Assembly (NCBI RefSeq): GCF_016464385.1
Contig: NZ_JADMLH010000007.1
Location: forward strand, 62,001-126,000
DNA from: Nucisporomicrobium flavum
GTDB taxonomy: Bacteria > Actinomycetota > Actinomycetes > Mycobacteriales > Micromonosporaceae
Reading direction: 5' to 3'
Length of the DNA: 64,000 bases
Shown here: positions 1 through 64,000 of the stretch, in pieces
Position numbering within the stretch: position 1 is the first letter of the stretch
Layout: every line of letters starts with the position of its first letter
Position numbers and translations under genes: made by a program
The notes under the pieces: model-generated
The model's database searches: none
Told to the model about the DNA's origin: nothing
Seen by the model: the letters and a program-made list of their open reading frames with translations, nothing else

Positions 1-556
1 GGTGCTCGGGCGGCACCTCGGCCGCGGGGGGTTCGTGCGCCGCGGCCCCGCGGAGCTGGCTGAGGCGGGTGAGCAGCTCGTCCCGGCCGCGGCCGCGCCA
101 GGCGAACACGCCGAACGGGTCCGTCTCGAACGAGTCGGCGAGCGCGTAGCAGGTCGCCGCGAGGTGGGCGCAGGGCATCGGCCAGCGTTCGCAGGTGCAG
201 TCCATCGCGACCTCGTCGAGGCCGAGCGGCAGCAGCGTGAGGCCGGCGCGGCGGAAGACCTCCTCGATGTCGCCGGGCATGCGGCCGGCGAGCAGGTCCG
301 CGACGTAGCGGGCCTGGGCGGCGAGGTCGTCCTCGACCCGGGACCATTCGGCCGCGCCGAACGCCCGGACCGCGATGCGGGACCGGAACGCGTGGGTGTC
401 GTCGGGGCCGCGGACGTGCGCGGTGACCAGGCTGCTGGAGATCGACAGGCTGCGGACGTGCCCGGCCCGGGCGTCGCGGCGGCCCCGGGCGAAGGTGGGT
501 GCCATGCGCAGCGCCTCGAACATCGCCACGAACGGGGTGGAGAACCGGTCAGTCAC
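1..556 (-). CDS. SWIM zinc-finger protein (3' end beyond window)
   Basis: Read from the minus strand, the protein starts MTDRFSTPFVAMFEALR and carries a SWIM-type zinc motif, CTCERWPMPCAH (CxC...CxH), at about residues 119-130. It then runs off the window after about 185 residues. SWIM domains bind DNA or protein and in actinomycetes are commonly encoded next to an SNF2 helicase. The GTG start at 556 overlaps the helicase stop (GTGACTGA), so the two are translationally coupled. The partner role for the helicase is inferred from this coupling. The C-terminus is missing, so full length and any extra domain are unknown. Confidence 0.85.
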   Translation of the reverse strand, partial: MTDRFSTPFVAMFEALRMAPTFARGRRDARAGHVRSLSISSSLVTAHVRGPDDTHAFRSRIAVRAFGAAEWSRVEDDLAAQARYVADLLAGRMPGDIEEVFRRAGLTLLPLGLDEVAMDCTCERWPMPCAHLAATCYALADSFETDPFGVFAWRGRGRDELLTRLSQLRGAAAHEPPAAEVPPEH

Positions 557-3500
557 CGACGGCCTCCGGGTCCAGCCGGGTCAGGTCGCGCAGCTCGTCG
601 GTGCTCAGCGTGGTGAGCCAGCCCTCGCCGTTGCCGACGACCCGTTCGGCGAGCACGCCCTTGTCCGCGATGAGCCGGTCGATGCGTTCCTCGAGGGTGC
701 CAAGGCAGACCAGCGTGTGCACGCTGACGTCGCGGTGCTGGCCGATGCGGAACGCCCGGTCGGTGGCCTGCGCCTCGGTCGCCGGGTTCCACCACCGGTC
801 GACGTGCACGACGTGACTGGCGGCGGTGAGGTTGAGCCCGGTGCCCCCGGCCTTGAGCGACAGGACGAAGATGCCGGGCCGCTTGTCGCCCTGGAACGCG
901 GCCACCATCTCGTCGCGGGCGCCGCGCGGCGTGCCGCCGTGCAGATACCGCACCGGTACGCCGAACCGCGCGGCCAGGTGCGGCACCAGCACCGACCCGA
1001 ACCGCGTGAACTGGGTGAAGCACAACGCGCTCTCCCCGCCGGCCAGCGCGGCGTCGAGGATCTCCTCCAGCCGTTCCAGCTTCCCGGAGCGCCCGGGCAG
1101 CGGTGACCCGTCGCCGAGCAGCTGGGCGGGATGGTTGCAGACCTGTTTGAGCTTGGTCATGCCGGCCAGCACGATGCCCTTGCGGCGGGTCTCGGTGGTC
1201 TCCTTCAGCCGGTCCATCATGTCGTCGAGCACGGCCCGGTACAGCGTGGCCTGCTCGGCGGTGAGCCCGCACAGGTGCCGCACGTGACGCTTGTCGGGCA
1301 GGTCGCTGATCACGGCCGGGTCGGCCTTCACCCGTCGCAGCAGGAACGGCCGGGTGGCGTGGCGCAGCCGGGCGGCGGCGTCCTCGTCGGCGTACCGCTC
1401 GATCGGCACCGCGTACCGGTTGCGGAAGGTGTGGGCGCTGCCCAGCAGCCCCGGGTTGAGGAAGTCCAGGATGGACCACAGCTCGGCCAGCCGGTTCTCC
1501 ACCGGTGTGCCGGTGAGCGCGAACCGGTTCCGCGCGGGGAACCGCCGCACCGCCCGCGCCGCCCCGCTAGCGCTGTTCTTGATGTGCTGCGCCTCGTCCA
1601 GCACCACCCGGTCCCACTGCACGGCGGCGAGCGCGTCGGCATCCCGCGTCGCCGTCGCATACGTGGTCAGCACGACATCCGCGCCGTCGGCGAGCCCGGC
1701 CGGGTCGGGCCGGTCGGCGCCGTGCAGCACCCGCACCCGCAGCGCCGGCGCGAACCGGGCGGCCTCCCGCTGCCAGTTCCCCAGCACCGACAGCGGGCAG
1801 ACCAGCAGCGTCGGACCGGCCCGCCGGTGCAGCAGCAACGCGAGCAGCTGCACGGTCTTGCCCAGACCCATGTCGTCGGCCAGGCAGGCGCCCAGGCCCA
1901 GGCCGTCGAGGAAGGCCAGCCAGGAGAAACCCCTTTTCTGGTACGGCCGCAGCACGCCGAGCAGGTCCACGGGTGGCTCCCGCAGTTCCAGCCGCTCCCC
2001 CAGCCGCCCGGACAGCAGGTCGGCGACCCACCCACGGCCCCGGACCTCGGCGATCGGCAGGGGCATCTCCTCGGGCGGAAGCAGCCGTACCAGCCGCAAC
2101 GCGTCCCCCGCGGTCATCGTGCCGCCGCCCCGCCGGAGAAACTCCAGACCCGCCCGCAGCCGCTCGGGGTCGAGATGCACCCAGCGCCCCCGCATCCGTA
2201 CCAGCGGCACCTTCACCCGCGCCAGCACGGCCAGCTCGTCCTCGGTGAGCACCCGCCCACCCAGCGACAACCCCCAGTTGTACGCCACGATGGTGTTCAG
2301 ATCGGCGGCCTCGTCCCGCAGCACCGGCGCGGCAGCCTCGGCACTGCGCACCTCGAGGGCGAGCCCGAGCCGCTGCGGCTCGCGCCACCAGGCGGGCAGC
2401 AGGACGCCGTACCCGGCCTGCTCCAGCAGCGCGGCGTGGCTGAGGAACCGGTGCGCCCCCTCGGTGTCCAGCACGATCTCGGCGGGCCGGGCCACCCGGA
2501 GCGCGGCCTCGAGCTCCCCGAACAACCGGGCGGCCCGCCCCAGCCCGGCAATGAGCCGCTCCTGCGGCCGATGCGTCCACCGCCGCAGCGGAGCGGCCGC
2601 GTCCCGCCAGACGTCGGCGGCGGAGACGAGCAGGCTGGGCTCGTCCAAGGGCTGCAGGAAGAACTCGAGCAACCAGGCATCCTGCGGCTCGCCGGCGGTG
2701 TCGAGGGCGGAGCCGCCGGCCGGCCCCGGCGCGGTGGTGGCGTCGGGCTCGTCGGGCTCGAGCTCGTGCAGGTGGCTGAGCCGGAACACGACCCGCACGG
2801 CGGTGCCGCTCGTGGCGTCGGCATGCCAGGCGTCGAGGGCCTCGGCCAGCACGTCGAGCTCACCGGGCCGCCCGTCGAACTCCCCCGGCCGACCGTCGAC
2901 GTCGGCGCCGCGGGCGGGGGCCGGGGCCGGGCCGTCGGCGGTGAGGGCGGTCAGCCAGGGCGCCCCGCCGAGGGCGACGCCGGACTCGGCCAGCCGCGTG
3001 CGGACCAGGCCGTCGACCAGGTGGTGCAGCGCCGCGTGGAGGGTGTCCGCGGCCGGCAGGCCGTCGACCTCGCCGGGCCGCGCGCGCTCCGCCCGGCAGG
3101 CCGGGGGCATCCGGGCCAGCAGATCCGCGTGCCGGGTGCCGTCAGGACCGCTGAGGACCGGCCGCCAGACGGCACGCGGGCGCCGCCCGTCGGTGAGGAC
3201 CGCGGGCAGCACCCGCCCCCGCGCGACCAGGTCGGCCGCGAACGCGCAGAGCTCGGCCAGGTAGAGCAGTGAGGGCGCCGCGCGGGCCCCCCATTCGTCG
3301 GCGAGGTCGGCGGTCACCCACGGCACCACGACGGCCGGAACCACCCACGGCCGGAGCTTGGGAGTGCCCCGGCGCGGCGGCAGTCCCAGGGCCGGCGACG
3401 GGAGCGGTCCGGCCGAGGTCGAGGGCAGCAGCAGCGTGGAGGGCCGCGGCTCCCCACCCGGCGCGAAGGCGAACGGATGCGCCCCCCGACCGGCCGGGGA

Positions 3501-3569
3501 AGGCTGGTCCGTCTCGCCCCACAACGCGAGCCCTCCATCGCGGGCGATGAAGCCGTGCAGGACCGTCAT
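549..3569 (-). CDS. SNF2-family DEAD/DEAH-box helicase
   Basis: A protein of about 1006 residues with a long N-terminal SNF2-associated region and a two-lobed SNF2 ATPase. Walker A is DDMGLGKT near residue 563, Walker B is VLDEAQHIKN near residue 656, and motif III is TGTPVEN. The C-terminal helicase lobe has FTQFTRF, SLKAGGTGLNLTAA and RAFRIGQ. Members are ATP-driven double-stranded DNA translocases; the bacterial role is poorly known. I chose ATG 3569 because it gives the family-typical start MTVLHGFIARDG and overlaps the upstream stop as ATGA. It is followed by the overlapping SWIM gene. Confidence 0.95.
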   Translation of the reverse strand: MTVLHGFIARDGGLALWGETDQPSPAGRGAHPFAFAPGGEPRPSTLLLPSTSAGPLPSPALGLPPRRGTPKLRPWVVPAVVVPWVTADLADEWGARAAPSLLYLAELCAFAADLVARGRVLPAVLTDGRRPRAVWRPVLSGPDGTRHADLLARMPPACRAERARPGEVDGLPAADTLHAALHHLVDGLVRTRLAESGVALGGAPWLTALTADGPAPAPARGADVDGRPGEFDGRPGELDVLAEALDAWHADATSGTAVRVVFRLSHLHELEPDEPDATTAPGPAGGSALDTAGEPQDAWLLEFFLQPLDEPSLLVSAADVWRDAAAPLRRWTHRPQERLIAGLGRAARLFGELEAALRVARPAEIVLDTEGAHRFLSHAALLEQAGYGVLLPAWWREPQRLGLALEVRSAEAAAPVLRDEAADLNTIVAYNWGLSLGGRVLTEDELAVLARVKVPLVRMRGRWVHLDPERLRAGLEFLRRGGGTMTAGDALRLVRLLPPEEMPLPIAEVRGRGWVADLLSGRLGERLELREPPVDLLGVLRPYQKRGFSWLAFLDGLGLGACLADDMGLGKTVQLLALLLHRRAGPTLLVCPLSVLGNWQREAARFAPALRVRVLHGADRPDPAGLADGADVVLTTYATATRDADALAAVQWDRVVLDEAQHIKNSASGAARAVRRFPARNRFALTGTPVENRLAELWSILDFLNPGLLGSAHTFRNRYAVPIERYADEDAAARLRHATRPFLLRRVKADPAVISDLPDKRHVRHLCGLTAEQATLYRAVLDDMMDRLKETTETRRKGIVLAGMTKLKQVCNHPAQLLGDGSPLPGRSGKLERLEEILDAALAGGESALCFTQFTRFGSVLVPHLAARFGVPVRYLHGGTPRGARDEMVAAFQGDKRPGIFVLSLKAGGTGLNLTAASHVVHVDRWWNPATEAQATDRAFRIGQHRDVSVHTLVCLGTLEERIDRLIADKGVLAERVVGNGEGWLTTLSTDELRDLTRLDPEAVGD

Positions 3570-4009
3570 CCGAGCTGCCAGGTGATGTCGGGCGGCCGGA
3601 CCCGGGCGCACCGCGGGCCGCCGTCGGCGCCGGTCAGGCCGAGGCGTGCGACGAGCGGGCCGGCGCCCTCGTACGCGGAGCGGAGCAGCTCCGTCGGGAC
3701 GTCACCGAAGAGCAGCTTGGCGCGCCGGAACATGGCGAACGTGTCGCCGTCGACGGCCCCCCAGCTCAGGTAGAGGAAGCGGGCTCCGGGGCGGCCGTGC
3801 ACGTACGGGCCGCCGACGTCGAGCAGGCCGTCGACCTCGCGGGCGGCCACCTCGAACTCCCACGTCGCGTGGGGCGCGTCGGCGGGATGGCGGTCGACGA
3901 CCTCGGCCCGGCGCTGGACGCCGACGTGCACGTTGCCGCGCCGCAGGTCGTCGGCCTCGGCCCCGCCCCGCCGCCCGGGCAGGTCGCTGCCCTCGATCCG
4001 GATGTGCAC
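3566..4009 (-). CDS. DUF5990-like protein
   Basis: A 147-residue soluble protein starting MHIRIEGSDLPGRR, with a central HVGVQRRAEVVDRHPADAPHA segment split by short strands and a FLYLSWG motif. The pattern matches my recollection of the DUF5990 family, whose function is unknown. No signal peptide, membrane segment or catalytic motif is evident. It is the first gene of a three-gene operon: its TGA overlaps the ATG of the SNF2 helicase (ATGA), and the helicase overlaps the SWIM gene. The context suggests a nucleic-acid-related role, but that is inference only. Confidence 0.6.
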   Translation of the reverse strand: MHIRIEGSDLPGRRGGAEADDLRRGNVHVGVQRRAEVVDRHPADAPHATWEFEVAAREVDGLLDVGGPYVHGRPGARFLYLSWGAVDGDTFAMFRRAKLLFGDVPTELLRSAYEGAGPLVARLGLTGADGGPRCARVRPPDITWQLG

Positions 4010-4140
4010 GCCTGAACTCTAGGCCGACCCCCCCGACAATTCCGCCGCTCCCCGAGGCCCGCCACCCGAACCGGCCGGCCCCGGGGACAAGACGGAAACA
4101 CCGCCCGGGCGCGACGGGAACCGGACCGCGGCCGGGCGGT

Positions 4141-5376
4141 TCAGGCGTTGTCGCGCAGCCACGCGTCGATGAGCCCGCCGAAATGCCCCAGGAACCGCTC
4201 GTGCTCGTGCGGCGGGTACATCGCCCGGACCGTCTCGGTGAGCAGCGACCGGAACTCCGGCGACCCGATCCACCCGTGGACCATCTCGTCGATGTGGGAC
4301 ATGTGCTTCTCGCAGAACTCGTCGTACTTCTCCGTCTCGAAGTAGTCGTCGGCGAGCGCACGGTAGAGCCGCAGCTTCTCCTCGTACGGCAGGGACGCGT
4401 CGTCGCCGATGGCGAAGTACGCGGCCGTGTCCATGTCGAGGCGGGGTTTGCGGTCCGTCACCACGCAGAAGACCGTCCAGCGCAGCAGCGCCGCCATCGC
4501 CCAGGGGAAGTAGTAGTGCAGGGAGGTCACCGCCACGTCCGGGCAGGCGTTGGCGTAGTCGATGGGGTACACGTCGTCGCCCTTGACCAGCGACTCGCAG
4601 GAGTTGAACTCCCAGCGGAAGAACGCGTTGACCAGGCGGGAGATGGTGACCACCTCGTCGCCGACGCGTTCGCCGAGGAAGTCGTGGTCGACGGCGTAGC
4701 GCTCGTGCATGGGCAGGTCGGGGCGGAACTTCATGACCATCGTCTCCGGGCCGATGGTCAGCGAGCGGGCGAAGACGTCGTAGTCCTCGACCGACGCCTG
4801 CAGGTGCATGAGCCGCTCGCCGGAGGCGTCGTACGCCGCGTGCAGCTCCGCCGGGTTGCGGATCTTGGAGACGCCGACCCAGGCCCCGCCGTCGTACGGC
4901 TTCATGAACATCGGGTACCCGACGCTCTCGGCCAGTGCCTCCAGGTCGAACGGCTGGTTGTAGCGCGCGGAGGTGTACGCGTACCGCGAGTTGTCCAGGG
5001 GGTTCTTGAACGGCACCAGCACCGTCTCGGGCACCTTGAGGCCGAGCCGGATCATCGCGCAGTACGCGGCGTGCTTCTCCATCGACTGGAACGTGAACGG
5101 GCTGTTCAGCAGGTACACGTCGTCCATCAGCGCGGCCTTCTTCAGCCATTCGCGCGGGTGGTAGTACCAGTACGCGAGCCGGTCGATGACCAGGTCGTGC
5201 TGGGGCCTGGCGCGCAGGTTGAAGGGTTCGATGGTGACCCGGACGCTGCGGGTGCGGTGGCTGCGGCCGGCGTCGTCGGTGATCACGCCGACGCGGCGCA
5301 GCAGGGCCTCGTACGCCCGCGGCCAGTCGTCCTCGGTTCCGAGCAGAAGTCCGATGGTGTGCTCGACGTCGGCCAT
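4141..5376 (-). CDS. ATP-grasp domain protein (putative carboxylate-amine ligase)
   Basis: 411 residues. The middle third has the ATP-grasp pattern: PETVLVPFK, then GYPMFMKPYDGGAWVGVSKI (lysine plus glycine-rich loop), then later VYPIDYANACPDVAV in the metal-binding position. Such enzymes join a carboxylate to an amine or thiol via an acyl-phosphate. The substrate cannot be read from sequence. The start has a textbook GAGGAGG ribosome site. It lies 12 bases after the esterase gene on the same strand, so the two are very probably co-transcribed, and a ligase/hydrolase pair acting on the same amide or ester is conceivable. Confidence 0.85.
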   Translation of the reverse strand: MADVEHTIGLLLGTEDDWPRAYEALLRRVGVITDDAGRSHRTRSVRVTIEPFNLRARPQHDLVIDRLAYWYYHPREWLKKAALMDDVYLLNSPFTFQSMEKHAAYCAMIRLGLKVPETVLVPFKNPLDNSRYAYTSARYNQPFDLEALAESVGYPMFMKPYDGGAWVGVSKIRNPAELHAAYDASGERLMHLQASVEDYDVFARSLTIGPETMVMKFRPDLPMHERYAVDHDFLGERVGDEVVTISRLVNAFFRWEFNSCESLVKGDDVYPIDYANACPDVAVTSLHYYFPWAMAALLRWTVFCVVTDRKPRLDMDTAAYFAIGDDASLPYEEKLRLYRALADDYFETEKYDEFCEKHMSHIDEMVHGWIGSPEFRSLLTETVRAMYPPHEHERFLGHFGGLIDAWLRDNA

Positions 5377-5388
5377 GGGCGCCTCCTC

Positions 5389-6381
5389 TTAGTTGAACAC
5401 CTTCTGCAGCAGCGCGGTCAGATGCGGGTCGAGCGCGTCCCGCCAGGCGGTCCAGTTGTGGGCGTCGGGCACCTCGGCGAAGTCGACCGCATACCCCTGA
5501 TCCGTCAGTGCACGCGCCATCTCCCGGTTGTTGGCGAGGTTCTCCTCCACGGTGCCGCATGTCATGGCGATCGGCACGGCGGGGCCTTCGCGGTCGCGGA
5601 CGACGCGGCCGGTGAAGCGGACGATGCGCAGGTAGCGGCGGAATCCGGATTCCTGGCGGTCGTGCCGGGGCCGGAAGAAGCTGCCGGAGTGCAGGAGCAG
5701 CCCGGCGAAGGCCTCCGGGTGGCGCCGCTGGGCGTGCAGCATCGCCAGCGCGCCGAGGCTGGCGCCGGCGCCGACGACCGGCCGGTCGGTGCCCAGCTCC
5801 GCGGCGAGCGCCGGGAGCACGTCGTGGGCGAGCGCCCGGGCGTACGCGGGATTGGCCGAATACCACTCGAGTCGGTCCCCGGCGGGCAGCAGCACCAGGT
5901 GGTACGGCGGCACGCGCCCCGCCTCGATCATCGCGGCGGTGTAGTGGCCGAGTTCGCCGTACCGATGGAAGTCGGGCCCGTCGTGCGCGACCAGGACCCG
6001 GTCGGTGGGCGTGGCCGGCGACCAGATCCGGGCGGCCAGCTCGCCGTGCACGGCGGGCAGCGGCAGGTAGAGGTCGCGCCACTGGCCGCCGGCGGCGGGC
6101 AGGTGCACCCATTCCGGCTCGGCGTAGCCGGGGCAGCACAGCACCGAGTGGTCGCCGGTCTCGCTGCTGCCGTCGGGGTGCCCCAGGGCGAGCCGGTATT
6201 CGATGCGGTGCGCGGGCGGCCGGGGCAGGAGCAGCTCCCAGCTGCGGGTGTCCTCGCGGTAGCTCAGGTCACCGTGGACGACGCCGGACTCCAGCCGTAC
6301 GGAGGTCAGCCGGTGGTCGGGATCGCGCAGCCGGAAGCAGACCTCGGTGGCCCCGCACCACGACCCGGCCGACGGTTCCAT
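5389..6381 (-). CDS. Esterase-D/enterochelin-esterase-like alpha/beta hydrolase
   Basis: 330 residues. The N-terminal roughly 110 residues look like the immunoglobulin-like domain of enterochelin esterases. The C-terminal part is an esterase-D fold with nucleophile motif GAGASLGAL and a late histidine in PDAHNWTAWRDAL. The family hydrolyses ester bonds of siderophore-type or trehalose/mycolyl-type substrates; the actual substrate is unknown. No signal peptide is seen, so it is probably cytoplasmic. It is immediately upstream of the ATP-grasp gene and 17 bases downstream of the STAS gene, all on the minus strand. The ribosome site is weak (AGGG, 10 bases upstream). Confidence 0.85.
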   Translation of the reverse strand: MEPSAGSWCGATEVCFRLRDPDHRLTSVRLESGVVHGDLSYREDTRSWELLLPRPPAHRIEYRLALGHPDGSSETGDHSVLCCPGYAEPEWVHLPAAGGQWRDLYLPLPAVHGELAARIWSPATPTDRVLVAHDGPDFHRYGELGHYTAAMIEAGRVPPYHLVLLPAGDRLEWYSANPAYARALAHDVLPALAAELGTDRPVVGAGASLGALAMLHAQRRHPEAFAGLLLHSGSFFRPRHDRQESGFRRYLRIVRFTGRVVRDREGPAVPIAMTCGTVEENLANNREMARALTDQGYAVDFAEVPDAHNWTAWRDALDPHLTALLQKVFN

Positions 6382-6398
6382 GACGGAACCCTAACCGC

Positions 6399-6749
6399 TC
6401 AGGGGGTGTACGTCTGCGGGCCCGGGGAGGCGGCCGGGAGGCCGAACATGTCGGCGAGGCCGGTGACGCGCAACTGGCGGTGCACGAACTCGCTGGGGTT
6501 GCGCAGCACGAAGCGGGTGCCGGTCTCGCGGGCCGCGTTGTAGCCGGCGACCAGCGCGCCGACGCCCATGGAGTCCATGAACGTGACGAAGGTGAGGTCG
6601 ACGATCATCGTCAGGGGCCGGTCGCTGTGCAGCGTGCTGACCAGCGCCTGGCGCAGCGCGTCGACGGTGGCCGCGTCGAGCGTGCCGCGCACGTCGACCA
6701 CGATGGCGCCGTCCGCCTGGCGCCGGGTGGTCATCACGGCCTCGCCCAT
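6399..6749 (-). CDS. STAS-domain anti-sigma factor antagonist
   Basis: About 116 residues spanning a single STAS domain: DGAIVVDVRGTLDAATVDAL, then LTMIVDLTFVTFMDSMGVGAL with the conserved Asp-Ser pair used as the phosphorylation site in SpoIIAA/RsbV proteins. Family members bind and release anti-sigma kinases in partner-switching pathways. No cognate RsbW kinase or sigma gene adjoins it. ATG 6749 is preferred; ATG 6734 is an alternative. It may be the first gene of the run with the esterase and ATP-grasp genes (17-base gap). Confidence 0.85.
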   Translation of the reverse strand: MGEAVMTTRRQADGAIVVDVRGTLDAATVDALRQALVSTLHSDRPLTMIVDLTFVTFMDSMGVGALVAGYNAARETGTRFVLRNPSEFVHRQLRVTGLADMFGLPAASPGPQTYTP

Positions 6750-6987
6750 GCCTACCGCCTGTAGAAGATCGCTGCCCGTCGGCCTCACGGTACAACGCCG
6801 CGGGCCCACCTCGCAGGCTGGTGCACCAAAGCCGGCCCGGGGCGGACAGGCGGTACGCCGGCGATCACCCATCGCGACGCCGGTTCGGCAACCGCAGCGA
6901 CCAAGTTCGCCAGATAACGCAGATCATCTTGCGGGCCGGCGCGGGTGAAAGCGACTGTGACGGTGGTCGACATGAGGGGGGCGGGTC

Positions 6988-8451
6988 ATGGCAACCAGTT
7001 CCAGCCGGAGACCGGGGGTCTTCGCCATCAGGGACGTGCGGTCGCTCATCACCGAGACCGCCGAGGAGGGCCACGGCCTGAAGAAGGCGGTCGGCCCGCT
7101 GCAACTGACCGCCATGGGCGTCGGCGCGATCATCGGCACCGGTATCTTCGTCGTCATCGGCGAGGGCGCCGGGGTGGCCGGCCCGGCGGTGATCCTGTCG
7201 TTCGTGCTGGCCGCCGTGGCGTGCGCGTTCTCCGCGCTGTCCTACGCCGAACTGGCGTCGTCGATCCCGGTCTCGGGCAGCGCCTACACCTACACGTACG
7301 CCACCCTCGGCGAGATCGTCGCGTGGATCATCGGGTGGGACCTGATCCTCGAGTACGGCGTCTCGGTGGCCGCGATCGCGGTCGGCTGGGGCGGCAACCT
7401 CAACGCGTTCCTCGACGCGGCGTTCGGCTACACGCTGCCGGACGCGATCGCGAAGTCGCCCGAGGACGGCGGGGTCTTCAACCTGCCCGCGGTCTTCATC
7501 GTCCTGGCGATCACGCTGCTGCTGTGCCGCGGCGTCACCGAAAGCGCCCGGGTCAACCTCGTCATGGTGGCCGTGAAGCTCACCGTCCTGCTGTTCTTCA
7601 TCGTGGTGGCGTTCATCAACTTCGGCACCGGCAACTTCCAGCCGTTCGCCCCGGACGGCATTGACGGGGTGACCGCCGCGGCGGCGATCATCTTCTTCGC
7701 GTACATCGGGTTCGACGCGGTCTCCACCGGCAGCGAGGAGGCGCGGAACCCGGCGAAGGACCTGCCGAAGGCCATCATCGGGTCGCTGCTGATCTGCACG
7801 CTCTTCTACGTGCTCACGGCGGTCGGCGCGATCGGCGTCGCCAGCCCGCAGCAGCTGGAGAGCAGCGACGCCCCGCTCGCCGCCGCCCTGGACCAGGGCG
7901 CCGGCATCGGCTGGGCCGCGGCGATTCTCGCGCTGGGGGCGGTCGTCGCCATCACCAGCGTCGTCCTGGTCATCATGTACGGCCAGACGCGCATCTTCTT
8001 CGCCATGTGCCGCGACGGCCTGCTCCCCCAGCGCCTCGCCGCGGTCAACCAGCGGTACGGCACCCCGGCCCGGCTCACCATCATCCTGGGCGTGCTCATC
8101 GCGATCCTGGCGGCGCTCGTGCCGCTCTCCGAGATCGTCAAGCTGGTCAACATCGGCACCCTGTTCGCGTTCGTGCTGGTGAACATCGGTGTGATCATCC
8201 TGCGCCGGACCCGGCCGGAGATGCCGCGGCCGTACCGGGTGCCGTGGTCGCCGGTGCTGCCGATCCTCGGCGTGGCCTTCGCGATCTACCTGATGGCGGA
8301 CCTGCCGCTGGCGACGTGGATCCGGTTCGTGGTCTGGCTGGCCGTCGGCATGGCCATCTACTTCCTGTACGGCTACCGCAACTCCCGCGTGCGGCGGGAG
8401 AACGCGACCGGGACGCCGAGCTGGGCGCGCGAGGACGGTGAGCAGCCGTGA
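6988..8451 (+). CDS. APC-family amino acid permease
   Basis: 487 residues, strongly hydrophobic, about 12 transmembrane helices. It has the APC signature GVGAIIGTGIFVVIGEGAG in helix 1 and FFAYIGFDAVSTGSEEARNP in the middle, typical of cationic-amino-acid-type (YfnA/CAT) permeases that move amino acids with protons across the cell membrane. A purine-rich ribosome site (GAGGGGGGCGGG) precedes the ATG. Its TGA overlaps the GTG of the universal stress protein gene, so the two are coupled. Substrate specificity cannot be read. Confidence 0.93.
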   Translation: MATSSSRRPGVFAIRDVRSLITETAEEGHGLKKAVGPLQLTAMGVGAIIGTGIFVVIGEGAGVAGPAVILSFVLAAVACAFSALSYAELASSIPVSGSAYTYTYATLGEIVAWIIGWDLILEYGVSVAAIAVGWGGNLNAFLDAAFGYTLPDAIAKSPEDGGVFNLPAVFIVLAITLLLCRGVTESARVNLVMVAVKLTVLLFFIVVAFINFGTGNFQPFAPDGIDGVTAAAAIIFFAYIGFDAVSTGSEEARNPAKDLPKAIIGSLLICTLFYVLTAVGAIGVASPQQLESSDAPLAAALDQGAGIGWAAAILALGAVVAITSVVLVIMYGQTRIFFAMCRDGLLPQRLAAVNQRYGTPARLTIILGVLIAILAALVPLSEIVKLVNIGTLFAFVLVNIGVIILRRTRPEMPRPYRVPWSPVLPILGVAFAIYLMADLPLATWIRFVVWLAVGMAIYFLYGYRNSRVRRENATGTPSWAREDGEQP

Positions 8452-9314
8452 CGCCGCCGGTGGTCGTGGGCGTGGACGGCAGCGAGTCGGGTCACGACGC
8501 CCTGGTGCTGGGCCAATGGGCGGCGTCGGTGCTCGGCGCGCCGCTGGTCGTCGCGGTGGTGCACCCCGCGCCCTCCGCGCTGGGTTCGGGGCGGGTGGAC
8601 GCGGAATGGGTGGCCGACCGGCACCGGGCTGCCGAGGCGGTGCTCGACGACGCCCGGTCGGTGCTGACCGGGGACGGCGAGGTGGAGTACCGCCTGGTGG
8701 CGTCCACGTCGGCGGCGCACGGCCTGCACGACCTCGCCGAGGAGCTGGGCGCGGAGACCATCGTGGTCGGTTCCGGCCGCTCCGGGCCACGGCACCGGCT
8801 GTTCGCGGGCAGCACCGCCGACCGGCTGCTGGCGGGCAGCATGTGCCCGGTCGCGGTGGCCCCGTCGGGCATGGACGTCGCGCCGGGCACCCTGGGCCGC
8901 ATCGGCGTCGCGTACGTCGACACCCCGGACGGCCGGGCGGCGCTGGAGACGGCGGCCCGGCTCGCCGCCCGGACGGGCACCGCGCTGCGGCTGTACACGG
9001 TGGTGGCGGACGCCGACGCGACGCTGCCGTTCCTCGTCGGCCAGGACGCCGAGCACGCCTTCCTCGACACCGCGCGGGAGACGTACGAGCAGGCGCTGTC
9101 GCGGGCGGCCGGCGCGGTCAAGGACGCCGACGCGGACTGGGAGATCCTCACCGGCGACGTCGTCGACCAGCTGAGCGAGCTGACCGACGTGGACGTGCTG
9201 TTCTGCGGCTCCCGCGGCTACGGCCCGGCGCGCCGGGTGCTGCTGGGCGGCGTCTCGGCCCGGCTGGTGCGCCGGGCCCGCCGCCCGGTGATCGTGGTGC
9301 CCCGCAGCGGCTGA
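8448..9314 (+). CDS. Universal stress protein, two Usp domains
   Basis: 288 residues made of two tandem UspA domains (about 1-145 and 146-288). Each ends in the ATP-binding pattern: GSGRSGPRHRLFAGSTA in the first and GSRGYGPARRVLLGGVSA in the second. ATP-binding tandem Usps act in the cytoplasm in stress and dormancy responses. The GTG start overlaps the permease stop (GTGA). Pairing of a transporter with a Usp protein is common and suggests the Usp regulates or reports on transport; that link is inference. Confidence 0.92.
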   Translation: MTPPVVVGVDGSESGHDALVLGQWAASVLGAPLVVAVVHPAPSALGSGRVDAEWVADRHRAAEAVLDDARSVLTGDGEVEYRLVASTSAAHGLHDLAEELGAETIVVGSGRSGPRHRLFAGSTADRLLAGSMCPVAVAPSGMDVAPGTLGRIGVAYVDTPDGRAALETAARLAARTGTALRLYTVVADADATLPFLVGQDAEHAFLDTARETYEQALSRAAGAVKDADADWEILTGDVVDQLSELTDVDVLFCGSRGYGPARRVLLGGVSARLVRRARRPVIVVPRSG

Positions 9315-9328
9315 GCTCCCGGCCGTGA

Positions 9329-10132
9329 TCAGCTCGGTTCGCGACTGAGCGCTCCCACCTCGCGGACCGCCTCCGCGACGGCCCGGAAGTCCTTCTTGAG
9401 GATCGCGCCGTGGTTGCTGGGGACCTTCGCCGCGACCTGCACGCGGGGATTCCGGGCGGTCACCACGTCGAGGCCGGCCCGGATCCGTTCCTGCTCGTCG
9501 CCGCGGCTGCCGAACGACGTCCCGGACGCGACGACGTACCGCGTCGGGACGGTGAGGCCCTCCAGCACCGGGCCGAGTTCCCGTTCGCGGGAGAGCCGGC
9601 CGAGTTCGATGTTGCTGTCCGCCTGCTGCTCGGCGCTCATCCTGGGCGCCAGGCCGGTGGGGCGCAGCAGCGGCAGGAACCAGCGCATCCGCCGGAACAG
9701 CTTGCGGATCCGCTGCTCCATGGCCTCGTCGAGCCAGTCGGACGGGTACGCGCCGTCGACCAGCACCGCGCCCAGCGTCCGCTCCGGGTTCCGGCTCGCC
9801 CAGTGCGCCGCGACGACGGCCCCGTACGACCAGCCGACCAGCACCGCCCGCTCCACGTGCCGGGCGGTGAGGACGGCGTCGACGTCCCGGACGGCCGCCG
9901 CGAAGGAGTAGTCGGCCGAGCGCTGCGACCGGCCGCGGGCCCGCTCGTCGTACGTGAGGTGCCGCCACCCCGGCCCGAGGTCGGCGATGACCCGCCGCCA
10001 GTAGCCCTGGGTGGCGAACTGTCCGTTGAGGTAGACGACCGGGACGCCCGGACCGCCGGTGTCGGTGACGGCCAGTGCCGTGTCCTCGACCGGCAGCATG
10101 CCCCGCCACGGTGTTCCGCTGTTCTCGCTCAT
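9329..10132 (-). CDS. Alpha/beta hydrolase
   Basis: About 267 residues with an alpha/beta-hydrolase fold: oxyanion region YLNGQFATQG, nucleophile elbow GWSYGAV and a C-terminal histidine in SNHGAILKKD. The substrate is unknown. ATG 10132 is chosen because GAAGAGGCGGG precedes it and the protein then begins MSENSGTPWRG. It is transcribed away from a MarR-like regulator, and a palindrome (gtttcc-6-ggaaac) lies about 20 bases upstream, so it is probably the regulator's or another repressor's target. Confidence 0.9.
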   Translation of the reverse strand: MSENSGTPWRGMLPVEDTALAVTDTGGPGVPVVYLNGQFATQGYWRRVIADLGPGWRHLTYDERARGRSQRSADYSFAAAVRDVDAVLTARHVERAVLVGWSYGAVVAAHWASRNPERTLGAVLVDGAYPSDWLDEAMEQRIRKLFRRMRWFLPLLRPTGLAPRMSAEQQADSNIELGRLSRERELGPVLEGLTVPTRYVVASGTSFGSRGDEQERIRAGLDVVTARNPRVQVAAKVPSNHGAILKKDFRAVAEAVREVGALSREPS

Positions 10133-10152
10133 CTGCCCGCCTCTTCCCGGTA

Positions 10153-10172
10153 CGTTTCCGATATGGGAAACG
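10153..10172. promoter_or_regulatory. Palindromic operator candidate upstream of hydrolase
   Basis: cgtttcc-gatatg-ggaaacg forms a dyad with seven-base arms and a six-base spacer, placed 20 bases upstream of the hydrolase ATG on the minus strand. The position fits an operator overlapping the leader or promoter. The binding protein is not identifiable from sequence. Confidence 0.5.
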
Positions 10173-10248
10173 CTACGTTGCGTTCGATGACCGGACAACA
10201 ACGAGAATGCTCTTGTCCCGCATTTCAGCAGCTAGCATGGTCTATTTT

Positions 10249-10298
10249 GTTGCACCGCCCTGCGGCCTAATGCAACGACCGTGGTGGACTGCGTTGCA
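10249..10298. promoter_or_regulatory. Three alternating GTTGCA half-sites with 22-base period
   Basis: GTTGCA at 10249-10254, its complement TGCAAC at 10271-10276, and GTTGCA again at 10293-10298. The spacers are exactly 16 bases, so the half-sites repeat every 22 bases in alternating orientation. The array is 60 bases upstream of the MarR-like gene start. It looks like an operator for a multimeric regulator, perhaps this one binding its own promoter. Confidence 0.5.
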
Positions 10299-10357
10299 AT
10301 GGTATGGGGCTGAACGCTATGGTGGGCCATCAGCCGGCTCCACCGAGGGGGACCGCC

Positions 10358-11074
10358 GTGCCGGGAGGCAGACTCACCCAGCAGGAACGCCACCAGATCG
10401 CGCTCGGCCTGGCTGACGACCTGCCGTACGCCGAGATCGCCCGGCGCCTGCACCGTCCGACCTCGACGGTCACCCGGGAGGTGATGCGCAACGGCGGCCC
10501 CCTGACCTACCGGGCCGACCTGGCGCACCGGGCGACCGAGCGGCGTGCCCACCGGCGTGGGCCCGCGGCGTCCGGCGGCACGCGCCCGGGCCCCGAGCCG
10601 CACGGACGCGACGCCGCCGCCGTGACCGGCTACGAGGAGGTGTTCACCACCGCGCTCGTCGCCTCGGGCCTGGCGCGGATGCCGGCCCGCGTGCTCACCA
10701 GCCTGTTCCTCACCGACGCCGGCAGCCTCACCGCCGCACAGCTGGCTCGGCGACTTCAGGTCAGCCCGGCGTCCATCTCCAAGGCGATCGCGTTCCTGGA
10801 GAGCCAGAGCCTCGTCCGCCGCGAACGCGACGAGCGCCGCCGGGACCGGTACGTCGTCGACAACGAGCTGTTCTACCAGGCGACGATCGCCAGCGCCCGG
10901 TCCAACGACCAGCTCGCGGCGATCGCCCGCCGGGGCGTGACGGTCCTCGGCCCGAACACGCCCGCCGCCACCCGTATGGAGAACATCGCCCGCTTCCTGG
11001 ACTTCATGAGCGAGAGCATCACGCGCGCCGCCGATCAGGCCCGGGAGCTGCTGCACCCGGGGACGGCCCGGTAG
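10358..11074 (+). CDS. MarR/GbsR-like transcriptional regulator with extra N-terminal HTH
   Basis: About 238 residues. The first 50 contain an IS30/HTH_38-type helix-turn-helix (LTQQERHQIALGLADDLPYAEIARRL, described here in part), and a winged-helix MarR-type domain follows: SLTAAQLARRLQVSPASISKAIAFLE, then a basic wing RRERDERRRDRY. GTG 10358 is preferred over upstream ATGs because CGAGGGGG lies seven bases before it. It probably controls the divergent hydrolase through the GTTGCA array and the palindrome between them. Two DNA-binding domains in one chain could explain the periodic half-sites. Confidence 0.85.
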   Translation: MPGGRLTQQERHQIALGLADDLPYAEIARRLHRPTSTVTREVMRNGGPLTYRADLAHRATERRAHRRGPAASGGTRPGPEPHGRDAAAVTGYEEVFTTALVASGLARMPARVLTSLFLTDAGSLTAAQLARRLQVSPASISKAIAFLESQSLVRRERDERRRDRYVVDNELFYQATIASARSNDQLAAIARRGVTVLGPNTPAATRMENIARFLDFMSESITRAADQARELLHPGTAR

Positions 11075-11087
11075 TGCCGGCCGGCGG

Positions 11088-12065
11088 TCAGGCGCGGTGC
11101 CGGCCGCCGGGCAGGTCGTGGTACGTCTCGTCCTCGAACGGCATCATCGCCACGTCGGTCGGGGCCTCGGCGGCGCGCTCGTCCCACGGTGACACCGCGT
11201 TCGGCCGTGGGGTGCGGGGGCCGAGGTCCATCAGCGGGACGTAGACGCGGGCGTCCACGGCCTCGGCCAGCAGCAGCGCCGCGACCAGCGCCGTCGGGCG
11301 TTCGGCGGGGTCGCGGTCGAGGCAGCGGGAGCAAAGGTCGAGGACCTCCGGGGCGAGGCCGGGGATCTCGGGCAGCGGGTCGGGGTGGTCGTAGCGCTGG
11401 GCGTGCACGAGGGCCGTACCCGACTCGGCGCGCCAGGGCAGGCGTCCGGACAGGCAGTGGTAAAGCAGCACGCCGAGCGAGTACATGTCGGACGCCGGGG
11501 TCGCGGGGAGCCCTTCGAACCGTTCCGGTGCGACGTAGGCGGGCGTACCCATGACCGGCCCGTCGGGGTCGGGGTCGTGGCTGCCGGCGGCGGCCGCGAT
11601 GCCGAAGTCCAGCACCTTCGCCCCGGAGGGCGTCAGCATGATGTTGGCCGGCTTGATGTCGCGGTGCACGACCTGCTCGGCGTGCGCGGCGGCCAGGGCG
11701 GCCGCGACCTCGGCGCAGACGCGTACGGCGATGCGCCAGTCGAGCCGGCCGGCGGTGAGGTGCTCGCTGAGCGTCTGCCCGTTCACCAGCTCCATGACGA
11801 TGTAGGGGACCTCGCGCCCAGGCGAGGGTGAGGTGCCGAAGTCGTGCACGCCGGCGACGTTGGGGTGCGCGAGCCGTGCCGCGGACCGGGCCTCGGTGCG
11901 CACGAGCTCGACGCTGCTGTCACCGAGCGTCCCCTCGAGCGCGGGAGCCATGATCTTCACAGCGACCGGGCGGTCCAGCACACGGTCGTGGCCGCGCCAC
12001 ACCTCCGACATGCCGCCGATCCCGATGCGCTGCACGAGCTGGTACCGCCCGCCCAGTGTCCGCAT
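11088..12065 (-). CDS. Soluble serine/threonine protein kinase
   Basis: About 325 residues containing a complete Hanks-type kinase: glycine loop GIGGMSEVWRG, VAVK lysine, HRDIKPANIM catalytic loop, DFG, and GTPAYVAPE. No transmembrane segment or PASTA domains follow, so it is cytoplasmic, unlike PknB. The activation segment has no paired threonines before GTPAY, so autophosphorylation control may differ. The ATG at 12065 has GGGGGATGG upstream and gives the conserved start RTLGGRYQLVQRIG. It is convergent with the MarR-like gene. A nearby membrane protein at 20-23 kb carries possible phospho-threonine ligand repeats. Confidence 0.93.
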   Translation of the reverse strand: MRTLGGRYQLVQRIGIGGMSEVWRGHDRVLDRPVAVKIMAPALEGTLGDSSVELVRTEARSAARLAHPNVAGVHDFGTSPSPGREVPYIVMELVNGQTLSEHLTAGRLDWRIAVRVCAEVAAALAAAHAEQVVHRDIKPANIMLTPSGAKVLDFGIAAAAGSHDPDPDGPVMGTPAYVAPERFEGLPATPASDMYSLGVLLYHCLSGRLPWRAESGTALVHAQRYDHPDPLPEIPGLAPEVLDLCSRCLDRDPAERPTALVAALLLAEAVDARVYVPLMDLGPRTPRPNAVSPWDERAAEAPTDVAMMPFEDETYHDLPGGRHRA

Positions 12066-12173
12066 CGGTCCATCCCCCAGTCGTTGCTCGCCGATCGCCC
12101 GCCCGCTCCCGGTTCCACGGTCGGTACCCCGGCCTCCGGCAGCCAAAACGCGTCGATCGGGTAACGCGGCGGC

Positions 12174-12962
12174 TCAGCGCCGTACGGTCAGCAGGATGCG
12201 GTCGTCGATCCCCTCGCCCGTGGCGACCATGTGCGAGGCCAGCGCGCCGGCGCGGGCCTGCGGGGTGTCGACACCGCCCAGCGCGGTGGCCTGCGCGGCC
12301 ACGGACGCGACGATGCCGGGGAAGTGCATGTACACCGCGTAGTTCTCCGGTGACCCCAAGTACGGGAATGGGCCCGAGCCGGCCAGCGCCCGCATCGGCA
12401 CGCCGAGCAGCTGGAAATTGCGGTACGCCGAGCGGTCCAGCATGGACGTCGAGTGTTCGACGCCCGCCTGCGCCCCGCCGAGCAGGTACGTGCGGTAGAG
12501 CAGGCTGCTCACCTCGAGCGCCGATCCACGCCCGCGGTACTCGGGCAGCACGGCGGCGACCGCACAGTCCCAGATGCGGCCGGAGCCGAGCCCGTGCGCC
12601 GCGACGATGCCGGCCGTGTCGACGCCGATGTGGCGGGGCGCGTCGTCGACCGTCTTGCTGCGGCCGTCGATGATCCGGGCGGCGCCGGCCGGGACCGCCC
12701 GTTCCCGGTCGATCACGAGGACGAAGAGGCTGTCGCGCTCGTACGGGCCGTACTCGGCGGTCATCACGGCCTCGTCGTTGCCGAACGCCGCCTCGAACAC
12801 GGTCCGTTCGACGTGCCGGGCGACGTCGGCGAGCGGGTCACCGTCCGCGACGAACACGGCGAGGAAGCGGCCCTCCCGGGGCAGCCGGTCCGCGGGGAGG
12901 TCGCCGAGGAAACCGGCGACGGCCCGGGCGGCGGCGTCGGGGGCGAGGTCGTAGCGGGCCAC
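12174..12962 (-). CDS. GNAT-type N-acyltransferase, autoinducer-synthase/FeeM-like
   Basis: About 262 residues. The middle has SLFVLVIDRERAVPAGAARI and AVLPEYRGRGSALEVSSLLY, a GNAT acyl-CoA/ACP-binding motif A, followed by RSAYRNFQLLGVPMRALAG. The overall pattern resembles N-acyl amino acid synthases (FeeM) and LuxI-like enzymes rather than small acetyltransferases. The GTG start lies two bases after the SpeD-like stop, with AAGGAG supplied by the end of that gene, so the two are coupled. The product is unknown; a long-chain acyl donor is inferred from fold similarity only. Confidence 0.7.
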   Translation of the reverse strand: MARYDLAPDAAARAVAGFLGDLPADRLPREGRFLAVFVADGDPLADVARHVERTVFEAAFGNDEAVMTAEYGPYERDSLFVLVIDRERAVPAGAARIIDGRSKTVDDAPRHIGVDTAGIVAAHGLGSGRIWDCAVAAVLPEYRGRGSALEVSSLLYRTYLLGGAQAGVEHSTSMLDRSAYRNFQLLGVPMRALAGSGPFPYLGSPENYAVYMHFPGIVASVAAQATALGGVDTPQARAGALASHMVATGEGIDDRILLTVRR

Positions 12963-12964
12963 GC

Positions 12965-13315
12965 TCAGAACTCCTTGGCCACGAGCTCGGTGGTACGGAA
13001 GTACTCGCGGGTGAAATCGAGGACGGCCTGCGGGTCGAACGGCTTGCAGGTGTAGATGTCCACGCTGAAGAAGGACAGCGGGCGCTCCCACGAGTAGAAG
13101 TGGGCGCCCGAGGTCTCCCAGTGGATCCAGCCGGCCCAGCCGTACAGCTCGCTCACGTGCGTGACCGGCTCGATGAGCGTGATCATGTCCGTCACGACGG
13201 AGAGCCGGCTCAGGTAGTCCTTGATGTGCTCGTCGGTGATGACGAACGTCGGGTACCCCTCGACGACCATGCGCTGGCGGGTGATGGCCGGGGCCAGGTC
13301 CTTGAAGTCCAGCAT
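12965..13315 (-). CDS. Divergent S-adenosylmethionine decarboxylase-like (SpeD fold) protein
   Basis: 116 residues. The C-terminal half (HWETSGAHFYSWERP, then FFSVDIYTCKPFDP) lines up with the bacterial SpeD core (ESHLTIHTWPE, then DLFTCG). In an ungapped alignment back from the shared Trp, the Ser that becomes the pyruvoyl group is kept (TS-GAHF). The His after it is Gly, the processing His is Tyr, and the catalytic Cys (YTC) is present. SpeD makes decarboxylated SAM for polyamines, and altered-specificity homologues are known. No SpeE gene adjoins. ATG 13315 has AAAGG upstream; a sigma-A-like promoter lies at 13358-13385. Confidence 0.75.
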   Translation of the reverse strand: MLDFKDLAPAITRQRMVVEGYPTFVITDEHIKDYLSRLSVVTDMITLIEPVTHVSELYGWAGWIHWETSGAHFYSWERPLSFFSVDIYTCKPFDPQAVLDFTREYFRTTELVAKEF

Positions 13316-13357
13316 CGGGAGCCTTTCGACACGGTGAGTCAGTAGCGGTCTGCCCCA

Positions 13358-13385
13358 AATGTAGCTATTGCTAACTGAGCGTCAA
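13358..13385 (-). promoter_or_regulatory. Promoter of SpeD-like/GNAT operon
   Basis: On the minus strand TTGACG, 16 bases, TACATT, giving a leader of about 36 bases before ATG 13315. The spacer contains the small dyad TAGC-aata-GCTA. It closely resembles the promoter at 16389-16416 (same -35, same spacing, GCTA leading into the -10). Confidence 0.7.
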
Positions 13386-13745
13386 GGCGACCGTTTCGCG
13401 AGTATCCCTGCCGGCGCCCCAATCACCGCACTGGACGCAGGAGTTCGGATGAGAGGCCTGAAAGGGTGCTGAAATCACTGCGTGTGGCCTGAGTCACCCT
13501 ACGGAGCGTGCTGATCTGATTCATCACAGAGAGTCAGGAAGCGGCTCCGGAGAACAAACATGGCGGAGCTCGTCCTTGTGGGACGGGCCCCGCCATGGGC
13601 GGTCACTCGCTCTGCATCGCCGATTGTGCGGGCGGCACGGAGGACCGGGCGTTCTGCGGTCGACGCTAGGGGAAGTCGATCACCGTACGGTGGCCGGGGG
13701 CCGGTCAGGTGACCGTTCTCACCCGCCGGCCGCCACGCGCCAGGG
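13386..13745. other. Intergenic region, no gene seen
   Basis: Between the SpeD-like promoter and the end of the glycosidase gene. Short open frames here have poor codon pattern and no ribosome sites. The only clear structure is the terminator hairpin at 13551-13597. Confidence 0.6.
13551..13597 (-). terminator. Intrinsic terminator of the glycosidase gene
   Basis: CATGGCGG...CCGCCATG arms extend into a stem of about 17 pairs with one mismatch, one G-U pair and a five-base loop (stem 13559-13597). On the minus strand the stem is followed by TTTGTTCT, a U-rich tail. It lies about 150 bases past the glycosidase stop. Confidence 0.7.
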
Positions 13746-14660
13746 TCAATACGCGAGCTCCGTACGCAGGTTATGGGCGCCGTCCTCCCGGGTGGCCTCG
13801 TAGTAGAGCCGGCGCCGGCCGTCCGGCAGGTCGACAAGGCTCAGGTAGCGCAGGCCGTACGGCGCGTGCGGGCTGCCCAGCGGCTCACCCTCCTCCGCGA
13901 TGAGCTCACCGAAGCTGCCGTCCGGCAGGCGCACGCCCCGGGCCACGCCGGTGCGCTCTTCCCAGTTCTCCCCCGCGGTGGCACGCCCGTCGTACGCCGC
14001 CAGGATGGTGTCGCCCTCGACGGAGACCGAGGAGACGCGCACGCCCCGGGCGTCCCAGGAACCGGGGCGGCCGGCGAGCGCGGTGCCGCGCCAGGTCCAG
14101 TGGACGCCGTCGGGACTGGTCGCGTACTCGGTCGTCATCCGGTCGGCGTCGTCCCAGGACTCCAGCGGGTGCACCGAGGCCCACAGGTGCCAGCCGTACT
14201 CGTCGTGGTGCAGGACCGGGTCCTTCACGCCGGCGGTCTCGTCGCCGGCGAGCACCGTACGGGCAGGCGCGGTGGCGAGCCCTTCGGGGGTGTCGGCCTC
14301 GAGCAGGTCGACGCGCCAGTGCTTGGTGCCGGGGGTGGCCGCGCTGACGTAGAGGCGCCAGCGGCCCTCGGGCGTGCGGACCAGCGCGGGCCGCTCCAGC
14401 GACTCGGCGCCGAACCGGTCCTTGTCCACGGTGGCCACGACGGTGAAGGTGACGCCGTCCTGCGAGCGGGCCACGACGTTGGAGATGCCGCGGCCCTCAC
14501 CGATCGGGAGCCGCAGGCGGTAGGCGAGGTAGATGTCACCGTCGGCGACGATTGAGGAGGGCGCGCCGGCCCATGCTCCCGGTTCGTCACCGGGCGGCTC
14601 GACCACCACCGCCGATTCCTCCCAGCGTGGCAGCGGCAGCGTCTGAGTTCCGATGGACAA
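13746..14660 (-). CDS. Beta-propeller glycoside-hydrolase-like protein
   Basis: About 304 residues of repeated beta-propeller signatures: [78 protein letters not shown] and [11 protein letters not shown]. This matches the five-bladed propeller fold of the GH43/GH32/GH130 clans, whose acidic catalytic residues sit in such motifs. No signal peptide, so probably cytoplasmic. A TTG start at 14660 is favoured by ACGGAG just upstream; GTG 14690 is an alternative without a ribosome site. It lies after the sulfotransferase gene on the same strand. Confidence 0.75.
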
Positions 14661-14739
14661 GGCGGCTCCGTTTCGTGGCGACGGCGGCACAGCGAAGAGT
14701 ATCCGCCTAAGTTTGCTACATCTATGGGTGGGATAGGGA

Positions 14740-15675
14740 TTAGGACGCCTTGGCGTGTCGGTCGACCGACAGCCAGTCGTCGTAGCGCTCCCCTGTCACG
14801 TCCTGCAGCAGGGCGATGTCGTCGGCGAAGAGCGGCAGCAGCTCGGCCCGCTCGGCGGGGGTCGTGACCGGCCGGGCGCCCCGCTTGCGGTGCAGCAGGG
14901 TCAGCAGCGGGCCCCGAGCGGCGAGGCGCAACGGTACGGGGAACCGGTGCCCGAACGTGCCACCCGTACGCAGCAGCCCGCGGAGCACCGCGTTGACCGG
15001 GGTGTCCTCCACGACGTGGCGGTTCACGTTCTCCCGGGGGATGCTGCCGACCACGCCGGTCCGGACCCCGAGGAAGTCGCAGACCCGGTCGAGGGTGGCC
15101 GCGGGCGCGTCCTTCAGCTCCCGGTAGCGCAGCAGCAGCACCTGCTCGCGGGGGAACACCTTGTAGAGGTGCTGCACCTGGCGCCCGTACAGGCCGAGGC
15201 TCGTGTAGTGCCAGAAGTCGGCCCAGCCGGCCGCCTTGCGCTGCTCCTCGGCGCGGCAGGCGGTGAGGAAGTCGCCCTCCGGCTCGAGCCCCGCGTTCCA
15301 CAGGTGCGTCCAGTTGGAGTGGGCCCGGTCCACGGGGTCGCGCAACAGCAGGATGATGCGGACGTCCGGGACGAGCTCGTGGATGCGCTCGTGGGTGCCG
15401 GGGTCGTACAGGTAGAACGGGGTGGCCTCGCCCCGCAGCGTGCCCGGCGGCGCGGGATCGAAGAGCGCCTCGTAGTCGGCGCGGCGCCACACGTGTTCCT
15501 GGTAGGTCTGGACGTCGCCCGGCCCGCCCGTGGCGGGCGGGCGGCCGTCGGTGAGGAAGAACTTGGGCTCCTTGACCGTGGGCAGGAACAGCCCGGGATG
15601 CCGGACCAGCGCGGCGTGCAGCGCGGTGGTCCCGGCCTTGGGCACGCCGGCGATCAGGAAGTCGGGGAGCGGCAT
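14740..15675 (-). CDS. PAPS-dependent sulfotransferase
   Basis: 311 residues. The N-terminal 5'-phosphosulfate loop is [10 protein letters not shown], and the 3'-phosphate motif is [14 protein letters not shown] near residue 110. These define Golgi/NodH-type sulfotransferases, which move sulfate from PAPS to a hydroxyl, typically on a sugar or lipid. The ATG has a strong GAGGAGG site. It sits beside glycosyltransferases and a glycosidase, which suggests sulfation of a surface glycan (inference). No PAPS-synthesis genes are in the window. Confidence 0.92.
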
Positions 15676-15735
15676 GGGGTCCTCCTCGTGCGGTGCCGGG
15701 ACGCCCGCGCACCGGCGCGGCGCCTCGCGAAGTGG

Positions 15736-15763
15736 AACTTAGCCTACAGATTTAGTAGGTCTT
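15736..15763 (-). promoter_or_regulatory. Probable promoter/operator of sulfotransferase gene
   Basis: On the minus strand AAGACC, 16 bases, TAAGTT. The spacer ends GGC before TA, as in the promoters at 13358 and 16389. It overlaps an inverted repeat CCTAC-7-GTAGG. The -35 is weak, so this is a tentative call. Confidence 0.45.
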
Positions 15764-15848
15764 CGCGACCCGTGGTCCACCCTGCGGACACCCCTGTACC
15801 CGTCGGCGGGCGCCTGCACACCGCGACCGGCCCGAGGAAAACGCCTGC

Positions 15849-15992
15849 TCAGCGCCGGCGGCGCCACCAGGCACGCCGCCGGAAGCGTGCGCAGACCTCC
15901 GGGCCGCACAGCGCGCACTCCGTGCCGCCGCGGTAGTGCTCATGAGCCTGGCGGTCATGGCCGCAGACACACACCGCTTCCCCCGTCGCCAC
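15849..15992 (-). CDS. Small zinc-ribbon-like protein (47 aa)
   Basis: The minus strand encodes MATGEAVCVCGHDRQAHEHY, then RGGTECALCGPEVCARF and a very basic C-terminus RRRAWWRRRR. CxCGH and CxxC pairs suggest one bound zinc. The codon pattern is normal for the genome and the Cys/His spacing is too regular to be chance. GTG 15992 is used; an in-frame GTG at 16004 would add MGDP. It is a plausible small DNA/RNA-binding protein. Function unknown. Confidence 0.65.
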   Translation of the reverse strand: MATGEAVCVCGHDRQAHEHYRGGTECALCGPEVCARFRRRAWWRRRR

Positions 15993-16004
15993 CGGATCAC
16001 CCAC

Positions 16005-16388
16005 CGTGCCGGTGACCTGCGGGGCGGCGGGAAGGCCGGCGGTTCGTCATGCCGCTCAGCGTAGGCATCGACCCGCCGGCACGCCGCCGCCACGCCGAAA
16101 CAACCATCCTGCAACCCGTCCATCACGCTGCGTAAAACTACGCTGAGTGAGCTGGATCACTGCGATAAGTCGGACATCTCGAATTTCACCGAATTCGTGT
16201 CGCCGACCATTCCGAACCGCCGCAATGCGTCTCCTCGACCATTCTCCACCCGCGCATGCCTTACTGTCCGTTACTAGCTGTGACGGGTGGGGCGGATGGT
16301 CGATCTTGTTGCCCGAGTGCATAGTCCCTGTTCATACGTCTGGCCGTGGTTCACCGCACGGATATCGGCACCCTGGCCCTTCGGTTAG
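16005..16388. other. Intergenic region, comparatively AT-rich
   Basis: No convincing gene on either strand. Contains a small palindrome GCGTA-aaac-TACGC at 16130-16143 and leads into the glycosyltransferase promoter. The lower GC of this stretch compared with flanking genes fits a regulatory region. Confidence 0.5.
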
Positions 16389-16416
16389 TTGACGCTACGT
16401 AGCGTGTTGCTAGATT
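16389..16416 (+). promoter_or_regulatory. Promoter of glycosyltransferase operon
   Basis: TTGACG, 16 bases, TAGATT: a clear housekeeping-type promoter with about a 76-base leader. The spacer holds the perfect palindrome GCTACGTAGC (16394-16403), a possible repressor site. Confidence 0.7.
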
Positions 16417-16498
16417 TGTCGGCAGTAGCGAGCGACCCGCGTTTCTGCCCCCGGAAATCGACGATGCCAGTCGCCTCCGCCACCCTGAAGGGACCGAC

Positions 16499-17506
16499 AT
16501 GCAGCATTCCGCGACCCCCGGCCACACGCCGCGTAACGGCGGTTCGTCACCGAAAGTAAGCGTCGTGATCCCGACCCTCAACGAGGAGCGGAACCTGCCG
16601 CACGTGTTCGCCAAGCTCCCGGACGGGATCGACGAGGTGATCGTGGTGGACGGCGGCTCGGTGGACCGCACCGTCGAGGTGGCCCGGTCGCTGCGCCCGG
16701 ACGTGGTGATCGTGCAGCAGACGCGTACGGGCAAGGGCAACGCGCTGGCCTGCGGCTTCGCGGCCTGCACGGGCGACATCATCGTGATGATCGACGCCGA
16801 CGGCTCGACCGACCCGGCCGAGATCCCGCTCTTCGTCTCCCAGCTCGCGGGCGGCGCCGACTTCGTCAAGGGCTCGCGGTTCTCCCACGGCGGCCACAGC
16901 CACGACATCACCAAGCTGCGCAAGCTCGGCAACGACGGGCTCAACCTGGTGGTCAACGTGCTGTTCGGCACGCAGTTCACCGACCTCTGCTACGGCTACA
17001 ACGCCTTCTGGCGCCGGGTCGTGCCGGTCCTCGACCTGCCGGACACCACGCTGCCGCGCCCGACCGACGGCTCCAAGCTGTGGGGCGACGGGTTCGAGAT
17101 CGAGACGATGATCAACATCCGGGCCGCCGCGGACGGCATGCGCGTCGGCGAGGTCGGCAGCATCGAGCACGCCCGCATCCACGGGCAGAGCAACCTCAAC
17201 ACGTTCCGCGACGGGTTCCGCGTACTGCGCACCATCTTCAGCGAGTACGGCCGGATGCGCCGCCGGCGCCGCAACCCCGCCGGGCCGGCCGGCGTGATCG
17301 TCCACCAGCACCCGGCCGCCGGCGCCGCGCCGGTGCACGCGCTGAACAAGATCGTGAACCGCGCGCCGGCCGCCGCCGTGGCCCCCGGCACGGACCCCCG
17401 CCAGCACGTCGCCCACCTCAACCGCGGCCTGCGCCGCGAGGAGCCCGGCGCCCGGCGCACCGACGACATCAAGGCGCTGCGGGCCCGCACCGTCGGCGAG
17501 GACTGA
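16499..17506 (+). CDS. Family 2 glycosyltransferase (polyprenyl-phosphate type)
   Basis: 335 residues. The GT-A core is VSVVIPTLNEERNLPHVFAKL, DGGSVDRTVEVA, and the metal/sugar-binding DADGSTDP. A second Asp-rich stretch and GYNAFWRR resemble Dpm1-like enzymes that load a sugar onto polyprenyl phosphate. There is no transmembrane tail; the last 80 residues are Ala/Pro/Arg-rich. GAAGGGA precedes the ATG. First of three glycosyltransferase genes in a row; donor and acceptor are unknown. Confidence 0.9.
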   Translation: MQHSATPGHTPRNGGSSPKVSVVIPTLNEERNLPHVFAKLPDGIDEVIVVDGGSVDRTVEVARSLRPDVVIVQQTRTGKGNALACGFAACTGDIIVMIDADGSTDPAEIPLFVSQLAGGADFVKGSRFSHGGHSHDITKLRKLGNDGLNLVVNVLFGTQFTDLCYGYNAFWRRVVPVLDLPDTTLPRPTDGSKLWGDGFEIETMINIRAAADGMRVGEVGSIEHARIHGQSNLNTFRDGFRVLRTIFSEYGRMRRRRRNPAGPAGVIVHQHPAAGAAPVHALNKIVNRAPAAAVAPGTDPRQHVAHLNRGLRREEPGARRTDDIKALRARTVGED

Positions 17507-17589
17507 CACCGCCCGGCCGGCCCCTCCCGAGTGCCGGCCCCGCCCGTACGGCCCCCCTCGCCGTCCACCCCCGCCCCAGGAGCACCCCC

Positions 17590-18555
17590 GTGGAACCCAC
17601 CCCCCGTCCCGCCGTCAGCATCGTCATCCCGACCCACACCGAGCAGCGCTGGGCGTCGCTCGTGCGGACCGTCGCCGCGGCCCGGTCGCAGGCCTACACG
17701 CCGGCCGAGATCGTCGTCGTGGTCGACCACAACCCCGCGCTGTACCGGCGGGCCCGCCGTGACCTCGGCGGCGTGACCGTCCTGGAGAACCTGTACGACC
17801 AGGGCGTCTCCGGCAACCGCAACACCGGCGCCTTCCACACCTCCACGTCATTGATCGCGTTCCTCGACGACGACGTGGTGATGGGACCGGACTGGCTGGG
17901 CAGCGTGGTCGCACCGTTCGCCGACCCGCGCGTGGTCGGCGCCGGCGGCGGCATCGCGCCGGCGTGGGAGGGCCCCGAGCCGCGGTGGATGCCCGAGGAG
18001 TTCCTGTGGGCCGTCGGCGGTTCGTACGCCGGCCTGCCCACCACCACCAGCCGGGTCCGCAACGTGTGGTCGGCCGGGATGGTCGTGCGTCGCGACACGT
18101 TCCTCGCGGTCGGCGGGTTCCGCACCGGCTTCGGCAAGCTCGGCAGCCAGAACCGCCCCGAGGACACCGAGCTGTGCCTGCGGATGAGCGCCCTGGGCGG
18201 CGGCCACTGGATGTACGTCCCCGAGGCCGTCATCCGCCACGAGGTGCCCCGGATCCGCTCCACCTTCGGCTGGTTCCTGCGGCGCTGCTACGCCGAGGGC
18301 CGCGGCAAGGTCGCGATGGCCGGCCTGCTCGACGGCTCCGAGAGCCTGGGCTCCGAGCGCGACTACCTGCGCTCGCTGCCGCGGGCGGTGGTCCGCAACC
18401 TCGCCGCCGCCGGCCGTGGCCGGGGCCTGCAGCACGCCCTCAAGGCCGGCGGGGTGCTCGCCGGCGTCGCCGCCGCCGGATGGGGCGGCGTCGTGGAGAC
18501 CCTGGCGGCCCGGCGCTCGGAGCGCCGCCTCGAGACGGCGGGAGCGACCCGATGA
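17590..18555 (+). CDS. Family 2 glycosyltransferase
   Basis: 321 residues: VSIVIPTHTEQR start of the GT-A fold, NRNTGAFHTSTSLIAFLDDDVV with the DDD metal site, GGFRTGFGKLGSQNRPEDTELCLR acceptor region. The GTG at 17590 has AGGAG eight bases upstream. Its stop overlaps the ATG of the next glycosyltransferase (ATGA), so they are made together. Probably builds a surface polysaccharide or glycolipid (inference). Confidence 0.9.
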   Translation: MEPTPRPAVSIVIPTHTEQRWASLVRTVAAARSQAYTPAEIVVVVDHNPALYRRARRDLGGVTVLENLYDQGVSGNRNTGAFHTSTSLIAFLDDDVVMGPDWLGSVVAPFADPRVVGAGGGIAPAWEGPEPRWMPEEFLWAVGGSYAGLPTTTSRVRNVWSAGMVVRRDTFLAVGGFRTGFGKLGSQNRPEDTELCLRMSALGGGHWMYVPEAVIRHEVPRIRSTFGWFLRRCYAEGRGKVAMAGLLDGSESLGSERDYLRSLPRAVVRNLAAAGRGRGLQHALKAGGVLAGVAAAGWGGVVETLAARRSERRLETAGATR

Positions 18556-19934
18556 CGAACGGAGTGCACGTGAACGGCAAGGTGTGGGAACCGGCCGCAC
18601 GGGCCGACGAGCTGATCACCGCCCCGGCCTTCGAGCCCAGCGGTGACGTGCTGCCCGCCACCGTGCTCGACGTCGACCTCGGCGACCCGCTGCCGGCGGT
18701 GGCCGCCGTCGCCCCGGACGGCCGGCGCGTGCAGCAGGCCTGGGTGCTCGTCCGCCTGTTCACCGAGCCGCTGGGCACCGTGCTGACCGGCGTACCGGAG
18801 CAGGGTCTGCGCCCCGCGGACCTGGCGGCGGCCATCGAGGCCGAGCTGGGCGACGCGCTGGCGCCGCGCCTGATCGACCTGGGGCTGGCCGGACTGCCGA
18901 TCGACGGGATCACGCCCGCGGCCGAGCCGGCGTTCCTGGCCCGCCGCCGCGAGGTGCTCGCCGACGCCCCGCCGATCACCGTGGTGATCTGCACCCGGGA
19001 GCGGCCCGGCGCGCTGGCCCGCTGCCTCGACAGCCTGCTCGCGCAGGACTACCCGGACTTCCGCGTGCTCGTGGTGGACAACGCCCCCGCGACCGACGCG
19101 ACCGCCGAGGTGGTTCGCTCGGCGGGCCGCCGCGGCCCGGTCACCTACCTGATGGAACCCAAGGGCGGCCTGTCCTTCGCCCGCAACGCGGCGGTCGCCG
19201 CCGCGCCCGGCGAGATCCTCGCCTGGATCGACGACGACGAGTACGCCGACCCGAACTGGCTCGCCGAGATCGCCCGCGCGCTGGCCGACCACCCGGAGGC
19301 CGACGTGGTCTCCGGCGTGATCGTCCCGGCCGAGCTGGAGACGCAGGCGCAGCTGTGGTTCGAGCAGTTCGGCGGGCACAGCAAGGGCCGCGGCTTCCGG
19401 CCGGACGTGTTCAGCCCGGCCACCGCGCACCGGCAGAGCCCGCTGTACCCGCTGCCACCGTTCGGCACCGGCGCCAACATGACGTTCCGTCCCGGTGTCA
19501 TCGAGCGGATCGGCGGCTGGGACACCGCGCTGGGCGCCGGCACCCCGGCCATGGGCTCCGAGGACACCCTCGCGTTCACCCAGGTGCTGGTCGGCGGCGG
19601 CACGATCGTCTACCAGCCCACCGCGGTGACGCACCACTACCACCGGCGCGACTTCGAGGGCCTGCACAAGCAGATGGTCGGGTACGGCGCCGGGCTGACC
19701 GCCGCGTACACGAGCCTGCTGATGAAGCGCCCCGGGCTGCTCTGGCCGCTGCTGCGGCTGGCGCCGGGCGCGCTCCGCGACCTCACCAGCAAGGACAGCC
19801 TGCGGGTGTCGACCCTGCGCGAGGACTTCCCCCGGGAGCTGCTGACCGCCAACCGGCGCGGCATGCTGGCGGGACCGCGCGCGTACCTGAAAGGCCGTCG
19901 CGCCGCCCGCGCGAAGGTCCGGAGCGGCCGCTGA
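18552..19934 (+). CDS. Family 2 glycosyltransferase with N-terminal extension
   Basis: 460 residues. An N-terminal extension of about 140 residues with no recognised motif precedes a GT-A domain: ITVVICTRERPGALARCLDSL, VVDNAP, WIDDDEYADPNW (metal site), GTGANMTFRPGVIERIGGWD and GSEDTLAFTQVL. It begins by overlapping the previous gene as ATGA. The extension may be an acceptor or partner domain. Part of the 16.4-23.9 kb operon. Confidence 0.9.
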   Translation: MTNGVHVNGKVWEPAARADELITAPAFEPSGDVLPATVLDVDLGDPLPAVAAVAPDGRRVQQAWVLVRLFTEPLGTVLTGVPEQGLRPADLAAAIEAELGDALAPRLIDLGLAGLPIDGITPAAEPAFLARRREVLADAPPITVVICTRERPGALARCLDSLLAQDYPDFRVLVVDNAPATDATAEVVRSAGRRGPVTYLMEPKGGLSFARNAAVAAAPGEILAWIDDDEYADPNWLAEIARALADHPEADVVSGVIVPAELETQAQLWFEQFGGHSKGRGFRPDVFSPATAHRQSPLYPLPPFGTGANMTFRPGVIERIGGWDTALGAGTPAMGSEDTLAFTQVLVGGGTIVYQPTAVTHHYHRRDFEGLHKQMVGYGAGLTAAYTSLLMKRPGLLWPLLRLAPGALRDLTSKDSLRVSTLREDFPRELLTANRRGMLAGPRAYLKGRRAARAKVRSGR

Positions 19935-20046
19935 TCGTGCTGACTCCGCCGTTCACCGGACAGCCGCCCGCGCACGGGGCATTCTCGGTGCATATGTGGC
20001 TGAAGGTGAGCATCCGGCGCGCCGCCCGTCCAGGGGCGGCCGCCGG

Positions 20047-22992
20047 ATGCTGACCGTGCCCGACCCCCGGCCCGACGAGCCGGCCGGGCGACCCGCCGTA
20101 CCCATGACCTCGATCCAGCAGTACGAGGCCCCGAGCGAGGCCGCCGAGCCCGCCGGTGCCCCCGACGACGCCGCGGAGGCCGAACCGATGGCTGAGCAGC
20201 GCGCGGCCGAGCCGGCGCAGGCCCCCGACGACGCCGGCGCGCGGCCCACGGCCGGCCCGGACCCCCGGCCGGCCACCGGCCCTGACGCCCGGCCGACCGG
20301 CGGCTCGGCCGCCCAGCCGGCCACCGGCCCGGACGGCCGGCCGACTACCGGCGCGGACACGCGCACAGCGGCCGGCCCGGACAAGCGCACGGCGGCCGGC
20401 CCGGACGCGCGGCCGGCGCGGGCTGTCGCGCGGGTTCGCCCCGCCACGCCCGCCGGCGCGGATGCCAAGGCCGCAGCCGACGTCCAGACGACGTCCGGCG
20501 TCCCGCCGAAGCCGATCCCCGGCCCCGCGCCGACGGCCGAGGCCGTGGATAAAACGGACGCCGAGGAACAAAAAGACGTGAAGTCTCGACCTCAGGTAGA
20601 GGGTGAGGACGACGAGTCTCAGCCTGAGGTCGAGGGTGAGACCACCGATCCTGAGCTGACCGCGGTCATCAACCTGCCCGAGGACAGCCCTGCCGACAGC
20701 GAAGCCGACGACGGCGGCGATGAGGGCGGGGACGTCGAGGGCGGGGATCCCGAGAAGACGGCCGTCATCCGCGTCCCCTCCCCCGAGGAGACGATGGTCA
20801 TCCAGCTGCCCGAGGCCCCCGCGGGCCACCCGGGCGACGAAACGGTCGTCATCACACCGGCCACCCGCCAGGCAGCCGCCGACGAGACCGTCGTCATCAA
20901 GGCGCCGACCCGCGACCGGCCCGCCGACGAGACCGTCGTGATCAAGGCGCCCGGCCGTCAGGACTCGCCCGCCGACGAGACCGTGGTGATCCTGAGCCGG
21001 CCCGCGGACGAGACCGTCGCGTTGCCCGCCGGCACCGTCGCGCCGCCCAGCGAGGTGGTCACCGCGCTCATCCCGGTGGTGCCCGGCCGCAAGGACGGCA
21101 AGCGCACCGCGGCCGCCGCCCCACGCGACCCGGGCCGCAAGCCGAAGCCGGCCCGGCCGCGCCGGGAACCCCTCGACCTGGGTCACGCTCCGGCGGTCCT
21201 GACCATCTCGGCGCTGGGCGTGCTCATGGTGGCGCTCGCGTACGCCGGCGGCCGCGTCGACACTGGCAACGCGCCCTTCGCGTACTGGGGCGGTCAGGTC
21301 GTCGTCTTCACGCCAGTGGTCGTCCGCCTGCTCAGCCGCCGGATGGCCGGTGCGGCGGAGTCGTTCGTGCTGGTCATGGGGCTGGCGCTGAACCAGTACC
21401 TGCTGAAGTGGATGTACAGCCCGGACCAGTTCCGGTTCCCCGACGAGCTGCAGCACTGGCTCGCGACGACGATCATCGTGCAGTCGGGGGAGCTGTTCCA
21501 GCCGAACCCGGCGCTGCCCCCGGCCGTGCACTTCCCCGGCCTGGCCGAGATGGGTGCGGCGGTCACCTCGATGACCGGGCTGCCCGTGACGGCCGCCGGG
21601 GTCATCGTCGCGGGCGTGGCGCACCTCGTGTTCGTGGCGGTGCTGTTCTCCGCGGTGCTGCGCGCCAGCAACTCACCCGCGGTGGCGGGCGTGTGCTGTG
21701 CGACGTACGCGACAGCCCTGCACTATCTGTTCTTCAACTCGATGTTCCTCTACCAGACCGCGGCGCTGCCGTTCTTCATGCTGGCGATCTGGGCGACCCG
21801 GCGGTGGCGGACCGAGGGCGGATGGCCGTTCCTCACGCTGGCGATCTGCTGTGCCGGGCTCACCACGGTCAGCCACCACGTCACGGCCTTCGCGCTGGTG
21901 CTGACGCTCACGTTGCTGGCCGTCGCCGAGCTGGTCGTGCAGAAGCCGCGGCGGTGGAGCGCGCTGATCATGCCCGCCGTCGCCGCCGCCGTGGTCGCGT
22001 TGTGGCTGCTCACCGTGGCCCGCGACGTCGTCGGCTACCTCGAAGCGCCGGTCGAGCAGGTCGGGCGCACGATCTCCGACCTGGTCAACGGCCGCGAGCA
22101 GGCCGCGTCGACGACCGCGGCGGTCAGCGTCGGTCAGCTGGTCGTGCAGGGCACCGGCCTGCTCGGGCTCTTCGTGCTCTACGTCGCCCTGGTCCGCGAC
22201 ATGATCCAGCGGCACGACCGGGACACCTGGCGCTGGGCGGCGGTGGCCGGCGGCGCGATCTTCTTCGCCGGCAACGGGGTGCGCTTCCTGGGCCAGAACG
22301 GCCCGGAGATCGCCGGGCGGCTGTCCACGTTCACGTACGTGCCGATCTCGATCCTGGCCGCGATCGCGCTGGTGCGGGGCGTGCAGATCATCCCGGCCAA
22401 GGACGCCGAGGGGCACCGCTGGCGGGCCGCGCCGCCCGCGATCGACGTGATCGCGCCGGGCGGCTGGAACCTCTACAGCCGCGTCGCCGCCGGCTCCGCG
22501 ATGATCACCCTGCTGATGATCGGCGCCCGGGCCGGCGGGTGGCCGCCGCTCGGGTCGATCCTGCCGGGACCGTACCTGGCCGGGGGTTTCGAGCGGTCGG
22601 TCGACGCGTACGGCGTGGACGCGGCCGACTGGGAGCACCGCGCGCTGGGCCCGGGGAACCGGATCGGCGGGGACGTCACGTCGGTGTCGCTGGCCTCCAC
22701 GTACGGCCGCCAGGACCCGGTCCGCGAGGTCGGCTCGCTGTACTACGCCGACCAGTGGGGCCTGGAGCAGGACCGTCTGGTCGGCGACCTCGCGATCGAG
22801 TACCTGGTGGTGGACCGGCGCCTGTCCGAGCAGCTGCCCGAGGGCGAGGCGTACTTCGAGAACGACCCGAACGCCGGCTCGATCACCCGGCCGCTGACCG
22901 CGACGCAGATCTCGAAGTTCGACTCGCTGACCGAGGTGGACCGCCTGTACGACAACGGCACCGTCCGCATCTACCGCATGGGGGTCCAGTGA
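20047..22992 (+). CDS. Polytopic membrane protein with long repetitive cytoplasmic tail
   Basis: About 981 residues. The first 380 are low-complexity and hydrophilic: degenerate TGPDARP-type decapeptide repeats, then an acidic part with nine Thr-containing motifs (ETVVI and variants). The rest has roughly 12 hydrophobic helices, including FPDELQHW and HVTAFALVLTLTLLAVAELV, like DUF2029/GT-C or polymer-handling membrane proteins, with a final extracytoplasmic domain. The start is uncertain: ATG 20047 has a GGGGCGG site; GTG 19996 and ATG 20104 are alternatives. Its stop overlaps the next gene (GTGA). Likely glycan assembly or export. Confidence 0.75.
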   Translation: MLTVPDPRPDEPAGRPAVPMTSIQQYEAPSEAAEPAGAPDDAAEAEPMAEQRAAEPAQAPDDAGARPTAGPDPRPATGPDARPTGGSAAQPATGPDGRPTTGADTRTAAGPDKRTAAGPDARPARAVARVRPATPAGADAKAAADVQTTSGVPPKPIPGPAPTAEAVDKTDAEEQKDVKSRPQVEGEDDESQPEVEGETTDPELTAVINLPEDSPADSEADDGGDEGGDVEGGDPEKTAVIRVPSPEETMVIQLPEAPAGHPGDETVVITPATRQAAADETVVIKAPTRDRPADETVVIKAPGRQDSPADETVVILSRPADETVALPAGTVAPPSEVVTALIPVVPGRKDGKRTAAAAPRDPGRKPKPARPRREPLDLGHAPAVLTISALGVLMVALAYAGGRVDTGNAPFAYWGGQVVVFTPVVVRLLSRRMAGAAESFVLVMGLALNQYLLKWMYSPDQFRFPDELQHWLATTIIVQSGELFQPNPALPPAVHFPGLAEMGAAVTSMTGLPVTAAGVIVAGVAHLVFVAVLFSAVLRASNSPAVAGVCCATYATALHYLFFNSMFLYQTAALPFFMLAIWATRRWRTEGGWPFLTLAICCAGLTTVSHHVTAFALVLTLTLLAVAELVVQKPRRWSALIMPAVAAAVVALWLLTVARDVVGYLEAPVEQVGRTISDLVNGREQAASTTAAVSVGQLVVQGTGLLGLFVLYVALVRDMIQRHDRDTWRWAAVAGGAIFFAGNGVRFLGQNGPEIAGRLSTFTYVPISILAAIALVRGVQIIPAKDAEGHRWRAAPPAIDVIAPGGWNLYSRVAAGSAMITLLMIGARAGGWPPLGSILPGPYLAGGFERSVDAYGVDAADWEHRALGPGNRIGGDVTSVSLASTYGRQDPVREVGSLYYADQWGLEQDRLVGDLAIEYLVVDRRLSEQLPEGEAYFENDPNAGSITRPLTATQISKFDSLTEVDRLYDNGTVRIYRMGVQ
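20653..21072 (+). repeat. Tandem Thr-x-x-Ile coding repeats
   Basis: Nine in-frame motifs: ELTAVI, EKTAVI, EETMVI, DETVVI four times, DETVAL and VVTALI. Spacing is irregular and the linkers are Pro/Asp-rich, so it is a set of short linear motifs rather than a folded repeat. pThr with Ile at +3 is the classic FHA-domain ligand. Confidence 0.75.
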
Positions 22993-23891
22993 CCGGCACC
23001 GCGCTGCTCCCCCGGATCCTCGCGGCGGTGACCGTGGCGGCCGGCGCGGCCGTGCTGGCGGGGCCGCTGCCGCTGACCGTCGCGGGCGGGCTGCTGCTCG
23101 GGTTCGTGCTGCCCGGCATGGCGCTGACCGGGGCGCTGTTCCGCGGCCGCGAGCTCACCGCCGTCGAACGCATCACGCTCGCGCCGGCGCTGAGCGCGGC
23201 GGTGCTGGTGGTCTCCGGCCTGGTCATCCACGTGTGCCGGCTCCGGCTGGACCGGGTGTCGTGGACGGTCGCCACGGCCGCGGTGACGCTGCTCGCGCTG
23301 CTCGTCCCGGCGCTGCTGCCTCGCGGGGTGCCCGCCGAGGCGCCGGCCGCGGAGGACGAACCCGGTCCGGCGGCGGCACCGCCCCCGCGCCTCCAGCTCG
23401 CCCAGCGCGACGTGGCCGTCATCGCCGAGGCGCGCACCGTGGTCATGTCCGTGGTGCCGCCGGAGGACGAGGAGCACGTCGCCGCCGAGGAGAAGGCCCG
23501 CCGCGGCCGCCTCGTACGCCAGCTCCTGCCGCTGGTGCTCGTGCTCGCGGTGCTCGGCGGGGCGAGCTGGCTGTCGTTCGGTACGTCGCGGGAGACCTTC
23601 GAGACGACGGTGACCGCGTTGTCGGCGGCGCCCTCGGGCCCGGTGGACTCGGCGGGCAACCGTACGGTGCCGGTTTCGGTGTCGGGGCTGGTCCGCGCGG
23701 ACGGCCCGTACACGCTGGCCGTCACCGGGCCGACGGGCGCCTCCGTGGCGCGCCGGCTGATCTCGGTGACCGGCGAAGGCACGTGGACCGAGAGCCTTAC
23801 TCTGCCGGGCGCGCAGCGGCTGACGGTGACCCTGTTCCGCGCGGGCGAGACGTCGCCCTACCGCACCCTGTACATCAGCGCCGTCGATTGA
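22989..23891 (+). CDS. Membrane protein with C-terminal extracytoplasmic domain
   Basis: 300 residues: three or four N-terminal hydrophobic helices, a charged loop of about 60 residues (EDEPGPAAAPPPRLQLAQRD), another helix near residue 180 (RQLLPLVLVLAVLGGASWL), then a beta-rich domain of about 110 residues. It resembles DUF1616-type proteins. It overlaps the previous gene (GTGA) and is probably its partner. Its final codons GTC GAT TGA run into the end of the IS200/IS605 element, so the stop is supplied by the insertion and the native C-terminus may have been longer. Confidence 0.75.
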   Translation: MTGTALLPRILAAVTVAAGAAVLAGPLPLTVAGGLLLGFVLPGMALTGALFRGRELTAVERITLAPALSAAVLVVSGLVIHVCRLRLDRVSWTVATAAVTLLALLVPALLPRGVPAEAPAAEDEPGPAAAPPPRLQLAQRDVAVIAEARTVVMSVVPPEDEEHVAAEEKARRGRLVRQLLPLVLVLAVLGGASWLSFGTSRETFETTVTALSAAPSGPVDSAGNRTVPVSVSGLVRADGPYTLAVTGPTGASVARRLISVTGEGTWTESLTLPGAQRLTVTLFRAGETSPYRTLYISAVD

Positions 23892-25137
23892 CATCCTCTC
23901 CGCCCTGAAGGACGGAGATTCCCTCCACGCTGCGCGTGGAACACGCGGCGTCCGGGTGGGTTACCGCTTCGCCGCGCGGTGCCGGAACACGTTCCGGTCT
24001 TACCTGCGCTCCACGGTCGTTTGAGTTGTCCGCCTGCCCGGCGGCCAACACGTTCAGCGCAGCGTTGACGTCCCGGTCGTGGGCTGCTCCGCAGGGGCAG
24101 TCCCACGCCCGGACGTTGAGCGCCATCTTGTCGTTGATCCGGCCACACGCCGAGCACATCCGGGTGGACGGGAAGAACCGGTCCACCCGTCCGAAGGTGC
24201 GCCCGTACCTCGCGGCCTTGTACTCCAGCATGCCGGTGAAGCCGGCCCACCCGGCGTCATGCACCGACTTGGCGAGCCGGGTCCGGCCGAGACCGACGAC
24301 GCACAGGTCCTCGATGTACACCGCTTGGTTCTCGCGGATGATCCGTGTCGAGAGTTTGTGCTGCCAGTCCCGCCGGGTGTCGGCCACCCGCGCGTGAGCG
24401 CGGGCAACCTGCACGACGGCCTTCTTGCGGTTCTGACTCCCGCGCTGCCTGCGCGAGACAGCCTGCTGCAGCCGCTTGAGCTTGCGGGCCGCACGGCGCA
24501 GAAACTTCGGGGCGCTCACCTTCGTCCCGTCGGACATCACCGCGAAGTGCGTCAAGCCCAGGTCGATACCAACCTCGGAGTCGACCGTCGGCAACGCCTC
24601 GTCGCCGGTCTGCACGACGAACGAGGCGAAGTACCGCCCGGCCGCGTCCCGGATGATCGCCACGGACGACGGGTCCGAGGGCAGCGTCCGTGACCACCGG
24701 ACGTGCAGGTCGCCGATCTTCGGCAACCTGAGACGGCCGTTGTCCAGCACCTTGAACCGGGAGTTCTTCGTGAACCGGATGGCCTGCCGGTTGTCCTTGC
24801 GGGACCGGAACCGGGGCGGGGCCACCTTGCGGCCCTCACGCTTGCCGGTGACCGAAGCGAAGAAGTTGCGGTACGCCGTGTTCAGGTCCGCCAGGGCCTG
24901 CTGCAACACCACGGCCGAGACTTCACCCAGCCACGCCCGAGCAGGCGTCAGCTTCGCCTCGGTGATCAGACGGCGCGACAACTCCCCGTCGGAGATGTAC
25001 TTCTCATCGTTCTCGCGGGCCTGCTGACGCAGGCGCAGCCCGTCGTTGAACACCACCCGCGCACACCCGAACGCCCGCGCCAGCTCGATCTGCTGGCCGG
25101 GCGTCGGGTAGACGCGGAAGTTGTAACGAAGCTGCAC
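23875..25137 (-). CDS. tnpB: TnpB, RNA-guided nuclease of IS200/IS605 family
   Basis: About 420 residues. The N-terminus VQLRYNFRVYPTPGQQIELA is family-typical. The RuvC triad is visible: Asp in GIDLGLTHFA, Glu in VYIEDLCVVGL, Asp in AHDRDVNAALNVL. A zinc ribbon CSACGR...CPCG lies between. TnpB cuts DNA guided by an RNA from the element's right end. GTG 25137 is used; ATG 25164 would add nine residues. The reading frame continues through the right-end hairpin and stops 15 bases into the neighbouring gene. It appears intact although the partner tnpA is broken. Confidence 0.93.
   Translation of the reverse strand: MQLRYNFRVYPTPGQQIELARAFGCARVVFNDGLRLRQQARENDEKYISDGELSRRLITEAKLTPARAWLGEVSAVVLQQALADLNTAYRNFFASVTGKREGRKVAPPRFRSRKDNRQAIRFTKNSRFKVLDNGRLRLPKIGDLHVRWSRTLPSDPSSVAIIRDAAGRYFASFVVQTGDEALPTVDSEVGIDLGLTHFAVMSDGTKVSAPKFLRRAARKLKRLQQAVSRRQRGSQNRKKAVVQVARAHARVADTRRDWQHKLSTRIIRENQAVYIEDLCVVGLGRTRLAKSVHDAGWAGFTGMLEYKAARYGRTFGRVDRFFPSTRMCSACGRINDKMALNVRAWDCPCGAAHDRDVNAALNVLAAGQADNSNDRGAQVRPERVPAPRGEAVTHPDAACSTRSVEGISVLQGGEDVNRRR
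23889..24040 (-). ncRNA. Putative TnpB guide (omega/re) RNA
   Basis: By analogy with studied IS200/IS605 elements, the 3' end of tnpB plus the right-end hairpin (23897-23918) forms the scaffold of the guide RNA, and bases beyond the right end give the guide. Boundaries here are inferred, not seen. Confidence 0.35.
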
Positions 25138-25162
25138 GGGACACACTGTGCCATGTTGGTTC

Positions 25163-25452
25163 ATGGCTGAACTTGCAGGCATCCGCACTGGTAGGCCCGG
25201 TGTTTCCGCGATGCATGTTCACGTGGTTATCGTGACGAAGTTCCGGCACAAGGGGTTCGCGGACCGGCACCCGACCCGGTGCGCCACTACTACCGGGCCA
25301 ACAAACTCTGGTCAGGCTCGTACTTCGCCGGGTCTGTCAGCGGCGCACCGCTGAGCGTCGTCAAGCAGTACATCGAGCAGCAGAACCGTCCCGGTCAAGA
25401 CACTGCTCGGGCCTGGCGGCCCTCCCAGCGCGGGCCTACACCCCCGGCCTGA
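25163..25452 (+). pseudogene. tnpA: tnpA remnant (Y1 HUH transposase), internally deleted
   Basis: The start encodes MAELAGIRTGRPGVSA then HVHVVIVTKFRHKGFADRH, the N-terminus of IS200-type TnpA. The frame then changes and the C-terminus RHYYRANKLWSGSYFAGS, then VSGAPLSVVKQYIEQQNRP, follows at about 25282. The middle, including the HUH pair and its surroundings, is missing and the two parts are out of frame. A working TnpA is about 130-140 residues, so this copy cannot move on its own. Confidence 0.85.
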
Positions 25453-25497
25453 AGGCCGGAGCACCGGCCCGCATTCCGGTAGCGGCATGATGGGCGC

Positions 25498-26088
25498 GTG
25501 ACCGGTGGATATCTGAAGGGGCGGATCCGCCGGGAGGACATCATCGCGGCGGCCGTGGCGGTGTACGCGGAGGCCGGCTATCACGGCTCGTCGCTGCGGG
25601 AGATCGCCAAGCGCGCCGGCATCACCCATGCCGGGCTGCTGTACTACTTCCCCACCAAGGAGGCGCTGCTCGCCGCGGTGCTGGAGCGCCGGGACGCCGA
25701 GAACGTGGAGCGGGAGCGGCTGGCGATCCCGCCGGGGCTGGATTTCCTGCGGCACATGCTGGCGCTGGCCGCGCACAACGTCCGGCACCGCGGGATGGTC
25801 GACCTGTATTCGCGGCTGGCCGCCGAGGCTGTCGCGCCGAGCCACCCGGCCCACGACTACTTCGCCCGGCACTATGCGGTCGCGCGCGAGCACGCCGAGT
25901 TGTCGTTCCGGGCGGTGGCCGAGGCAGGCGGGCTGCGCGCGGGGGTCGATCCCGCCCAGGCGGGGCTGTGTTTCGTGGCGCTGATGGACGGCCTGCAGGT
26001 GCAGTGGCTGACCGGCCCGAAGCGCGTCGACCTCGTCGCCGCGATGCGCTTCTACCTGGAGGGCGTGCTCACGGTCCCGCTGGAGTGA
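25498..26088 (+). CDS. TetR-family transcriptional regulator
   Basis: 196 residues. N-terminal TetR HTH: IIAAAVAVYAEAGYHGSSLREIAKRAG then ITHAGLLYYFPTKEALLAAVLERRD. The C-terminal ligand domain is of the TetR_C type. The GTG start lies about 25-40 bases from the IS left end, so the insertion probably altered its promoter. Its 3' end overlaps the convergent LysR gene by 37 bases. No adjacent target gene is evident. Confidence 0.9.
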   Translation: MTGGYLKGRIRREDIIAAAVAVYAEAGYHGSSLREIAKRAGITHAGLLYYFPTKEALLAAVLERRDAENVERERLAIPPGLDFLRHMLALAAHNVRHRGMVDLYSRLAAEAVAPSHPAHDYFARHYAVAREHAELSFRAVAEAGGLRAGVDPAQAGLCFVALMDGLQVQWLTGPKRVDLVAAMRFYLEGVLTVPLE

Positions 26089-26969
26089 CCGAGCGCCGCC
26101 CGCACCTGCTCGCGCAGCCAGGCGTGTGCGGGGTCGGTGTCGTAGCGCTGGTGCCACGTGCACACGATCGGGATCGGCGCCGACGGGACCGGGAGTGGTT
26201 CGGTGTGCAGGCCGAACGCGTCGATCAGCGGGCGGCACATGCGGCCCGGGGCGGTCAGCAGGGTGTCGCTGCGGCTCACGATGTGCAGGGCGGTCGCGCT
26301 CGTGCCGACGGTGGCCGGCACTCGCCGGTGCAGGCCCCGGGCGGCCAGGAGGTCGTCGACCGGGTCCGTCAGCCGCCCGCGGCGGGAAATGAGCACGTGC
26401 GGGTGGGCGGCGTACGTCGCGGCGTCGAGCCGGCCCGCGCCGGGGTGGCCGCGCCGCATGATGACGACCAGCCGATCCTCACCGGCGGTCTCGGAGCGGA
26501 ACTCCGGCAGCTCCGGCGGGTCCGCTCCGAGCTGCAGGTCCACCCGGCCGTGCCGCAGGTCGTCGGTGTCGGCGACGGGCTCGGCCAGCAGCCGCAGGCG
26601 CACCCCGGGCGCCTGGTCCGCGACCGCGTTCAGCAGCTCCGGGCCCAGCGACAGGGCGAGCGCGTCGTGGCACTGCAGCGTGAAGGTGCGGTCGAGGGCG
26701 GCGAGGTCGAGGGCGCGGCTCGGGGTCAGCACGGCGTGGGCCTGCCGGACCAGCTCGCCGACCTGCTCCCGGATCGCCAGCGCGTACGGCGTGGGCGTCA
26801 TCGTGCGGCCGGTGCGGACCAGGATGTCGTCGCCGGTCAGCCGCCGGATGCGGCCCAGCGTGCGGCTCACGGCGGGGGCGGAGAGCCGCAGCCGCTCGGC
26901 CGCGCCCGTCACGCTGCCCTCCTCGAGCAGGGCGTCGAGCGCGCTGAGCAGGTTCAGATCCAGTTGCAC
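26052..26969 (-). CDS. LysR-family transcriptional regulator
   Basis: 305 residues: LNLLSALDALLEEGSVTGAAERL HTH with APAVSRTLGRIRRLTGDDI, then a periplasmic-binding-like effector domain. It is divergent from the inositol-phosphatase-like gene, 66 bases apart, and likely controls it and the following oxidoreductase. The intergenic region contains AGTGCACT (26993-27000), a possible part of its site. The start is GTG with weak AGGG upstream. Confidence 0.92.
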   Translation of the reverse strand: MQLDLNLLSALDALLEEGSVTGAAERLRLSAPAVSRTLGRIRRLTGDDILVRTGRTMTPTPYALAIREQVGELVRQAHAVLTPSRALDLAALDRTFTLQCHDALALSLGPELLNAVADQAPGVRLRLLAEPVADTDDLRHGRVDLQLGADPPELPEFRSETAGEDRLVVIMRRGHPGAGRLDAATYAAHPHVLISRRGRLTDPVDDLLAARGLHRRVPATVGTSATALHIVSRSDTLLTAPGRMCRPLIDAFGLHTEPLPVPSAPIPIVCTWHQRYDTDPAHAWLREQVRAALGHSSGTVSTPSR

Positions 26970-27035
26970 GACGGTAAACCCTAGCCTAACGAGAGTGCAC
27001 TGGACTCACGCATCCCACGGCTCGATAGTGGCTGC

Positions 27036-27827
27036 ATGCCTACCGACACCGACGTTCTGACTTCGGCGACCGCGGCCGTACGCGTGGCCGGCGCCCGGCT
27101 GCTGCGGCGCTTCTCGACCGAGTCGCGCACCAGCGGCATGACCGACCTGCTCGCGGCCCTGCGCGGCAACGACACCGCCGTCGCCGACGTGCTGCGGCCG
27201 GCGCTGGCCGAGGCGCTGCCGGGCTCCCGGTGGACCGACGACGAGCACGGCTCCGGGCCGCTGCCGGACGGCGACTGGTGGGTCGTCGACCCGGTCGGCG
27301 GGAACCTCAACGCCGTGCACGGCATGACCGACTGGAACATCGGCGTGAGCCTGGTCCGCGACGGCCGTCCGGTGCTGGCCGTGTTGTACGCGCCGCTGCA
27401 GGGCGAGATGTTCACTGCGATCGCGGGCGGCGGGGCCTTTCTGAACGGCGTACGCCTCTCGGTGTCCGCCAAGACCGGCCTGGACGCCGCGCTGGTCGGT
27501 ACCGGCCAGGCCCAGCCGGGCCGGGAGGCCGGCCACGCGCGGCGGGTCGGCGCGTTCGTCACGACGATGATGCAGCGGGCCCTCTACGTCCGGGTCTCCG
27601 TGCCGGTCGGCCACCAGCTCGCCCAGGTCGCCGCCGGCCGCATGGACGTGCACTGGCAGGACGAGAACGTACGCTCGCACATCGGACCCGTGCTGCTCGT
27701 GCGGGAGGCCGGCGGGCTCGTCACCGACCTCGAGGGCAAGCCCTGGGACATCACCAGCGACGGGTACGTGGCAGCCGCGCCGGGCGTGCACGACGCCGCC
27801 CTCACGGTGCTGCGGGACCTGCGGTGA
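27036..27827 (+). CDS. Inositol-monophosphatase-fold protein with degenerate metal site
   Basis: 263 residues with the IMPase fold, but the signature DPxDGT is WVVDPVGGNLNAVHG: the second Asp is Gly and the Thr is Asn. The C-terminal WD motif that supplies another metal ligand is replaced by HIGPVLLVREAGG. Two of the usual metal-binding acids therefore appear lost. It may be a non-phosphatase (binding or regulatory) member. Its TGA overlaps the next gene's GTG, so they are coupled; LysR lies divergent. Confidence 0.85.
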   Translation: MPTDTDVLTSATAAVRVAGARLLRRFSTESRTSGMTDLLAALRGNDTAVADVLRPALAEALPGSRWTDDEHGSGPLPDGDWWVVDPVGGNLNAVHGMTDWNIGVSLVRDGRPVLAVLYAPLQGEMFTAIAGGGAFLNGVRLSVSAKTGLDAALVGTGQAQPGREAGHARRVGAFVTTMMQRALYVRVSVPVGHQLAQVAAGRMDVHWQDENVRSHIGPVLLVREAGGLVTDLEGKPWDITSDGYVAAAPGVHDAALTVLRDLR

Positions 27828-28456
27828 CGGCGGCCCCACGCATCGCCGTGCTGGGCGCGTCCGGCGCCGTCGGGCGGCTGCTGGTGACGCAGGCGCTCGA
27901 CCGGGGACTCGAGGTCACCGCGATCGCCCGGGATGCGGCGCGCATTCCCGTCCCCGATCAGGCGCGGCTCGTGAAGGTCGCGGCGGATGTCCACGACGCC
28001 GGTTCGGTCATCCGCGCGGCCGGTGACGCCGACGCGCTCGTGTCCGGCCTCGGCGTCCGCGGTGGACCACCCGGCACGCTGACCGCCGGCGCGCGGGCCG
28101 CCGTCGCGTCCGGTGTGGACCGGGTCGTGTGGCTGGGCGCGTACGGCACCGGCGAATCGGCCCGGCCCGCCGGCGTGCTCACGCGTGCCGTGCTCTGGAT
28201 GCTCATGCGGAACGAGCTGGCCGACAAGGTGGCCGCCGACCGAACGGTCCTGACTGCCGGAGGCACGGTCGTGCACGCCGGACCGATGAGCGACGGCCCC
28301 CTCGCCTCCGGGCGCCGTACCGTCCCGCTCAGCGAGGCGCCGCGGCGCATCTTTCCCGCGGGGGTCAGCCGGGCCACCGTGGCCGCGGCGATGCTCGACG
28401 AGGCGCTGACCCCGCACCACCAGGGCCGGATCGCCGTCCCTTTGAGCCGGCCCTAG
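27824..28456 (+). CDS. NAD(P)-binding oxidoreductase, atypical SDR/NmrA-like
   Basis: 210 residues. The N-terminal Rossmann motif is IAVLGASGAVGRLLVTQAL (GxxGxxG). Only the cofactor-binding core and a short C-terminal part are present; the usual YxxxK is not clear. It is coupled to the IMPase-like gene by GTGA. Likely an NADPH-dependent reductase or NmrA-type sensor under LysR control. Confidence 0.85.
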   Translation: MTAAPRIAVLGASGAVGRLLVTQALDRGLEVTAIARDAARIPVPDQARLVKVAADVHDAGSVIRAAGDADALVSGLGVRGGPPGTLTAGARAAVASGVDRVVWLGAYGTGESARPAGVLTRAVLWMLMRNELADKVAADRTVLTAGGTVVHAGPMSDGPLASGRRTVPLSEAPRRIFPAGVSRATVAAAMLDEALTPHHQGRIAVPLSRP

Positions 28457-29035
28457 TCAGCGGTACGCGGGCTGCGGCTCGGCAGGCCGGGCCGGGACGA
28501 CGTCGAGGCCGGGAGCCGCGATCAGCGCGTCGACGGCCGCCTGCGACGCGCCGATCCCGGCCCAGTGCGGGTCGACGTCGCTCGCGAACACCCAGCTGCG
28601 GTCGGCCGGCCACACGAACGCGGGCGGCGCGACGGGCTGCCCGCCACCGAGGTCGTCCTCCCACGCGTCGATGTCGCCCACCGCGCCCCGCAGCAGCGCA
28701 TAGCGCCGATGCGGCACGGTGACCAGGGCGAGCCCGGGCGGCAGGGGAATGTCCGAATAGCCCTCCCACACGCAGAAAAGGCAGTCCCCGGGCGTCGAGG
28801 TGAAGTCCGCGAGCACGTGCAGGGCCCGGCGGGCCTGGTCGATCTCCAGCGGGTGGTCGTCGGGCAGCTCGACGTCGGTCTCGGCCTGACCGGGCCGGTC
28901 CGGGTCCGGCATGAAGCGGAGCCGGGCGTACGCCGGGAAGCCGGCCGGGCCGAAGGTGACCAGCTGCCCGAAGGGCGTTGCGGAGCCGGCGAGCCAGTCC
29001 GCAGCGGCGGTGTCCGGGCAGAAGCGGAGCCGCAT
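28457..29035 (-). CDS. Hypothetical protein
   Basis: 192 residues, soluble and acidic, with no recognised domain. Noticeable segments are FGPAGFPAYARLRFMPDP, CLFCVWEGYSDIP and SWVFASDVDPHWAGIGAS. ATG 29035 overlaps the stop of the Gfo/Idh/MocA gene (TGATG), making it the third gene of the sugar operon. I do not recognise it. Convergent with the oxidoreductase gene, whose stop abuts its own. Confidence 0.75.
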   Translation of the reverse strand: MRLRFCPDTAAADWLAGSATPFGQLVTFGPAGFPAYARLRFMPDPDRPGQAETDVELPDDHPLEIDQARRALHVLADFTSTPGDCLFCVWEGYSDIPLPPGLALVTVPHRRYALLRGAVGDIDAWEDDLGGGQPVAPPAFVWPADRSWVFASDVDPHWAGIGASQAAVDALIAAPGLDVVPARPAEPQPAYR

Positions 29036-30147
29036 CACAGCGTCCGCGCGTACGGGTCCCAGCCGGCCGGCAACGCGGGCGGCACCTCAACCGTGCTGGT
29101 CACGGACACCGTCTCCCTCCGGGCGACCGACTCCTCGATCGCGAGCATGACGTCGAGCACGTGGTACGCCAGCTCGCCCGGCGCCCGCTCGGCCCGGCCC
29201 GCCCGGACCGCCCGGGCCAGCTCCAGCACGCCGGTGCCGCGGGTCGCCGGGTGGCCCTCGGCGTCGAGGTCCTCCGGTTTCTCCGCACCTTTCTCACCAC
29301 CGAGCAGGTGCAGGGTCGTCGTACCGTCGAACCTGTTGGGGTCCGGCAGGACGGCCGTGCCCAGCGTACCGGTGACCTCCAGCCCGGTACGCGCCAGCGC
29401 GGAATCGAACGTGGTCAGCAGCTGCGCGGACCCGCCGCCGGCGAACTCGATGAGGGCGGCGACCGTGGTGGCCACCTCGACCGCGAAGTCGGTGCCCGCC
29501 CGGGGGCCGGAGCCGATGGTCCGCGTGCCGCGCAGCCGGCCGCCGGTGGCGGTGACCCGCTCGACCGGCCCGAGCAGGTGGACCAGCGCGGTCAGGTAGT
29601 ACGGGCCCATGTCGAGCAGCGGGCCCGCGCCGGGGCGGAACAGGAACTCCGGCGACGGATGCCAGCTCTCCGGCCCGGGCGACTGGAACAGCGCGAGGGC
29701 GGTGCGGGCGGGTCCGATCCGGCCGGCGTCCAGCGCCCGGCGTGCGGTCTGCAACCCCGCGCCGAGCACGGTGTCGGGCGCGCTCGCGACGCGCAGTCCC
29801 TGCTCGGCGGCGCGGTCGAGCAGCATACGGGCGGAGCTGCGGTCCAGCGCGAGCGGCTTCTCCGTCCACACGTGCTTGCCGGCGTCGAGCGCGGCGAGGC
29901 CCACCTCGACGTGCGCCGCCGGGACGGTCAGGTTCACCACGATCTCGACGCCCGGATCGGCGAGCAGTTCGCCGGCCGTACCCGAGCGGGCGACGCCGAA
30001 GCGGGCGGCCTGCTCCGCCGCCCGCGCGGTGTCCAGGTCGGCGACCATCAGCACCCGCAGGTCGGGGAACGCGGTGAGGTTGCGCAGGTACGCGCCGCTG
30101 ATCGTGCCCGCGCCCACGATCCCCACGCCGACCGGTCCGCCCGTCAT
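29035..30147 (-). CDS. Gfo/Idh/MocA-family oxidoreductase
   Basis: 370 residues: Rossmann VGIVGAGTISGAYLRNL, then the family motif HVWTEKPLALD with catalytic-site Lys, and a beta-sheet C-terminal domain with LLDMGPYYLTALVHLLGPV. Members oxidise or epimerise sugars or inositols with NAD(P). ATG 30147 overlaps the sugar isomerase stop (ATGA). With the isomerase it forms a small sugar or inositol catabolic operon. Confidence 0.92.
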   Translation of the reverse strand: MTGGPVGVGIVGAGTISGAYLRNLTAFPDLRVLMVADLDTARAAEQAARFGVARSGTAGELLADPGVEIVVNLTVPAAHVEVGLAALDAGKHVWTEKPLALDRSSARMLLDRAAEQGLRVASAPDTVLGAGLQTARRALDAGRIGPARTALALFQSPGPESWHPSPEFLFRPGAGPLLDMGPYYLTALVHLLGPVERVTATGGRLRGTRTIGSGPRAGTDFAVEVATTVAALIEFAGGGSAQLLTTFDSALARTGLEVTGTLGTAVLPDPNRFDGTTTLHLLGGEKGAEKPEDLDAEGHPATRGTGVLELARAVRAGRAERAPGELAYHVLDVMLAIEESVARRETVSVTSTVEVPPALPAGWDPYARTL

Positions 30148-30878
30148 CGCCCCTCCCCCAGCACGTACGCCCGTCCGGCGGCGAGCCCGGCGAAGATGTC
30201 GCCCGCGTACCTGTCGAACTCGATGACGCGCAGCGCGTGCGGGGCGGCGGCCAGCACCTCGGCGACGGGTACCCGGCCCTGCCCGGCGGGCACCTGGCCG
30301 CTGCCGTCGGTGGCCAGGTCGCCGTCCTTGACGTGGATGGCGCGGACCCGCTCGCCCAGCCGGCGCAGCAGCGTGGGCGCGTGCTCCCCGGCGGCCGTCG
30401 CCCAGTAGGTGTCGATCTCCAGCACCAGCGCCGGGTCGAGCTGCTCGGCGAAGACCTCGAGGGCGTTGCGCCCGCCGGCCCGCGCGGCCGGCTCCCACCA
30501 GTGGTTGTGGTAGCCGACGGCGATGCCGTGGTCGGCGGCGATCGTGGCCGCCTCGTTGAGGCCCCGGGCGGTCGCGGCGATGCCCTCCGGGTCCTGCCAG
30601 CGGGCCGCCTCGACCATGGGTTCGATGACGACCTGGATGCCGCACCGCGCGGCCGCGGTGAAGACGGCCTGCTGGTCGGCGCCGAGCAGCCGGGCGTGGG
30701 CGGTGGGCGCGGTCATGCCGTTGGCGGGCAGCCCGGCCCGCAGCACGTCGGCGTTCTCGACCACGCCGTACGGCTCGACCTGGGTGAATCCGATCTCGGC
30801 GAGACGGCGCAGAGTGAGCGCGGGGTCGGCGGCGAACGCGTCGCGGACCGAGTAGAGCTGGACGGAGACGGTGCTCAT
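30144..30878 (-). CDS. Sugar phosphate isomerase/epimerase (xylose-isomerase-like TIM barrel)
   Basis: 244 residues of AP-endonuclease-2-type TIM barrel, with metal ligands in VVIEPMV, YHNHWWEP, LEIDTYWA and AIHVKDGD. These enzymes isomerise keto/aldo sugars or inosose intermediates. AGGAGG precedes the ATG. First gene of a three-gene operon, preceded by LacI-type palindromes at 30908-30963. Confidence 0.9.
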   Translation of the reverse strand: MSTVSVQLYSVRDAFAADPALTLRRLAEIGFTQVEPYGVVENADVLRAGLPANGMTAPTAHARLLGADQQAVFTAAARCGIQVVIEPMVEAARWQDPEGIAATARGLNEAATIAADHGIAVGYHNHWWEPAARAGGRNALEVFAEQLDPALVLEIDTYWATAAGEHAPTLLRRLGERVRAIHVKDGDLATDGSGQVPAGQGRVPVAEVLAAAPHALRVIEFDRYAGDIFAGLAAGRAYVLGEGR

Positions 30879-30907
30879 CGTGTCCTCCTGACGTCGACAG
30901 AAGTCGA

Positions 30908-30921
30908 TGGGAGCGCTGCCA
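30908..30921. promoter_or_regulatory. LacI/CebR-type operator
   Basis: TGGGAGCGCTGCCA differs at one base from the perfect CebR-type box TGGGAGCGCTCCCA known from actinomycete LacI-family repressors. It lies 30 bases upstream of the isomerase ATG. No LacI gene is in the window. Confidence 0.7.
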
Positions 30922-30945
30922 AATTTCTACCACGTGGTTAAAATT
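30922..30945. promoter_or_regulatory. Hyphenated 24-base dyad
   Basis: Outer arms AATTT/AAATT flank the perfect core ACCACGTGGT (30929-30938) with two-base mismatched gaps. AT-rich outer arms round a GC core resemble ROK or other sugar-repressor sites. The binding protein is unknown. Confidence 0.55.
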
Positions 30946-30953
30946 CAGTCCAA

Positions 30954-30963
30954 AGAGCGCTCT
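30954..30963. promoter_or_regulatory. Second GAGCGCTC-centred palindrome
   Basis: AGAGCGCTCT is a perfect ten-base palindrome, centred 44 bases (about four helical turns) from the centre of the first LacI-type operator. The pair could allow looping or a dual site. Confidence 0.5.
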
Positions 30964-31020
30964 CTGCCGCTGCCGGGTGACACCGTCACGGCTGCGCCGC
31001 GGGGCACGGCATACTTGTCG

Positions 31021-31098
31021 GCGACACGCGACTGGCGGCATCGAGGATGGGGACCACCATCGGGGAGCACGTCGTGGGGGCCGTCCGCCTGGGTGCCC
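31021..31098 (+). ncRNA. ZTP (pfl) riboswitch
   Basis: It has the conserved parts in order: GCGACTGGCG, a GATGG/CCATC hairpin with ggacca, then GGGGAGC, and the hallmark CCGCCTGGG at the 3' end (31085-31093). The class senses ZMP/ZTP, which builds up when 10-formyl-tetrahydrofolate is short, and turns on folate/purine genes such as folD. It ends about 20 bases before the folD ATG, so it may control translation. Confidence 0.9.
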
Positions 31099-31116
31099 AC
31101 ACCAAGGGAGACGCGC

Positions 31117-32001
31117 ATGTCCGACAGCCCGCAGACCCCGGCCCACGAGGCCCGGCTCCTGCCCGGCAAGCCGGTCGCCGACGCGGTCCTCGCCGACGTG
31201 GCGCGGCGCGTGGCGAAGCTCAAGGAGGCCGGCGTCCAGCCGTCGCTGGCCACGATCCTCGTCGGTGACGACGACGCCAGCGCCGGCTACATCCGCATCA
31301 AGCAGCGCCAGGCCGGCGAGCTGGGCTTCGTCTCCCCGCACGAGCACCTGAGCGCCACCGCCACCCAGGACGACCTGCACCGGGTCATCGACCGGCTGAA
31401 CGCCGACCCGGCCGTGCACGCGCTGCTGATCCAGTACCCGCCGCCCGCGCACATCGACTACGACGCCGCGCTGATGACCGTCGACCCGGACAAGGACGTC
31501 GACGGCATGCACCCGCTCAACCTCGGCCGGCTCTCCGTCGGGCTGCCCGGCCCGCGCCCGTGCACCCCGGCGGGCATCGAGGCGCTGCTCGCGCATCACG
31601 AGATCCCGGTCGCCGGCCGCGAGGTCGTCATCCTGGGACGCGGCGCCACCATCGGCCGGCCGCTGGCCATGATGCTGTCGCAGAAGCGCCCGACCGCCAA
31701 CGCGGCCGTCACCGTGGTGCACACCGGCGTGCCCGACTGGCAGCGGTACACGCGGCGCGCGGAGATCCTCGTGGCCGCGGCGGGCGTACCGGGCATCATC
31801 CAGCCCGAGCACGTCAAGCCGGGCGCGACCGTGATCGGCGCCGGCGTGCGCTACGAGGGCCGGCGGCTGCTGCCCGACGTGGCCGAGGAGGTCGCGACCG
31901 TGGCCGGCGCGCTCACCCCGCGGGTGGGCGGGGTCGGCCCGACGACCGTGGCCATGCTGTTCCGCAACGCCGTCGAGGCCGCGGAGAAGGCTAGCCGCTG
32001 A
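31117..32001 (+). CDS. folD: Bifunctional methylenetetrahydrofolate dehydrogenase/cyclohydrolase
   Basis: 294 residues. GYIRIKQRQAGELGF contains the Tyr/Lys catalytic region of FolD; QYPPPAHI and DPDKDVDGMHPLNLG are signature motifs, and GRGATIGRPLAMML binds NADP. The enzyme interconverts methylene-, methenyl- and 10-formyl-THF. Common motif variants (QYPPP for QLPLP) do not remove catalytic residues. AAGGGAG sits six bases before ATG 31117. It is controlled by the ZTP riboswitch just upstream. It ends 11 bases inside the convergent glycosidase gene. Confidence 0.95.
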   Translation: MSDSPQTPAHEARLLPGKPVADAVLADVARRVAKLKEAGVQPSLATILVGDDDASAGYIRIKQRQAGELGFVSPHEHLSATATQDDLHRVIDRLNADPAVHALLIQYPPPAHIDYDAALMTVDPDKDVDGMHPLNLGRLSVGLPGPRPCTPAGIEALLAHHEIPVAGREVVILGRGATIGRPLAMMLSQKRPTANAAVTVVHTGVPDWQRYTRRAEILVAAAGVPGIIQPEHVKPGATVIGAGVRYEGRRLLPDVAEEVATVAGALTPRVGGVGPTTVAMLFRNAVEAAEKASR

Positions 32002-33040
32002 AGCGGGGGTTCCTGGCCATCGCCACGTACGCCGCGAGCGACTCGGGGCTCGTGTCGATGCGCCACTTCTCGGTGAACCCGGGGTGGGTGTCGGTGTCGA
32101 ACCACACGACGCCGCCCACCGCCGGGTGCGCCTGCACCCACTGTGCGAACAGCGTGATCCAGTCCGCCTTGGTCCGGCCGCCGCGGTCCACCGCGCCGAC
32201 CTCGCTGATGAGGATGGGTTTGCGGGCGGCGTACGAGCGGTAGATCGGCCCGAACAGCGTCTCGGGCGTCTCGTGGTGCAGGTTGTAGCCCGAGACGCCC
32301 ACCCAGTCGACGTACTTGTCGCCCGGGTACAGCGCCGCGAACGTGTTCCAGTCGGCGACCGGGGACGAGTTCCAGTTCGGCCCCCACACCCAGGAGACGT
32401 TGGTCGCGCCCTCGTCGGCGAAGATGCGCCGCAGCCGCTTCCACGACTCGATGAACCCGGCCGGGTTCTTGCCGTTGCGGGCGGCGCCCCAGCCGTACCA
32501 GTCGCCGTTCATCTCCCAGGCCCAGCGCAGCAGCACCGGCCGGCCCTGCGCCTTGAGCCGCCGGGCCGCCCGCGCGATGAGGTCGTCGGCGGAGCCGGAG
32601 GTGATGTCGGTGTAGCGGGTGCCGCGCCAGGAAACCATCGGGAACGCGTGCGCGGGCAGCCCGTCGATCGTGCGGGGAAGCAGATCGCCCCAGTCGTAGA
32701 AGACGTGCACGATGCGCTCGTCGCGGCCGGCCTGCTGCCGGCGCAGCGCCTGCGCCTGCGCCGCGGTGCGGCCGGACAGATCGAGGTACGCCCCCAGCAT
32801 CGCCTTGCCGCTGCGGAACGGCACCGTCCCGCCGCCCCTCGTCACGACCGCGGGCGGCGCGGCGGCCGACGGTTTGGCGCCCGGGTGCCCCGGTGAGGTC
32901 GTCGCCTCGGCGGGGCTGTCCGGCGTGCGTACCTGCTGCACCGCGACCGTGGCAGCGGGCACCGCGGCGACGGCGGCGGCCAGGCCGAGCACGTGCCGAC
33001 GGGTGATCTTGCGGCGCGGGGCGCGGTGGGCCGGGCTCAT
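31991..33040 (-). CDS. Secreted GH26-like endo-glycosidase
   Basis: 349 residues. N-terminus KITRRHVLGLAAAVAAVPAA is a Tat-type signal (TRRHVL) with Ala-rich h-region. After a Pro/Ala linker, a TIM-barrel domain has RWAWEMNGDWYGWG (acid/base Glu) and PILISEVGAV (nucleophile Glu), the GH26 pattern of beta-mannanases and related enzymes. ATG 33040 is chosen. It follows the polysaccharide deacetylase gene on the same strand, suggesting joint action on an extracellular polysaccharide. Confidence 0.88.
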   Translation of the reverse strand: MSPAHRAPRRKITRRHVLGLAAAVAAVPAATVAVQQVRTPDSPAEATTSPGHPGAKPSAAAPPAVVTRGGGTVPFRSGKAMLGAYLDLSGRTAAQAQALRRQQAGRDERIVHVFYDWGDLLPRTIDGLPAHAFPMVSWRGTRYTDITSGSADDLIARAARRLKAQGRPVLLRWAWEMNGDWYGWGAARNGKNPAGFIESWKRLRRIFADEGATNVSWVWGPNWNSSPVADWNTFAALYPGDKYVDWVGVSGYNLHHETPETLFGPIYRSYAARKPILISEVGAVDRGGRTKADWITLFAQWVQAHPAVGGVVWFDTDTHPGFTEKWRIDTSPESLAAYVAMARNPRFSG

Positions 33041-33068
33041 GCCGAGCCCGGTCCGGCGATGGCCCGGC

Positions 33069-33881
33069 TCATGTGAGGTTCCGTCCGGTGGCCCGCGCCA
33101 CCCGGCGCACCACGCGCCAGCCCGGCTGAGCGATCTGCTTGAGACGGGGAACGAGCGACGAGCCGCCGCCGGCGACGAGGCCGACGAGCTGCTCACCGGT
33201 CAGGTCCGGGGTCGGCTGCAGCCGCGGTACGGCGAAGCGCCGCTCACCGGGCGTGTGCAGCCGCCGGCCGACCTCGGTCGCGTTGTCGTGCCCGGCGGCG
33301 AGCACGGCCGCCCGCACCCGGGCCCCGTTGTACCCGTGCGGGTACGCGAACCCGCGCACCCGCCGTCCGAGCCGCTGCTCCAGCTCGTCCTTGCTGCGGA
33401 CGGTCTCCTCGCGCAGCTGGGCGGCGGGCAGCACGTCGAGCGGGTGGTGCACGAGGCTGTGGTTGCCGATCTCGATGCCGGCGTCCGCCACCTCGGCCAG
33501 CTCGTCCCAGGTGAGCAGCCGGCCGAAGTCGGGCGCCCAGCGACCCAGCCAGTCCGCGTGCCGGCCGAGGTGGCCGACGGAGGCGTACAGGGTGGCGCCG
33601 GCCCCGGCGTCCGCGAGCACCGGGACCGCCGCGGTGAGGAAGTCGCGGTAGCCGTCGTCGAAGGTGACCGCAACCAGCCGATCGGTGCAGCCCTGCTCGA
33701 GCAGGTCGAGCGCCTCGGTCAGGCCGACGAGCCGGTACCCGGCCGCGGTCAGCGCGTGCAGCTGCTCGGCGAGGCGCTCCGGTGGCACCGCGAGGTCGCG
33801 CATCGGGCCGGCGACGGCGGACACGGAGTGGTACATCAGCGCGGGCAGGCTCTGCCACGCCGGGTGCGCCGTGACGGTCAC
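33069..33881 (-). CDS. Polysaccharide deacetylase (NodB domain)
   Basis: 270 residues. MYHSVSA, then AVTFDDGYRDFL (catalytic Asp and metal Asp), IEIGNHSLVHHPL (two metal His) and FAYPHGYN define the carbohydrate esterase 4 family, which removes N- or O-acetyl groups. No clear signal peptide, so it may be exported otherwise or act inside. About 30 bases upstream of the GH26-like gene; probably an operon. Confidence 0.92.
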   Translation of the reverse strand: MTVTAHPAWQSLPALMYHSVSAVAGPMRDLAVPPERLAEQLHALTAAGYRLVGLTEALDLLEQGCTDRLVAVTFDDGYRDFLTAAVPVLADAGAGATLYASVGHLGRHADWLGRWAPDFGRLLTWDELAEVADAGIEIGNHSLVHHPLDVLPAAQLREETVRSKDELEQRLGRRVRGFAYPHGYNGARVRAAVLAAGHDNATEVGRRLHTPGERRFAVPRLQPTPDLTGEQLVGLVAGGGSSLVPRLKQIAQPGWRVVRRVARATGRNLT

Positions 33882-34001
33882 TCCGATCCTCCCACTCGCC
33901 GCTGGATATGACCCTTATCGGTCAGAGACCCGGCAAGCTTTGTGGTTCGCAGAACTCGTCCGGCCGGTGCGCGACGCCACGTCTGCGCCGCTCAGGCCAC
34001 G

Positions 34002-34232
34002 TTACGGCGCGCTTTCCGCACTGTCCAGCACGACTGCGGCGACGATGGCGGACATATCGGCGACGGTCATTCTCACCACTCCGCCGCGGGTGGCGAGACC
34101 GCGGTCCGCCTCGTACGCGACGACGTCGGCGTGCTCGAGCTCGTCGGCCAGCACCGCCAGCCGCCGTTCGATGCGGGCGGCGAGGTTCTCGGCGAGATCG
34201 TCGTACCGGGCTGCGGGGATCTGCACGGTCAT
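34002..34232 (-). CDS. Small hypothetical protein (76 aa)
   Basis: MTVQIPAARYDDLAENLAAR, then a helix-rich stretch with ELEHADVVAYEADRGLATRG and VRMTVADMSAIVAAVVLD. A ribosome site AAAGGTGA precedes the ATG at 34232. No domain is recognised. Monocistronic, divergent from the small membrane protein gene. Confidence 0.6.
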   Translation of the reverse strand: MTVQIPAARYDDLAENLAARIERRLAVLADELEHADVVAYEADRGLATRGGVVRMTVADMSAIVAAVVLDSAESAP

Positions 34233-34433
34233 GGGGTCACCTTTCGCCGTCGGCGGGGCGTCGCCACCGGAAGAGGGGCACACGTCCACGCTAGGCGGCG
34301 GGCGTACCCGATGGGCGTTTTCTCCGGTTTTTGACCCGGGAGGTGGCCGCACCCGCCTCCACCGAAAGTCATAGCCGCCGATCCGGCTGCGGAGGGAAGC
34401 GCGGGCACCCTGCGTGACGGCAAGGTGATGACC

Positions 34434-34676
34434 ATGAATTCAGACCGTGCGCGCCGCGTTGCCGAGGCCGCCGGTGAGGCCGCGCTCGTGCTCGGTCTGA
34501 CCGCGCTGCCGACCGCGTGGCGCGCCCTCGACGGGCGCATCATCGTGGTCCTGGCGGTCATGCTCGGCGCCCTCACCGCAGCGATCTACGCGTTGCACGC
34601 TGTGACATTCGACTGCTTCCGGCTGACGGCACAGCGGCAAAAGGGCAGCTTTTCTTACACCCAGCGTAAGGAATGA
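34434..34676 (+). CDS. Small two-helix membrane protein (80 aa)
   Basis: Two hydrophobic segments (EAALVLGLTALPTAW and GRIIVVLAVMLGALTAAIYAL) then a short basic tail ending TQRKE. AAGG eight bases before ATG 34434; ATG 34428 and GTG 34425 are alternatives. Function unknown. A weak CTTAC/GTAAG inverted repeat overlaps its 3' end. Confidence 0.6.
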   Translation: MNSDRARRVAEAAGEAALVLGLTALPTAWRALDGRIIVVLAVMLGALTAAIYALHAVTFDCFRLTAQRQKGSFSYTQRKE

Positions 34677-34742
34677 ACCGCCGGGCCCGCCGGCCCGTAC
34701 CCGGGGATGCACCGCACTTCGAGACCCCCGGGAGTGACCAGG

Positions 34743-35393
34743 ATGTTCCGGCTCATCCAGCTCCAAGCGCAGCACGGCGTACCCCGCATCGGCGTGGATC
34801 CCGACGGCTACGGCAGCGAACGGGCCGCGCTTGCCCGTTACCGAGAGACACCGGCCATGTTCTTCGGTGTCGGCCGCTTCGACGAGTCCGGCCGGCTCGC
34901 GGAGATCATCATGGACACCGTGTGCGGGCCGGCGGCCAGCTGCCCGCGGCCGGCCGTGGTCGTGCACGCCGAGACGTTCCAGCGGCTCTGCGACACCTGC
35001 TCGTTCGGGCTGGAGGTGCTGACCCTGCCGGCGCTCGCGGTGCGGCTGGGGGTGGCGGTACGGCTCGCGCCGGTGCTCGCCCCCTCGGGCCGCCACGCCG
35101 CCCCCGAGTCGAGCCTGTCGACCGGTAACCGCATCGCCCGGGAGTTCGCCACGCACATCGACGACCCGGTGTGGCGCATGGAGCTGTGCGCGGAGCTGGC
35201 CCGCAACCCCGGGGCGGTCAACGGGCTGCTGATCGGCGTCGGCGCGCTGAGCCACCGCGACGTGCTCGACCACTACCCGGCGCTGTGCGCGCTCGGCACC
35301 CAGCTCCCGGCGGGCATCCACGCCGACCTGGTCCGCGCGACGTCCCGTCCGCTCTCCCCCGCCGGCGTCGCCGCCCTCCGGCTGAGCCTCTGA
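34743..35393 (+). CDS. Hypothetical protein
   Basis: 216 residues from ATG 34743 (GGGAG nine bases upstream), beginning MFRLIQLQAQHGVPRIG. Cys-containing segments MDTVCGPAASCPRP and LCDTCSFG stand out, and the C-terminal half is helical. I do not recognise a family. Position between a small membrane protein and a kinase gives no functional hint. Confidence 0.65.
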   Translation: MFRLIQLQAQHGVPRIGVDPDGYGSERAALARYRETPAMFFGVGRFDESGRLAEIIMDTVCGPAASCPRPAVVVHAETFQRLCDTCSFGLEVLTLPALAVRLGVAVRLAPVLAPSGRHAAPESSLSTGNRIAREFATHIDDPVWRMELCAELARNPGAVNGLLIGVGALSHRDVLDHYPALCALGTQLPAGIHADLVRATSRPLSPAGVAALRLSL

Positions 35394-35433
35394 GGCGTTT
35401 CGCCGCCACCCCGCGATCGGGTACACCGGAGCA

Positions 35434-36138
35434 GTGACGAACAGATCGTTTTCCGCGGCCGGACCCCCGCTCACCTTCGAGACGCTGGTCGAGCGGGCCC
35501 GGGGGCTCGTGACCGGCGGGCGCCGGGCGGTGCTCGGCATCGTCGGCGCGCCCGCCGCCGGCAAGACCACGCTCGCCGAGGAGCTGGTCGCCGCCATCGC
35601 CGCGGACGCACCGGCGGACTGGGTGGTGCACGTGCCGATGGATGGCTTCCACCTGGCCGACGCCGAGCTCGAACGGCTCGGCAACCGCGACCGCAAGGGC
35701 GCGCCGGACACCTTCGACGCCCTCGGGTACGCGGCCCTGCTGCGCCGCCTGCACGAGGACACCGACGAGATCGTGTACGCGCCCGGCTTCGAACGCGTCA
35801 TCGAGCAGCCCATCGCCGGCGCCATCCCGGTGCCGCGCGCCGCCCGGCTCATCGTCTCCGAGGGCAACTACCTGCTCGTCGACGACGACCGCTGGTCACG
35901 GGTACGGCCACTGCTCGACGAGGTCTGGTACGCCGACCTCGACCGCGAGACCCGCCTCAACCGGCTGATCGACCGGCACCGCCGCTTCGGCAAGGACGAG
36001 ACGGCGGCGGTCGAATGGGCCACCGGCACGGACGAACGCAACGCCGCGGTGATCGCCGCGACCCGCGACCGCGCCGACCTGATCGTGCCCGCCGAGCTGA
36101 TCCACGCCATCGGGACGCCGCCACCACCGGTCGGCTGA
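35434..36138 (+). CDS. P-loop nucleoside/sugar kinase family protein
   Basis: 234 residues. Walker A is GAPAAGKTTLAEELV; VHVPMDGFHL is the acceptor-site Asp motif; GNYLLVDDDRW and DRHRRFGKDETAAVEWA follow. This pattern is that of the uridine-kinase/pantothenate-kinase-like group, which phosphorylates small hydroxyl compounds such as sugars or nucleosides. The exact substrate is unknown. The GTG start has GGAG close upstream. Followed 23 bases later by the metallophosphoesterase gene. Confidence 0.88.
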   Translation: MTNRSFSAAGPPLTFETLVERARGLVTGGRRAVLGIVGAPAAGKTTLAEELVAAIAADAPADWVVHVPMDGFHLADAELERLGNRDRKGAPDTFDALGYAALLRRLHEDTDEIVYAPGFERVIEQPIAGAIPVPRAARLIVSEGNYLLVDDDRWSRVRPLLDEVWYADLDRETRLNRLIDRHRRFGKDETAAVEWATGTDERNAAVIAATRDRADLIVPAELIHAIGTPPPPVG

Positions 36139-36161
36139 GCGGGCGTGGCAGACTTTGCGGC

Positions 36162-37343
36162 GTGTCAGTCGGTGAGTCCGTCGAGACCGAGCCGCGGCGG
36201 CGGCCCGGCCGGGCCGTACGCTTCGGCCTGATCGTCACCGCCGTCCTGCTGCTGCTCTTCGGCGTACCGTGGTGGACCCTCGCCTGGGCCGGCAACCGCT
36301 GGCCCGGCGCGCTCTTCGCGGCCCTGACGGCCGTCTTCGTGGTGGCCGCCGCCGCCTTCCCGCTGCTGATGTTCAGCGGCCACGGCGCCCGCCACCGCGA
36401 CGGCCCGGCCCGGATCGCCGACACCCTGCTCGGCGTGGTCTGGGTGCTCTTCGTCTGGTCGATCCTCGGCAACGTCCTGCGCGCGGTGCTGGCCGTTGCG
36501 GGCGTCGCCGACCCCGGCCGGTCCCGCATCGTCACCGCGGTGGTCGCGCTCATCGCGCTGGTCCTGCTCCTCTGGGGGTACGCGGAAGCCATGCGCGTCC
36601 CGCGCGTGCGCCGCATCGACGTGGTGCTCCCCCGCCTCGGCGCCGGCCTCGACGAGCTGCGCCTCGTGCTGCTGACCGACACCCACTACGGCCCGATCGA
36701 CCGCGCCCGCTGGTCCCGCCGCGTCACCGAGGTCGTCAACTCGCTGAACCCCGACATCGTCGCGCACACCGGCGACATCGCGGACGGCGAAGTAGCCCAG
36801 CGCCGCGAACAGGCGGCCCCGCTCGGCGACATCCGCGCCCGCCTCGCCCGCGTCTACGTGACCGGCAACCACGAATACTTCAGCGGCGCGCAACGCTGGG
36901 TGGAGCACATGGCCTCGCTGGGCTGGGAGGCCCTGCACAACCGCCACGTCGTCGTGACCCGCGACGGCAGCAGCCTCGTCGTGGCCGGCGTCGACGACCG
37001 CACGGCGGCCGGCTCGGGCGTACCGGGACATCACATGGACCACGAGGCGGCCCTGCGCGGCACCGACCCGGACCTCCCGGTCCTGCTCCTCGCCCACCAG
37101 CCGCACCAGATCGACGGCGCGGTGGCACACGGCGTCGACCTGCAGATCTCGGGTCACACCCACGGCGGCCAGATCTGGCCCTTCCACTACCTGGTCCGCC
37201 TCGACCAGCCGGTCCTCCAGGGCCTCAGCCACCACGGCGACCGTACGCAGCTCTACACGTCCCGGGGCACGGGCTTCTGGGGACCGCCGTTCCGGGTGTT
37301 CGCCCCGAGCGAGATCACCCTCCTGACCCTGCACTCCCACTGA
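36162..37343 (+). CDS. Membrane-anchored metallophosphoesterase
   Basis: 393 residues: four hydrophobic helices in the first 140 residues, then a calcineurin-like phosphoesterase with TDTHYGP, HTGDIADG, VTGNHEYFSG, LLAHQP and SGHTHGGQ in order. It resembles YkuE/YaeI-type membrane phosphoesterases acting on envelope lipids. GTG start; no strong ribosome site. Possibly co-transcribed with the kinase gene. Confidence 0.92.
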   Translation: MSVGESVETEPRRRPGRAVRFGLIVTAVLLLLFGVPWWTLAWAGNRWPGALFAALTAVFVVAAAAFPLLMFSGHGARHRDGPARIADTLLGVVWVLFVWSILGNVLRAVLAVAGVADPGRSRIVTAVVALIALVLLLWGYAEAMRVPRVRRIDVVLPRLGAGLDELRLVLLTDTHYGPIDRARWSRRVTEVVNSLNPDIVAHTGDIADGEVAQRREQAAPLGDIRARLARVYVTGNHEYFSGAQRWVEHMASLGWEALHNRHVVVTRDGSSLVVAGVDDRTAAGSGVPGHHMDHEAALRGTDPDLPVLLLAHQPHQIDGAVAHGVDLQISGHTHGGQIWPFHYLVRLDQPVLQGLSHHGDRTQLYTSRGTGFWGPPFRVFAPSEITLLTLHSH

Positions 37344-37494
37344 CGGGCCGCTCGCCATCTCGAGCCGGACTGTTCGCCGGCCCGGGGGACGCGCCCGGAC
37401 CGGCACCGTCCACCGGCGTCCGCGGCGCGGCGCGTTCGCGCTGCGTCTGGATCTCCACGGCCAGGTCGTAGGTGTGCGGCCGGTCCTGTTCCAT
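37315..37494 (-). CDS. Possible small protein (59 aa)
   Basis: Minus-strand frame MEQDRPHTYDLAVEIQTQRE followed by a Pro/Gly/Ala-rich tail. The first 25 residues look like real coding sequence, but no ribosome site is seen and the 3' end overlaps the convergent phosphoesterase gene by 29 bases. Tentative. Confidence 0.3.
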   Translation of the reverse strand: MEQDRPHTYDLAVEIQTQRERAAPRTPVDGAGPGASPGPANSPARDGERPVSGSAGSGG

Positions 37495-37539
37495 GCGGCA
37501 ACGCTACGCGCCGCACCCGGCAAGCCGGGCTCGGTGCTG

Positions 37540-38640
37540 TCATCGCGCCAGGTCGGGGAATGCGGTGCGCAGGTCGGCGAAGAGCTGGCGGTATCCGTCC
37601 TCGCCGTGCGCGCCCGCCGCGGCCCACAGCGCGTTCAGTGCGGCGGCCAGGGGTGGGCGGTCCGTGAGGGCCAGCAGCGCCGGCAGGGCGACGTACCGTT
37701 GGGCGGCCTCGAGGGTGCGGCCGTTCGCCATGGCCTCCGGGAGCAGGACCGTCCGCTGGGGAACCGCGGGGTCCTCGAGCAGGAGCCCCAATCCCTCGGT
37801 CGGAGGCTTCTTTCCGCGGTCGGCCGCGGCGAGCGCCGCCGCGACCTGCGGCAGCCGGTCGAGTCCGGCGACGGTGACCGCCCGGCCGGCCGCCCAGCGC
37901 GCCACGGCCGCGCAGGTGTCGTCGTCGGTCTCGGCGAGCGCGAAGGCGAGGTCCGCGTCGACGTGGTCGAGCGGGTTCGCCCGGCGGTCGGCGTCACGCA
38001 GTCGCTTGCCCGGCACCCGGTCACCCCACCGCAGCCGGTCCTCGGCGCGCTGCGCCTCCTCCTTCGCGCGCGCCCTCTTCTCCGCCTTGCGCCGCTTCGC
38101 CTCCGCCCGCTCGGCGTCGCCGACCGCGGGCTTCGGGTTGGCTTTGTGCCAGTACGCCGCGACCTCCGAGGTCTGCCGCACGATGCGGTCCGGCTCCGCC
38201 TCCCCCGGCCAGAACTGCAACAGGTACGCGTCGACGATCTCGTCCTCGCCCGCGGTGTCCTGCCGCTGTCCTTCCTGCATGCCTCGCGCGCAGTAGCGCA
38301 CCCGGTAGTCCCCGGGCGGCAGCTTCGCCGGGTACGCCTCGCTCAGCAGCCCGCGCACCCACAGTTTCTTGGCTCGGTGCCGGAACGAGACCTCGACAGC
38401 CTCCTCCCAGTCGTCGCCGAGCGGCGGCCGTCCGGGGTGCAGCTCGACCCGGAATTGCACGTACCCGGTGTGCAGGCCGGTCATCAGCGCGAGGAAGCCG
38501 CGGACTGCGGCGCCGCAGAGGCCGTTGACCTGCCCGTGCCAGAACGTGTCCGGGTCGACGCCGGGGTCGGCGCCCGTGCCGGCCTCGGCGGACCCGTACG
38601 ACACGTGGATCGCCCGGTCCAGCAGGACGGTCGCCGGCAT
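37540..38640 (-). CDS. Hypothetical protein with charged central coiled coil
   Basis: About 366 residues. The N-terminal half is a mixed alpha/beta domain (ATVLLDRAIHVSYGSAEAG, FRVELHPGRPP, LPPGDYRVRYCARGM). The centre is a Lys/Arg/Ala/Glu-rich helix (ERAEAKRRKAEKRARAKEEA), and the C-terminal 150 residues are helical. ATG 38640 follows a G-rich site; ATG 38652 is possible. No family recognised; not exported. Confidence 0.7.
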   Translation of the reverse strand: MPATVLLDRAIHVSYGSAEAGTGADPGVDPDTFWHGQVNGLCGAAVRGFLALMTGLHTGYVQFRVELHPGRPPLGDDWEEAVEVSFRHRAKKLWVRGLLSEAYPAKLPPGDYRVRYCARGMQEGQRQDTAGEDEIVDAYLLQFWPGEAEPDRIVRQTSEVAAYWHKANPKPAVGDAERAEAKRRKAEKRARAKEEAQRAEDRLRWGDRVPGKRLRDADRRANPLDHVDADLAFALAETDDDTCAAVARWAAGRAVTVAGLDRLPQVAAALAAADRGKKPPTEGLGLLLEDPAVPQRTVLLPEAMANGRTLEAAQRYVALPALLALTDRPPLAAALNALWAAAGAHGEDGYRQLFADLRTAFPDLAR

Positions 38641-38688
38641 CCCCACCCCCATCTCTCGGCGTGAGCGCCCAGTATGCCGCTCAGTGGA

Positions 38689-39591
38689 TCATCGCAGGGG
38701 GCGCGGCTCAGCGCGGGCAGCGCCGGAGAGGGCGTCGAAGGCCTCGGTCGCCTCGTTGTCGAGCCGGATGGCGGCGACCGCGACGTTGTCCGCGAGGTGG
38801 CCGAGGTCGCGGGTGCCGGGGATCAGCAGCGTGGCCGGGCTGTGCCCGAGCAGCCAGGCGAGGCCGGCCTCGGCCGGGGTGATGCCGAGCCGGGCCGCGT
38901 GCCCGGCCACGACCGGGTGGTCGGTGACCTTGGGGAAGCCGTCGAAGGCCGACCCGAGCGGGAAGTACGGCACCCACGCGACGCCGTGTGCCTCGCAGGC
39001 GGCGAGCACGTCCTCGTGGCCTCGGGTGAGGACGTTGTAGAGGTTCTGTACGCAGACGATGCCGGCCGGGAGCGCTTGGCGCAGCTGGGCGAGGCTGACG
39101 TGGCTGAGGCCGATGCCGTCGATCTTGCCTTCGTCGCGCAGGGCGGTGAGCTCGGCGAGCTGGCTGTCGAGGTCGACCGCCTGGTCGCCGGTGGCGGTGA
39201 TGCCCGGTGGCACGTCGGCGCGGCGGAGGTTGACCACGGCGAGCCGCTCGGCGCCGAGGGCGCGCAGGTTGTCCTCGACGGACGCGCGCAGCTCCGCGGG
39301 CTTCTGCGCGGCGGTCAGGCGGCGGGTCGGGTGGGTCACCGCGCCGACCTTCGTGACGATGCGCAGCTGCTCCGCGTACGGATGCAGGGCGGTTCTGATC
39401 AGGTCGTTGACCTTGCCGTCGCCGTAGAACTGGGCCGTGTCGATGTGGTCGACGCCGAGCTCGGCCGCGCGGCGCAGCACCGTGACGGCGTCGGCCGGGT
39501 CGCCGTGCTCGAGTTGCATGGCGCCGAAGCCGACCCGCAGGACGTCGTGGCCGCCGAGCTTGCCGTACGCGGACGCGGGGGTGGTGTCCAT
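38689..39591 (-). CDS. Aldo-keto reductase
   Basis: 300 residues. VGFGAMQLEHG, DHIDTAQFYGDGKVNDLI (Asp and Tyr), IVTKVG (Lys) and a C-terminal WLLGHSPATLLIPGTRDLGHL cofactor region define an AKR using NADPH to reduce carbonyls. The usual His position reads VVNLRR, as in some bacterial subgroups. GGAGGT precedes the ATG. It is divergent from a TetR gene, with two 20-base palindromes between them, so TetR control is very likely. Confidence 0.92.
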   Translation of the reverse strand: MDTTPASAYGKLGGHDVLRVGFGAMQLEHGDPADAVTVLRRAAELGVDHIDTAQFYGDGKVNDLIRTALHPYAEQLRIVTKVGAVTHPTRRLTAAQKPAELRASVEDNLRALGAERLAVVNLRRADVPPGITATGDQAVDLDSQLAELTALRDEGKIDGIGLSHVSLAQLRQALPAGIVCVQNLYNVLTRGHEDVLAACEAHGVAWVPYFPLGSAFDGFPKVTDHPVVAGHAARLGITPAEAGLAWLLGHSPATLLIPGTRDLGHLADNVAVAAIRLDNEATEAFDALSGAARAEPRPLR

Positions 39592-39620
39592 GGTGGCGGA
39601 CCTCCGGATACGATGAGAGC

Positions 39621-39640
39621 AAGCGGAACCGATTCCGCTT
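39621..39640. promoter_or_regulatory. TetR operator 1 (near-perfect 20-base palindrome)
   Basis: AAGCGGAACCGATTCCGCTT, one mismatched pair. Closest to the aldo-keto reductase gene; same sequence class as operator 2, centred 39 bases away. Confidence 0.8.
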
Positions 39641-39659
39641 AACGGACCGACCCTAGCAG

Positions 39660-39679
39660 AAGCGGAATCGATTCCGCTT
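39660..39679. promoter_or_regulatory. TetR operator 2 (perfect 20-base palindrome)
   Basis: AAGCGGAATCGATTCCGCTT, perfect over 20 bases, ending just before the TetR gene's GAGGAGG ribosome site, fitting autorepression. Confidence 0.85.
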
Positions 39680-39693
39680 GTGAGGAGGCTTCG

Positions 39694-40254
39694 ATTTCCG
39701 AGCGGGAGAGGCAGCCCGGCGCGCGCAGGGACGCCCGGCGCAACCGGGAGCGGATCATCGAGGCCGCCACGCGCGCGTTCAGCGGGCCGGGACCGGTGAA
39801 GATCGAGACCATCGCGCAGGAGGCGGGGGTCGGCGTCGGCACGCTCTACCGCAACTTCCCGTCCCGCGAGGCCCTGGTCGAGGAGGTCTACCGCAGCGAG
39901 CTGAACCGCCTCGGCGCCATGGCCCCCGGCCTGCTCGCCGAGCACCCGCCGGCCGACGCGATGCGCGAGTGGATGCGCCGCTATCAGGACTTCGTGGCCA
40001 CCAAGCACGGGATGGCCGAGGCGCTGCGCGCGGTGATCGCCACCGGCGCGATCACCTCCGGCCAGACCCGCGCCCACCTCGAGGGCGCCATCGCCGCGAT
40101 CCTCGACGCCGGCCGGGCCGACGGGAGCCTGCGCGACGACGTGGCACCGGCCGACATCTCCGCCGGCATGGCCGGCACCATGCTGGTCGCCGCCGACACC
40201 GAGCAGGCGACGCGGATGCTGGACCTGCTGGTGGACGCCCTGCTGACCCGCTGA
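39694..40254 (+). CDS. TetR-family regulator with probable ATT start
   Basis: About 186 residues. The frame reads (I/M)SERERQPGARRDARRN, then RERIIEAATRAFSGPGPVKI, ETIAQEAGVGVGTLYRNFPS: a complete TetR HTH. The first canonical start in frame (GTG 39796) falls inside the HTH and would remove its first helix. No ATG, GTG, TTG or CTG lies between the in-frame stop at 39640 and 39796. GAGGAGG at 39682-39688 sits five bases before ATT 39694, so ATT is the likely start. It probably represses itself and the divergent reductase. Confidence 0.8.
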   Translation: MSERERQPGARRDARRNRERIIEAATRAFSGPGPVKIETIAQEAGVGVGTLYRNFPSREALVEEVYRSELNRLGAMAPGLLAEHPPADAMREWMRRYQDFVATKHGMAEALRAVIATGAITSGQTRAHLEGAIAAILDAGRADGSLRDDVAPADISAGMAGTMLVAADTEQATRMLDLLVDALLTR

Positions 40255-40269
40255 GCCCGGACCGGCCGG

Positions 40270-40833
40270 TCAGGCCCCGGCCGTGACCGCGCGCAGCTCG
40301 GCGGCCACCTCCGCGACCAGCTCGGCGAGCGACGAGCCACCACCGGACCCGAGCCAGCGGGCGAACGCCACCCGGAAGACCGTGGCACCGGACTCGGTGG
40401 CCAGGGTGGCCGTGACCTCGTCGACGCCCCTGGCGCGCAGGGCGACGGCGACCGCCGCCGCCAGCGAGCCCATCTTGCGCAGCTCGCGCTCCTTGAGCTC
40501 GGGGCTGCTGTCGATGATGGACTGCCGCAGCCGGACCGTCTCCAGCCGGTCGGTGAAGATCTCCTCCGCCACCCGCCGGTAGGCGGCGACGACCGTGTCG
40601 AACGGGGCGGCCTCACTCGCGGCGACCGCCGCCACGAGGGTCTGCTCGAGGAGTTCGCTGCCACTGAAGAGCGCCTCGCGCTTGTCGCCGAAGAGCCGGT
40701 AGAACGTGCGCTTGTCGAGGCCGGCCCGGGCGGCGATGTCGGTGACCGTGGTCTGGTCGAAGCCGCGCTCCGCGAACAGCTCGAGGGCGGCCGCCGCCAG
40801 GCGGCCGCGCGCGTCGGGTTGCCAGCGGGCCAT
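40270..40833 (-). CDS. TetR-family regulator
   Basis: 187 residues: [30 protein letters not shown] then [18 protein letters not shown], a canonical TetR HTH. The C-terminal domain is of the TetR_C type seen in regulators of stress or reductase genes. ATG 40833 is used; GTG 40857 is possible. It is divergent from the epimerase gene with three operators of the form ATGTCRC-3-GYGACAT between them. Confidence 0.92.
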
Positions 40834-40850
40834 GCCGCCCAGGGTATCCG

Positions 40851-40867
40851 ATGTCACACCGCGACAT
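40851..40867. promoter_or_regulatory. TetR operator A
   Basis: ATGTCACACCGCGACAT. Overlaps the region just upstream of the TetR start. Confidence 0.75.
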
Positions 40868-40878
40868 CGGCGCCGGGC

Positions 40879-40895
40879 ATGTCACTTTGCGACAT
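40879..40895. promoter_or_regulatory. TetR operator B
   Basis: ATGTCACTTTGCGACAT, 28 bases after operator A. Confidence 0.8.
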
Positions 40896-40909
40896 CTCAG
40901 CGTACGGTC

Positions 40910-40926
40910 ATGTCGCATAGTGACAT
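40910..40926. promoter_or_regulatory. TetR operator C
   Basis: ATGTCGCATAGTGACAT, 31 bases after operator B and 24 bases before the epimerase ATG. Confidence 0.8.
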
Positions 40927-40949
40927 CACTGCTCGGGAAGGAATCCACG

Positions 40950-41867
40950 ATGCGCGTATTCGTCACCGGCGCCTCCGGCCACGTGGGGTCGGCCGTCCTG
41001 CCGGAGCTCCGCGCCGCCGGCCATCACGTCGTCGGCCTGGCCCGCTCCGACGCCTCCGCCGCCGCCGTCGAGAAGCTCGGCGCCGAGGTGCGCCGCGGCG
41101 ACCTGGCCGAGCTCGACCTGCTGCGGCGGGAGGCGGCCGCCGCCGACGGCGTGATCCACCTGGCGTTCCGCCACGACCTGATGACCTCCGGCGACCTGGC
41201 CGGCGCCGCCGAGGCGGATCTGGCCGCCCTCCGGGCTCTCGCCGGCGGCCTGGACGGCTCGGGCAAGCCCCTGATCGGTACGAGCGGCACGGCCATGCTC
41301 GTGACCGGCGGCGTCACCGGCCGGTCCGGCACCGAGGAGGACGTCTTCCCCGACGGCGGCTACCGCATCGACGCGGAGAACTTCGTGGCCGGCCTCGCCG
41401 CACGCGGCGTGCGCTCGTCGGTCGTCCGGCTCGCGCCCACCGTGCACAGCTCGCTCGACCACCAGGGCTTCATCCCGATCATCATCGCCGCCGCCCGCAG
41501 GAACGGGTACGCGGCGTACGTCGGCGACGGCGCCAACCGATGGCCGGCTGTGCACACCCTCGACGCGGCCGTCCTCTACCGGCTCGCGCTGGAGAAGGCT
41601 CCCGCCGGTTCACGCCTGCACGGTGCCGCCGAGGAGGGGATCCCGTTCCGGGACATCGCCGCCGCCGTGGGCCGCGCCTTCGACCTGCCTGTCCGCAGCA
41701 TCAGCCCCGCCGAGGCGGACGACCACTTCGGCTTCCTCGGGAGGTTCGCGCAGCTGGACAACCCGGTCTCGGCCGCGATCACCCGCGAACTCGTGGGCTG
41801 GGACCCGGTGCGGCCCGGCCTTCTCGCCGACCTCACAGAGGGCCGCTACGGCGCGGTCACGCGGTAG
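40950..41867 (+). CDS. NAD-dependent epimerase/SDR family oxidoreductase
   Basis: 305 residues, extended SDR: VFVTGASGHVGSAVLPEL binds NAD(P), GVIHLAFRHD and TSGTAML follow, and YRIDAENF takes the YxxxK position without a clear Lys, as in atypical SDRs. Likely a reductase acting on a small carbonyl or detoxifying quinone-like compounds. GGAAGGA precedes ATG 40950. Controlled by the divergent TetR through three operators. Its 3' end overlaps the sugar dehydrogenase gene by 22 bases. Confidence 0.9.
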   Translation: MRVFVTGASGHVGSAVLPELRAAGHHVVGLARSDASAAAVEKLGAEVRRGDLAELDLLRREAAAADGVIHLAFRHDLMTSGDLAGAAEADLAALRALAGGLDGSGKPLIGTSGTAMLVTGGVTGRSGTEEDVFPDGGYRIDAENFVAGLAARGVRSSVVRLAPTVHSSLDHQGFIPIIIAAARRNGYAAYVGDGANRWPAVHTLDAAVLYRLALEKAPAGSRLHGAAEEGIPFRDIAAAVGRAFDLPVRSISPAEADDHFGFLGRFAQLDNPVSAAITRELVGWDPVRPGLLADLTEGRYGAVTR

Positions 41868-43192
41868 ACGGCACCGGCGAGGTCGTCGCTGACGTACAGG
41901 GCTCCGTCCGGGCCCTGCACGGCCATGACGGGCCGGCCCCAGCGCGAGCCGTCCTCGGCCTGGAAGCCGGTCAGCAGGGTCTGCTGCGGGCCGAGCGTGC
42001 CGTCACGCCAGGCGAAGAACGACACCTCCGGCGCCCGGGGCGGCTTGCGGTTCCACGAGCCGTGCACGCCGGCCAGGGCGCCGGGGCCGTACGCGCCGGG
42101 CAGCCCCGGAGCCGTCGCGAAGCTGAGACCCAGCGGCGCGGAGTGCGCACCCATCCCCTGCTCGACCGGGGGCAGCGCCGCGCAGTCCAGCTTCGAACCG
42201 TCGGCGTTCGTCTCGATGTCGCGGACGAACGGCCGGCGCGTGTAGCTCAGCGGGGAGTCCTTCTCACCGGGCTGCAGGTCGGGATCCGGGTTGCAGTACG
42301 GCCACCCGAGGTCGCGTCCCTGCGTGAGCCGGGCCAGCGGCTCGAGCGGATGGTCGTTGACGTACCAGGTGAGGACCTTGCCGTGGTCGTCGCCGTCGTA
42401 CGGGTAGGCGATGTTGTCCCGGTTGTTGACCGCCGTCCAGACGCCGCCGTCGGGGTCGACAGCCAGCCCGGTGCCGTTGCGGACGCCCCGCGCGAACACC
42501 GCGGCCGGCCCGCCGCCCGGCGGCACCCGCAGGATCGACGCGCGTTCCGGGCTGGCGTCGCGGTCCTCGGCCGAGATGTTGCCGGTGGAACCGATCGAGA
42601 CGTAGAGCGCGCCGTCACGCCCGACCGCGACGCTCTTCAGCGCGTGGGCGTACGCGCCTCCCAGCTCGGGGCTCTTGGCGTCGGGCAGCCCGCCCACGAC
42701 GACACGCTTGCCGGACACCGCGCCGGCGGCGTACGCGAACCCGTCCACCTGGTCGCTCTCGGCCAGGTACAGCGTGCTGCCGGTGAACGCGAGCCCGTGC
42801 GGCTGGTTGAGGCCGCTGACCAGGGTGCTCGCGGCCGGCGCGGCGTCTGCGGCGCCCGGGGCCAGCGACACGACGTCACCGAACTTCGGCCGCGACACGA
42901 GCAGCCGCCGGTCCGGGGTCCACGCCAGCAGCCGCGCACCCGGCACCCGCGCCCACACCTCGACCGTCCAGCCGGGCGGGGCCTGCAGCCGGCGCGGCTC
43001 GTCGAACGGCGCGGCGTCGGTGCCGGCGAGCGGGCGTACGGTCGTGGCGGCCAGCGCGGGCACCTCGGCCTGGCCGGAGGCGGACACGGTGGCCCGCGGC
43101 GCCGAGCCGGAGGCGGCGTCCCCGTCCGCCGAGCAGGCCGCCAGGGCCAGCGCCATGCCACCGGCCACGAGCCCGCGCGCGAGGGTCTTCAC
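41846..43192 (-). CDS. PQQ-dependent sugar dehydrogenase-like lipoprotein
   Basis: 448 residues. A lipobox LALAACSAD follows a hydrophobic N-terminus, so it is anchored outside the membrane. The body is a six-bladed propeller of the soluble glucose dehydrogenase/L-sorbosone dehydrogenase type: GLNQPHGLAFTG, LKSVAVGRDGALYVSIGSTGN, RNGTGLAVDPDGGVW, GVHGSWNR and GPDGALYVSDDLAGAVYRV. Oxidises sugars with PQQ; whether this member keeps activity is unknown. GTG start with AGAGATG upstream. Confidence 0.9.
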   Translation of the reverse strand: MKTLARGLVAGGMALALAACSADGDAASGSAPRATVSASGQAEVPALAATTVRPLAGTDAAPFDEPRRLQAPPGWTVEVWARVPGARLLAWTPDRRLLVSRPKFGDVVSLAPGAADAAPAASTLVSGLNQPHGLAFTGSTLYLAESDQVDGFAYAAGAVSGKRVVVGGLPDAKSPELGGAYAHALKSVAVGRDGALYVSIGSTGNISAEDRDASPERASILRVPPGGGPAAVFARGVRNGTGLAVDPDGGVWTAVNNRDNIAYPYDGDDHGKVLTWYVNDHPLEPLARLTQGRDLGWPYCNPDPDLQPGEKDSPLSYTRRPFVRDIETNADGSKLDCAALPPVEQGMGAHSAPLGLSFATAPGLPGAYGPGALAGVHGSWNRKPPRAPEVSFFAWRDGTLGPQQTLLTGFQAEDGSRWGRPVMAVQGPDGALYVSDDLAGAVYRVTAP

Positions 43193-43293
43193 CGCTGCAT
43201 CTCTACCCCTGTCGGCCGTTGCGGTGCAACCCGGCCTGAGATCGGGCTGAGGACGACTTCGCCCGTCCGTGCCCATGAAACTACGGTGCGGTC

Positions 43294-44028
43294 ATGGAGG
43301 ACGCCGACCGCGAGATGGTCCCGGCCGCCAGGCTCCTGGCGGTCGTCGCGCTTGTTCTGGGCCCGCTGTTCTGGTGCGTGGGACTGCTGCTGCGCACGCT
43401 TGCTCTCTCCTCCGCCGGCTTCACGACCGATGAGCTCGCACGTCATGCGGCTGAGCCGTTCGCCGTGCGGGAGCAGCTGGCGGCGTACGCCGCGAATCCC
43501 GCGCTCACGACCGCCGGTTTCGCGAGCTTCCTCATCGGCTCGATCCTGCTGATACCGGCGACGTGGGCACTGGCCCGCCTGGCAGCCCGGCGGTCGCCAC
43601 GGCTCGCCGTCGCGGGCGGGGCGCTCGTGATCCTCGGCCTCGTGGCGCGGGTCTACTTCGCCGGCGTGGAGCAGACGGCGTTCCAGCTGGCCTGCACCGA
43701 CGGCGTCGACACGGCCACGGCCACGATCCTCGGCGCCTACGTCGACGTCTCGTACGGCCCTTGGCGGATCGCGGTGACGTCGGCGTTCGGCCAGTATCTC
43801 GGCATGCCCCTGCTGGTCGCCGCGCTGTACCGATCCGGGGTGGTCGGCGGGGCCCGCGTGGTCATCCTGCTGTGGTCGGCCACCATGTGGGCCGGCGTTC
43901 TCAAGACGGCCGGCTGGGGAGACGTCATCGCGGCCGCCGCGCTGGCCGTCGCGCTCGGCGCTGTCGCCGTTCAGCTGAGCCGCGGCAAACTGCCGTCGGT
44001 CCGCGATCGCCGGCTGGTGAGCTGGTGA
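43294..44028 (+). CDS. Polytopic membrane protein of unknown function
   Basis: 244 residues with about six hydrophobic helices (LLAVVALVLGPLFWCVGLLL, FLIGSILLIPATWALARLA, LAVAGGALVILGLVARVYF and others). A short extracellular loop has CTDGVDTATA. No recognised family. No clear ribosome site before the ATG. Its stop is six bases from the end of the convergent decarboxylase-like gene. Confidence 0.75.
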   Translation: MEDADREMVPAARLLAVVALVLGPLFWCVGLLLRTLALSSAGFTTDELARHAAEPFAVREQLAAYAANPALTTAGFASFLIGSILLIPATWALARLAARRSPRLAVAGGALVILGLVARVYFAGVEQTAFQLACTDGVDTATATILGAYVDVSYGPWRIAVTSAFGQYLGMPLLVAALYRSGVVGGARVVILLWSATMWAGVLKTAGWGDVIAAAALAVALGAVAVQLSRGKLPSVRDRRLVSW

Positions 44029-44034
44029 TCGCGG

Positions 44035-44610
44035 TCAGCGGCCGAAGCGCAGGCGGAAGTCGTCGAGCACCAGCGACAGCACCGGCTTGCGGCCCGCCAG
44101 GTACGCCAGCCGTCCGCTCCGCTCGGGCGCCCACGCGACCCGGGCGCTCCGCAGCGCCGTACGCCCCCGCACCGGCGTCTCGACCAGCGCGCTGCCGCGG
44201 GCCTGGCGCAGGCGCATCGGCGCGGGCCAGCGTCCCGGCCAGCGCCGGCCCGGGCGGATCACCGCCGTCGCGATACCGGCCGCGGACGCCGCCGGTGGGT
44301 CGATCTCCAGCGTGGCCAGGTCCTTCGGGATGGCCCACAGGGAGCGGCCGCCGTCGCGCGAGGCCTCGCTGTCGACCCAGATGTCGACGATCGACACCCG
44401 CAGGTCGCGCAGCAGCACCGCCGTGAGCAGCTCGCGGTAGTGCAGGGTGCCGCCGGGCTCGTACCGGACCCATGCCGCGCCGAGCAGCACCCGGCCCGCG
44501 ACGGTGAGCGGGCGGAGGCCGCCGGGCAGCGCCGGCAGCGCGGCGGCCGGCAGCGCGAACACCGACAGGTACAGGCGGCCGCGCAGGTTCCAGGGCGACG
44601 GGGGATGCAT
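44035..44610 (-). CDS. Acetoacetate-decarboxylase-superfamily protein
   Basis: 191 residues. RYEPGGTLHYRELLTAVL and SLWAIPKDLATLEID match the acetoacetate decarboxylase-like fold found widely in actinomycetes. The Schiff-base Lys could be the one in IPKD. True decarboxylase activity is not assured. ATG 44610 overlaps the beta-galactosidase stop (TGATG), so it is the second gene of that operon. Confidence 0.75.
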   Translation of the reverse strand: MHPPSPWNLRGRLYLSVFALPAAALPALPGGLRPLTVAGRVLLGAAWVRYEPGGTLHYRELLTAVLLRDLRVSIVDIWVDSEASRDGGRSLWAIPKDLATLEIDPPAASAAGIATAVIRPGRRWPGRWPAPMRLRQARGSALVETPVRGRTALRSARVAWAPERSGRLAYLAGRKPVLSLVLDDFRLRFGR

Positions 44611-47600
44611 CAACTGCAGGCTAGCCGTGCCGCCGCCCAGTCCGCGTGGTCGTGGGCGTTGCCGTCGCCCGCATCCGTGACCCGCAGCTCGAGGGTCTGC
44701 GCGCCGGAGAGGTCGATCGAGACCGGCGTGGCCCCCGCCGCGCCGGTCAGGACCCCCGACTCGTAGCGGCGTTCGCCGTCGAGCCACACGGAGAACACCA
44801 CGGAACCGTCGCTGCCGGTCTCGTCGTCGACGCCGAGGTCGGCGCGCAGCCGGGAGCAGTCGCCGCCGAGCGGGACGGTCACGGCCGAGGCGGCGTGCAC
44901 CCCCAGGCCCTTCGGGTACGCCGTACCCGCGATCGTCAGGGGTCCGCCGTCGCCCGCCGCCTGTTCGCCGTTGCTGCGGTCCTTCTCCACCGGTCCCCAC
45001 CCGTTGGCCGTGGCGGTGTACGGCCGGTCGCTGAGCCACGACCACCCGGGCGGCAGCGGCGCGGTCGTGGTGGCCGTGGCGGTCGTCGTGGACGTGAAGC
45101 CCGTCGGGGTGGTCGTCACGGCGGTCGCCGTCAGGTCGTAGTTGCCGACGTCGGTGCCGGCGGGCGCGGTGACACGGAACGTCGCCCGCGCGGGGGTGCC
45201 GTACGCGACGTCGCCCAGCTCGGCGGTCTGCGGCTCGACGGTCCAGCCCTGCGGCGCTGCCAGCCGTACGGTGGCATCGGTGAGCCCGGCCGCGCACCGG
45301 GCGGTGACCGTCACGGTGACCGGTTCCGCGACGCTGGGCTCGACCTCGCCGTCGGTGGCCACGGTCAGCGACGGCGGGCAGGGCGCGGGCACGTCCGAGT
45401 CCGGCACGCCGCCGGCCGCCGCTTCCGGGTGGGTCAGCGGTCGCAGCACCAGGTCCTGGGCGTACGGCCGGTTCGGCGCGAGCCGGTACGGCGCCAGCAC
45501 GGAGTTCGGCGTCTCGCCCATGCCGGTCTCGCTCGCCTCAGCGTGCAGTGTCACCCAGTCCGGGTTGCGGACGAGCGGCAGCTGGTGGTCGTACTCGGCG
45601 CGGTCGAGCTGGTCGTACGCGGTGACGCTGACGTCCTTCATGCCGCCGACGATGAGCCCGGCGCGCCCGTCGGTGAGCGAGGCCCAGCGCGCGTCGGTGT
45701 GGTTGCCGTACGCCTGCGGCCGGGAGTAGCGCACGTACTCGCGGCCGACGGTGCTGCGGTACACCCCCATCGGCGCGCCGCTGCGACGGTCGTTGTACGA
45801 CTCCTGCGGCCCCCGCCCGTAGTACGCGAACCGCTGCATCTCGTCGGGCACCTGCATCGACAGGCCGACGCGCGGCAGGTACGGCAGCTCGCCGAGGCGC
45901 GGGCCGGACGGCACGACCTCCTGGCGCAGGCTGATCGTCCCGCGCCGGTCGATGCGGTAGCGCAGCGTCTGGTCGAAGACGATGCCGTTGCCGGTGGAGC
46001 GGCTGTGCACCTCCACGATCACCGCGTCGTCCTCGGTGGACGTCCGCACCCCGGTGACGCTCGTGGTCAGCGCGTCGAGGCCGGTCTCGTGCCACACCCG
46101 GCGGTCGTCGGTGCCCCAGTCGTACGTTTCGTTGCTGGTCGGCGGCCGGTACACGTCCAGCCGCGGGCCGCCGTGCAGCAGCTCGCGCCCGCCGGACCGC
46201 ATCGACGCCAGCTCGCCGCCCTCGAACCGGTACGCGAACCCGCGCCCCGACACGGTGACCGTGCCGTCGTGGCTCGTCAGCGTCGGCGCGCCGGTCACGG
46301 GAACCGGCAGGACGCCGGGCACCGCGCTGCCGCCGACGGCGAACTGGTCGTGCCCGAGCGCCCAGCCGCGCCGCGCCCAGGCCCGGTCCTGCGTGCTGAG
46401 GGCCGCCACGGTGAGGAACCGTTCGCGGTCCTCCGGGTTGGCCGGCGCCGCGCCGAGCTCCAGGTCCACCGACTCCGACGGGCCGAGGCGGACCGTCCGC
46501 GTACCCGAGCGCAGCGTGCGTTCCTGCTCGGTCAGCGCCCACCGCAGCCGGAACTCGAGCGTGCCCGCCTGCTGCTCGTTGTGGACACGGACCTTCCCGG
46601 CGGCCGCGTCGACCGCGCTGATCCGGATCGGCGCCTGCGCCCACGCCATCTCGGCGGTCTCCGGCTGCACGTACCGGTCGGAGCCGACCAGCCCGTCGGT
46701 GCCGGACAGGCTGATGCCCAGGCTGAGGAAGTCGCCGCGGCGCTGGGCGGTGTCGAAGTCCAGCGCGAGCACCGGTTCCCGGTCCGCCGGCCGGTCGGGG
46801 GTCACCGCCGCCGGGTAGATGCGCACGTCGTCGACGAGGCCGCGGGCCAGCCGCGCGTTGCGCAGGTCGTTGTCGCGCTGGGTCTCGGCGTTGTGGCCGA
46901 TGTTGACCTCGAACAGGCCGGGGTCGACGGCTCCCGTACGCGCCGCCGCCGCCACCTGCGCGCCGTCGATGAACAGGCGCAGCGCCGAGCCGTCGTACAC
47001 GCCGGTGACGCGGTGCCAGGCGCCGTACCAGTCCGCCGGCACGTCCGCCGCGGTGGTCGCCCAGCCGCCCGCGTCCACGCCGAACTCCAGCGTGTCGCGG
47101 TCACGCATCTGCAGGGCGTACCCGCGGCCCTTGGTGATGATCGGGAAGCTGCCTGCCCACTCCCCCGGCCTGACCCACGCGTCGAGGGTGAGCGGCCCGG
47201 TCAGGTCGAGGCTGCGGTCGCGGAAGACGTCGACGAAGTCGTCCAGGCTGGACAGGCTGACGGCCTGGCCGCGGTGGCCCGGCACGAGCGCGGGCTTGCC
47301 GACGAAGAACGTCTGCAGGCGCCCCGGCGAGGAGTCCGGCGTGAGGACCAGCGGCTGGCGCAGGTTCTGCTCGGCCCAGTCCCAGATGAAGCCGCCCTGC
47401 ATGGACGGGTACTTGCGGGCCAGGGCCCAGAACTGGTCGAAGTTGCCCAGGCCGTTACCCATCGCGTGGGCGTACTCCCCCATCACGATCGGCTTGGCGC
47501 TGCTCAGCGTGCGGGCCTCGAGCCGCGCCGGCGTCGGGTAGCGGGGGCCGTCGACGTCGGCGTACGGCGCGTCGCCGTCCGGGCTGTTGGACTGGTGGTA

Positions 47601-49121
47601 GAGCAGCCGGGTGGGCTCGTTGGCGTCGGCCCACGCCGCCATCGCGTAGTGCGCGGCGCCCAGCCCGGCCTCGTTCCCGGTGTCCCAGAAGATGACGCTG
47701 GGGTGGTTCTTGTCCCGCTCGACCATGGCGCGGAACCGGTCGGCGAACGCCTTCTGCCACTCCGGGCGGTCGGCGAGGCAGACCGACGGGCAGCTCTCGT
47801 GGTTGTGCGTCTCGATGTCGACCTCGTCGTCGACCCACAGCCCGTGCCGGTCGGCAAGGTCGTACAGGTACGGATCCGACGGATAGTGCGAGGTGCGTAC
47901 GGCGTTGAGGTGCAGGCTCTTCATCAGGAACACGTCGGCGCGCTGCTTCTCCCGGGTCACGTGCCGGCCGGTGTCCGGGTCGGTCTCGGCCCGGTTGGTG
48001 CCCTTGACGAGGATGCGCTTGCCGTTGACGAGGATCTGCTTGTCGCGCACCTCGATCTCGCGGAAGCCGACGGCCTGCGCGGTGGTGTGCAGCGCTCGGC
48101 CACGCGCGTCGAGCAGCTGCAGTACGAGCGTGTAGAGGTTGGGGTCTTCGGCGCTCCATTTGGCCGGGTCGGCGACCGGCGCGGTGAGCGTGACCCGTCC
48201 CACGCCCGCCGCGGCGCTGACGGTGGTCACTGTCCGGCCGCGGGTGTCCAGCAGAGTGCCGCGCACGGTGAAGGCGCCGGCCGCGCCGGCCACGTCCACC
48301 CGGGCGGTGAGCTGCGCGTCCCGGTAGGAGGCGTCCAGGTCGGTCGTCACGTACGCGTCGCGCAGCCGGGTCTGCTCGGTGCGGTACAGCCACACGTCGC
48401 GGAAGATCCCGCTGTAGCGCCACTGGTCGTAGTCCTCGAGGTACGCGCCGGAGCCCCAGCGGTGCACCTGCACGGCGATCGTGTTGCGGCCCGGATGCAG
48501 CCGCTCGGTGACGTCGTACTCGGCGGGCGTGTAGCCGCCCTGGTCGTAGCCGACGTACGCGCCGTTCACCCAGACCAGGTAGTTGCTGGTCACGCCCTCG
48601 AAGCGGAGGAACACCCGGCCACCGCGCCAGGACGCGGGAAGATCGACGGTACGCACGTACGCGCCGGTCGGGTTGACGTCACGCGGCACCCGCGGCGGGT
48701 CGTCCGGCACGATCTCGCTCGGGATGTTGCGGAACATCGGGTGGTCGATGAAGTCCGACTGCCAGGTGTGCGGGACGCGTACGGACGGCCAGCCGGACGC
48801 GTCGAAACCGGCCTGATGGAACGAGGCGGGGACGTCGTCGGGCCGGTCGAACAGCTTCAGCCGCCAGCTTCCGTCGAGGCTCCGCACGTACGGGCTCGGC
48901 CCGTCGTGGCCGGTGACGTCCGCGACCGCCTGCGCGACCGAGCCGTACGGCCGCAGATCGGCGTGCGGCTCCTCCTGACCCTCGGCGGTCAGCTCCGGAT
49001 CCTCGAGGTAGCGGTACACGTCCTCGACGGTCTGCGGCCCGTCCCCCGGCGCCGCGTGCGCCGGCGTCGCGACGAGGAATGCGCTTATCAGGAGGGCGGC
49101 CACGACGGCGGGACGGCGCAT
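44610..49121 (-). CDS. Secreted GH2 beta-galactosidase with LamG, NEW3 and NPCBM domains
   Basis: 1503 residues. Signal peptide RRPAVVAALLISAFLVATPA. Then a GH2 sugar-binding domain, Ig-like domain and TIM barrel with acid/base Glu in FWDTGNEAGLG (about 480) and nucleophile Glu in GEYAHAMGNGLGNF (about 548), the LacZ pattern. A LamG-like beta-sandwich (DFVDVFRDRSLDLTGPLTLD) is inserted at about 600-780, before the LacZ-type small-chain domain. The tail has a NEW3 domain and an NPCBM galactose-binding domain (KGLGVHAASAVTVPLGG). AGGAG precedes the ATG. Works outside the cell on galactosides of polysaccharides. Confidence 0.95.
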   Translation of the reverse strand: MRRPAVVAALLISAFLVATPAHAAPGDGPQTVEDVYRYLEDPELTAEGQEEPHADLRPYGSVAQAVADVTGHDGPSPYVRSLDGSWRLKLFDRPDDVPASFHQAGFDASGWPSVRVPHTWQSDFIDHPMFRNIPSEIVPDDPPRVPRDVNPTGAYVRTVDLPASWRGGRVFLRFEGVTSNYLVWVNGAYVGYDQGGYTPAEYDVTERLHPGRNTIAVQVHRWGSGAYLEDYDQWRYSGIFRDVWLYRTEQTRLRDAYVTTDLDASYRDAQLTARVDVAGAAGAFTVRGTLLDTRGRTVTTVSAAAGVGRVTLTAPVADPAKWSAEDPNLYTLVLQLLDARGRALHTTAQAVGFREIEVRDKQILVNGKRILVKGTNRAETDPDTGRHVTREKQRADVFLMKSLHLNAVRTSHYPSDPYLYDLADRHGLWVDDEVDIETHNHESCPSVCLADRPEWQKAFADRFRAMVERDKNHPSVIFWDTGNEAGLGAAHYAMAAWADANEPTRLLYHQSNSPDGDAPYADVDGPRYPTPARLEARTLSSAKPIVMGEYAHAMGNGLGNFDQFWALARKYPSMQGGFIWDWAEQNLRQPLVLTPDSSPGRLQTFFVGKPALVPGHRGQAVSLSSLDDFVDVFRDRSLDLTGPLTLDAWVRPGEWAGSFPIITKGRGYALQMRDRDTLEFGVDAGGWATTAADVPADWYGAWHRVTGVYDGSALRLFIDGAQVAAAARTGAVDPGLFEVNIGHNAETQRDNDLRNARLARGLVDDVRIYPAAVTPDRPADREPVLALDFDTAQRRGDFLSLGISLSGTDGLVGSDRYVQPETAEMAWAQAPIRISAVDAAAGKVRVHNEQQAGTLEFRLRWALTEQERTLRSGTRTVRLGPSESVDLELGAAPANPEDRERFLTVAALSTQDRAWARRGWALGHDQFAVGGSAVPGVLPVPVTGAPTLTSHDGTVTVSGRGFAYRFEGGELASMRSGGRELLHGGPRLDVYRPPTSNETYDWGTDDRRVWHETGLDALTTSVTGVRTSTEDDAVIVEVHSRSTGNGIVFDQTLRYRIDRRGTISLRQEVVPSGPRLGELPYLPRVGLSMQVPDEMQRFAYYGRGPQESYNDRRSGAPMGVYRSTVGREYVRYSRPQAYGNHTDARWASLTDGRAGLIVGGMKDVSVTAYDQLDRAEYDHQLPLVRNPDWVTLHAEASETGMGETPNSVLAPYRLAPNRPYAQDLVLRPLTHPEAAAGGVPDSDVPAPCPPSLTVATDGEVEPSVAEPVTVTVTARCAAGLTDATVRLAAPQGWTVEPQTAELGDVAYGTPARATFRVTAPAGTDVGNYDLTATAVTTTPTGFTSTTTATATTTAPLPPGWSWLSDRPYTATANGWGPVEKDRSNGEQAAGDGGPLTIAGTAYPKGLGVHAASAVTVPLGGDCSRLRADLGVDDETGSDGSVVFSVWLDGERRYESGVLTGAAGATPVSIDLSGAQTLELRVTDAGDGNAHDHADWAAARLACS

Positions 49122-49258
49122 CCGCGAAACTCCTCGCGATCGGCGAAATACATCGATAACCGCTGATACTTGTCGTGCTCCGCGATCCTGTCAACCGGCT
49201 TCTGTCCGAAATGGGCAGTGGGGCAGCGCGCGCCACCGACCGGGACTACCGTGCGGAA

Positions 49259-51370
49259 ATGGTGCGCAGAGCCGTCCTCGCCTGCTCGATCATCCTGTCG
49301 CTGGTCATCGCCGGTGCCGCCCCCGCCGGGGCCGCCGGGCCACCCGCCACGCCCGGCGCGCCGGGCATCGGGGACCCGTACTTCCCGCTCGCCGGCAACG
49401 GCGGGTACGACGTGCGGCACTACGGGCTCGACATCACGTACACGCCGGAGACCGACGTGCTCGCGGGCGTCGCCACGATCACGGCGACGGCCACGCAGCA
49501 CCTGTCGTCGTTCAACCTCGACTTCGACGGGCTGACGCTGCGCTCGCTGACCGTCGACGGGCGCCCGGCCGCCACCGCACGGGCCGACGGCGAGCTGACC
49601 GTGACGCCGCGCCGGCCGCTGCGCAAGGGTCACCGGTTCACGGTGGTCGCGCGCTACGACGGCGTACCGCAGGTCATCGACGACCCCAACCTGGGCGCCT
49701 CGGGCGTCTTCGCCACGGACGACGGCATGACGATCGTCGGGCAGCCCGAGGTGGCGTCCACCTGGTTCCCGGTCAACGACCACCCGCGCGACAAGGCGTC
49801 GTACACGATCCGCATCACCGCACCCCGGGGCCTCGAGGCGGTCTCCAACGGCGTCCTGCTGGGCCACACCACCCGGCACGGCTGGACCACGTGGACCTGG
49901 GACGCGAAGGAGCCGATGGCCTCGTACCTGGCCACCGCGACCGTCGGCGAGTACGAGGTGTCCGCGTACCGGAAGAACGGCGTGCGCTACTGGGACGCCA
50001 TCGACCCGAAGCTGTCCGAGCCGGCCGCGCGGCCGCGTACCGGCACCCGGATGGCCGTGTCCCAGCGGGGCGAGCCGTCGTACAAGCGGCTCACGCGGAC
50101 GATCGCCGTGCCGGCCGCCGGTGGGGACCTGAGCTTCTGGGTCACCCGGGACACCGAGCCGGACTGGGACTTCTTCCTCGTCGAGGCGCGTACGGCCGGC
50201 GGCGGCGACTGGACCACGCTCGCCGACCGCAACGGGCACACCAGCAGCGACCCCGGCGCCGTGTGCGGGTACGCCGAGGTGCTGCACCCGTTCCTGCTGC
50301 ACTACGTCACGCCGGACGGCACGGACTGCACGCCGAGCGGCACGACCGGCACGTGGGCGGCCGCCACCGGGAAGAGCGACGGGTACGAGCAGTGGTCGGT
50401 GGACCTGTCGGCGTACGCCGGCCGCACCGCCGAGGTGTCGCTCACCGTGGTCAACGACGAGATCATCACCAACCCCGGCGTGTTCGTCGACGACGTCGTG
50501 GTCTCCACCGGCGAGGGCAGCACCTCGTTCGAGGACGGGCTCGGCGGCTGGACGCCCGGCCCGGCGCCGGAGGGCAGCCCGCCGAACCCGGCCACCACGT
50601 GGATCTCGGGCACGGTCGAGGACACCCCGCAACCGCCGGGCGTGATCGCGGCCCGGGCCTTCGCCCGCGAGCCCGAGATCATCGGCTTCCTCTCGGGGCT
50701 CTTCGGCCGGTACCCGTTCTCCGCATCCGGCGGGATCGTGGACAGCACCACGGCGTTCGGCTTCGCCCTGGAGAACCAGACCCGGCCTGTCTACGCGCAG
50801 GGCTTCTTCACCTCCGCGGAGGACGGCGCCGGCGTGGTCGTCCACGAGCTGGCCCACCAGTGGTGCGGCGACAGCCTCGCGGTGCGCCGCTGGCAGGACA
50901 TCTGGCTCAACGAGGGGTTCGCGTCCTACGCCGAATGGCTGTGGAGCGAGCGCGAGGGCGAGGGCACCGCCCAGGAGGCCTTCGACCTGTACTCCGAGCT
51001 GTTCCGCGGCGACACGCAGTTCTGGTCGCTGCCGATCGGCGACCCCGGCCCGCAGCACCTGTTCGACCCGCCGGTGTACGTGCGCGGCGCCATGACCCTG
51101 CACGCGCTGCGGCTGACGGTCGGCGACGCCGCGTTCTTCCGCACCCTGCGGACCTGGCCGCAGCTCCACGCCGGGGGCACCGTGACGACGGAGGAGTTCA
51201 TCGCGCACGCCGAGCGCGTCTCCGGCCGCCAGCTGGACGACCTCTTCGCCGCCTGGCTGTACGGCACGACCCAGCCGGACTCCCCGGCGGGAACGGCCGC
51301 CCGGGCGCGAACTGCGCAGGTGGGCCCGCCGTCCGCGGTCGTGCGCCGGGCGATGCACCGGGGCCGGTAA
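49259..51370 (+). CDS. Secreted M1 metallopeptidase with inserted beta-sandwich domain
   Basis: 703 residues. A Sec signal (LACSIILSLVIAGAAPAGAA) precedes the M1 N-domain. The exopeptidase motif is FGFALENQ (variant of GAMEN); the zinc site is VVHELAHQWCGD with NEGFASYAEW, near residue 528. Between about 255 and 455 an extra beta-sandwich (LSFWVTRDTEPDWDFFLVEA, GVFVDDVVVSTGEGSTSFED) is inserted, similar to domains of immune-inhibitor-A-type peptidases. Probably an extracellular aminopeptidase. Divergent from the beta-galactosidase gene. Confidence 0.93.
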   Translation: MVRRAVLACSIILSLVIAGAAPAGAAGPPATPGAPGIGDPYFPLAGNGGYDVRHYGLDITYTPETDVLAGVATITATATQHLSSFNLDFDGLTLRSLTVDGRPAATARADGELTVTPRRPLRKGHRFTVVARYDGVPQVIDDPNLGASGVFATDDGMTIVGQPEVASTWFPVNDHPRDKASYTIRITAPRGLEAVSNGVLLGHTTRHGWTTWTWDAKEPMASYLATATVGEYEVSAYRKNGVRYWDAIDPKLSEPAARPRTGTRMAVSQRGEPSYKRLTRTIAVPAAGGDLSFWVTRDTEPDWDFFLVEARTAGGGDWTTLADRNGHTSSDPGAVCGYAEVLHPFLLHYVTPDGTDCTPSGTTGTWAAATGKSDGYEQWSVDLSAYAGRTAEVSLTVVNDEIITNPGVFVDDVVVSTGEGSTSFEDGLGGWTPGPAPEGSPPNPATTWISGTVEDTPQPPGVIAARAFAREPEIIGFLSGLFGRYPFSASGGIVDSTTAFGFALENQTRPVYAQGFFTSAEDGAGVVVHELAHQWCGDSLAVRRWQDIWLNEGFASYAEWLWSEREGEGTAQEAFDLYSELFRGDTQFWSLPIGDPGPQHLFDPPVYVRGAMTLHALRLTVGDAAFFRTLRTWPQLHAGGTVTTEEFIAHAERVSGRQLDDLFAAWLYGTTQPDSPAGTAARARTAQVGPPSAVVRRAMHRGR

Positions 51371-51441
51371 TTGCGTTGAGGCCCGTCCCCGGCCGCCGCA
51401 GGATGGAGGCACCGCTTCCTCCTGCCGAATGAGGACGTTCG

Positions 51442-54400
51442 ATGCGCCTGCTCCGCGACTTATGGGGTACTTCGCCCCGTCGCACCGCCTTCATCGCCGT
51501 CCTCATCGTGCTCGGCGCCGCCGGCCAGGCCGGTGCCCTCGGGCTCGCCGGCGCCGTGCTCGTCAACCGGTCCGTGCCGCTGTTCGGGGTGCTCGCCGCC
51601 GCCCTCGTCGTGTCCGTGCTCAGCGACGTGCTCGTCGGGCTCGCCGCCGCCCGGCTGACCGCCGACTGGGCCGCCGCCGTGCGCCGCGGGCTCTGCCGGG
51701 TGGCGTTCGGCCAGGACGTGCCCACGCTGGAGAACACCCCCGTCGGCGAGCTGCTGGACCGCATCGACAGCGACGTCTACCAGGTCGGCTCCGAGCTGCG
51801 CGGCAGCGGCGTACGGCTGGCCCAGTCCCTGGCGGTGGCCGTGCTGTCCGTGGTCACCGCGTTCTTCGCGTGGTGGCCCGCCGCGCTCGGCATGGTGCTC
51901 GTGTCGGTCCTGCTCGTGGCCGTCATGAACAAACCGATCCAGCGCATCTCCCCCGCGCGGATCAGCGAGGAGGAAGCCTGGTCCGACCTGGCCGCGGTGA
52001 TGGAGGAGGCGATCCACGGGCAGGACGACGTACGGACCAGCCTCGCCGCGCCGTACGTGCGCCGCCTCTACGCCCAGCGCGCCCGTGAGGTGCTGCGCCG
52101 GGGCCGCCTGGTGTGGCGGATGTCGTCGCGGATCACGATGGGCGCGGGCGCGATCACCCGGACGCTCATCGCGGTGCTCGTGGTCGGCGGCGCGTGGGCG
52201 CTGGCGGCCGGCCACATCGACGGCGCCCGGCTGACCGCGGTGTGGCTGCTGGCGCTCGGCTTCGGCGGCACGCTGGAGCACGTCACCCGGATGGTCCCCG
52301 AGCTGCAGAACGCGCTCGGCGCCTGGAGCCGCGTGCAGCTGCTGCGCGGCGTCGAGCAGGAACCGGCCGGCGGGCAGCCCCCGTCCGACGGCGACCTGGT
52401 CGTGCGCGACCTCACGTTCCGGTACGGCGAGTCCGACAGCGCCCGCCCGGCCGCGCTGCGTGGGGTCAGCCTCACGTTCCGGCGTGGGCGGTCGTACGCG
52501 CTCATCGGCCGTACCGGTTCCGGCAAGTCGACGCTCGCCAAGGTCCTGACCCGCGCGGTCGACGTGCCGCGCGGCACGGTGTTCCTCGCCGGTACGGACA
52601 TCAACGACCTCGACATCGAGGGCCTGCGCCGGTGGACCGCGATCGTGCCGCAGCGCACCGAGATCCTGGCCGGCACGCTCGCCGAGAACATCGCGCTGTT
52701 CGACGAGGACCTGCTGCCGCGGGCCGCGACGGCCGTGGCCGAGCTGGGGCTGAGCGGCTGGGTGGAAGGGCTTCCGGACGGCATCGACACCAAGCTCGGC
52801 GACGGCGGCTACGTGCTGTCCGCCGGGCAGGAGCAGCTGGTCGCGTTCGCCCGGATCCTGGTCCGCGACCCGCGCGTGGTCATCCTCGACGAGGCGACCG
52901 CACGGATGGACCCGGTCACCGAGACCTGGGTGCAGCGGGCCACCGACCGGCTGCTGCAGGGCCGCATCGGCGTGATCGTGGCGCACCGGCTCTCCTCGGT
53001 GCAGCGCTGCGACGAGGTCGTGGTGCTCGCCGACGGCCAGGTGCTGGAGGCCGGCCCCCTCGCGGGGTCACGCCGCTTCGCCGAGCTGCTGGCCAGCTCC
53101 AGCGTCGCCGCACCGGCCCGTTCCGGCAGCGGCGCGGCGGCGCAGGCGGACCCGGGCGGAGGGGGCGTCGCCGTGCTGGAGCGGGAGGCGGTCGAGCCGG
53201 TCCGCGCCGAGCTGGGCAACACCCTGCCGCTGGCCGATCCCCCGCCGCTGCCGGAGGAGCCGCCGGCCCGCACGATGCGCGAGATCTTCCGGCTCACCAC
53301 CAACGACGCCCGGTACGGCCTGGCCGCGCTCGGCCTGTTCCTGGTCCTCGTGCTGCTCGGCCTGGACGGCGCGATCCTGCCGCTGCTCTGGTCACATGTG
53401 GTCGACGGCGCCGGCGACCCGATGTGGCCGGCGCTCGGCATCGCGGCGGGGCTGCTCGTGGCGATCCCGTCGCTGTTCTACACCGGCGCCTGGTTCCCCG
53501 AGTGGTGGGTGCGCCAGATGCTGCGGATCAGCCTGCGGCTGGTGCACGGGCAGATCGGGCCGCGCCGGGTCAGCAAGTACACGCCGGCCGAGGTGGTGGC
53601 CCAGGGCGGCGACACCGAGCGGGTGGTGATGCTGGCCGACAACCTCATCGACACCTCGATCAGCCTGGTCGTGATCGTCACGATGACGGTGGCGTCGCAG
53701 TCGCTGGTCCCCGCCGGCTTCTTCGTCGGGACGATGGTCGTGTCCGGCCTCATGGCGACGCTGTTCGGGCCGCGGCTCGAGCGGGCGGCCCGGCGTACGG
53801 TGGCGGCCCGCGCGGCCTTCGCGACGGCGCTGGTGTCCTCGCTGTCGGCGGCGCGCACGGTCAAGCTGGCCGGCGCCACCGTGCCGGTGCTCCAGCACCT
53901 GGCCGGGCTCGACGAGGTCCGCAGCGAGCGGCAGCGCCGGGAGATCGCCATCCAGGTGTGGGCCCGGTCCACGCCGTCGGTGCTCAGCGGCCTGCTGCCG
54001 ATCGCCGCCTGGGCGATGTACCTGTCCGGGGAGCTGTCGGCGGCGGCGACGCTGATCGCGGTGGCGGTGCTCGGCTCGGCGCGGTGGTTCGCGTGGACCA
54101 CGGCCTCGCTGGTGTCGCACTTCCCGTCGGCGCGGGTCTGGACCCGGCGCACGGTGGCGATGGCCGGCGAGTCGGCGTACTCGTCCGCGGTTCCCGGGGT
54201 GGACATCGCGGCGGGTACGGCCGACGCCCCGCCCACGCCGCCGCGGGTGCCGCTGCAGCGCCTGGAGCTCACCGGCTTCAGCGCGGTGCACGAGAACGGC
54301 ACGGTCGGCGCGCAGGACGTCGACCTGACCGTCGAGAAGGGCGAGCTGGTGCTGGTCGTGGGCCCGGTCGGCGCCGGGAAGTCGTCGCTGCTGCGGGCCC

Positions 54401-54936
54401 TCGCCGGCATCGTGCACCACACCGGCACGCTGGCGTGGAACGGCCGGCCGGTCGGCGAGCCGGAGACGTTCCTGCGGCCGAACCAGGTGGGCTACGTCGC
54501 CCAGCTGCCGCGGGTGCTGTCCGGCACGGTCGCTGACAACATCCAGCTCGGGCACGAGGTCGACGCCGCGGACGCGGTGACGACGGCGCAGCTCGAGCAC
54601 GACCTGGCGGCGGCCGGCGGCGGTCTGCAGCTGCTCATCGGCCACAAGGGCACCCGGCTGTCGGGCGGCCAGCTCCAGCGGCTCGCCCTGGCCCGGGCCC
54701 TGGCGCCGCGTACCGAGCTGCTCGTCGCCGACGACGTGTCCTCGGCGCTGGACGTCACCACCGAGCTGGACCTGTGGCGCGCGTTGCGCGAGCACGGCGT
54801 CACGGTGATCGGCTCGACGTCGAAGCGGGCGGCGCTGTCCCGCGCCGACCGGGTGGTCGTGCTGATCGGCGGCCGCGCGGTGGCCCAGGGCACGTGGCGC
54901 GAGCTCGAGGACCGCTACGGCCACCTGGCCGGGTGA
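51442..54936 (+). CDS. Fused double ABC exporter (TMD-NBD-TMD-NBD)
   Basis: 1164 residues: two half-transporters in one chain. NBD1 has Walker A GRTGSGKST (about 355), signature VLSAGQEQ and Walker B VVILDEATARMD. NBD2 has Walker A GPVGAGKSS (about 973), signature RLSGGQLQRLALA and Walker B LLVADDVSSALD, in which the catalytic Glu is Asp. The second site is thus probably weak, as in asymmetric exporters. Each TMD has about six helices. Exports an unknown compound. The ATG follows GAGGA. Confidence 0.93.
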   Translation: MRLLRDLWGTSPRRTAFIAVLIVLGAAGQAGALGLAGAVLVNRSVPLFGVLAAALVVSVLSDVLVGLAAARLTADWAAAVRRGLCRVAFGQDVPTLENTPVGELLDRIDSDVYQVGSELRGSGVRLAQSLAVAVLSVVTAFFAWWPAALGMVLVSVLLVAVMNKPIQRISPARISEEEAWSDLAAVMEEAIHGQDDVRTSLAAPYVRRLYAQRAREVLRRGRLVWRMSSRITMGAGAITRTLIAVLVVGGAWALAAGHIDGARLTAVWLLALGFGGTLEHVTRMVPELQNALGAWSRVQLLRGVEQEPAGGQPPSDGDLVVRDLTFRYGESDSARPAALRGVSLTFRRGRSYALIGRTGSGKSTLAKVLTRAVDVPRGTVFLAGTDINDLDIEGLRRWTAIVPQRTEILAGTLAENIALFDEDLLPRAATAVAELGLSGWVEGLPDGIDTKLGDGGYVLSAGQEQLVAFARILVRDPRVVILDEATARMDPVTETWVQRATDRLLQGRIGVIVAHRLSSVQRCDEVVVLADGQVLEAGPLAGSRRFAELLASSSVAAPARSGSGAAAQADPGGGGVAVLEREAVEPVRAELGNTLPLADPPPLPEEPPARTMREIFRLTTNDARYGLAALGLFLVLVLLGLDGAILPLLWSHVVDGAGDPMWPALGIAAGLLVAIPSLFYTGAWFPEWWVRQMLRISLRLVHGQIGPRRVSKYTPAEVVAQGGDTERVVMLADNLIDTSISLVVIVTMTVASQSLVPAGFFVGTMVVSGLMATLFGPRLERAARRTVAARAAFATALVSSLSAARTVKLAGATVPVLQHLAGLDEVRSERQRREIAIQVWARSTPSVLSGLLPIAAWAMYLSGELSAAATLIAVAVLGSARWFAWTTASLVSHFPSARVWTRRTVAMAGESAYSSAVPGVDIAAGTADAPPTPPRVPLQRLELTGFSAVHENGTVGAQDVDLTVEKGELVLVVGPVGAGKSSLLRALAGIVHHTGTLAWNGRPVGEPETFLRPNQVGYVAQLPRVLSGTVADNIQLGHEVDAADAVTTAQLEHDLAAAGGGLQLLIGHKGTRLSGGQLQRLALARALAPRTELLVADDVSSALDVTTELDLWRALREHGVTVIGSTSKRAALSRADRVVVLIGGRAVAQGTWRELEDRYGHLAG

Positions 54937-54980
54937 GCCGCGGCGACGCGCCGGCCAGCCCCTTCACAAGGAGGTGACCC

Positions 54981-55457
54981 GTGCGGTTGCGGCCCGCCGA
55001 GACCGTCATCGCCGCGGCCCGGCGCATCGAGCGGGACGTCCGCGAGCGCCTGGCCCCGCTGCTGCCGGCGCACGAGCTGACGCTGACCGGCGGTAGCTCG
55101 GTGCCCGGTGCGCTCACGAAGGGCGACGTGGACCTGCACCTGACGGCCGCGCCCGCCGACTTCCCGCAGACCGTCGCGACCCTGCGCGGCCTGTACGCCG
55201 TGGTCCACCCGGAGATCTGGCAGGACACGCTCGCCACGTTCGCGCTCGAGGCGGAGCTGCCGGCCGGGCTGGCGGTCACACCCGCCGGGAGCGAGCACGA
55301 TGTCCGGTTCCGGCGCGCCTGGCAGCTGATCGCCGCCGACCGACGGCTGCTGGCCGAGTACAACGCGATGAAGCTTGCCGGCCCCGAGGGCTACGAGCAG
55401 CGCAAGTCGGCGTTCTTCACCCGGCTGACCGGGCCTGCGCCTCGAGCCGGTCGATGA
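54981..55457 (+). CDS. GrpB-like (UPF0157) nucleotidyltransferase-fold protein
   Basis: 158 residues. LTLTGGSSVPGALTKGDVDLHL is the nucleotidyltransferase-fold motif (GS, then DxD), and EYNAMKLAGPEGYEQRKSAFF closes the GrpB pattern. Function of the family is unknown. The GTG start has a near-perfect AAGGAGGTGA site 4 bases upstream, so it is strongly translated. It lies 44 bases after the ABC gene and may be in the same operon. Confidence 0.85.
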   Translation: MRLRPAETVIAAARRIERDVRERLAPLLPAHELTLTGGSSVPGALTKGDVDLHLTAAPADFPQTVATLRGLYAVVHPEIWQDTLATFALEAELPAGLAVTPAGSEHDVRFRRAWQLIAADRRLLAEYNAMKLAGPEGYEQRKSAFFTRLTGPAPRAGR

Positions 55458-56296
55458 CCTGGGTGACCGTACCGGCCGGGATCGCGAAGCCCACCCCGAC
55501 GCTGCCGGTGCTCTGGTCGCTCGCCGTGGCGATCGCGACGTTGATGCCGATGACATTGCCGGAGGTGTCGACCAGGGCGCCGCCCGAGTTGCCCTCGTTG
55601 ATCGCCGCGTCGGTCTGCAGCAGGCCGGTGAGCTTCTCCGACCCGGTGTCGACCTCCCGGTCGAGCGCCGAGACGATGCCCGAGGTCACCGTGCCCTCCA
55701 GGCCCAGCGGGGCGCCGAACGCGAGGACCGTGTCGCCGACCGCCACGCTGTCGTCCGTGCCGAAGGTGGCCGGGGTCAGCCCGGACAGCCCGCTCGCCCG
55801 CACCAGCGCGAGGTCGTGGGTGGTGTCGGCCGCGACGACCGAGGCCGGGACCGTACGCCCGTCCGCCAGCCGTACGCTCACCGTGCCGCCCGAGGCGATG
55901 ACGTGGTTGTTGGTGAGCACCAGGCCGTCGGCGGTCAGCACGACCCCGGAGCCCAGCGACGACTCCGTACGGCCGTCGACGAGGACGGTGACGATGGTCG
56001 GCGACACCTTCGCCGCGACGGCGGCCAGGCCGGTGCGCCCGGTCACCGCGGAGGTGGCCGTGGCAGTCGCGGCGGCGGCCGGGCCGGGGTTGGCGTAGCG
56101 CTCGGCGACGACGGCCCCGGCCGCACCCCCGCCGGCGACCAGCGCGAGCAGGGCCGCACCCCCCGGCGACGCGGCGGGGCCAGCGGCTTTCTCCCCGGCC
56201 GCGGTGGCTGACGACGTACGGCGGCAGCGGCGGTACGGGCGGCCCGGCGGAGGTGGGGTGGTCGGTGTCCGCGGGCCGGGTCAACAGATCGGTCAT
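55417..56296 (-). pseudogene. HtrA-like trypsin protease, frameshifted at a C6 tract
   Basis: The start MTDLLTRPADTDHPTSAGPP has a perfect AAGGAGG site, but the frame must change to reach the rest. A one-base change in the run of six C at 56159-56164 (plus strand) joins RRVAGG to AALLALVAGGGAAGAVVAERY, a transmembrane anchor, and then the S1C protease: TNNHVI (His), THDLALVR (Asp), NEGNSGGAL (Ser). No PDZ domain. With the shift repaired it would be a membrane-anchored protease of about 290 residues. Alternatives are a sequencing error or an internal start at GTG 56046. The 3' end overlaps the GrpB-like gene by 41 bases. Confidence 0.8.
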
Positions 56297-56475
56297 GGCT
56301 GAGCCTCCTTGGGTGCCTTCACTGTCGCCCGGCGACTTGTCAGCTCGCGGTGAGCCCTCTGTGGGTTCGCTGAGTGCCGCGGGTCACCCGTGCGGGGCAC
56401 GGCTGACCCGGTGTCCGTCGCCGCTGCCGCTCCCGCCCGTTAGACCTGCGCACAGCTGGACACGATCGGCGGGGG

Positions 56476-56895
56476 ATGGACGAGATGACGAAGCGGCTGC
56501 CGGCGGTGGCGATGCTCCTGCTGGCCCTGAGCGGGTGCGGCGACGACGCCGGCACCTCACCGGCGAGGACGCCGTCGCCCGCGACCAGCACCGTCGCCCC
56601 TTCGACGACCGCCACGACCCGGACCGCCGCCGGTGCGGACGCTTTCGTGGCGGAGGTGCGCCGCAGCCTGCCCGAGGTCGCCGCGGACCGCCGGGAGGAC
56701 GAGATCGGCGCCGTCGCGCGGCGGGCCTGCGCCGCGCTGGCCAAGGGCGACGACGCCGACGCGATCGTGGCGCAGACCCGTACCCTCGGCACCGTCGACG
56801 CCGAGGCCGTCGACGAGGCCACCGCCCGGGAGCTGGTCAAGCTGGCGATCGACACGGTCTGCCCGGACCAGGACCGCCGCGTCGACGAGTTCTGA
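56476..56895 (+). CDS. DUF732-like lipoprotein
   Basis: 139 residues with lipobox LLLALSGCGDD, a Thr/Pro/Ser-rich linker, then a small helical domain with two Cys (ARRACAALAKG, DTVCPDQD), typical of DUF732. Lives outside the membrane. ATG 56476 is used; ATG 56485 has the better ribosome site (GGGGGATGG). Confidence 0.75.
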   Translation: MDEMTKRLPAVAMLLLALSGCGDDAGTSPARTPSPATSTVAPSTTATTRTAAGADAFVAEVRRSLPEVAADRREDEIGAVARRACAALAKGDDADAIVAQTRTLGTVDAEAVDEATARELVKLAIDTVCPDQDRRVDEF

Positions 56896-57015
56896 GGGCG
56901 GCGGTCGGCCGAAAGTCGCAGCGGATCCACAGCAGGTCAGGACCGCGGTCCGATGTCCTGCACAGCTCGCCGGCGGATTCTGGGAGCAGATCACGAGAGC
57001 CCTGCGGAGGTAGCG

Positions 57016-57309
57016 ATGTCGGCACGAGGAATGCTGAGTGTGGTCGGGACCGCCGTCGGCGGCCTGATCGGCTGGAACGGCGAGCCGGTACCGGCCGCGG
57101 ACCCGGCGGCGGTGCGGGAGCTCTTCGCCGATCTCGGCCTGACGGTGGGCCCGGACCCGGCCGGCCTCGACGCGGCCATCCGCCGCTTCCAGGACCGGGT
57201 CGGCCTGGAACCCGACGGCGTCGCCGGGCCGCACACGGTTCACCTGCTCACCCGGTACGCCAAGGAGGCCCGCGAGCTGCGCCGCTTCGAGCGCGCGGCC
57301 GCCGCCTGA
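57016..57309 (+). CDS. Peptidoglycan-binding-domain small protein
   Basis: 97 residues. The C-terminal 60 contain a PG_binding_1 pattern: AAIRRFQDRVGLEPDGVAGPHTVHLL. No signal peptide is obvious (LSVVGTAVGGLIGWN is short and weak). GGAGGTAG precedes the ATG. Probably binds cell wall or acts inside a larger assembly; role unknown. Confidence 0.8.
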   Translation: MSARGMLSVVGTAVGGLIGWNGEPVPAADPAAVRELFADLGLTVGPDPAGLDAAIRRFQDRVGLEPDGVAGPHTVHLLTRYAKEARELRRFERAAAA

Positions 57310-57365
57310 CGACCGGCGCCACCAGCAGCGGCGCGACATCGCGGCGCAGCGTCAGACCGGCGCGG

Positions 57366-59210
57366 TCACCGCCCGGTCCGCCCGGCGAGGGCCGCGAGCG
57401 CGGTGAGGCCGGGCAGCAGGAAGTATTCGCCGCCGCGGCAGGTGACCAGCGGCCGCGGGATGGGCACGTACGCCGGCGGTTCCCCCTCGACCAGCACGCG
57501 CGCCCCCGGACCGCCGGCCGTGGTGAAGACGTCCTGCTCGCCGCCGCGGCCGAACACGTTGCCGTCGGCCATCCATTGGGTCTGCACGAACTCGAACTGC
57601 CGGTGGATGTCGCCGACCACGGCGAGGAAGAGCAGCCCTCGCTCCCGCGCGTCGTCCGGAACCCCGTCGGGCAGCTCCGGCCCGTACGGGATGCCGCGCC
57701 GCAGCATCATGTGCCGCCGCGACAGCCGGATGCCCCCGGGCAGGGTACCGAGCGGGTTCGCCCGGCGTACGTGCGAGGCGACCGGGCACCGCTCCAGCGA
57801 GGAGCCGTCGATCGCCCGCCCCACCAGCGCGGCGGCCACGTCGCCGGCACCACCCTCGAACCGGTCCGCGACGGCCGCCGTGGTCTCCCGGAACGCGGCG
57901 ACGTCCTGCTCGAGCTTGCGGTAGACCAGGAAGCTGCCGTTGCGGGCCAGGTCGGCGGGGATGCCCCGGCCGGCCGCGTCGCCGTCCACATCGGGCAGGC
58001 CGAGGACGAACTCGCCGGGCGGCAGCAGCTCGTCGCCGGCGCCCTCGTCGTACCCGTCGATCTTCGGGGTGGACAGGCCGTCGGCGAACCCGAAGTGCTC
58101 GACGAAGGTGCGCCGGCCGCCCCGGTCGGCCAGCAGGCGGTCGCCGCGGATCTCCCCTGCGACGGTGACGCCGGCGTCCGGCCCGGTCCCGGCGCGCAGC
58201 TCGCGCAGCGACGCGTCGAGGATCTCCCGCGTGGTGGCGGAGACCATGAGCACCGCGTGCACCGCGCCCGGGCGATCGAACGGGGCGGCCCAGGGACCGG
58301 TGCCCCGCCCCGGCGACAGCGCGGCCTCGCGGGCGTACATGCCGGCGCGGAACTCGTCGGGGAAGGCGTCCAGCTCGGCACCGGTGACGCCCAGCGCGGC
58401 CAGGCCGGCGTGGCTCAGGCCCAGGTGCAGCGCCCGGTTGGGCCGTTCCTGCACCTCGGCGGCGGAGGTCACGCGCGGCGCCAGCTCGCCCAGCCAGGAT
58501 CGGGCCGCGTCCGGTCCGGCGAAGCGCAGGAAGAGGTGGGCCGCCGCATGGTGGTGGCCGAAGCCACGCAGCACCATGCCCTGGATGTCGCCGAGCCGCA
58601 GCGCCTCGGAGACCACCGCCCGGGGCCGCTGCGGCACGGGCGCCGGGCCCGACGTGGTCAGCGCGGGGACCCGGCCGGCGTTCCCCTCGGCCGCCAGCGC
58701 CGCGAGCCGGCGGCGCATCCCGGCCGCCTCCCGCAGCTCGCCGACCGTGCCGCCCGGCGCGCCGGCGAAGGTGTAGTCCGCGCGCTGGCTGCGCTCCACG
58801 AAGAACCGTACGAAGCCGGCCGCGCGCTCGCTGCCGGGGTATCCGGTGCAGTGCTCCCAGATCGCGTCGGCCTGCGGCCCGAGGGCCCGCATCCCGGCGA
58901 AGAAGCGCTCCTGCGGCCCGTCCACCGTGGCGGTCAGCAGCAGGTACGGGTGCGGCAGCCGGTCCGGGCGCGGCCCCCGCCCGGCGTGCACCACGAGGTC
59001 GAGCAGCCGCGCCTTCCAGCGCCACACGGCCGGGCGGACCTGCGCGACGACGTCCTCGACGACGACCAGCCGTACCACGTGGACGCCGGGTACGTGGGCG
59101 AACGGCGTACCCGCCTCCCGCAGGGTCTTGCGCAGCGCCTCCACCCGGTCGTCGGCGATGCGGGCCAGGACGGTCACGGACCGGGTACCCCGGTCAGGCT
59201 GCGAGGTCAT
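57366..59210 (-). CDS. DyP-type heme peroxidase with N-terminal accessory domain
   Basis: 614 residues. Residues about 205-614 are a DyP peroxidase: GFADG at 374-378 (GxxDG with catalytic Asp), proximal heme His in ASHVRRANP (about 480), and distal Arg in RRGIPYG (about 505). Residues 10-170 form a separate domain that resembles the neighbouring 192-residue protein. No Tat signal, so it is cytoplasmic or rides with a partner. The start overlaps the upstream gene by 17 bases. A divergent LAL regulator is at 59880. Confidence 0.9.
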   Translation of the reverse strand: MTSQPDRGTRSVTVLARIADDRVEALRKTLREAGTPFAHVPGVHVVRLVVVEDVVAQVRPAVWRWKARLLDLVVHAGRGPRPDRLPHPYLLLTATVDGPQERFFAGMRALGPQADAIWEHCTGYPGSERAAGFVRFFVERSQRADYTFAGAPGGTVGELREAAGMRRRLAALAAEGNAGRVPALTTSGPAPVPQRPRAVVSEALRLGDIQGMVLRGFGHHHAAAHLFLRFAGPDAARSWLGELAPRVTSAAEVQERPNRALHLGLSHAGLAALGVTGAELDAFPDEFRAGMYAREAALSPGRGTGPWAAPFDRPGAVHAVLMVSATTREILDASLRELRAGTGPDAGVTVAGEIRGDRLLADRGGRRTFVEHFGFADGLSTPKIDGYDEGAGDELLPPGEFVLGLPDVDGDAAGRGIPADLARNGSFLVYRKLEQDVAAFRETTAAVADRFEGGAGDVAAALVGRAIDGSSLERCPVASHVRRANPLGTLPGGIRLSRRHMMLRRGIPYGPELPDGVPDDARERGLLFLAVVGDIHRQFEFVQTQWMADGNVFGRGGEQDVFTTAGGPGARVLVEGEPPAYVPIPRPLVTCRGGEYFLLPGLTALAALAGRTGR

Positions 59211-59772
59211 CGTCACGCTCCCATGCGTGCAGGTCACCCTGGACGGCGGCCAGGAACCGCGGCCACGCCGGGTGGGCCGGCGCGTCGGCGGGATCGGTGT
59301 CGCCGAGATGGTCGCTGTAGGCGTCGCGTACCCGCAGCGCGGCGGCGATCTCGCTCACCGAGGACTCCGGGTACGCCGACCAGTAGTGGTCGACGGGCAG
59401 GTCGTTGCGCCGGATGTAGCGGCGGAACGGCTCCGTGGGCAGCGCGCCCGGGAAGCCGTACGACCAGCCCCAGATCAGCGCCATCCGCAGCGGGATGACG
59501 ATGGAGAAGGCGTCGATGTACTCGTCCCAGTCGCCGTTGAAGTCGCTGCGGAACAGCAGGTACGCGTACCGCGTGCGGCGCTCCTGGCCCGGGAACCGGG
59601 TGATGACGCTCCAGTGTGCGAAGTGGATGAACGACATGTCCTGCAGGTCCCGGCTGGGCCCGAGGCGCTTGCGCAGGTACAGGATCGCCCGCAGCGGCCC
59701 CGCCCACAGCCTCGGCATCGGGCTGAGCACGGTGAGCGCCGTGCTCCGCCCGGAGTGCCCTGTTCCGTTCAT
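59194..59772 (-). CDS. Hypothetical protein homologous to the DyP N-terminal domain
   Basis: 192 residues. Residues 45-151 (MSFIHFAHWSVITRF, RYAYLLFRSDFNGDWDEYID, LIWGWSYGFPGA, FRRYIRR, YPESSVSEIAAALRVRDAY) align along their length with residues about 36-170 of the peroxidase encoded next. No known family recognised. First gene of the operon; its end overlaps the peroxidase start. Probably a substrate-handling or partner subunit of the peroxidase. Confidence 0.75.
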   Translation of the reverse strand: MNGTGHSGRSTALTVLSPMPRLWAGPLRAILYLRKRLGPSRDLQDMSFIHFAHWSVITRFPGQERRTRYAYLLFRSDFNGDWDEYIDAFSIVIPLRMALIWGWSYGFPGALPTEPFRRYIRRNDLPVDHYWSAYPESSVSEIAAALRVRDAYSDHLGDTDPADAPAHPAWPRFLAAVQGDLHAWERDDDLAA

Positions 59773-59832
59773 GGCTGGCTCCCCCGGTGGACGCTCGCCC
59801 GGCCGGCCGGCGCCGACGCGGTACTGACATCC

Positions 59833-59857
59833 TCGTATGCGGACAACTCGTATGCGG
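59833..59857. promoter_or_regulatory. Direct repeat upstream of LAL regulator
   Basis: TCGTATGCGG twice (59833-59842 and 59848-59857), 15 bases apart, followed by a partly inverted copy CCGGCATAC at 59862-59870. It sits in the 107-base divergent region between the peroxidase operon and the LAL gene. Confidence 0.55.
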
Positions 59858-59879
59858 CCAACCGGCATACACTCGGCCG

Positions 59880-62600
59880 ATGATGCTCGGACGGACCGCC
59901 GAACGTGCATTGATCGACGGTCTTCTGACAGACGCCCGGGCCGGGCGCAGCGACGCCCTGGTGCTCACCGGGGAGCCGGGCATCGGCAAGACCACCTTGA
60001 TCAAGTACGCGCTCGACCACGCCGAGGGTATGCGGGTGCTCAGCGCCCGCGGCTACGAGGCGGAGTCCGAGATCCCGTTCGCCGGTCTGTCGGACCTTTT
60101 GCGGCCGGTGCTCGCCGAGCTGGACGGCCTGCCCGCCCCGCAGGCCGCCGCGCTGCGCAGCGCCCTCGCGCTGGGCCCGCCGGTGGCCGGCGACCGCTTC
60201 TCGGTCTGCGCCGCGACCGTGGGCCTGCTGTCGGCGGCGGCGCAGGGCGGCCCGCTGCTGGTCGTCGTGGACGATCTGCAGTGGCTCGACGCGTCGTCGC
60301 GCGAGGCCGTGCTCTTCGCCGGCCGGCGGCTGCAGTCCGACGGCATCGCGCTGCTGCTCGCCACCCGCAGCGCCTCGGACACCGCCGAGCTGCGCGCGCC
60401 GCACATCGCGCTGAGCGGGCTGAGCCTGGAGGAGGTCGACACCCTCGCCCGGGCCACCCTGGCGGCCACCCCGGCCGGGACGGCGGCCCGCCTGCACGCC
60501 GCGACCGCCGGGAACCCGCTCGGCGTGATCGAGATGTGCCGGGAGTGGACCGACCCGGCCGAGGACCCGATCGGGGCACCCGTGATCCCGACCGGCTCGC
60601 GGCTCGAGCGCTCGCTGGGCGCCCGGCTCGCGCAGCTGCCCGAACCGACCCGCCGCGCGCTCGTGCTGGCCGCGGCGGCGGCCGGCGGCGACATCGGCAC
60701 GCTGCTCGCCGCGGCCCGCGCGACCGGGCTCCAGCTGCGTGACTTCGCGCCCGCGGAGAAGGCCGACATCGTCACGATCGACGAGCGCCGGGTCGACTTC
60801 CGTCACCCGATGCTGCGGTCGCTGGCGTACTACGGCGCCTCCATGGACGACCGCTGCGCCGCGCACACCGCGCTGGCCGCCGCGCTCGCCGGCGAACCCG
60901 GTGACGCCGCCGCCGACGCCCGCGCCTGGCACCTGGCCGCGGCGACCCTGGAGCCCGACGACGACGTCGCCGCCGAGCTGGAGAGCGCGGCGCAGCGGGC
61001 GGTCGGGCGCGCCGGGTACGTGGCGGCCGCCCGGGCCTTCGGCCACGCCGCGCGGCTGAGCCGCGGCCCCGACCGGCCCCGCAGGCTGCTGCGCGCCGCC
61101 CGGTGCTGGCAGCTCGCCGGCCGCAACGACCAGGTGCTGCCGCTGCTCGCCGAGGCGCTGCCGCTGACCACCGACCCGGGCCGGCGCGCGGTCATCCAGC
61201 ACATGGACGCGTACGTGCGGATGTGGCGGGAACGGCCGGACGGTGCCCTGGAGCGGCTCACCGCCAGCGCGCACGCCGTGGAGCTGGCGGACCCGGCCCG
61301 CGCCGCGCTGATGTATTCCGACGCCTGCATCCCGTACTTCATGATCGGCCGGATCGACGAGCTGCAGGAGGCGGTCCGGCGCGCGCACGACCTGGGCGTG
61401 CGGGTCGGCGGCGTGGCGCGCCTGGTCGCGGCCGTGGCGTACGCCGGCGGCCGGGCCCTGCAGGGTGAGCGCGCCGAGGCGGCCCGGCTGCTGACCGACT
61501 GCCACGACGAGCTGCTGCGCGCCGACCCGCTCGTCCGCGCCCAGGAGATGTGCCACGCCGCGCTGACGTGGATCTGGCTGGACGGCTACGACCGGGCCGG
61601 CGAGCTGCTGGACCGGGTCGTCGACGCGGCCCGGGCCACCGGGGCGCTGGGGGTGCTGCCCCAGGCCCTGGGCGTGCAGTCGGAGCTGCAGTTCCGCACC
61701 GGCCGCTGGCACGACGCCCGGGTCAGCGCGGCGGAGAGCCTGCGCCTGGCCAGCGAGACGCGCTCGGCGAACCTGTACGGGCTGTTCTTCGCCGGCCGCC
61801 TCGACGCGGTCCAGGGCCGGGTGGACGACTGCGAGCGCCGGGTGGGCCGGACGGAGGAGGTCGCGCAGCGGCTCGGCATCGACTGCATGGCCCTCTACAC
61901 CGGGCACGAGCGGGGCCTGCTCGCGCTCAGCCAGGGCGACGCCGCGGAGGCGATCACCCGGCTCGAGGCCGTCCGCGAGCTCCCGGTGGTCCGGCAGATC
62001 CACGACCCGGCCGTGGTCCCGTGGGTGTTCGACCTGGTCGAGGCGTACGTCCGCGCCGGCCGCCCGGACGACGCCACGCAGCTGCTGGACGCGCCGGAGG
62101 CCGCCGGTGAGGGCGTCTGGGCGCGGGCGGCGGCGCTGCGGTGCCGGGCACTGCTCGCCGAGCCGGGCGAGATGCGCGAGGCGTTCGCCGGCGCGCTGGC
62201 CGCCGAGGCGTGCGCGGTGATGCCGTTCGAGCGGGCCCGCACCCAGCTGGTGTTCGGCGAGCGGCTGCGCCGGCAGCGGCAGCGCGCGGAGGCCCGGGAG
62301 CACCTGCAGGCGGCGCTGGAGACCTTCGAGCGGCTCGGCGCCCAGCCCTGGGCGGACAAGGCGCACACCGAGCTGCGCGCCACCGGCACGTCGGTGACCC
62401 GCGCGGACGCCGGCCTGCCCGGCCTCACCCCGCAGGAGCTGCAGGTGGCGCTGGTGGTCGGCCGGGGGGCCACCAACCACGAGGCGGCGGCCACCCTCTT
62501 CCTCAGCCAGAAGACCATCGAGTACCACCTCAGCAACATCTACCGGAAGACGAACATCCGCTCCCGGTCCGAGCTGGCGGGCATCGCGGCCGGGAATTAG
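59880..62600 (+). CDS. LAL-type LuxR-family regulator (AAA ATPase + HTH)
   Basis: 906 residues. The start GRTAERALIDGLLTDARAG leads to Walker A GEPGIGKTT and Walker B LLVVVDDLQWLD, a helical TPR-like middle, and a C-terminal LuxR HTH: LTPQELQVALVVGRGATNHEAA, FLSQKTIEYHLSNIYRKTNI. LAL regulators use ATP and a ligand to activate operons, often for secondary metabolism. No ribosome site is seen before ATG 59880. Divergent from the DyP operon, its probable target. Confidence 0.93.
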   Translation: MMLGRTAERALIDGLLTDARAGRSDALVLTGEPGIGKTTLIKYALDHAEGMRVLSARGYEAESEIPFAGLSDLLRPVLAELDGLPAPQAAALRSALALGPPVAGDRFSVCAATVGLLSAAAQGGPLLVVVDDLQWLDASSREAVLFAGRRLQSDGIALLLATRSASDTAELRAPHIALSGLSLEEVDTLARATLAATPAGTAARLHAATAGNPLGVIEMCREWTDPAEDPIGAPVIPTGSRLERSLGARLAQLPEPTRRALVLAAAAAGGDIGTLLAAARATGLQLRDFAPAEKADIVTIDERRVDFRHPMLRSLAYYGASMDDRCAAHTALAAALAGEPGDAAADARAWHLAAATLEPDDDVAAELESAAQRAVGRAGYVAAARAFGHAARLSRGPDRPRRLLRAARCWQLAGRNDQVLPLLAEALPLTTDPGRRAVIQHMDAYVRMWRERPDGALERLTASAHAVELADPARAALMYSDACIPYFMIGRIDELQEAVRRAHDLGVRVGGVARLVAAVAYAGGRALQGERAEAARLLTDCHDELLRADPLVRAQEMCHAALTWIWLDGYDRAGELLDRVVDAARATGALGVLPQALGVQSELQFRTGRWHDARVSAAESLRLASETRSANLYGLFFAGRLDAVQGRVDDCERRVGRTEEVAQRLGIDCMALYTGHERGLLALSQGDAAEAITRLEAVRELPVVRQIHDPAVVPWVFDLVEAYVRAGRPDDATQLLDAPEAAGEGVWARAAALRCRALLAEPGEMREAFAGALAAEACAVMPFERARTQLVFGERLRRQRQRAEAREHLQAALETFERLGAQPWADKAHTELRATGTSVTRADAGLPGLTPQELQVALVVGRGATNHEAAATLFLSQKTIEYHLSNIYRKTNIRSRSELAGIAAGN

Positions 62601-63175
62601 TGCCATGCGTACGACCCCAGGCCGCTGCCCTCGAGCTGGGTACGCAGCTTGCGCAGGGACCGCATGCGGGTGGGGCCGATGCTGCCGACGGGCATGTTGG
62701 TGATCCGGGCGAACTCGGCGTACCCGGGGGCGTTGCTGCTGCTCAGGGTGGTCAGCAGGGCCCGCGCGGGCGCCGGGAGCCGGTTCACGTGCTGCCAGAG
62801 CAGGTCGTTCATGCTGCGCTCGACGGCGGCGCGCTCCGGTTGCGGCTCGCGCTCGTCGGGGCGGTCGGCCTGGTTGTCGAGGCCGACGATCTCGCGCCGG
62901 CCGTGGCGCAACAGCTGCAGGCATTCGCGGCGGGCCACCGTGGCGAGCCAGGCGCCGGCCCGCTCGGGGTCGCGCAGGTCGCCGAGCCGCTCGACCATCC
63001 GCAGCCAGGTGTTCTGGACGGCGTCCTCGGCGTCGGCCTCGGAGAGCCGGAACGAGCGGACGGTCCACCACACGAGCGCCTCGAACGTACGGATGAGCGT
63101 CTCGCGGGCCCGGGTGTCCCCCGCCTGGGCGTCGAGAATGGTCTGACGGATGCCGTCGGATTCGTTGGTCGTCAT
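62597..63175 (-). CDS. ECF-type RNA polymerase sigma factor
   Basis: 192 residues. Region 2: FEALVWWTVRSFRLSEADAEDAVQNTWLRM, with LATVARRECLQLLR after it. Region 4: MNDLLWQHVNRLPAPARALLT and EFARITNMPVGSIGPTRMRSLRKL, a HTH for the -35. ATG 63175 is used; GGGAGG lies 12 bases upstream. No anti-sigma gene adjoins. Convergent with the LAL gene (stops overlap by four bases). Confidence 0.9.
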   Translation of the reverse strand: MTTNESDGIRQTILDAQAGDTRARETLIRTFEALVWWTVRSFRLSEADAEDAVQNTWLRMVERLGDLRDPERAGAWLATVARRECLQLLRHGRREIVGLDNQADRPDEREPQPERAAVERSMNDLLWQHVNRLPAPARALLTTLSSSNAPGYAEFARITNMPVGSIGPTRMRSLRKLRTQLEGSGLGSYAWH

Positions 63176-63403
63176 GGGTCTCGCGTCCTCCCGTGTCAGC
63201 ACCCGTCCGACGCTAGGGATTCCGGCACCCCGGGAGATCCGGGCGGCACCCTAGCCGTCGAGGCGCACCACCCTGGGGTTCGTACGTCCCCCGGGTGTCG
63301 GCCATCCGATCGGATCTGGGTCGCCGGGGTGTATCAACCGGCCGCCGGGCCCCCCGTAGGGTGTCCGTCCACAGTGCTGGAGCTCCCCGTGGAAGGACGA
63401 TCC

Positions 63404-64000
63404 GTGCGTATCGGCCTCAACCTGCCCCATTACGGCTCCCTCACCAGCCCCGAGGCCGTCACCGAGGTCAGCCGCGCCGCCGAGACCCTGGGGTACGACA
63501 GCCTCTGGACCGGCGACCGCCTCCTGTCCCCGCTGGTCCCGAGCGACCCCTACCCCGGGGGCGACGGCACGATGCCGGCCGAGATGGCCACGTACCTGGA
63601 CCCGCTGACCGCGCTGACCTTCGCCGCGGCAGGCACCTCCCGGATTCGCCTGGGTACGAGCACCCTCAACGCGCCCTGGTACAACCCGGTGCTGCTGGCC
63701 CGCACGCTCACCACGCTCGACGTGCTCAGCCGGGGCCGGCTGGAGGTCGGGCTGGGGCTGGGCTGGATGCGCGACGAGTACACCGCGACCGGCGTGCCGT
63801 GGCGGGGCCGGGGCGCCCGCCTCGACGAGATCCTGGACGTGCTGGAGGCGGTCTGGGGCGCCGAGGTCGTGCGGCACGAGGGGGCGCGGTTCCGCGTACC
63901 GGACAGCCGCATCGAGCCCAAGCCCGCGCAGCGGCCGCGCCCGCCGCTCCTGCTCGCGGGCCTGCGGCCGGAGGCCACCACCCGCATCGCCCGCCGCGCC
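63404..64000 (+). CDS. LLM-class F420-dependent oxidoreductase (truncated by window end)
   Basis: 199 residues are present. The start VRIGLNLPHYGSLTSPEAVTE (one-letter, GTG start) leads to YDSLWTGDRLLSP, RIRLGTSTLNAPWYNPVLLAR, SRGRLEVGLGLGWMRDEY and PKPAQRPRPPLLLAG, the luciferase-like monooxygenase TIM barrel with F420-type features. GGAAGGA precedes the GTG. The C-terminus lies beyond the window. Confidence 0.88.
   Translation, partial: MRIGLNLPHYGSLTSPEAVTEVSRAAETLGYDSLWTGDRLLSPLVPSDPYPGGDGTMPAEMATYLDPLTALTFAAAGTSRIRLGTSTLNAPWYNPVLLARTLTTLDVLSRGRLEVGLGLGWMRDEYTATGVPWRGRGARLDEILDVLEAVWGAEVVRHEGARFRVPDSRIEPKPAQRPRPPLLLAGLRPEATTRIARRA

What the first reader, a model, noticed from the sequence alone, without database searches (positions are those of the whole stretch)
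57366..59772. A DyP peroxidase whose N-terminal domain is duplicated as the freestanding protein next door
Residues about 36-170 of the peroxidase and 45-151 of the 192-residue protein align in order: HPYLLL/YAYLLF, VDGPQERF/FNGDWDEY, AIWEHCTGYPG/LIWGWSYGFPG, FVRFF/FRRYI, and GTVGELREAAGMRRR/SSVSEIAAALRVRDA. The genes overlap by 17 bases and face a LAL regulator. A paired accessory fold, once free and once fused to the enzyme, suggests a heterocomplex that presents substrate or cargo to the heme domain. I know no described system of this form.
Basis: partly seen in the sequence, partly recalled or inferred. Interest (0 to 1): 0.75.

Follow-up and report, generated by a model that had tools for sequence, protein, structure and literature searches.

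The report
Peroxidase with paired half-barrel partner proteins
A bacterial heme peroxidase carries, fused to its front end, a copy of the same small unnamed protein that the gene next door makes on its own; this small protein travels with one branch of these peroxidases in several bacterial phyla and may be a missing subunit that decides what the enzyme does.

Summary
The 192-aa protein (here SM-a) and the N-terminal ~190 residues of the 614-aa DyP (SM-b) are homologous: profile-profile probability 98.7, E 1.9e-16. Models of both resemble single ferredoxin-like halves of dimeric alpha+beta barrels. Neither matches a Pfam, NCBIfam or PHROGs family. SM proteins accompany one branch of bacterial class V-type DyPs in Actinomycetota, Acidobacteriota, Deinococcota, Cyanobacteriota and Pseudomonadota, as separate genes, fused to DyP, as SM-SM frames, and in P450-SM-SM-DyP polypeptides. 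First and second copies of the tandem pair form two supported sister clades: the pair is old, and the fusion to DyP is later. Best reading: SM-a and SM-b pair into a hetero-dimeric barrel that is a dedicated DyP subunit. Homology, adjacency and phylogeny are shown; pairing, complex and function are inferred. D. radiodurans DyP, reported inactive at pH 7.5 as recombinant protein, has an SM gene directly upstream, so an activator role can be tested. Cargo presentation is not supported: no encapsulin found in this genome.

The parts
59194..59772 (-). SM-a: free-standing 192-aa predicted ferredoxin-like protein
   Evidence: no Pfam, NCBIfam or PHROGs family
57366..59210 (-). 614-aa DyP peroxidase with N-terminal SM-b domain; overlaps SM-a by 17 bases
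58644..59207 (-). SM-b: fused copy of the SM domain
   Evidence: SM profile match, i-E 3.5e-52 (the profile was built from an alignment that includes this sequence); fold matches to alpha+beta barrel proteins for residues 6-150
57369..58601 (-). DyP domain; Asp377 of GFADG and His480 of ASHVRR present, Arg504/505 before GIPYG
   Evidence: PF21105 33.8 bits, cut-off 27.5; alignment to 8RE3; positions
59773..59879 (.). 107-base divergent intergenic region; holds the 15-base direct repeat at 59832-59862
   Evidence: repeat not seen conserved in five relatives
59880..62600 (+). LAL (AAA-LuxR) regulator, divergent neighbour, 906 aa
   Evidence: AAA_16 6.5e-21, GerE 9.4e-13; near-full-length match beside SM-a in L020, L021, L023, L024, L025

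Best explanation
SM-a and SM-b are two diverged copies of an unnamed ferredoxin-like half-barrel family. They pair into a hetero-dimeric alpha+beta barrel. One half (SM-b) is tethered to a class V-type DyP peroxidase and the other (SM-a) is made alongside it by an overlapping gene. The barrel is a dedicated subunit of the peroxidase that sets the state of its heme site or feeds it substrate. Shown: homology, adjacency to DyP, old paired duplication, repeated fusions; the fold class at moderate confidence. Inferred: barrel pairing, physical complex, and the effect on the enzyme (activation or gating is my first choice).
Confidence: 0.5

Rival explanations
1. The SM barrel is an enzyme of its own (a cofactor-free oxygenase, cyclase or isomerase, as many proteins of this fold are) that works in the same pathway before or after DyP, with loose or no contact.
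For: Fold matches include ActVA-Orf6, SnoaB, tetracenomycin cyclase and sugar mutarotases. A His is kept in 45 of 50 copies and an Arg in 37 of 50. Catalase-family or P450 genes recur in the same loci, as in a pathway.
Against: Adjacency to one DyP branch and repeated fusions to DyP are tighter than pathway partnership needs. No Pfam monooxygenase family matches.
Confidence: 0.27
2. The SM pair handles heme: it loads heme into DyP or binds a second heme or heme product.
For: Fold matches include IsdG, IsdI and MhuD. The family stands beside heme enzymes: DyP always where looked at, P450 and catalase-family genes in some loci.
Against: The conserved His lies at the start of the second strand; no known heme-site motif was tested. 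Other DyPs in the genome have no SM beside them.
Confidence: 0.12
3. The domain targets DyP to an encapsulin shell or presents cargo.
For: Some DyPs are encapsulin cargo (PMC8197335, passages); the DrDyP authors name encapsulin as a possible partner (PMC10820274, section 2.5).
Against: No match to encapsulin family PF04454 in this genome (0 of 1; the control search rings in 3 of 14 known genomes).
Confidence: 0.02
4. The pairing is chance or a local duplication without function.
For: Pairwise identity is low (22 of 86 aligned positions).
Against: Two-copy order kept in Acidobacteriota and Actinomycetota with two clades; adjacency counts.
Confidence: 0.01

Closest known systems
Class V (formerly C/D) DyP-type peroxidases; closest solved relative by phmmer E-value is DrDyP, DR_A0145, PDB 8RE2/8RE3
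   Same: DyP fold region, GXXDG Asp and axial His align; an SM gene stands directly upstream in D. radiodurans too
   Different: The window enzyme has an N-terminal SM domain fused on and a second, free SM protein; D. radiodurans has one free SM there
Dimeric alpha+beta barrel proteins (antibiotic biosynthesis monooxygenases, IsdG/MhuD, mutarotases)
   Same: Predicted single ferredoxin-like unit of the kind that dimerises into a barrel
   Different: No Pfam family matches P0002 at E up to 1; found beside DyP; two unlike copies kept as a pair in many loci
Siroheme decarboxylase hetero-dimeric barrel (PDB 4UN1), as described in PMC4835899 (passages)
   Same: A precedent for a barrel made by two related but non-identical gene products
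   Different: Different family and function; our pairing is inferred, not seen

Membership tests
Class V-type DyP peroxidase | DyP_N domain PF21105 above cut-off | tested here: met
   33.8 bits against 27.5
Class V-type DyP peroxidase | Dyp_perox_C PF20628 and TIGR01413 above cut-off | tested here: not met
   19.9 against 20 and 91.8 against 100.5 (93 bits); both short of the cut-off, E 6.5e-4 and 4.8e-26
Class V-type DyP peroxidase | GXXDG Asp and axial His | tested here: met
   Asp377 and His480 align with the GXXDG and SHIRR stretches of 8RE3, which PMC10820274 numbers Asp189 and His324
Class V-type DyP peroxidase | Distal Arg | tested here: inconclusive
   Arg504/505 stand at the place I recall from other DyPs; PMC10820274 names Arg248 in DrDyP, a position I did not map
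Class V-type DyP peroxidase | Closest to class V enzymes rather than other classes | tested here: met
   Best PDB matches by E-value are DrDyP, an ancestral D-type enzyme and fungal DyPs (the class of the fungal ones is named); fold matches to the same come first. No tree with classes P and I was built
Class V-type DyP peroxidase | Peroxidase activity | not testable with these tools
   -
Dimeric alpha+beta barrel fold (SM-a, SM-b) | Ferredoxin-like beta-alpha-beta-beta-alpha-beta unit | tested here: inconclusive
Dimeric alpha+beta barrel fold (SM-a, SM-b) | Barrel by dimerisation | not testable with these tools
   No multimer prediction on hand
Antibiotic biosynthesis monooxygenase / IsdG family | Pfam match to such a family | tested here: not met
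   0 families for P0002 at E up to 1; not among the 7 weak families, each matched by 1 of 19 members at E up to 0.1, best E 0.0068
Encapsulin cargo DyP | Encapsulin shell gene in the genome | tested here: not met
   PF04454: 0 of 1 genome
LAL regulator (P0003) | N-terminal AAA ATPase and C-terminal LuxR HTH, about 900 aa | tested here: met
   AAA_16 and GerE in 906 aa

The most novel reading that the evidence does not exclude
SM is the missing subunit of a whole branch of bacterial class V DyPs: an SM barrel (homodimer, heterodimer or fused pair) docks on the peroxidase, switches its heme from the resting low-spin to the active state at neutral pH or supplies its real substrate, and couples DyP to a P450 or catalase-like partner. 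DyPs of this branch studied alone have been studied without half of the enzyme.
Probability: 0.3. Interest if true: 0.8.

Novelty: new variant of a known kind. Interest (0 to 1): 0.62.

Why it matters
The true physiological roles of DyPs are called unclear in a review (PMC8197335, passages), and the DyP of D. radiodurans is inactive at neutral pH as recombinant protein (PMC10820274). A protein family without a Pfam or NCBIfam name that accompanies this DyP branch, and is fused to it in at least two ways, gives a concrete partner to test. Ten searches of the open-access library showed no description of the partner family in their listings; most papers of subscription journals are not covered.

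Tried and rejected
Encapsulin link: rejected for this genome. LAL operator: a 15-base repeat in the divergent promoter is not seen conserved in five relatives, so no operator is claimed. PDB relatives of SM by sequence: best E 0.22 and 0.23, unrelated proteins. Foldseek for SM-a: no match at E <= 0.001; top rows mix insulinase-type peptidases, hydroxynitrile lyase and monooxygenase-type proteins. Full-length DyP model: mean pLDDT 45, used only for its better parts. One origin of all first copies, or of all second copies, over all two-copy loci: neither shown nor rejected (AU p 0.106 and 0.246). The Arg after the conserved His is kept in 4 of 15 first copies, 14 of 15 second copies and 19 of 20 single copies; Fisher p 0.0005 ignores relatedness, so it is a hint only. 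Viral contigs: 1 pattern stretch, no relative.

Limits of the counts. One search scored only 11 candidates a genome (11 of 147 in the window's own genome) and one search missed the window's own DyP and that of G380, so both tallies are lower bounds. One search also gave a weak own-genome match to P0002 on C19 (E 0.043), not followed up. One search left 7 of its 47 records unlisted; searches left 13 of 73 and 21 of 81. The script compared coordinates only, not strands. Of the 11 records without a near listed DyP, 5 were read by profile (L060, L087-L090) and 6 not (five Sulfitobacter, one Streptomyces). Of the 82 loci held, the SM tree used 50 domains from 35 loci and the DyP tree 47 loci; the rest were left out as duplicates, fragments or near-copies. 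SM absence in L039, L040, L051, L052 and L056 rests on flanks of about 1.5 kb or less; L076-L080 and L082 were checked with 4 kb flanks.

Full report
What is there. On the minus strand, P0002 (SM-a, 192 aa, 59194-59772) overlaps by 17 bases the start of a 614-aa DyP (P0001, 57366-59210). P0001 carries DyP_N (PF21105, 33.8 bits, cut-off 27.5) at 208-344, Dyp_perox_C just under its cut-off, and TIGR01413 at 224-604 under its cut-off. Its best solved relatives by E-value are DrDyP (8RE2/8RE3), an ancestral D-type enzyme and fungal DyPs. Asp377 and His480 keep the GXXDG and axial-His motifs, and Arg504/505 stand where I recall the distal Arg of other DyPs, so it is probably an active DyP. Residues 1-200 and P0002 match no Pfam or NCBIfam family, and neither protein matches a PHROGs family; among 19 SM members scanned against Pfam, seven weak families were each matched by one member (best E 0.0068). 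A LAL regulator diverges from SM-a with a 107-base gap.

How wide is the association? In the family survey 12 of 150 genomes have SM, and in all 12 an SM copy lies within about 1.1 kb of a DyP. For G111 this was read on L020, taken as the same contig by its length; in G149 SM-a ends one contig while SM-b and DyP begin another; in three loci (L033-L035) about 1 kb separates the two. In the phylum survey 5 of 296 genomes have SM and all 5 have a DyP within about 1.3 kb. The Pfam DyP_N search found 6 of 296 and missed the window's own DyP and that of G380; three of its six genomes had no SM by profile. One search scored only 11 candidates a genome, so these are lower bounds. In the plasmid collection the two SM queries list 49 distinct records (7 further records unlisted). 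In 38 the listed DyP match lies within 787 bases. Of the 11 others, 5 were read by profile (L060, L087-L090) and all 5 have DyP beside SM; 6 were not looked at. Hosts include Actinomycetota, Acidobacteriota (Granulicella), Deinococcota, Cyanobacteriota (Nostoc, Gloeothece) and Pseudomonadota. 4294 shuffled frames gave 0 SM hits at E 0.01.

Gene forms (unless said). SM, SM and DyP as separate genes: Granulicella, a Solirubrobacterales MAG (L022) and a second locus in G102 (L026). SM-b fused to DyP: window, L020, L021, L023, L025. Two SM in one open frame: L030, and Skermanella L064, where the annotated start lies inside the first domain and a DyP and a P450 gene follow. SM-SM-DyP in one 974-aa protein: Rhizobium L061. 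P450-SM-SM-DyP in one polypeptide: Pararhizobium, 1423 aa, and Sulfitobacter, 1620 aa, and Novosphingobium, 1443 aa, where the P450 match is under its cut-off, 20.2 against 22.8 bits. Single SM with DyP and a catalase-family gene: Deinococcus, Acinetobacter, Agrobacterium, Terrarubrum, Rhodococcus, Rhizobium, Haematobacter; no catalase is annotated near the DyP of L071, L073 or L075. The window's own genome has three other DyPs; no SM is seen in their flanks of about 1.5 kb or less, and the genome-wide SM profile search listed only the window pair (11 of 147 candidates scored). So SM seems to go with one kind of DyP, not with DyPs in general.

History. In a tree of 50 SM domains from 35 loci the nine first copies of tandem-type loci form one clade (100/98), the nine second copies another (100/95), and the two are sisters (97/90). 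A second set of two-copy loci (L058, L060, L061, L064, L081, L030; four of the six with a P450 in or beside the gene) has a first-copy clade of 5 rows (95/87, without L030) and a second-copy clade of 6 (98/94). In the DyP tree of 47 rows the 11 SM-less DyPs are one side of a branch (97/92), and the second set (99/96), the tandem-separate (96/88) and the fused group (100/100) are each one clade. The fused DyPs sit on a long branch next to the SM-less ones; joining them to the tandem-separate DyPs is not rejected (AU p 0.264). The fused SM-b copies lie inside the second copies, next to L022 (96/90), so fusion looks derived.

Mechanism proposed. Single ferredoxin-like units of this fold class are known to build barrels as homodimers, heterodimers or fused duplicates (PMC4835899, abstract and passages). 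SM occurs in the corresponding gene forms: single, unlike pair, fused pair. The conserved unlike pair suggests a heterodimeric barrel; gene overlap and fusions suggest a fixed partnership with DyP. A His at the start of the second strand is kept in 45 of 50 copies. The Arg three residues on is kept in 14 of 15 second and 19 of 20 single copies but in 4 of 15 first copies, as if one half of the pair had lost a site; relatedness is not corrected for. What the barrel does to DyP is inference. I favour activation or gating, because recombinant DrDyP is reported low-spin and inactive at pH 7.5, with its authors suggesting other proteins such as encapsulin (PMC10820274: abstract, section 2.5 and passages), and because its SM gene lies one base upstream. 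The terms operon, neighbo, partner and hypothetical do not occur in that paper's main text. DR_A0145 and the next gene's product DR_A0146 are both reported raised after UVC/vacuum (PMC5731708, passages). Against: SM-less DyPs exist, and fungal class V DyPs work alone (recalled).

LAL. Near-full-length matches lie beside SM-a in L020, L021, L023, L024 and L025, and a weaker LAL-like frame (E 2.5e-9), cut by the contig end, in L022; the other ten of 16 loci searched gave no match. It is probably a lineage-specific regulator of this operon; no conserved operator was found.

Verdict. Real, old and wider than proposed; a known enzyme kind with what appears to be an undescribed accessory family. Ten searches of the open-access library listed no account of it; absence elsewhere is not claimed.

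Noticed in passing
window 59832-59862: 15-base direct repeat (2.1 copies) in the divergent promoter between SM-a and the LAL gene; not seen conserved in five relatives.
   Followed up: partly
L058:1670-5938, L060:1577-6436, L081:692-5020: Single polypeptides of 1423-1620 aa with P450, two SM domains and a DyP domain (P450 match below cut-off in L081).
   Followed up: partly
L059:7116-8201, L062, L063, L065, L066, L068, L069: Catalase or catalase-family genes recur next to single-SM DyPs; the Pfam catalase match is below cut-off in L059 and above it in L062.
   Followed up: no
L076:2586-3986, L080:2595-3722, L082:2763-3980: SM-less DyPs have other hypothetical proteins of 376-467 aa directly upstream, with no Pfam match over cut-off; possibly a second accessory family.
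   Followed up: no
L061, L089: Rhizobial SM-DyP genes lie beside a DNA/RNA non-specific endonuclease gene and an endonuclease/exonuclease/phosphatase-type gene (Pfam match just under cut-off in L061).
   Followed up: no
L087:477-1220 and 7112-7855: Two 248-aa SM frames of equal E-value 6.6 kb apart, one directly before DyP; looks like a recent segment duplication.
   Followed up: no
G000:C10, C7, C2 (L083-L085): Three further DyPs in the window's genome, all over the TIGR01413 cut-off, unlike the window's own.
   Followed up: partly
window 62597-63202 and 57019-57309: Sigma-70 region 2 protein convergent with the LAL gene, and a peptidoglycan-binding domain protein at the other side.
   Followed up: no
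G000:C19:35088-35285: Weak own-genome match to P0002 residues 3-60 (E 0.043).
   Followed up: no
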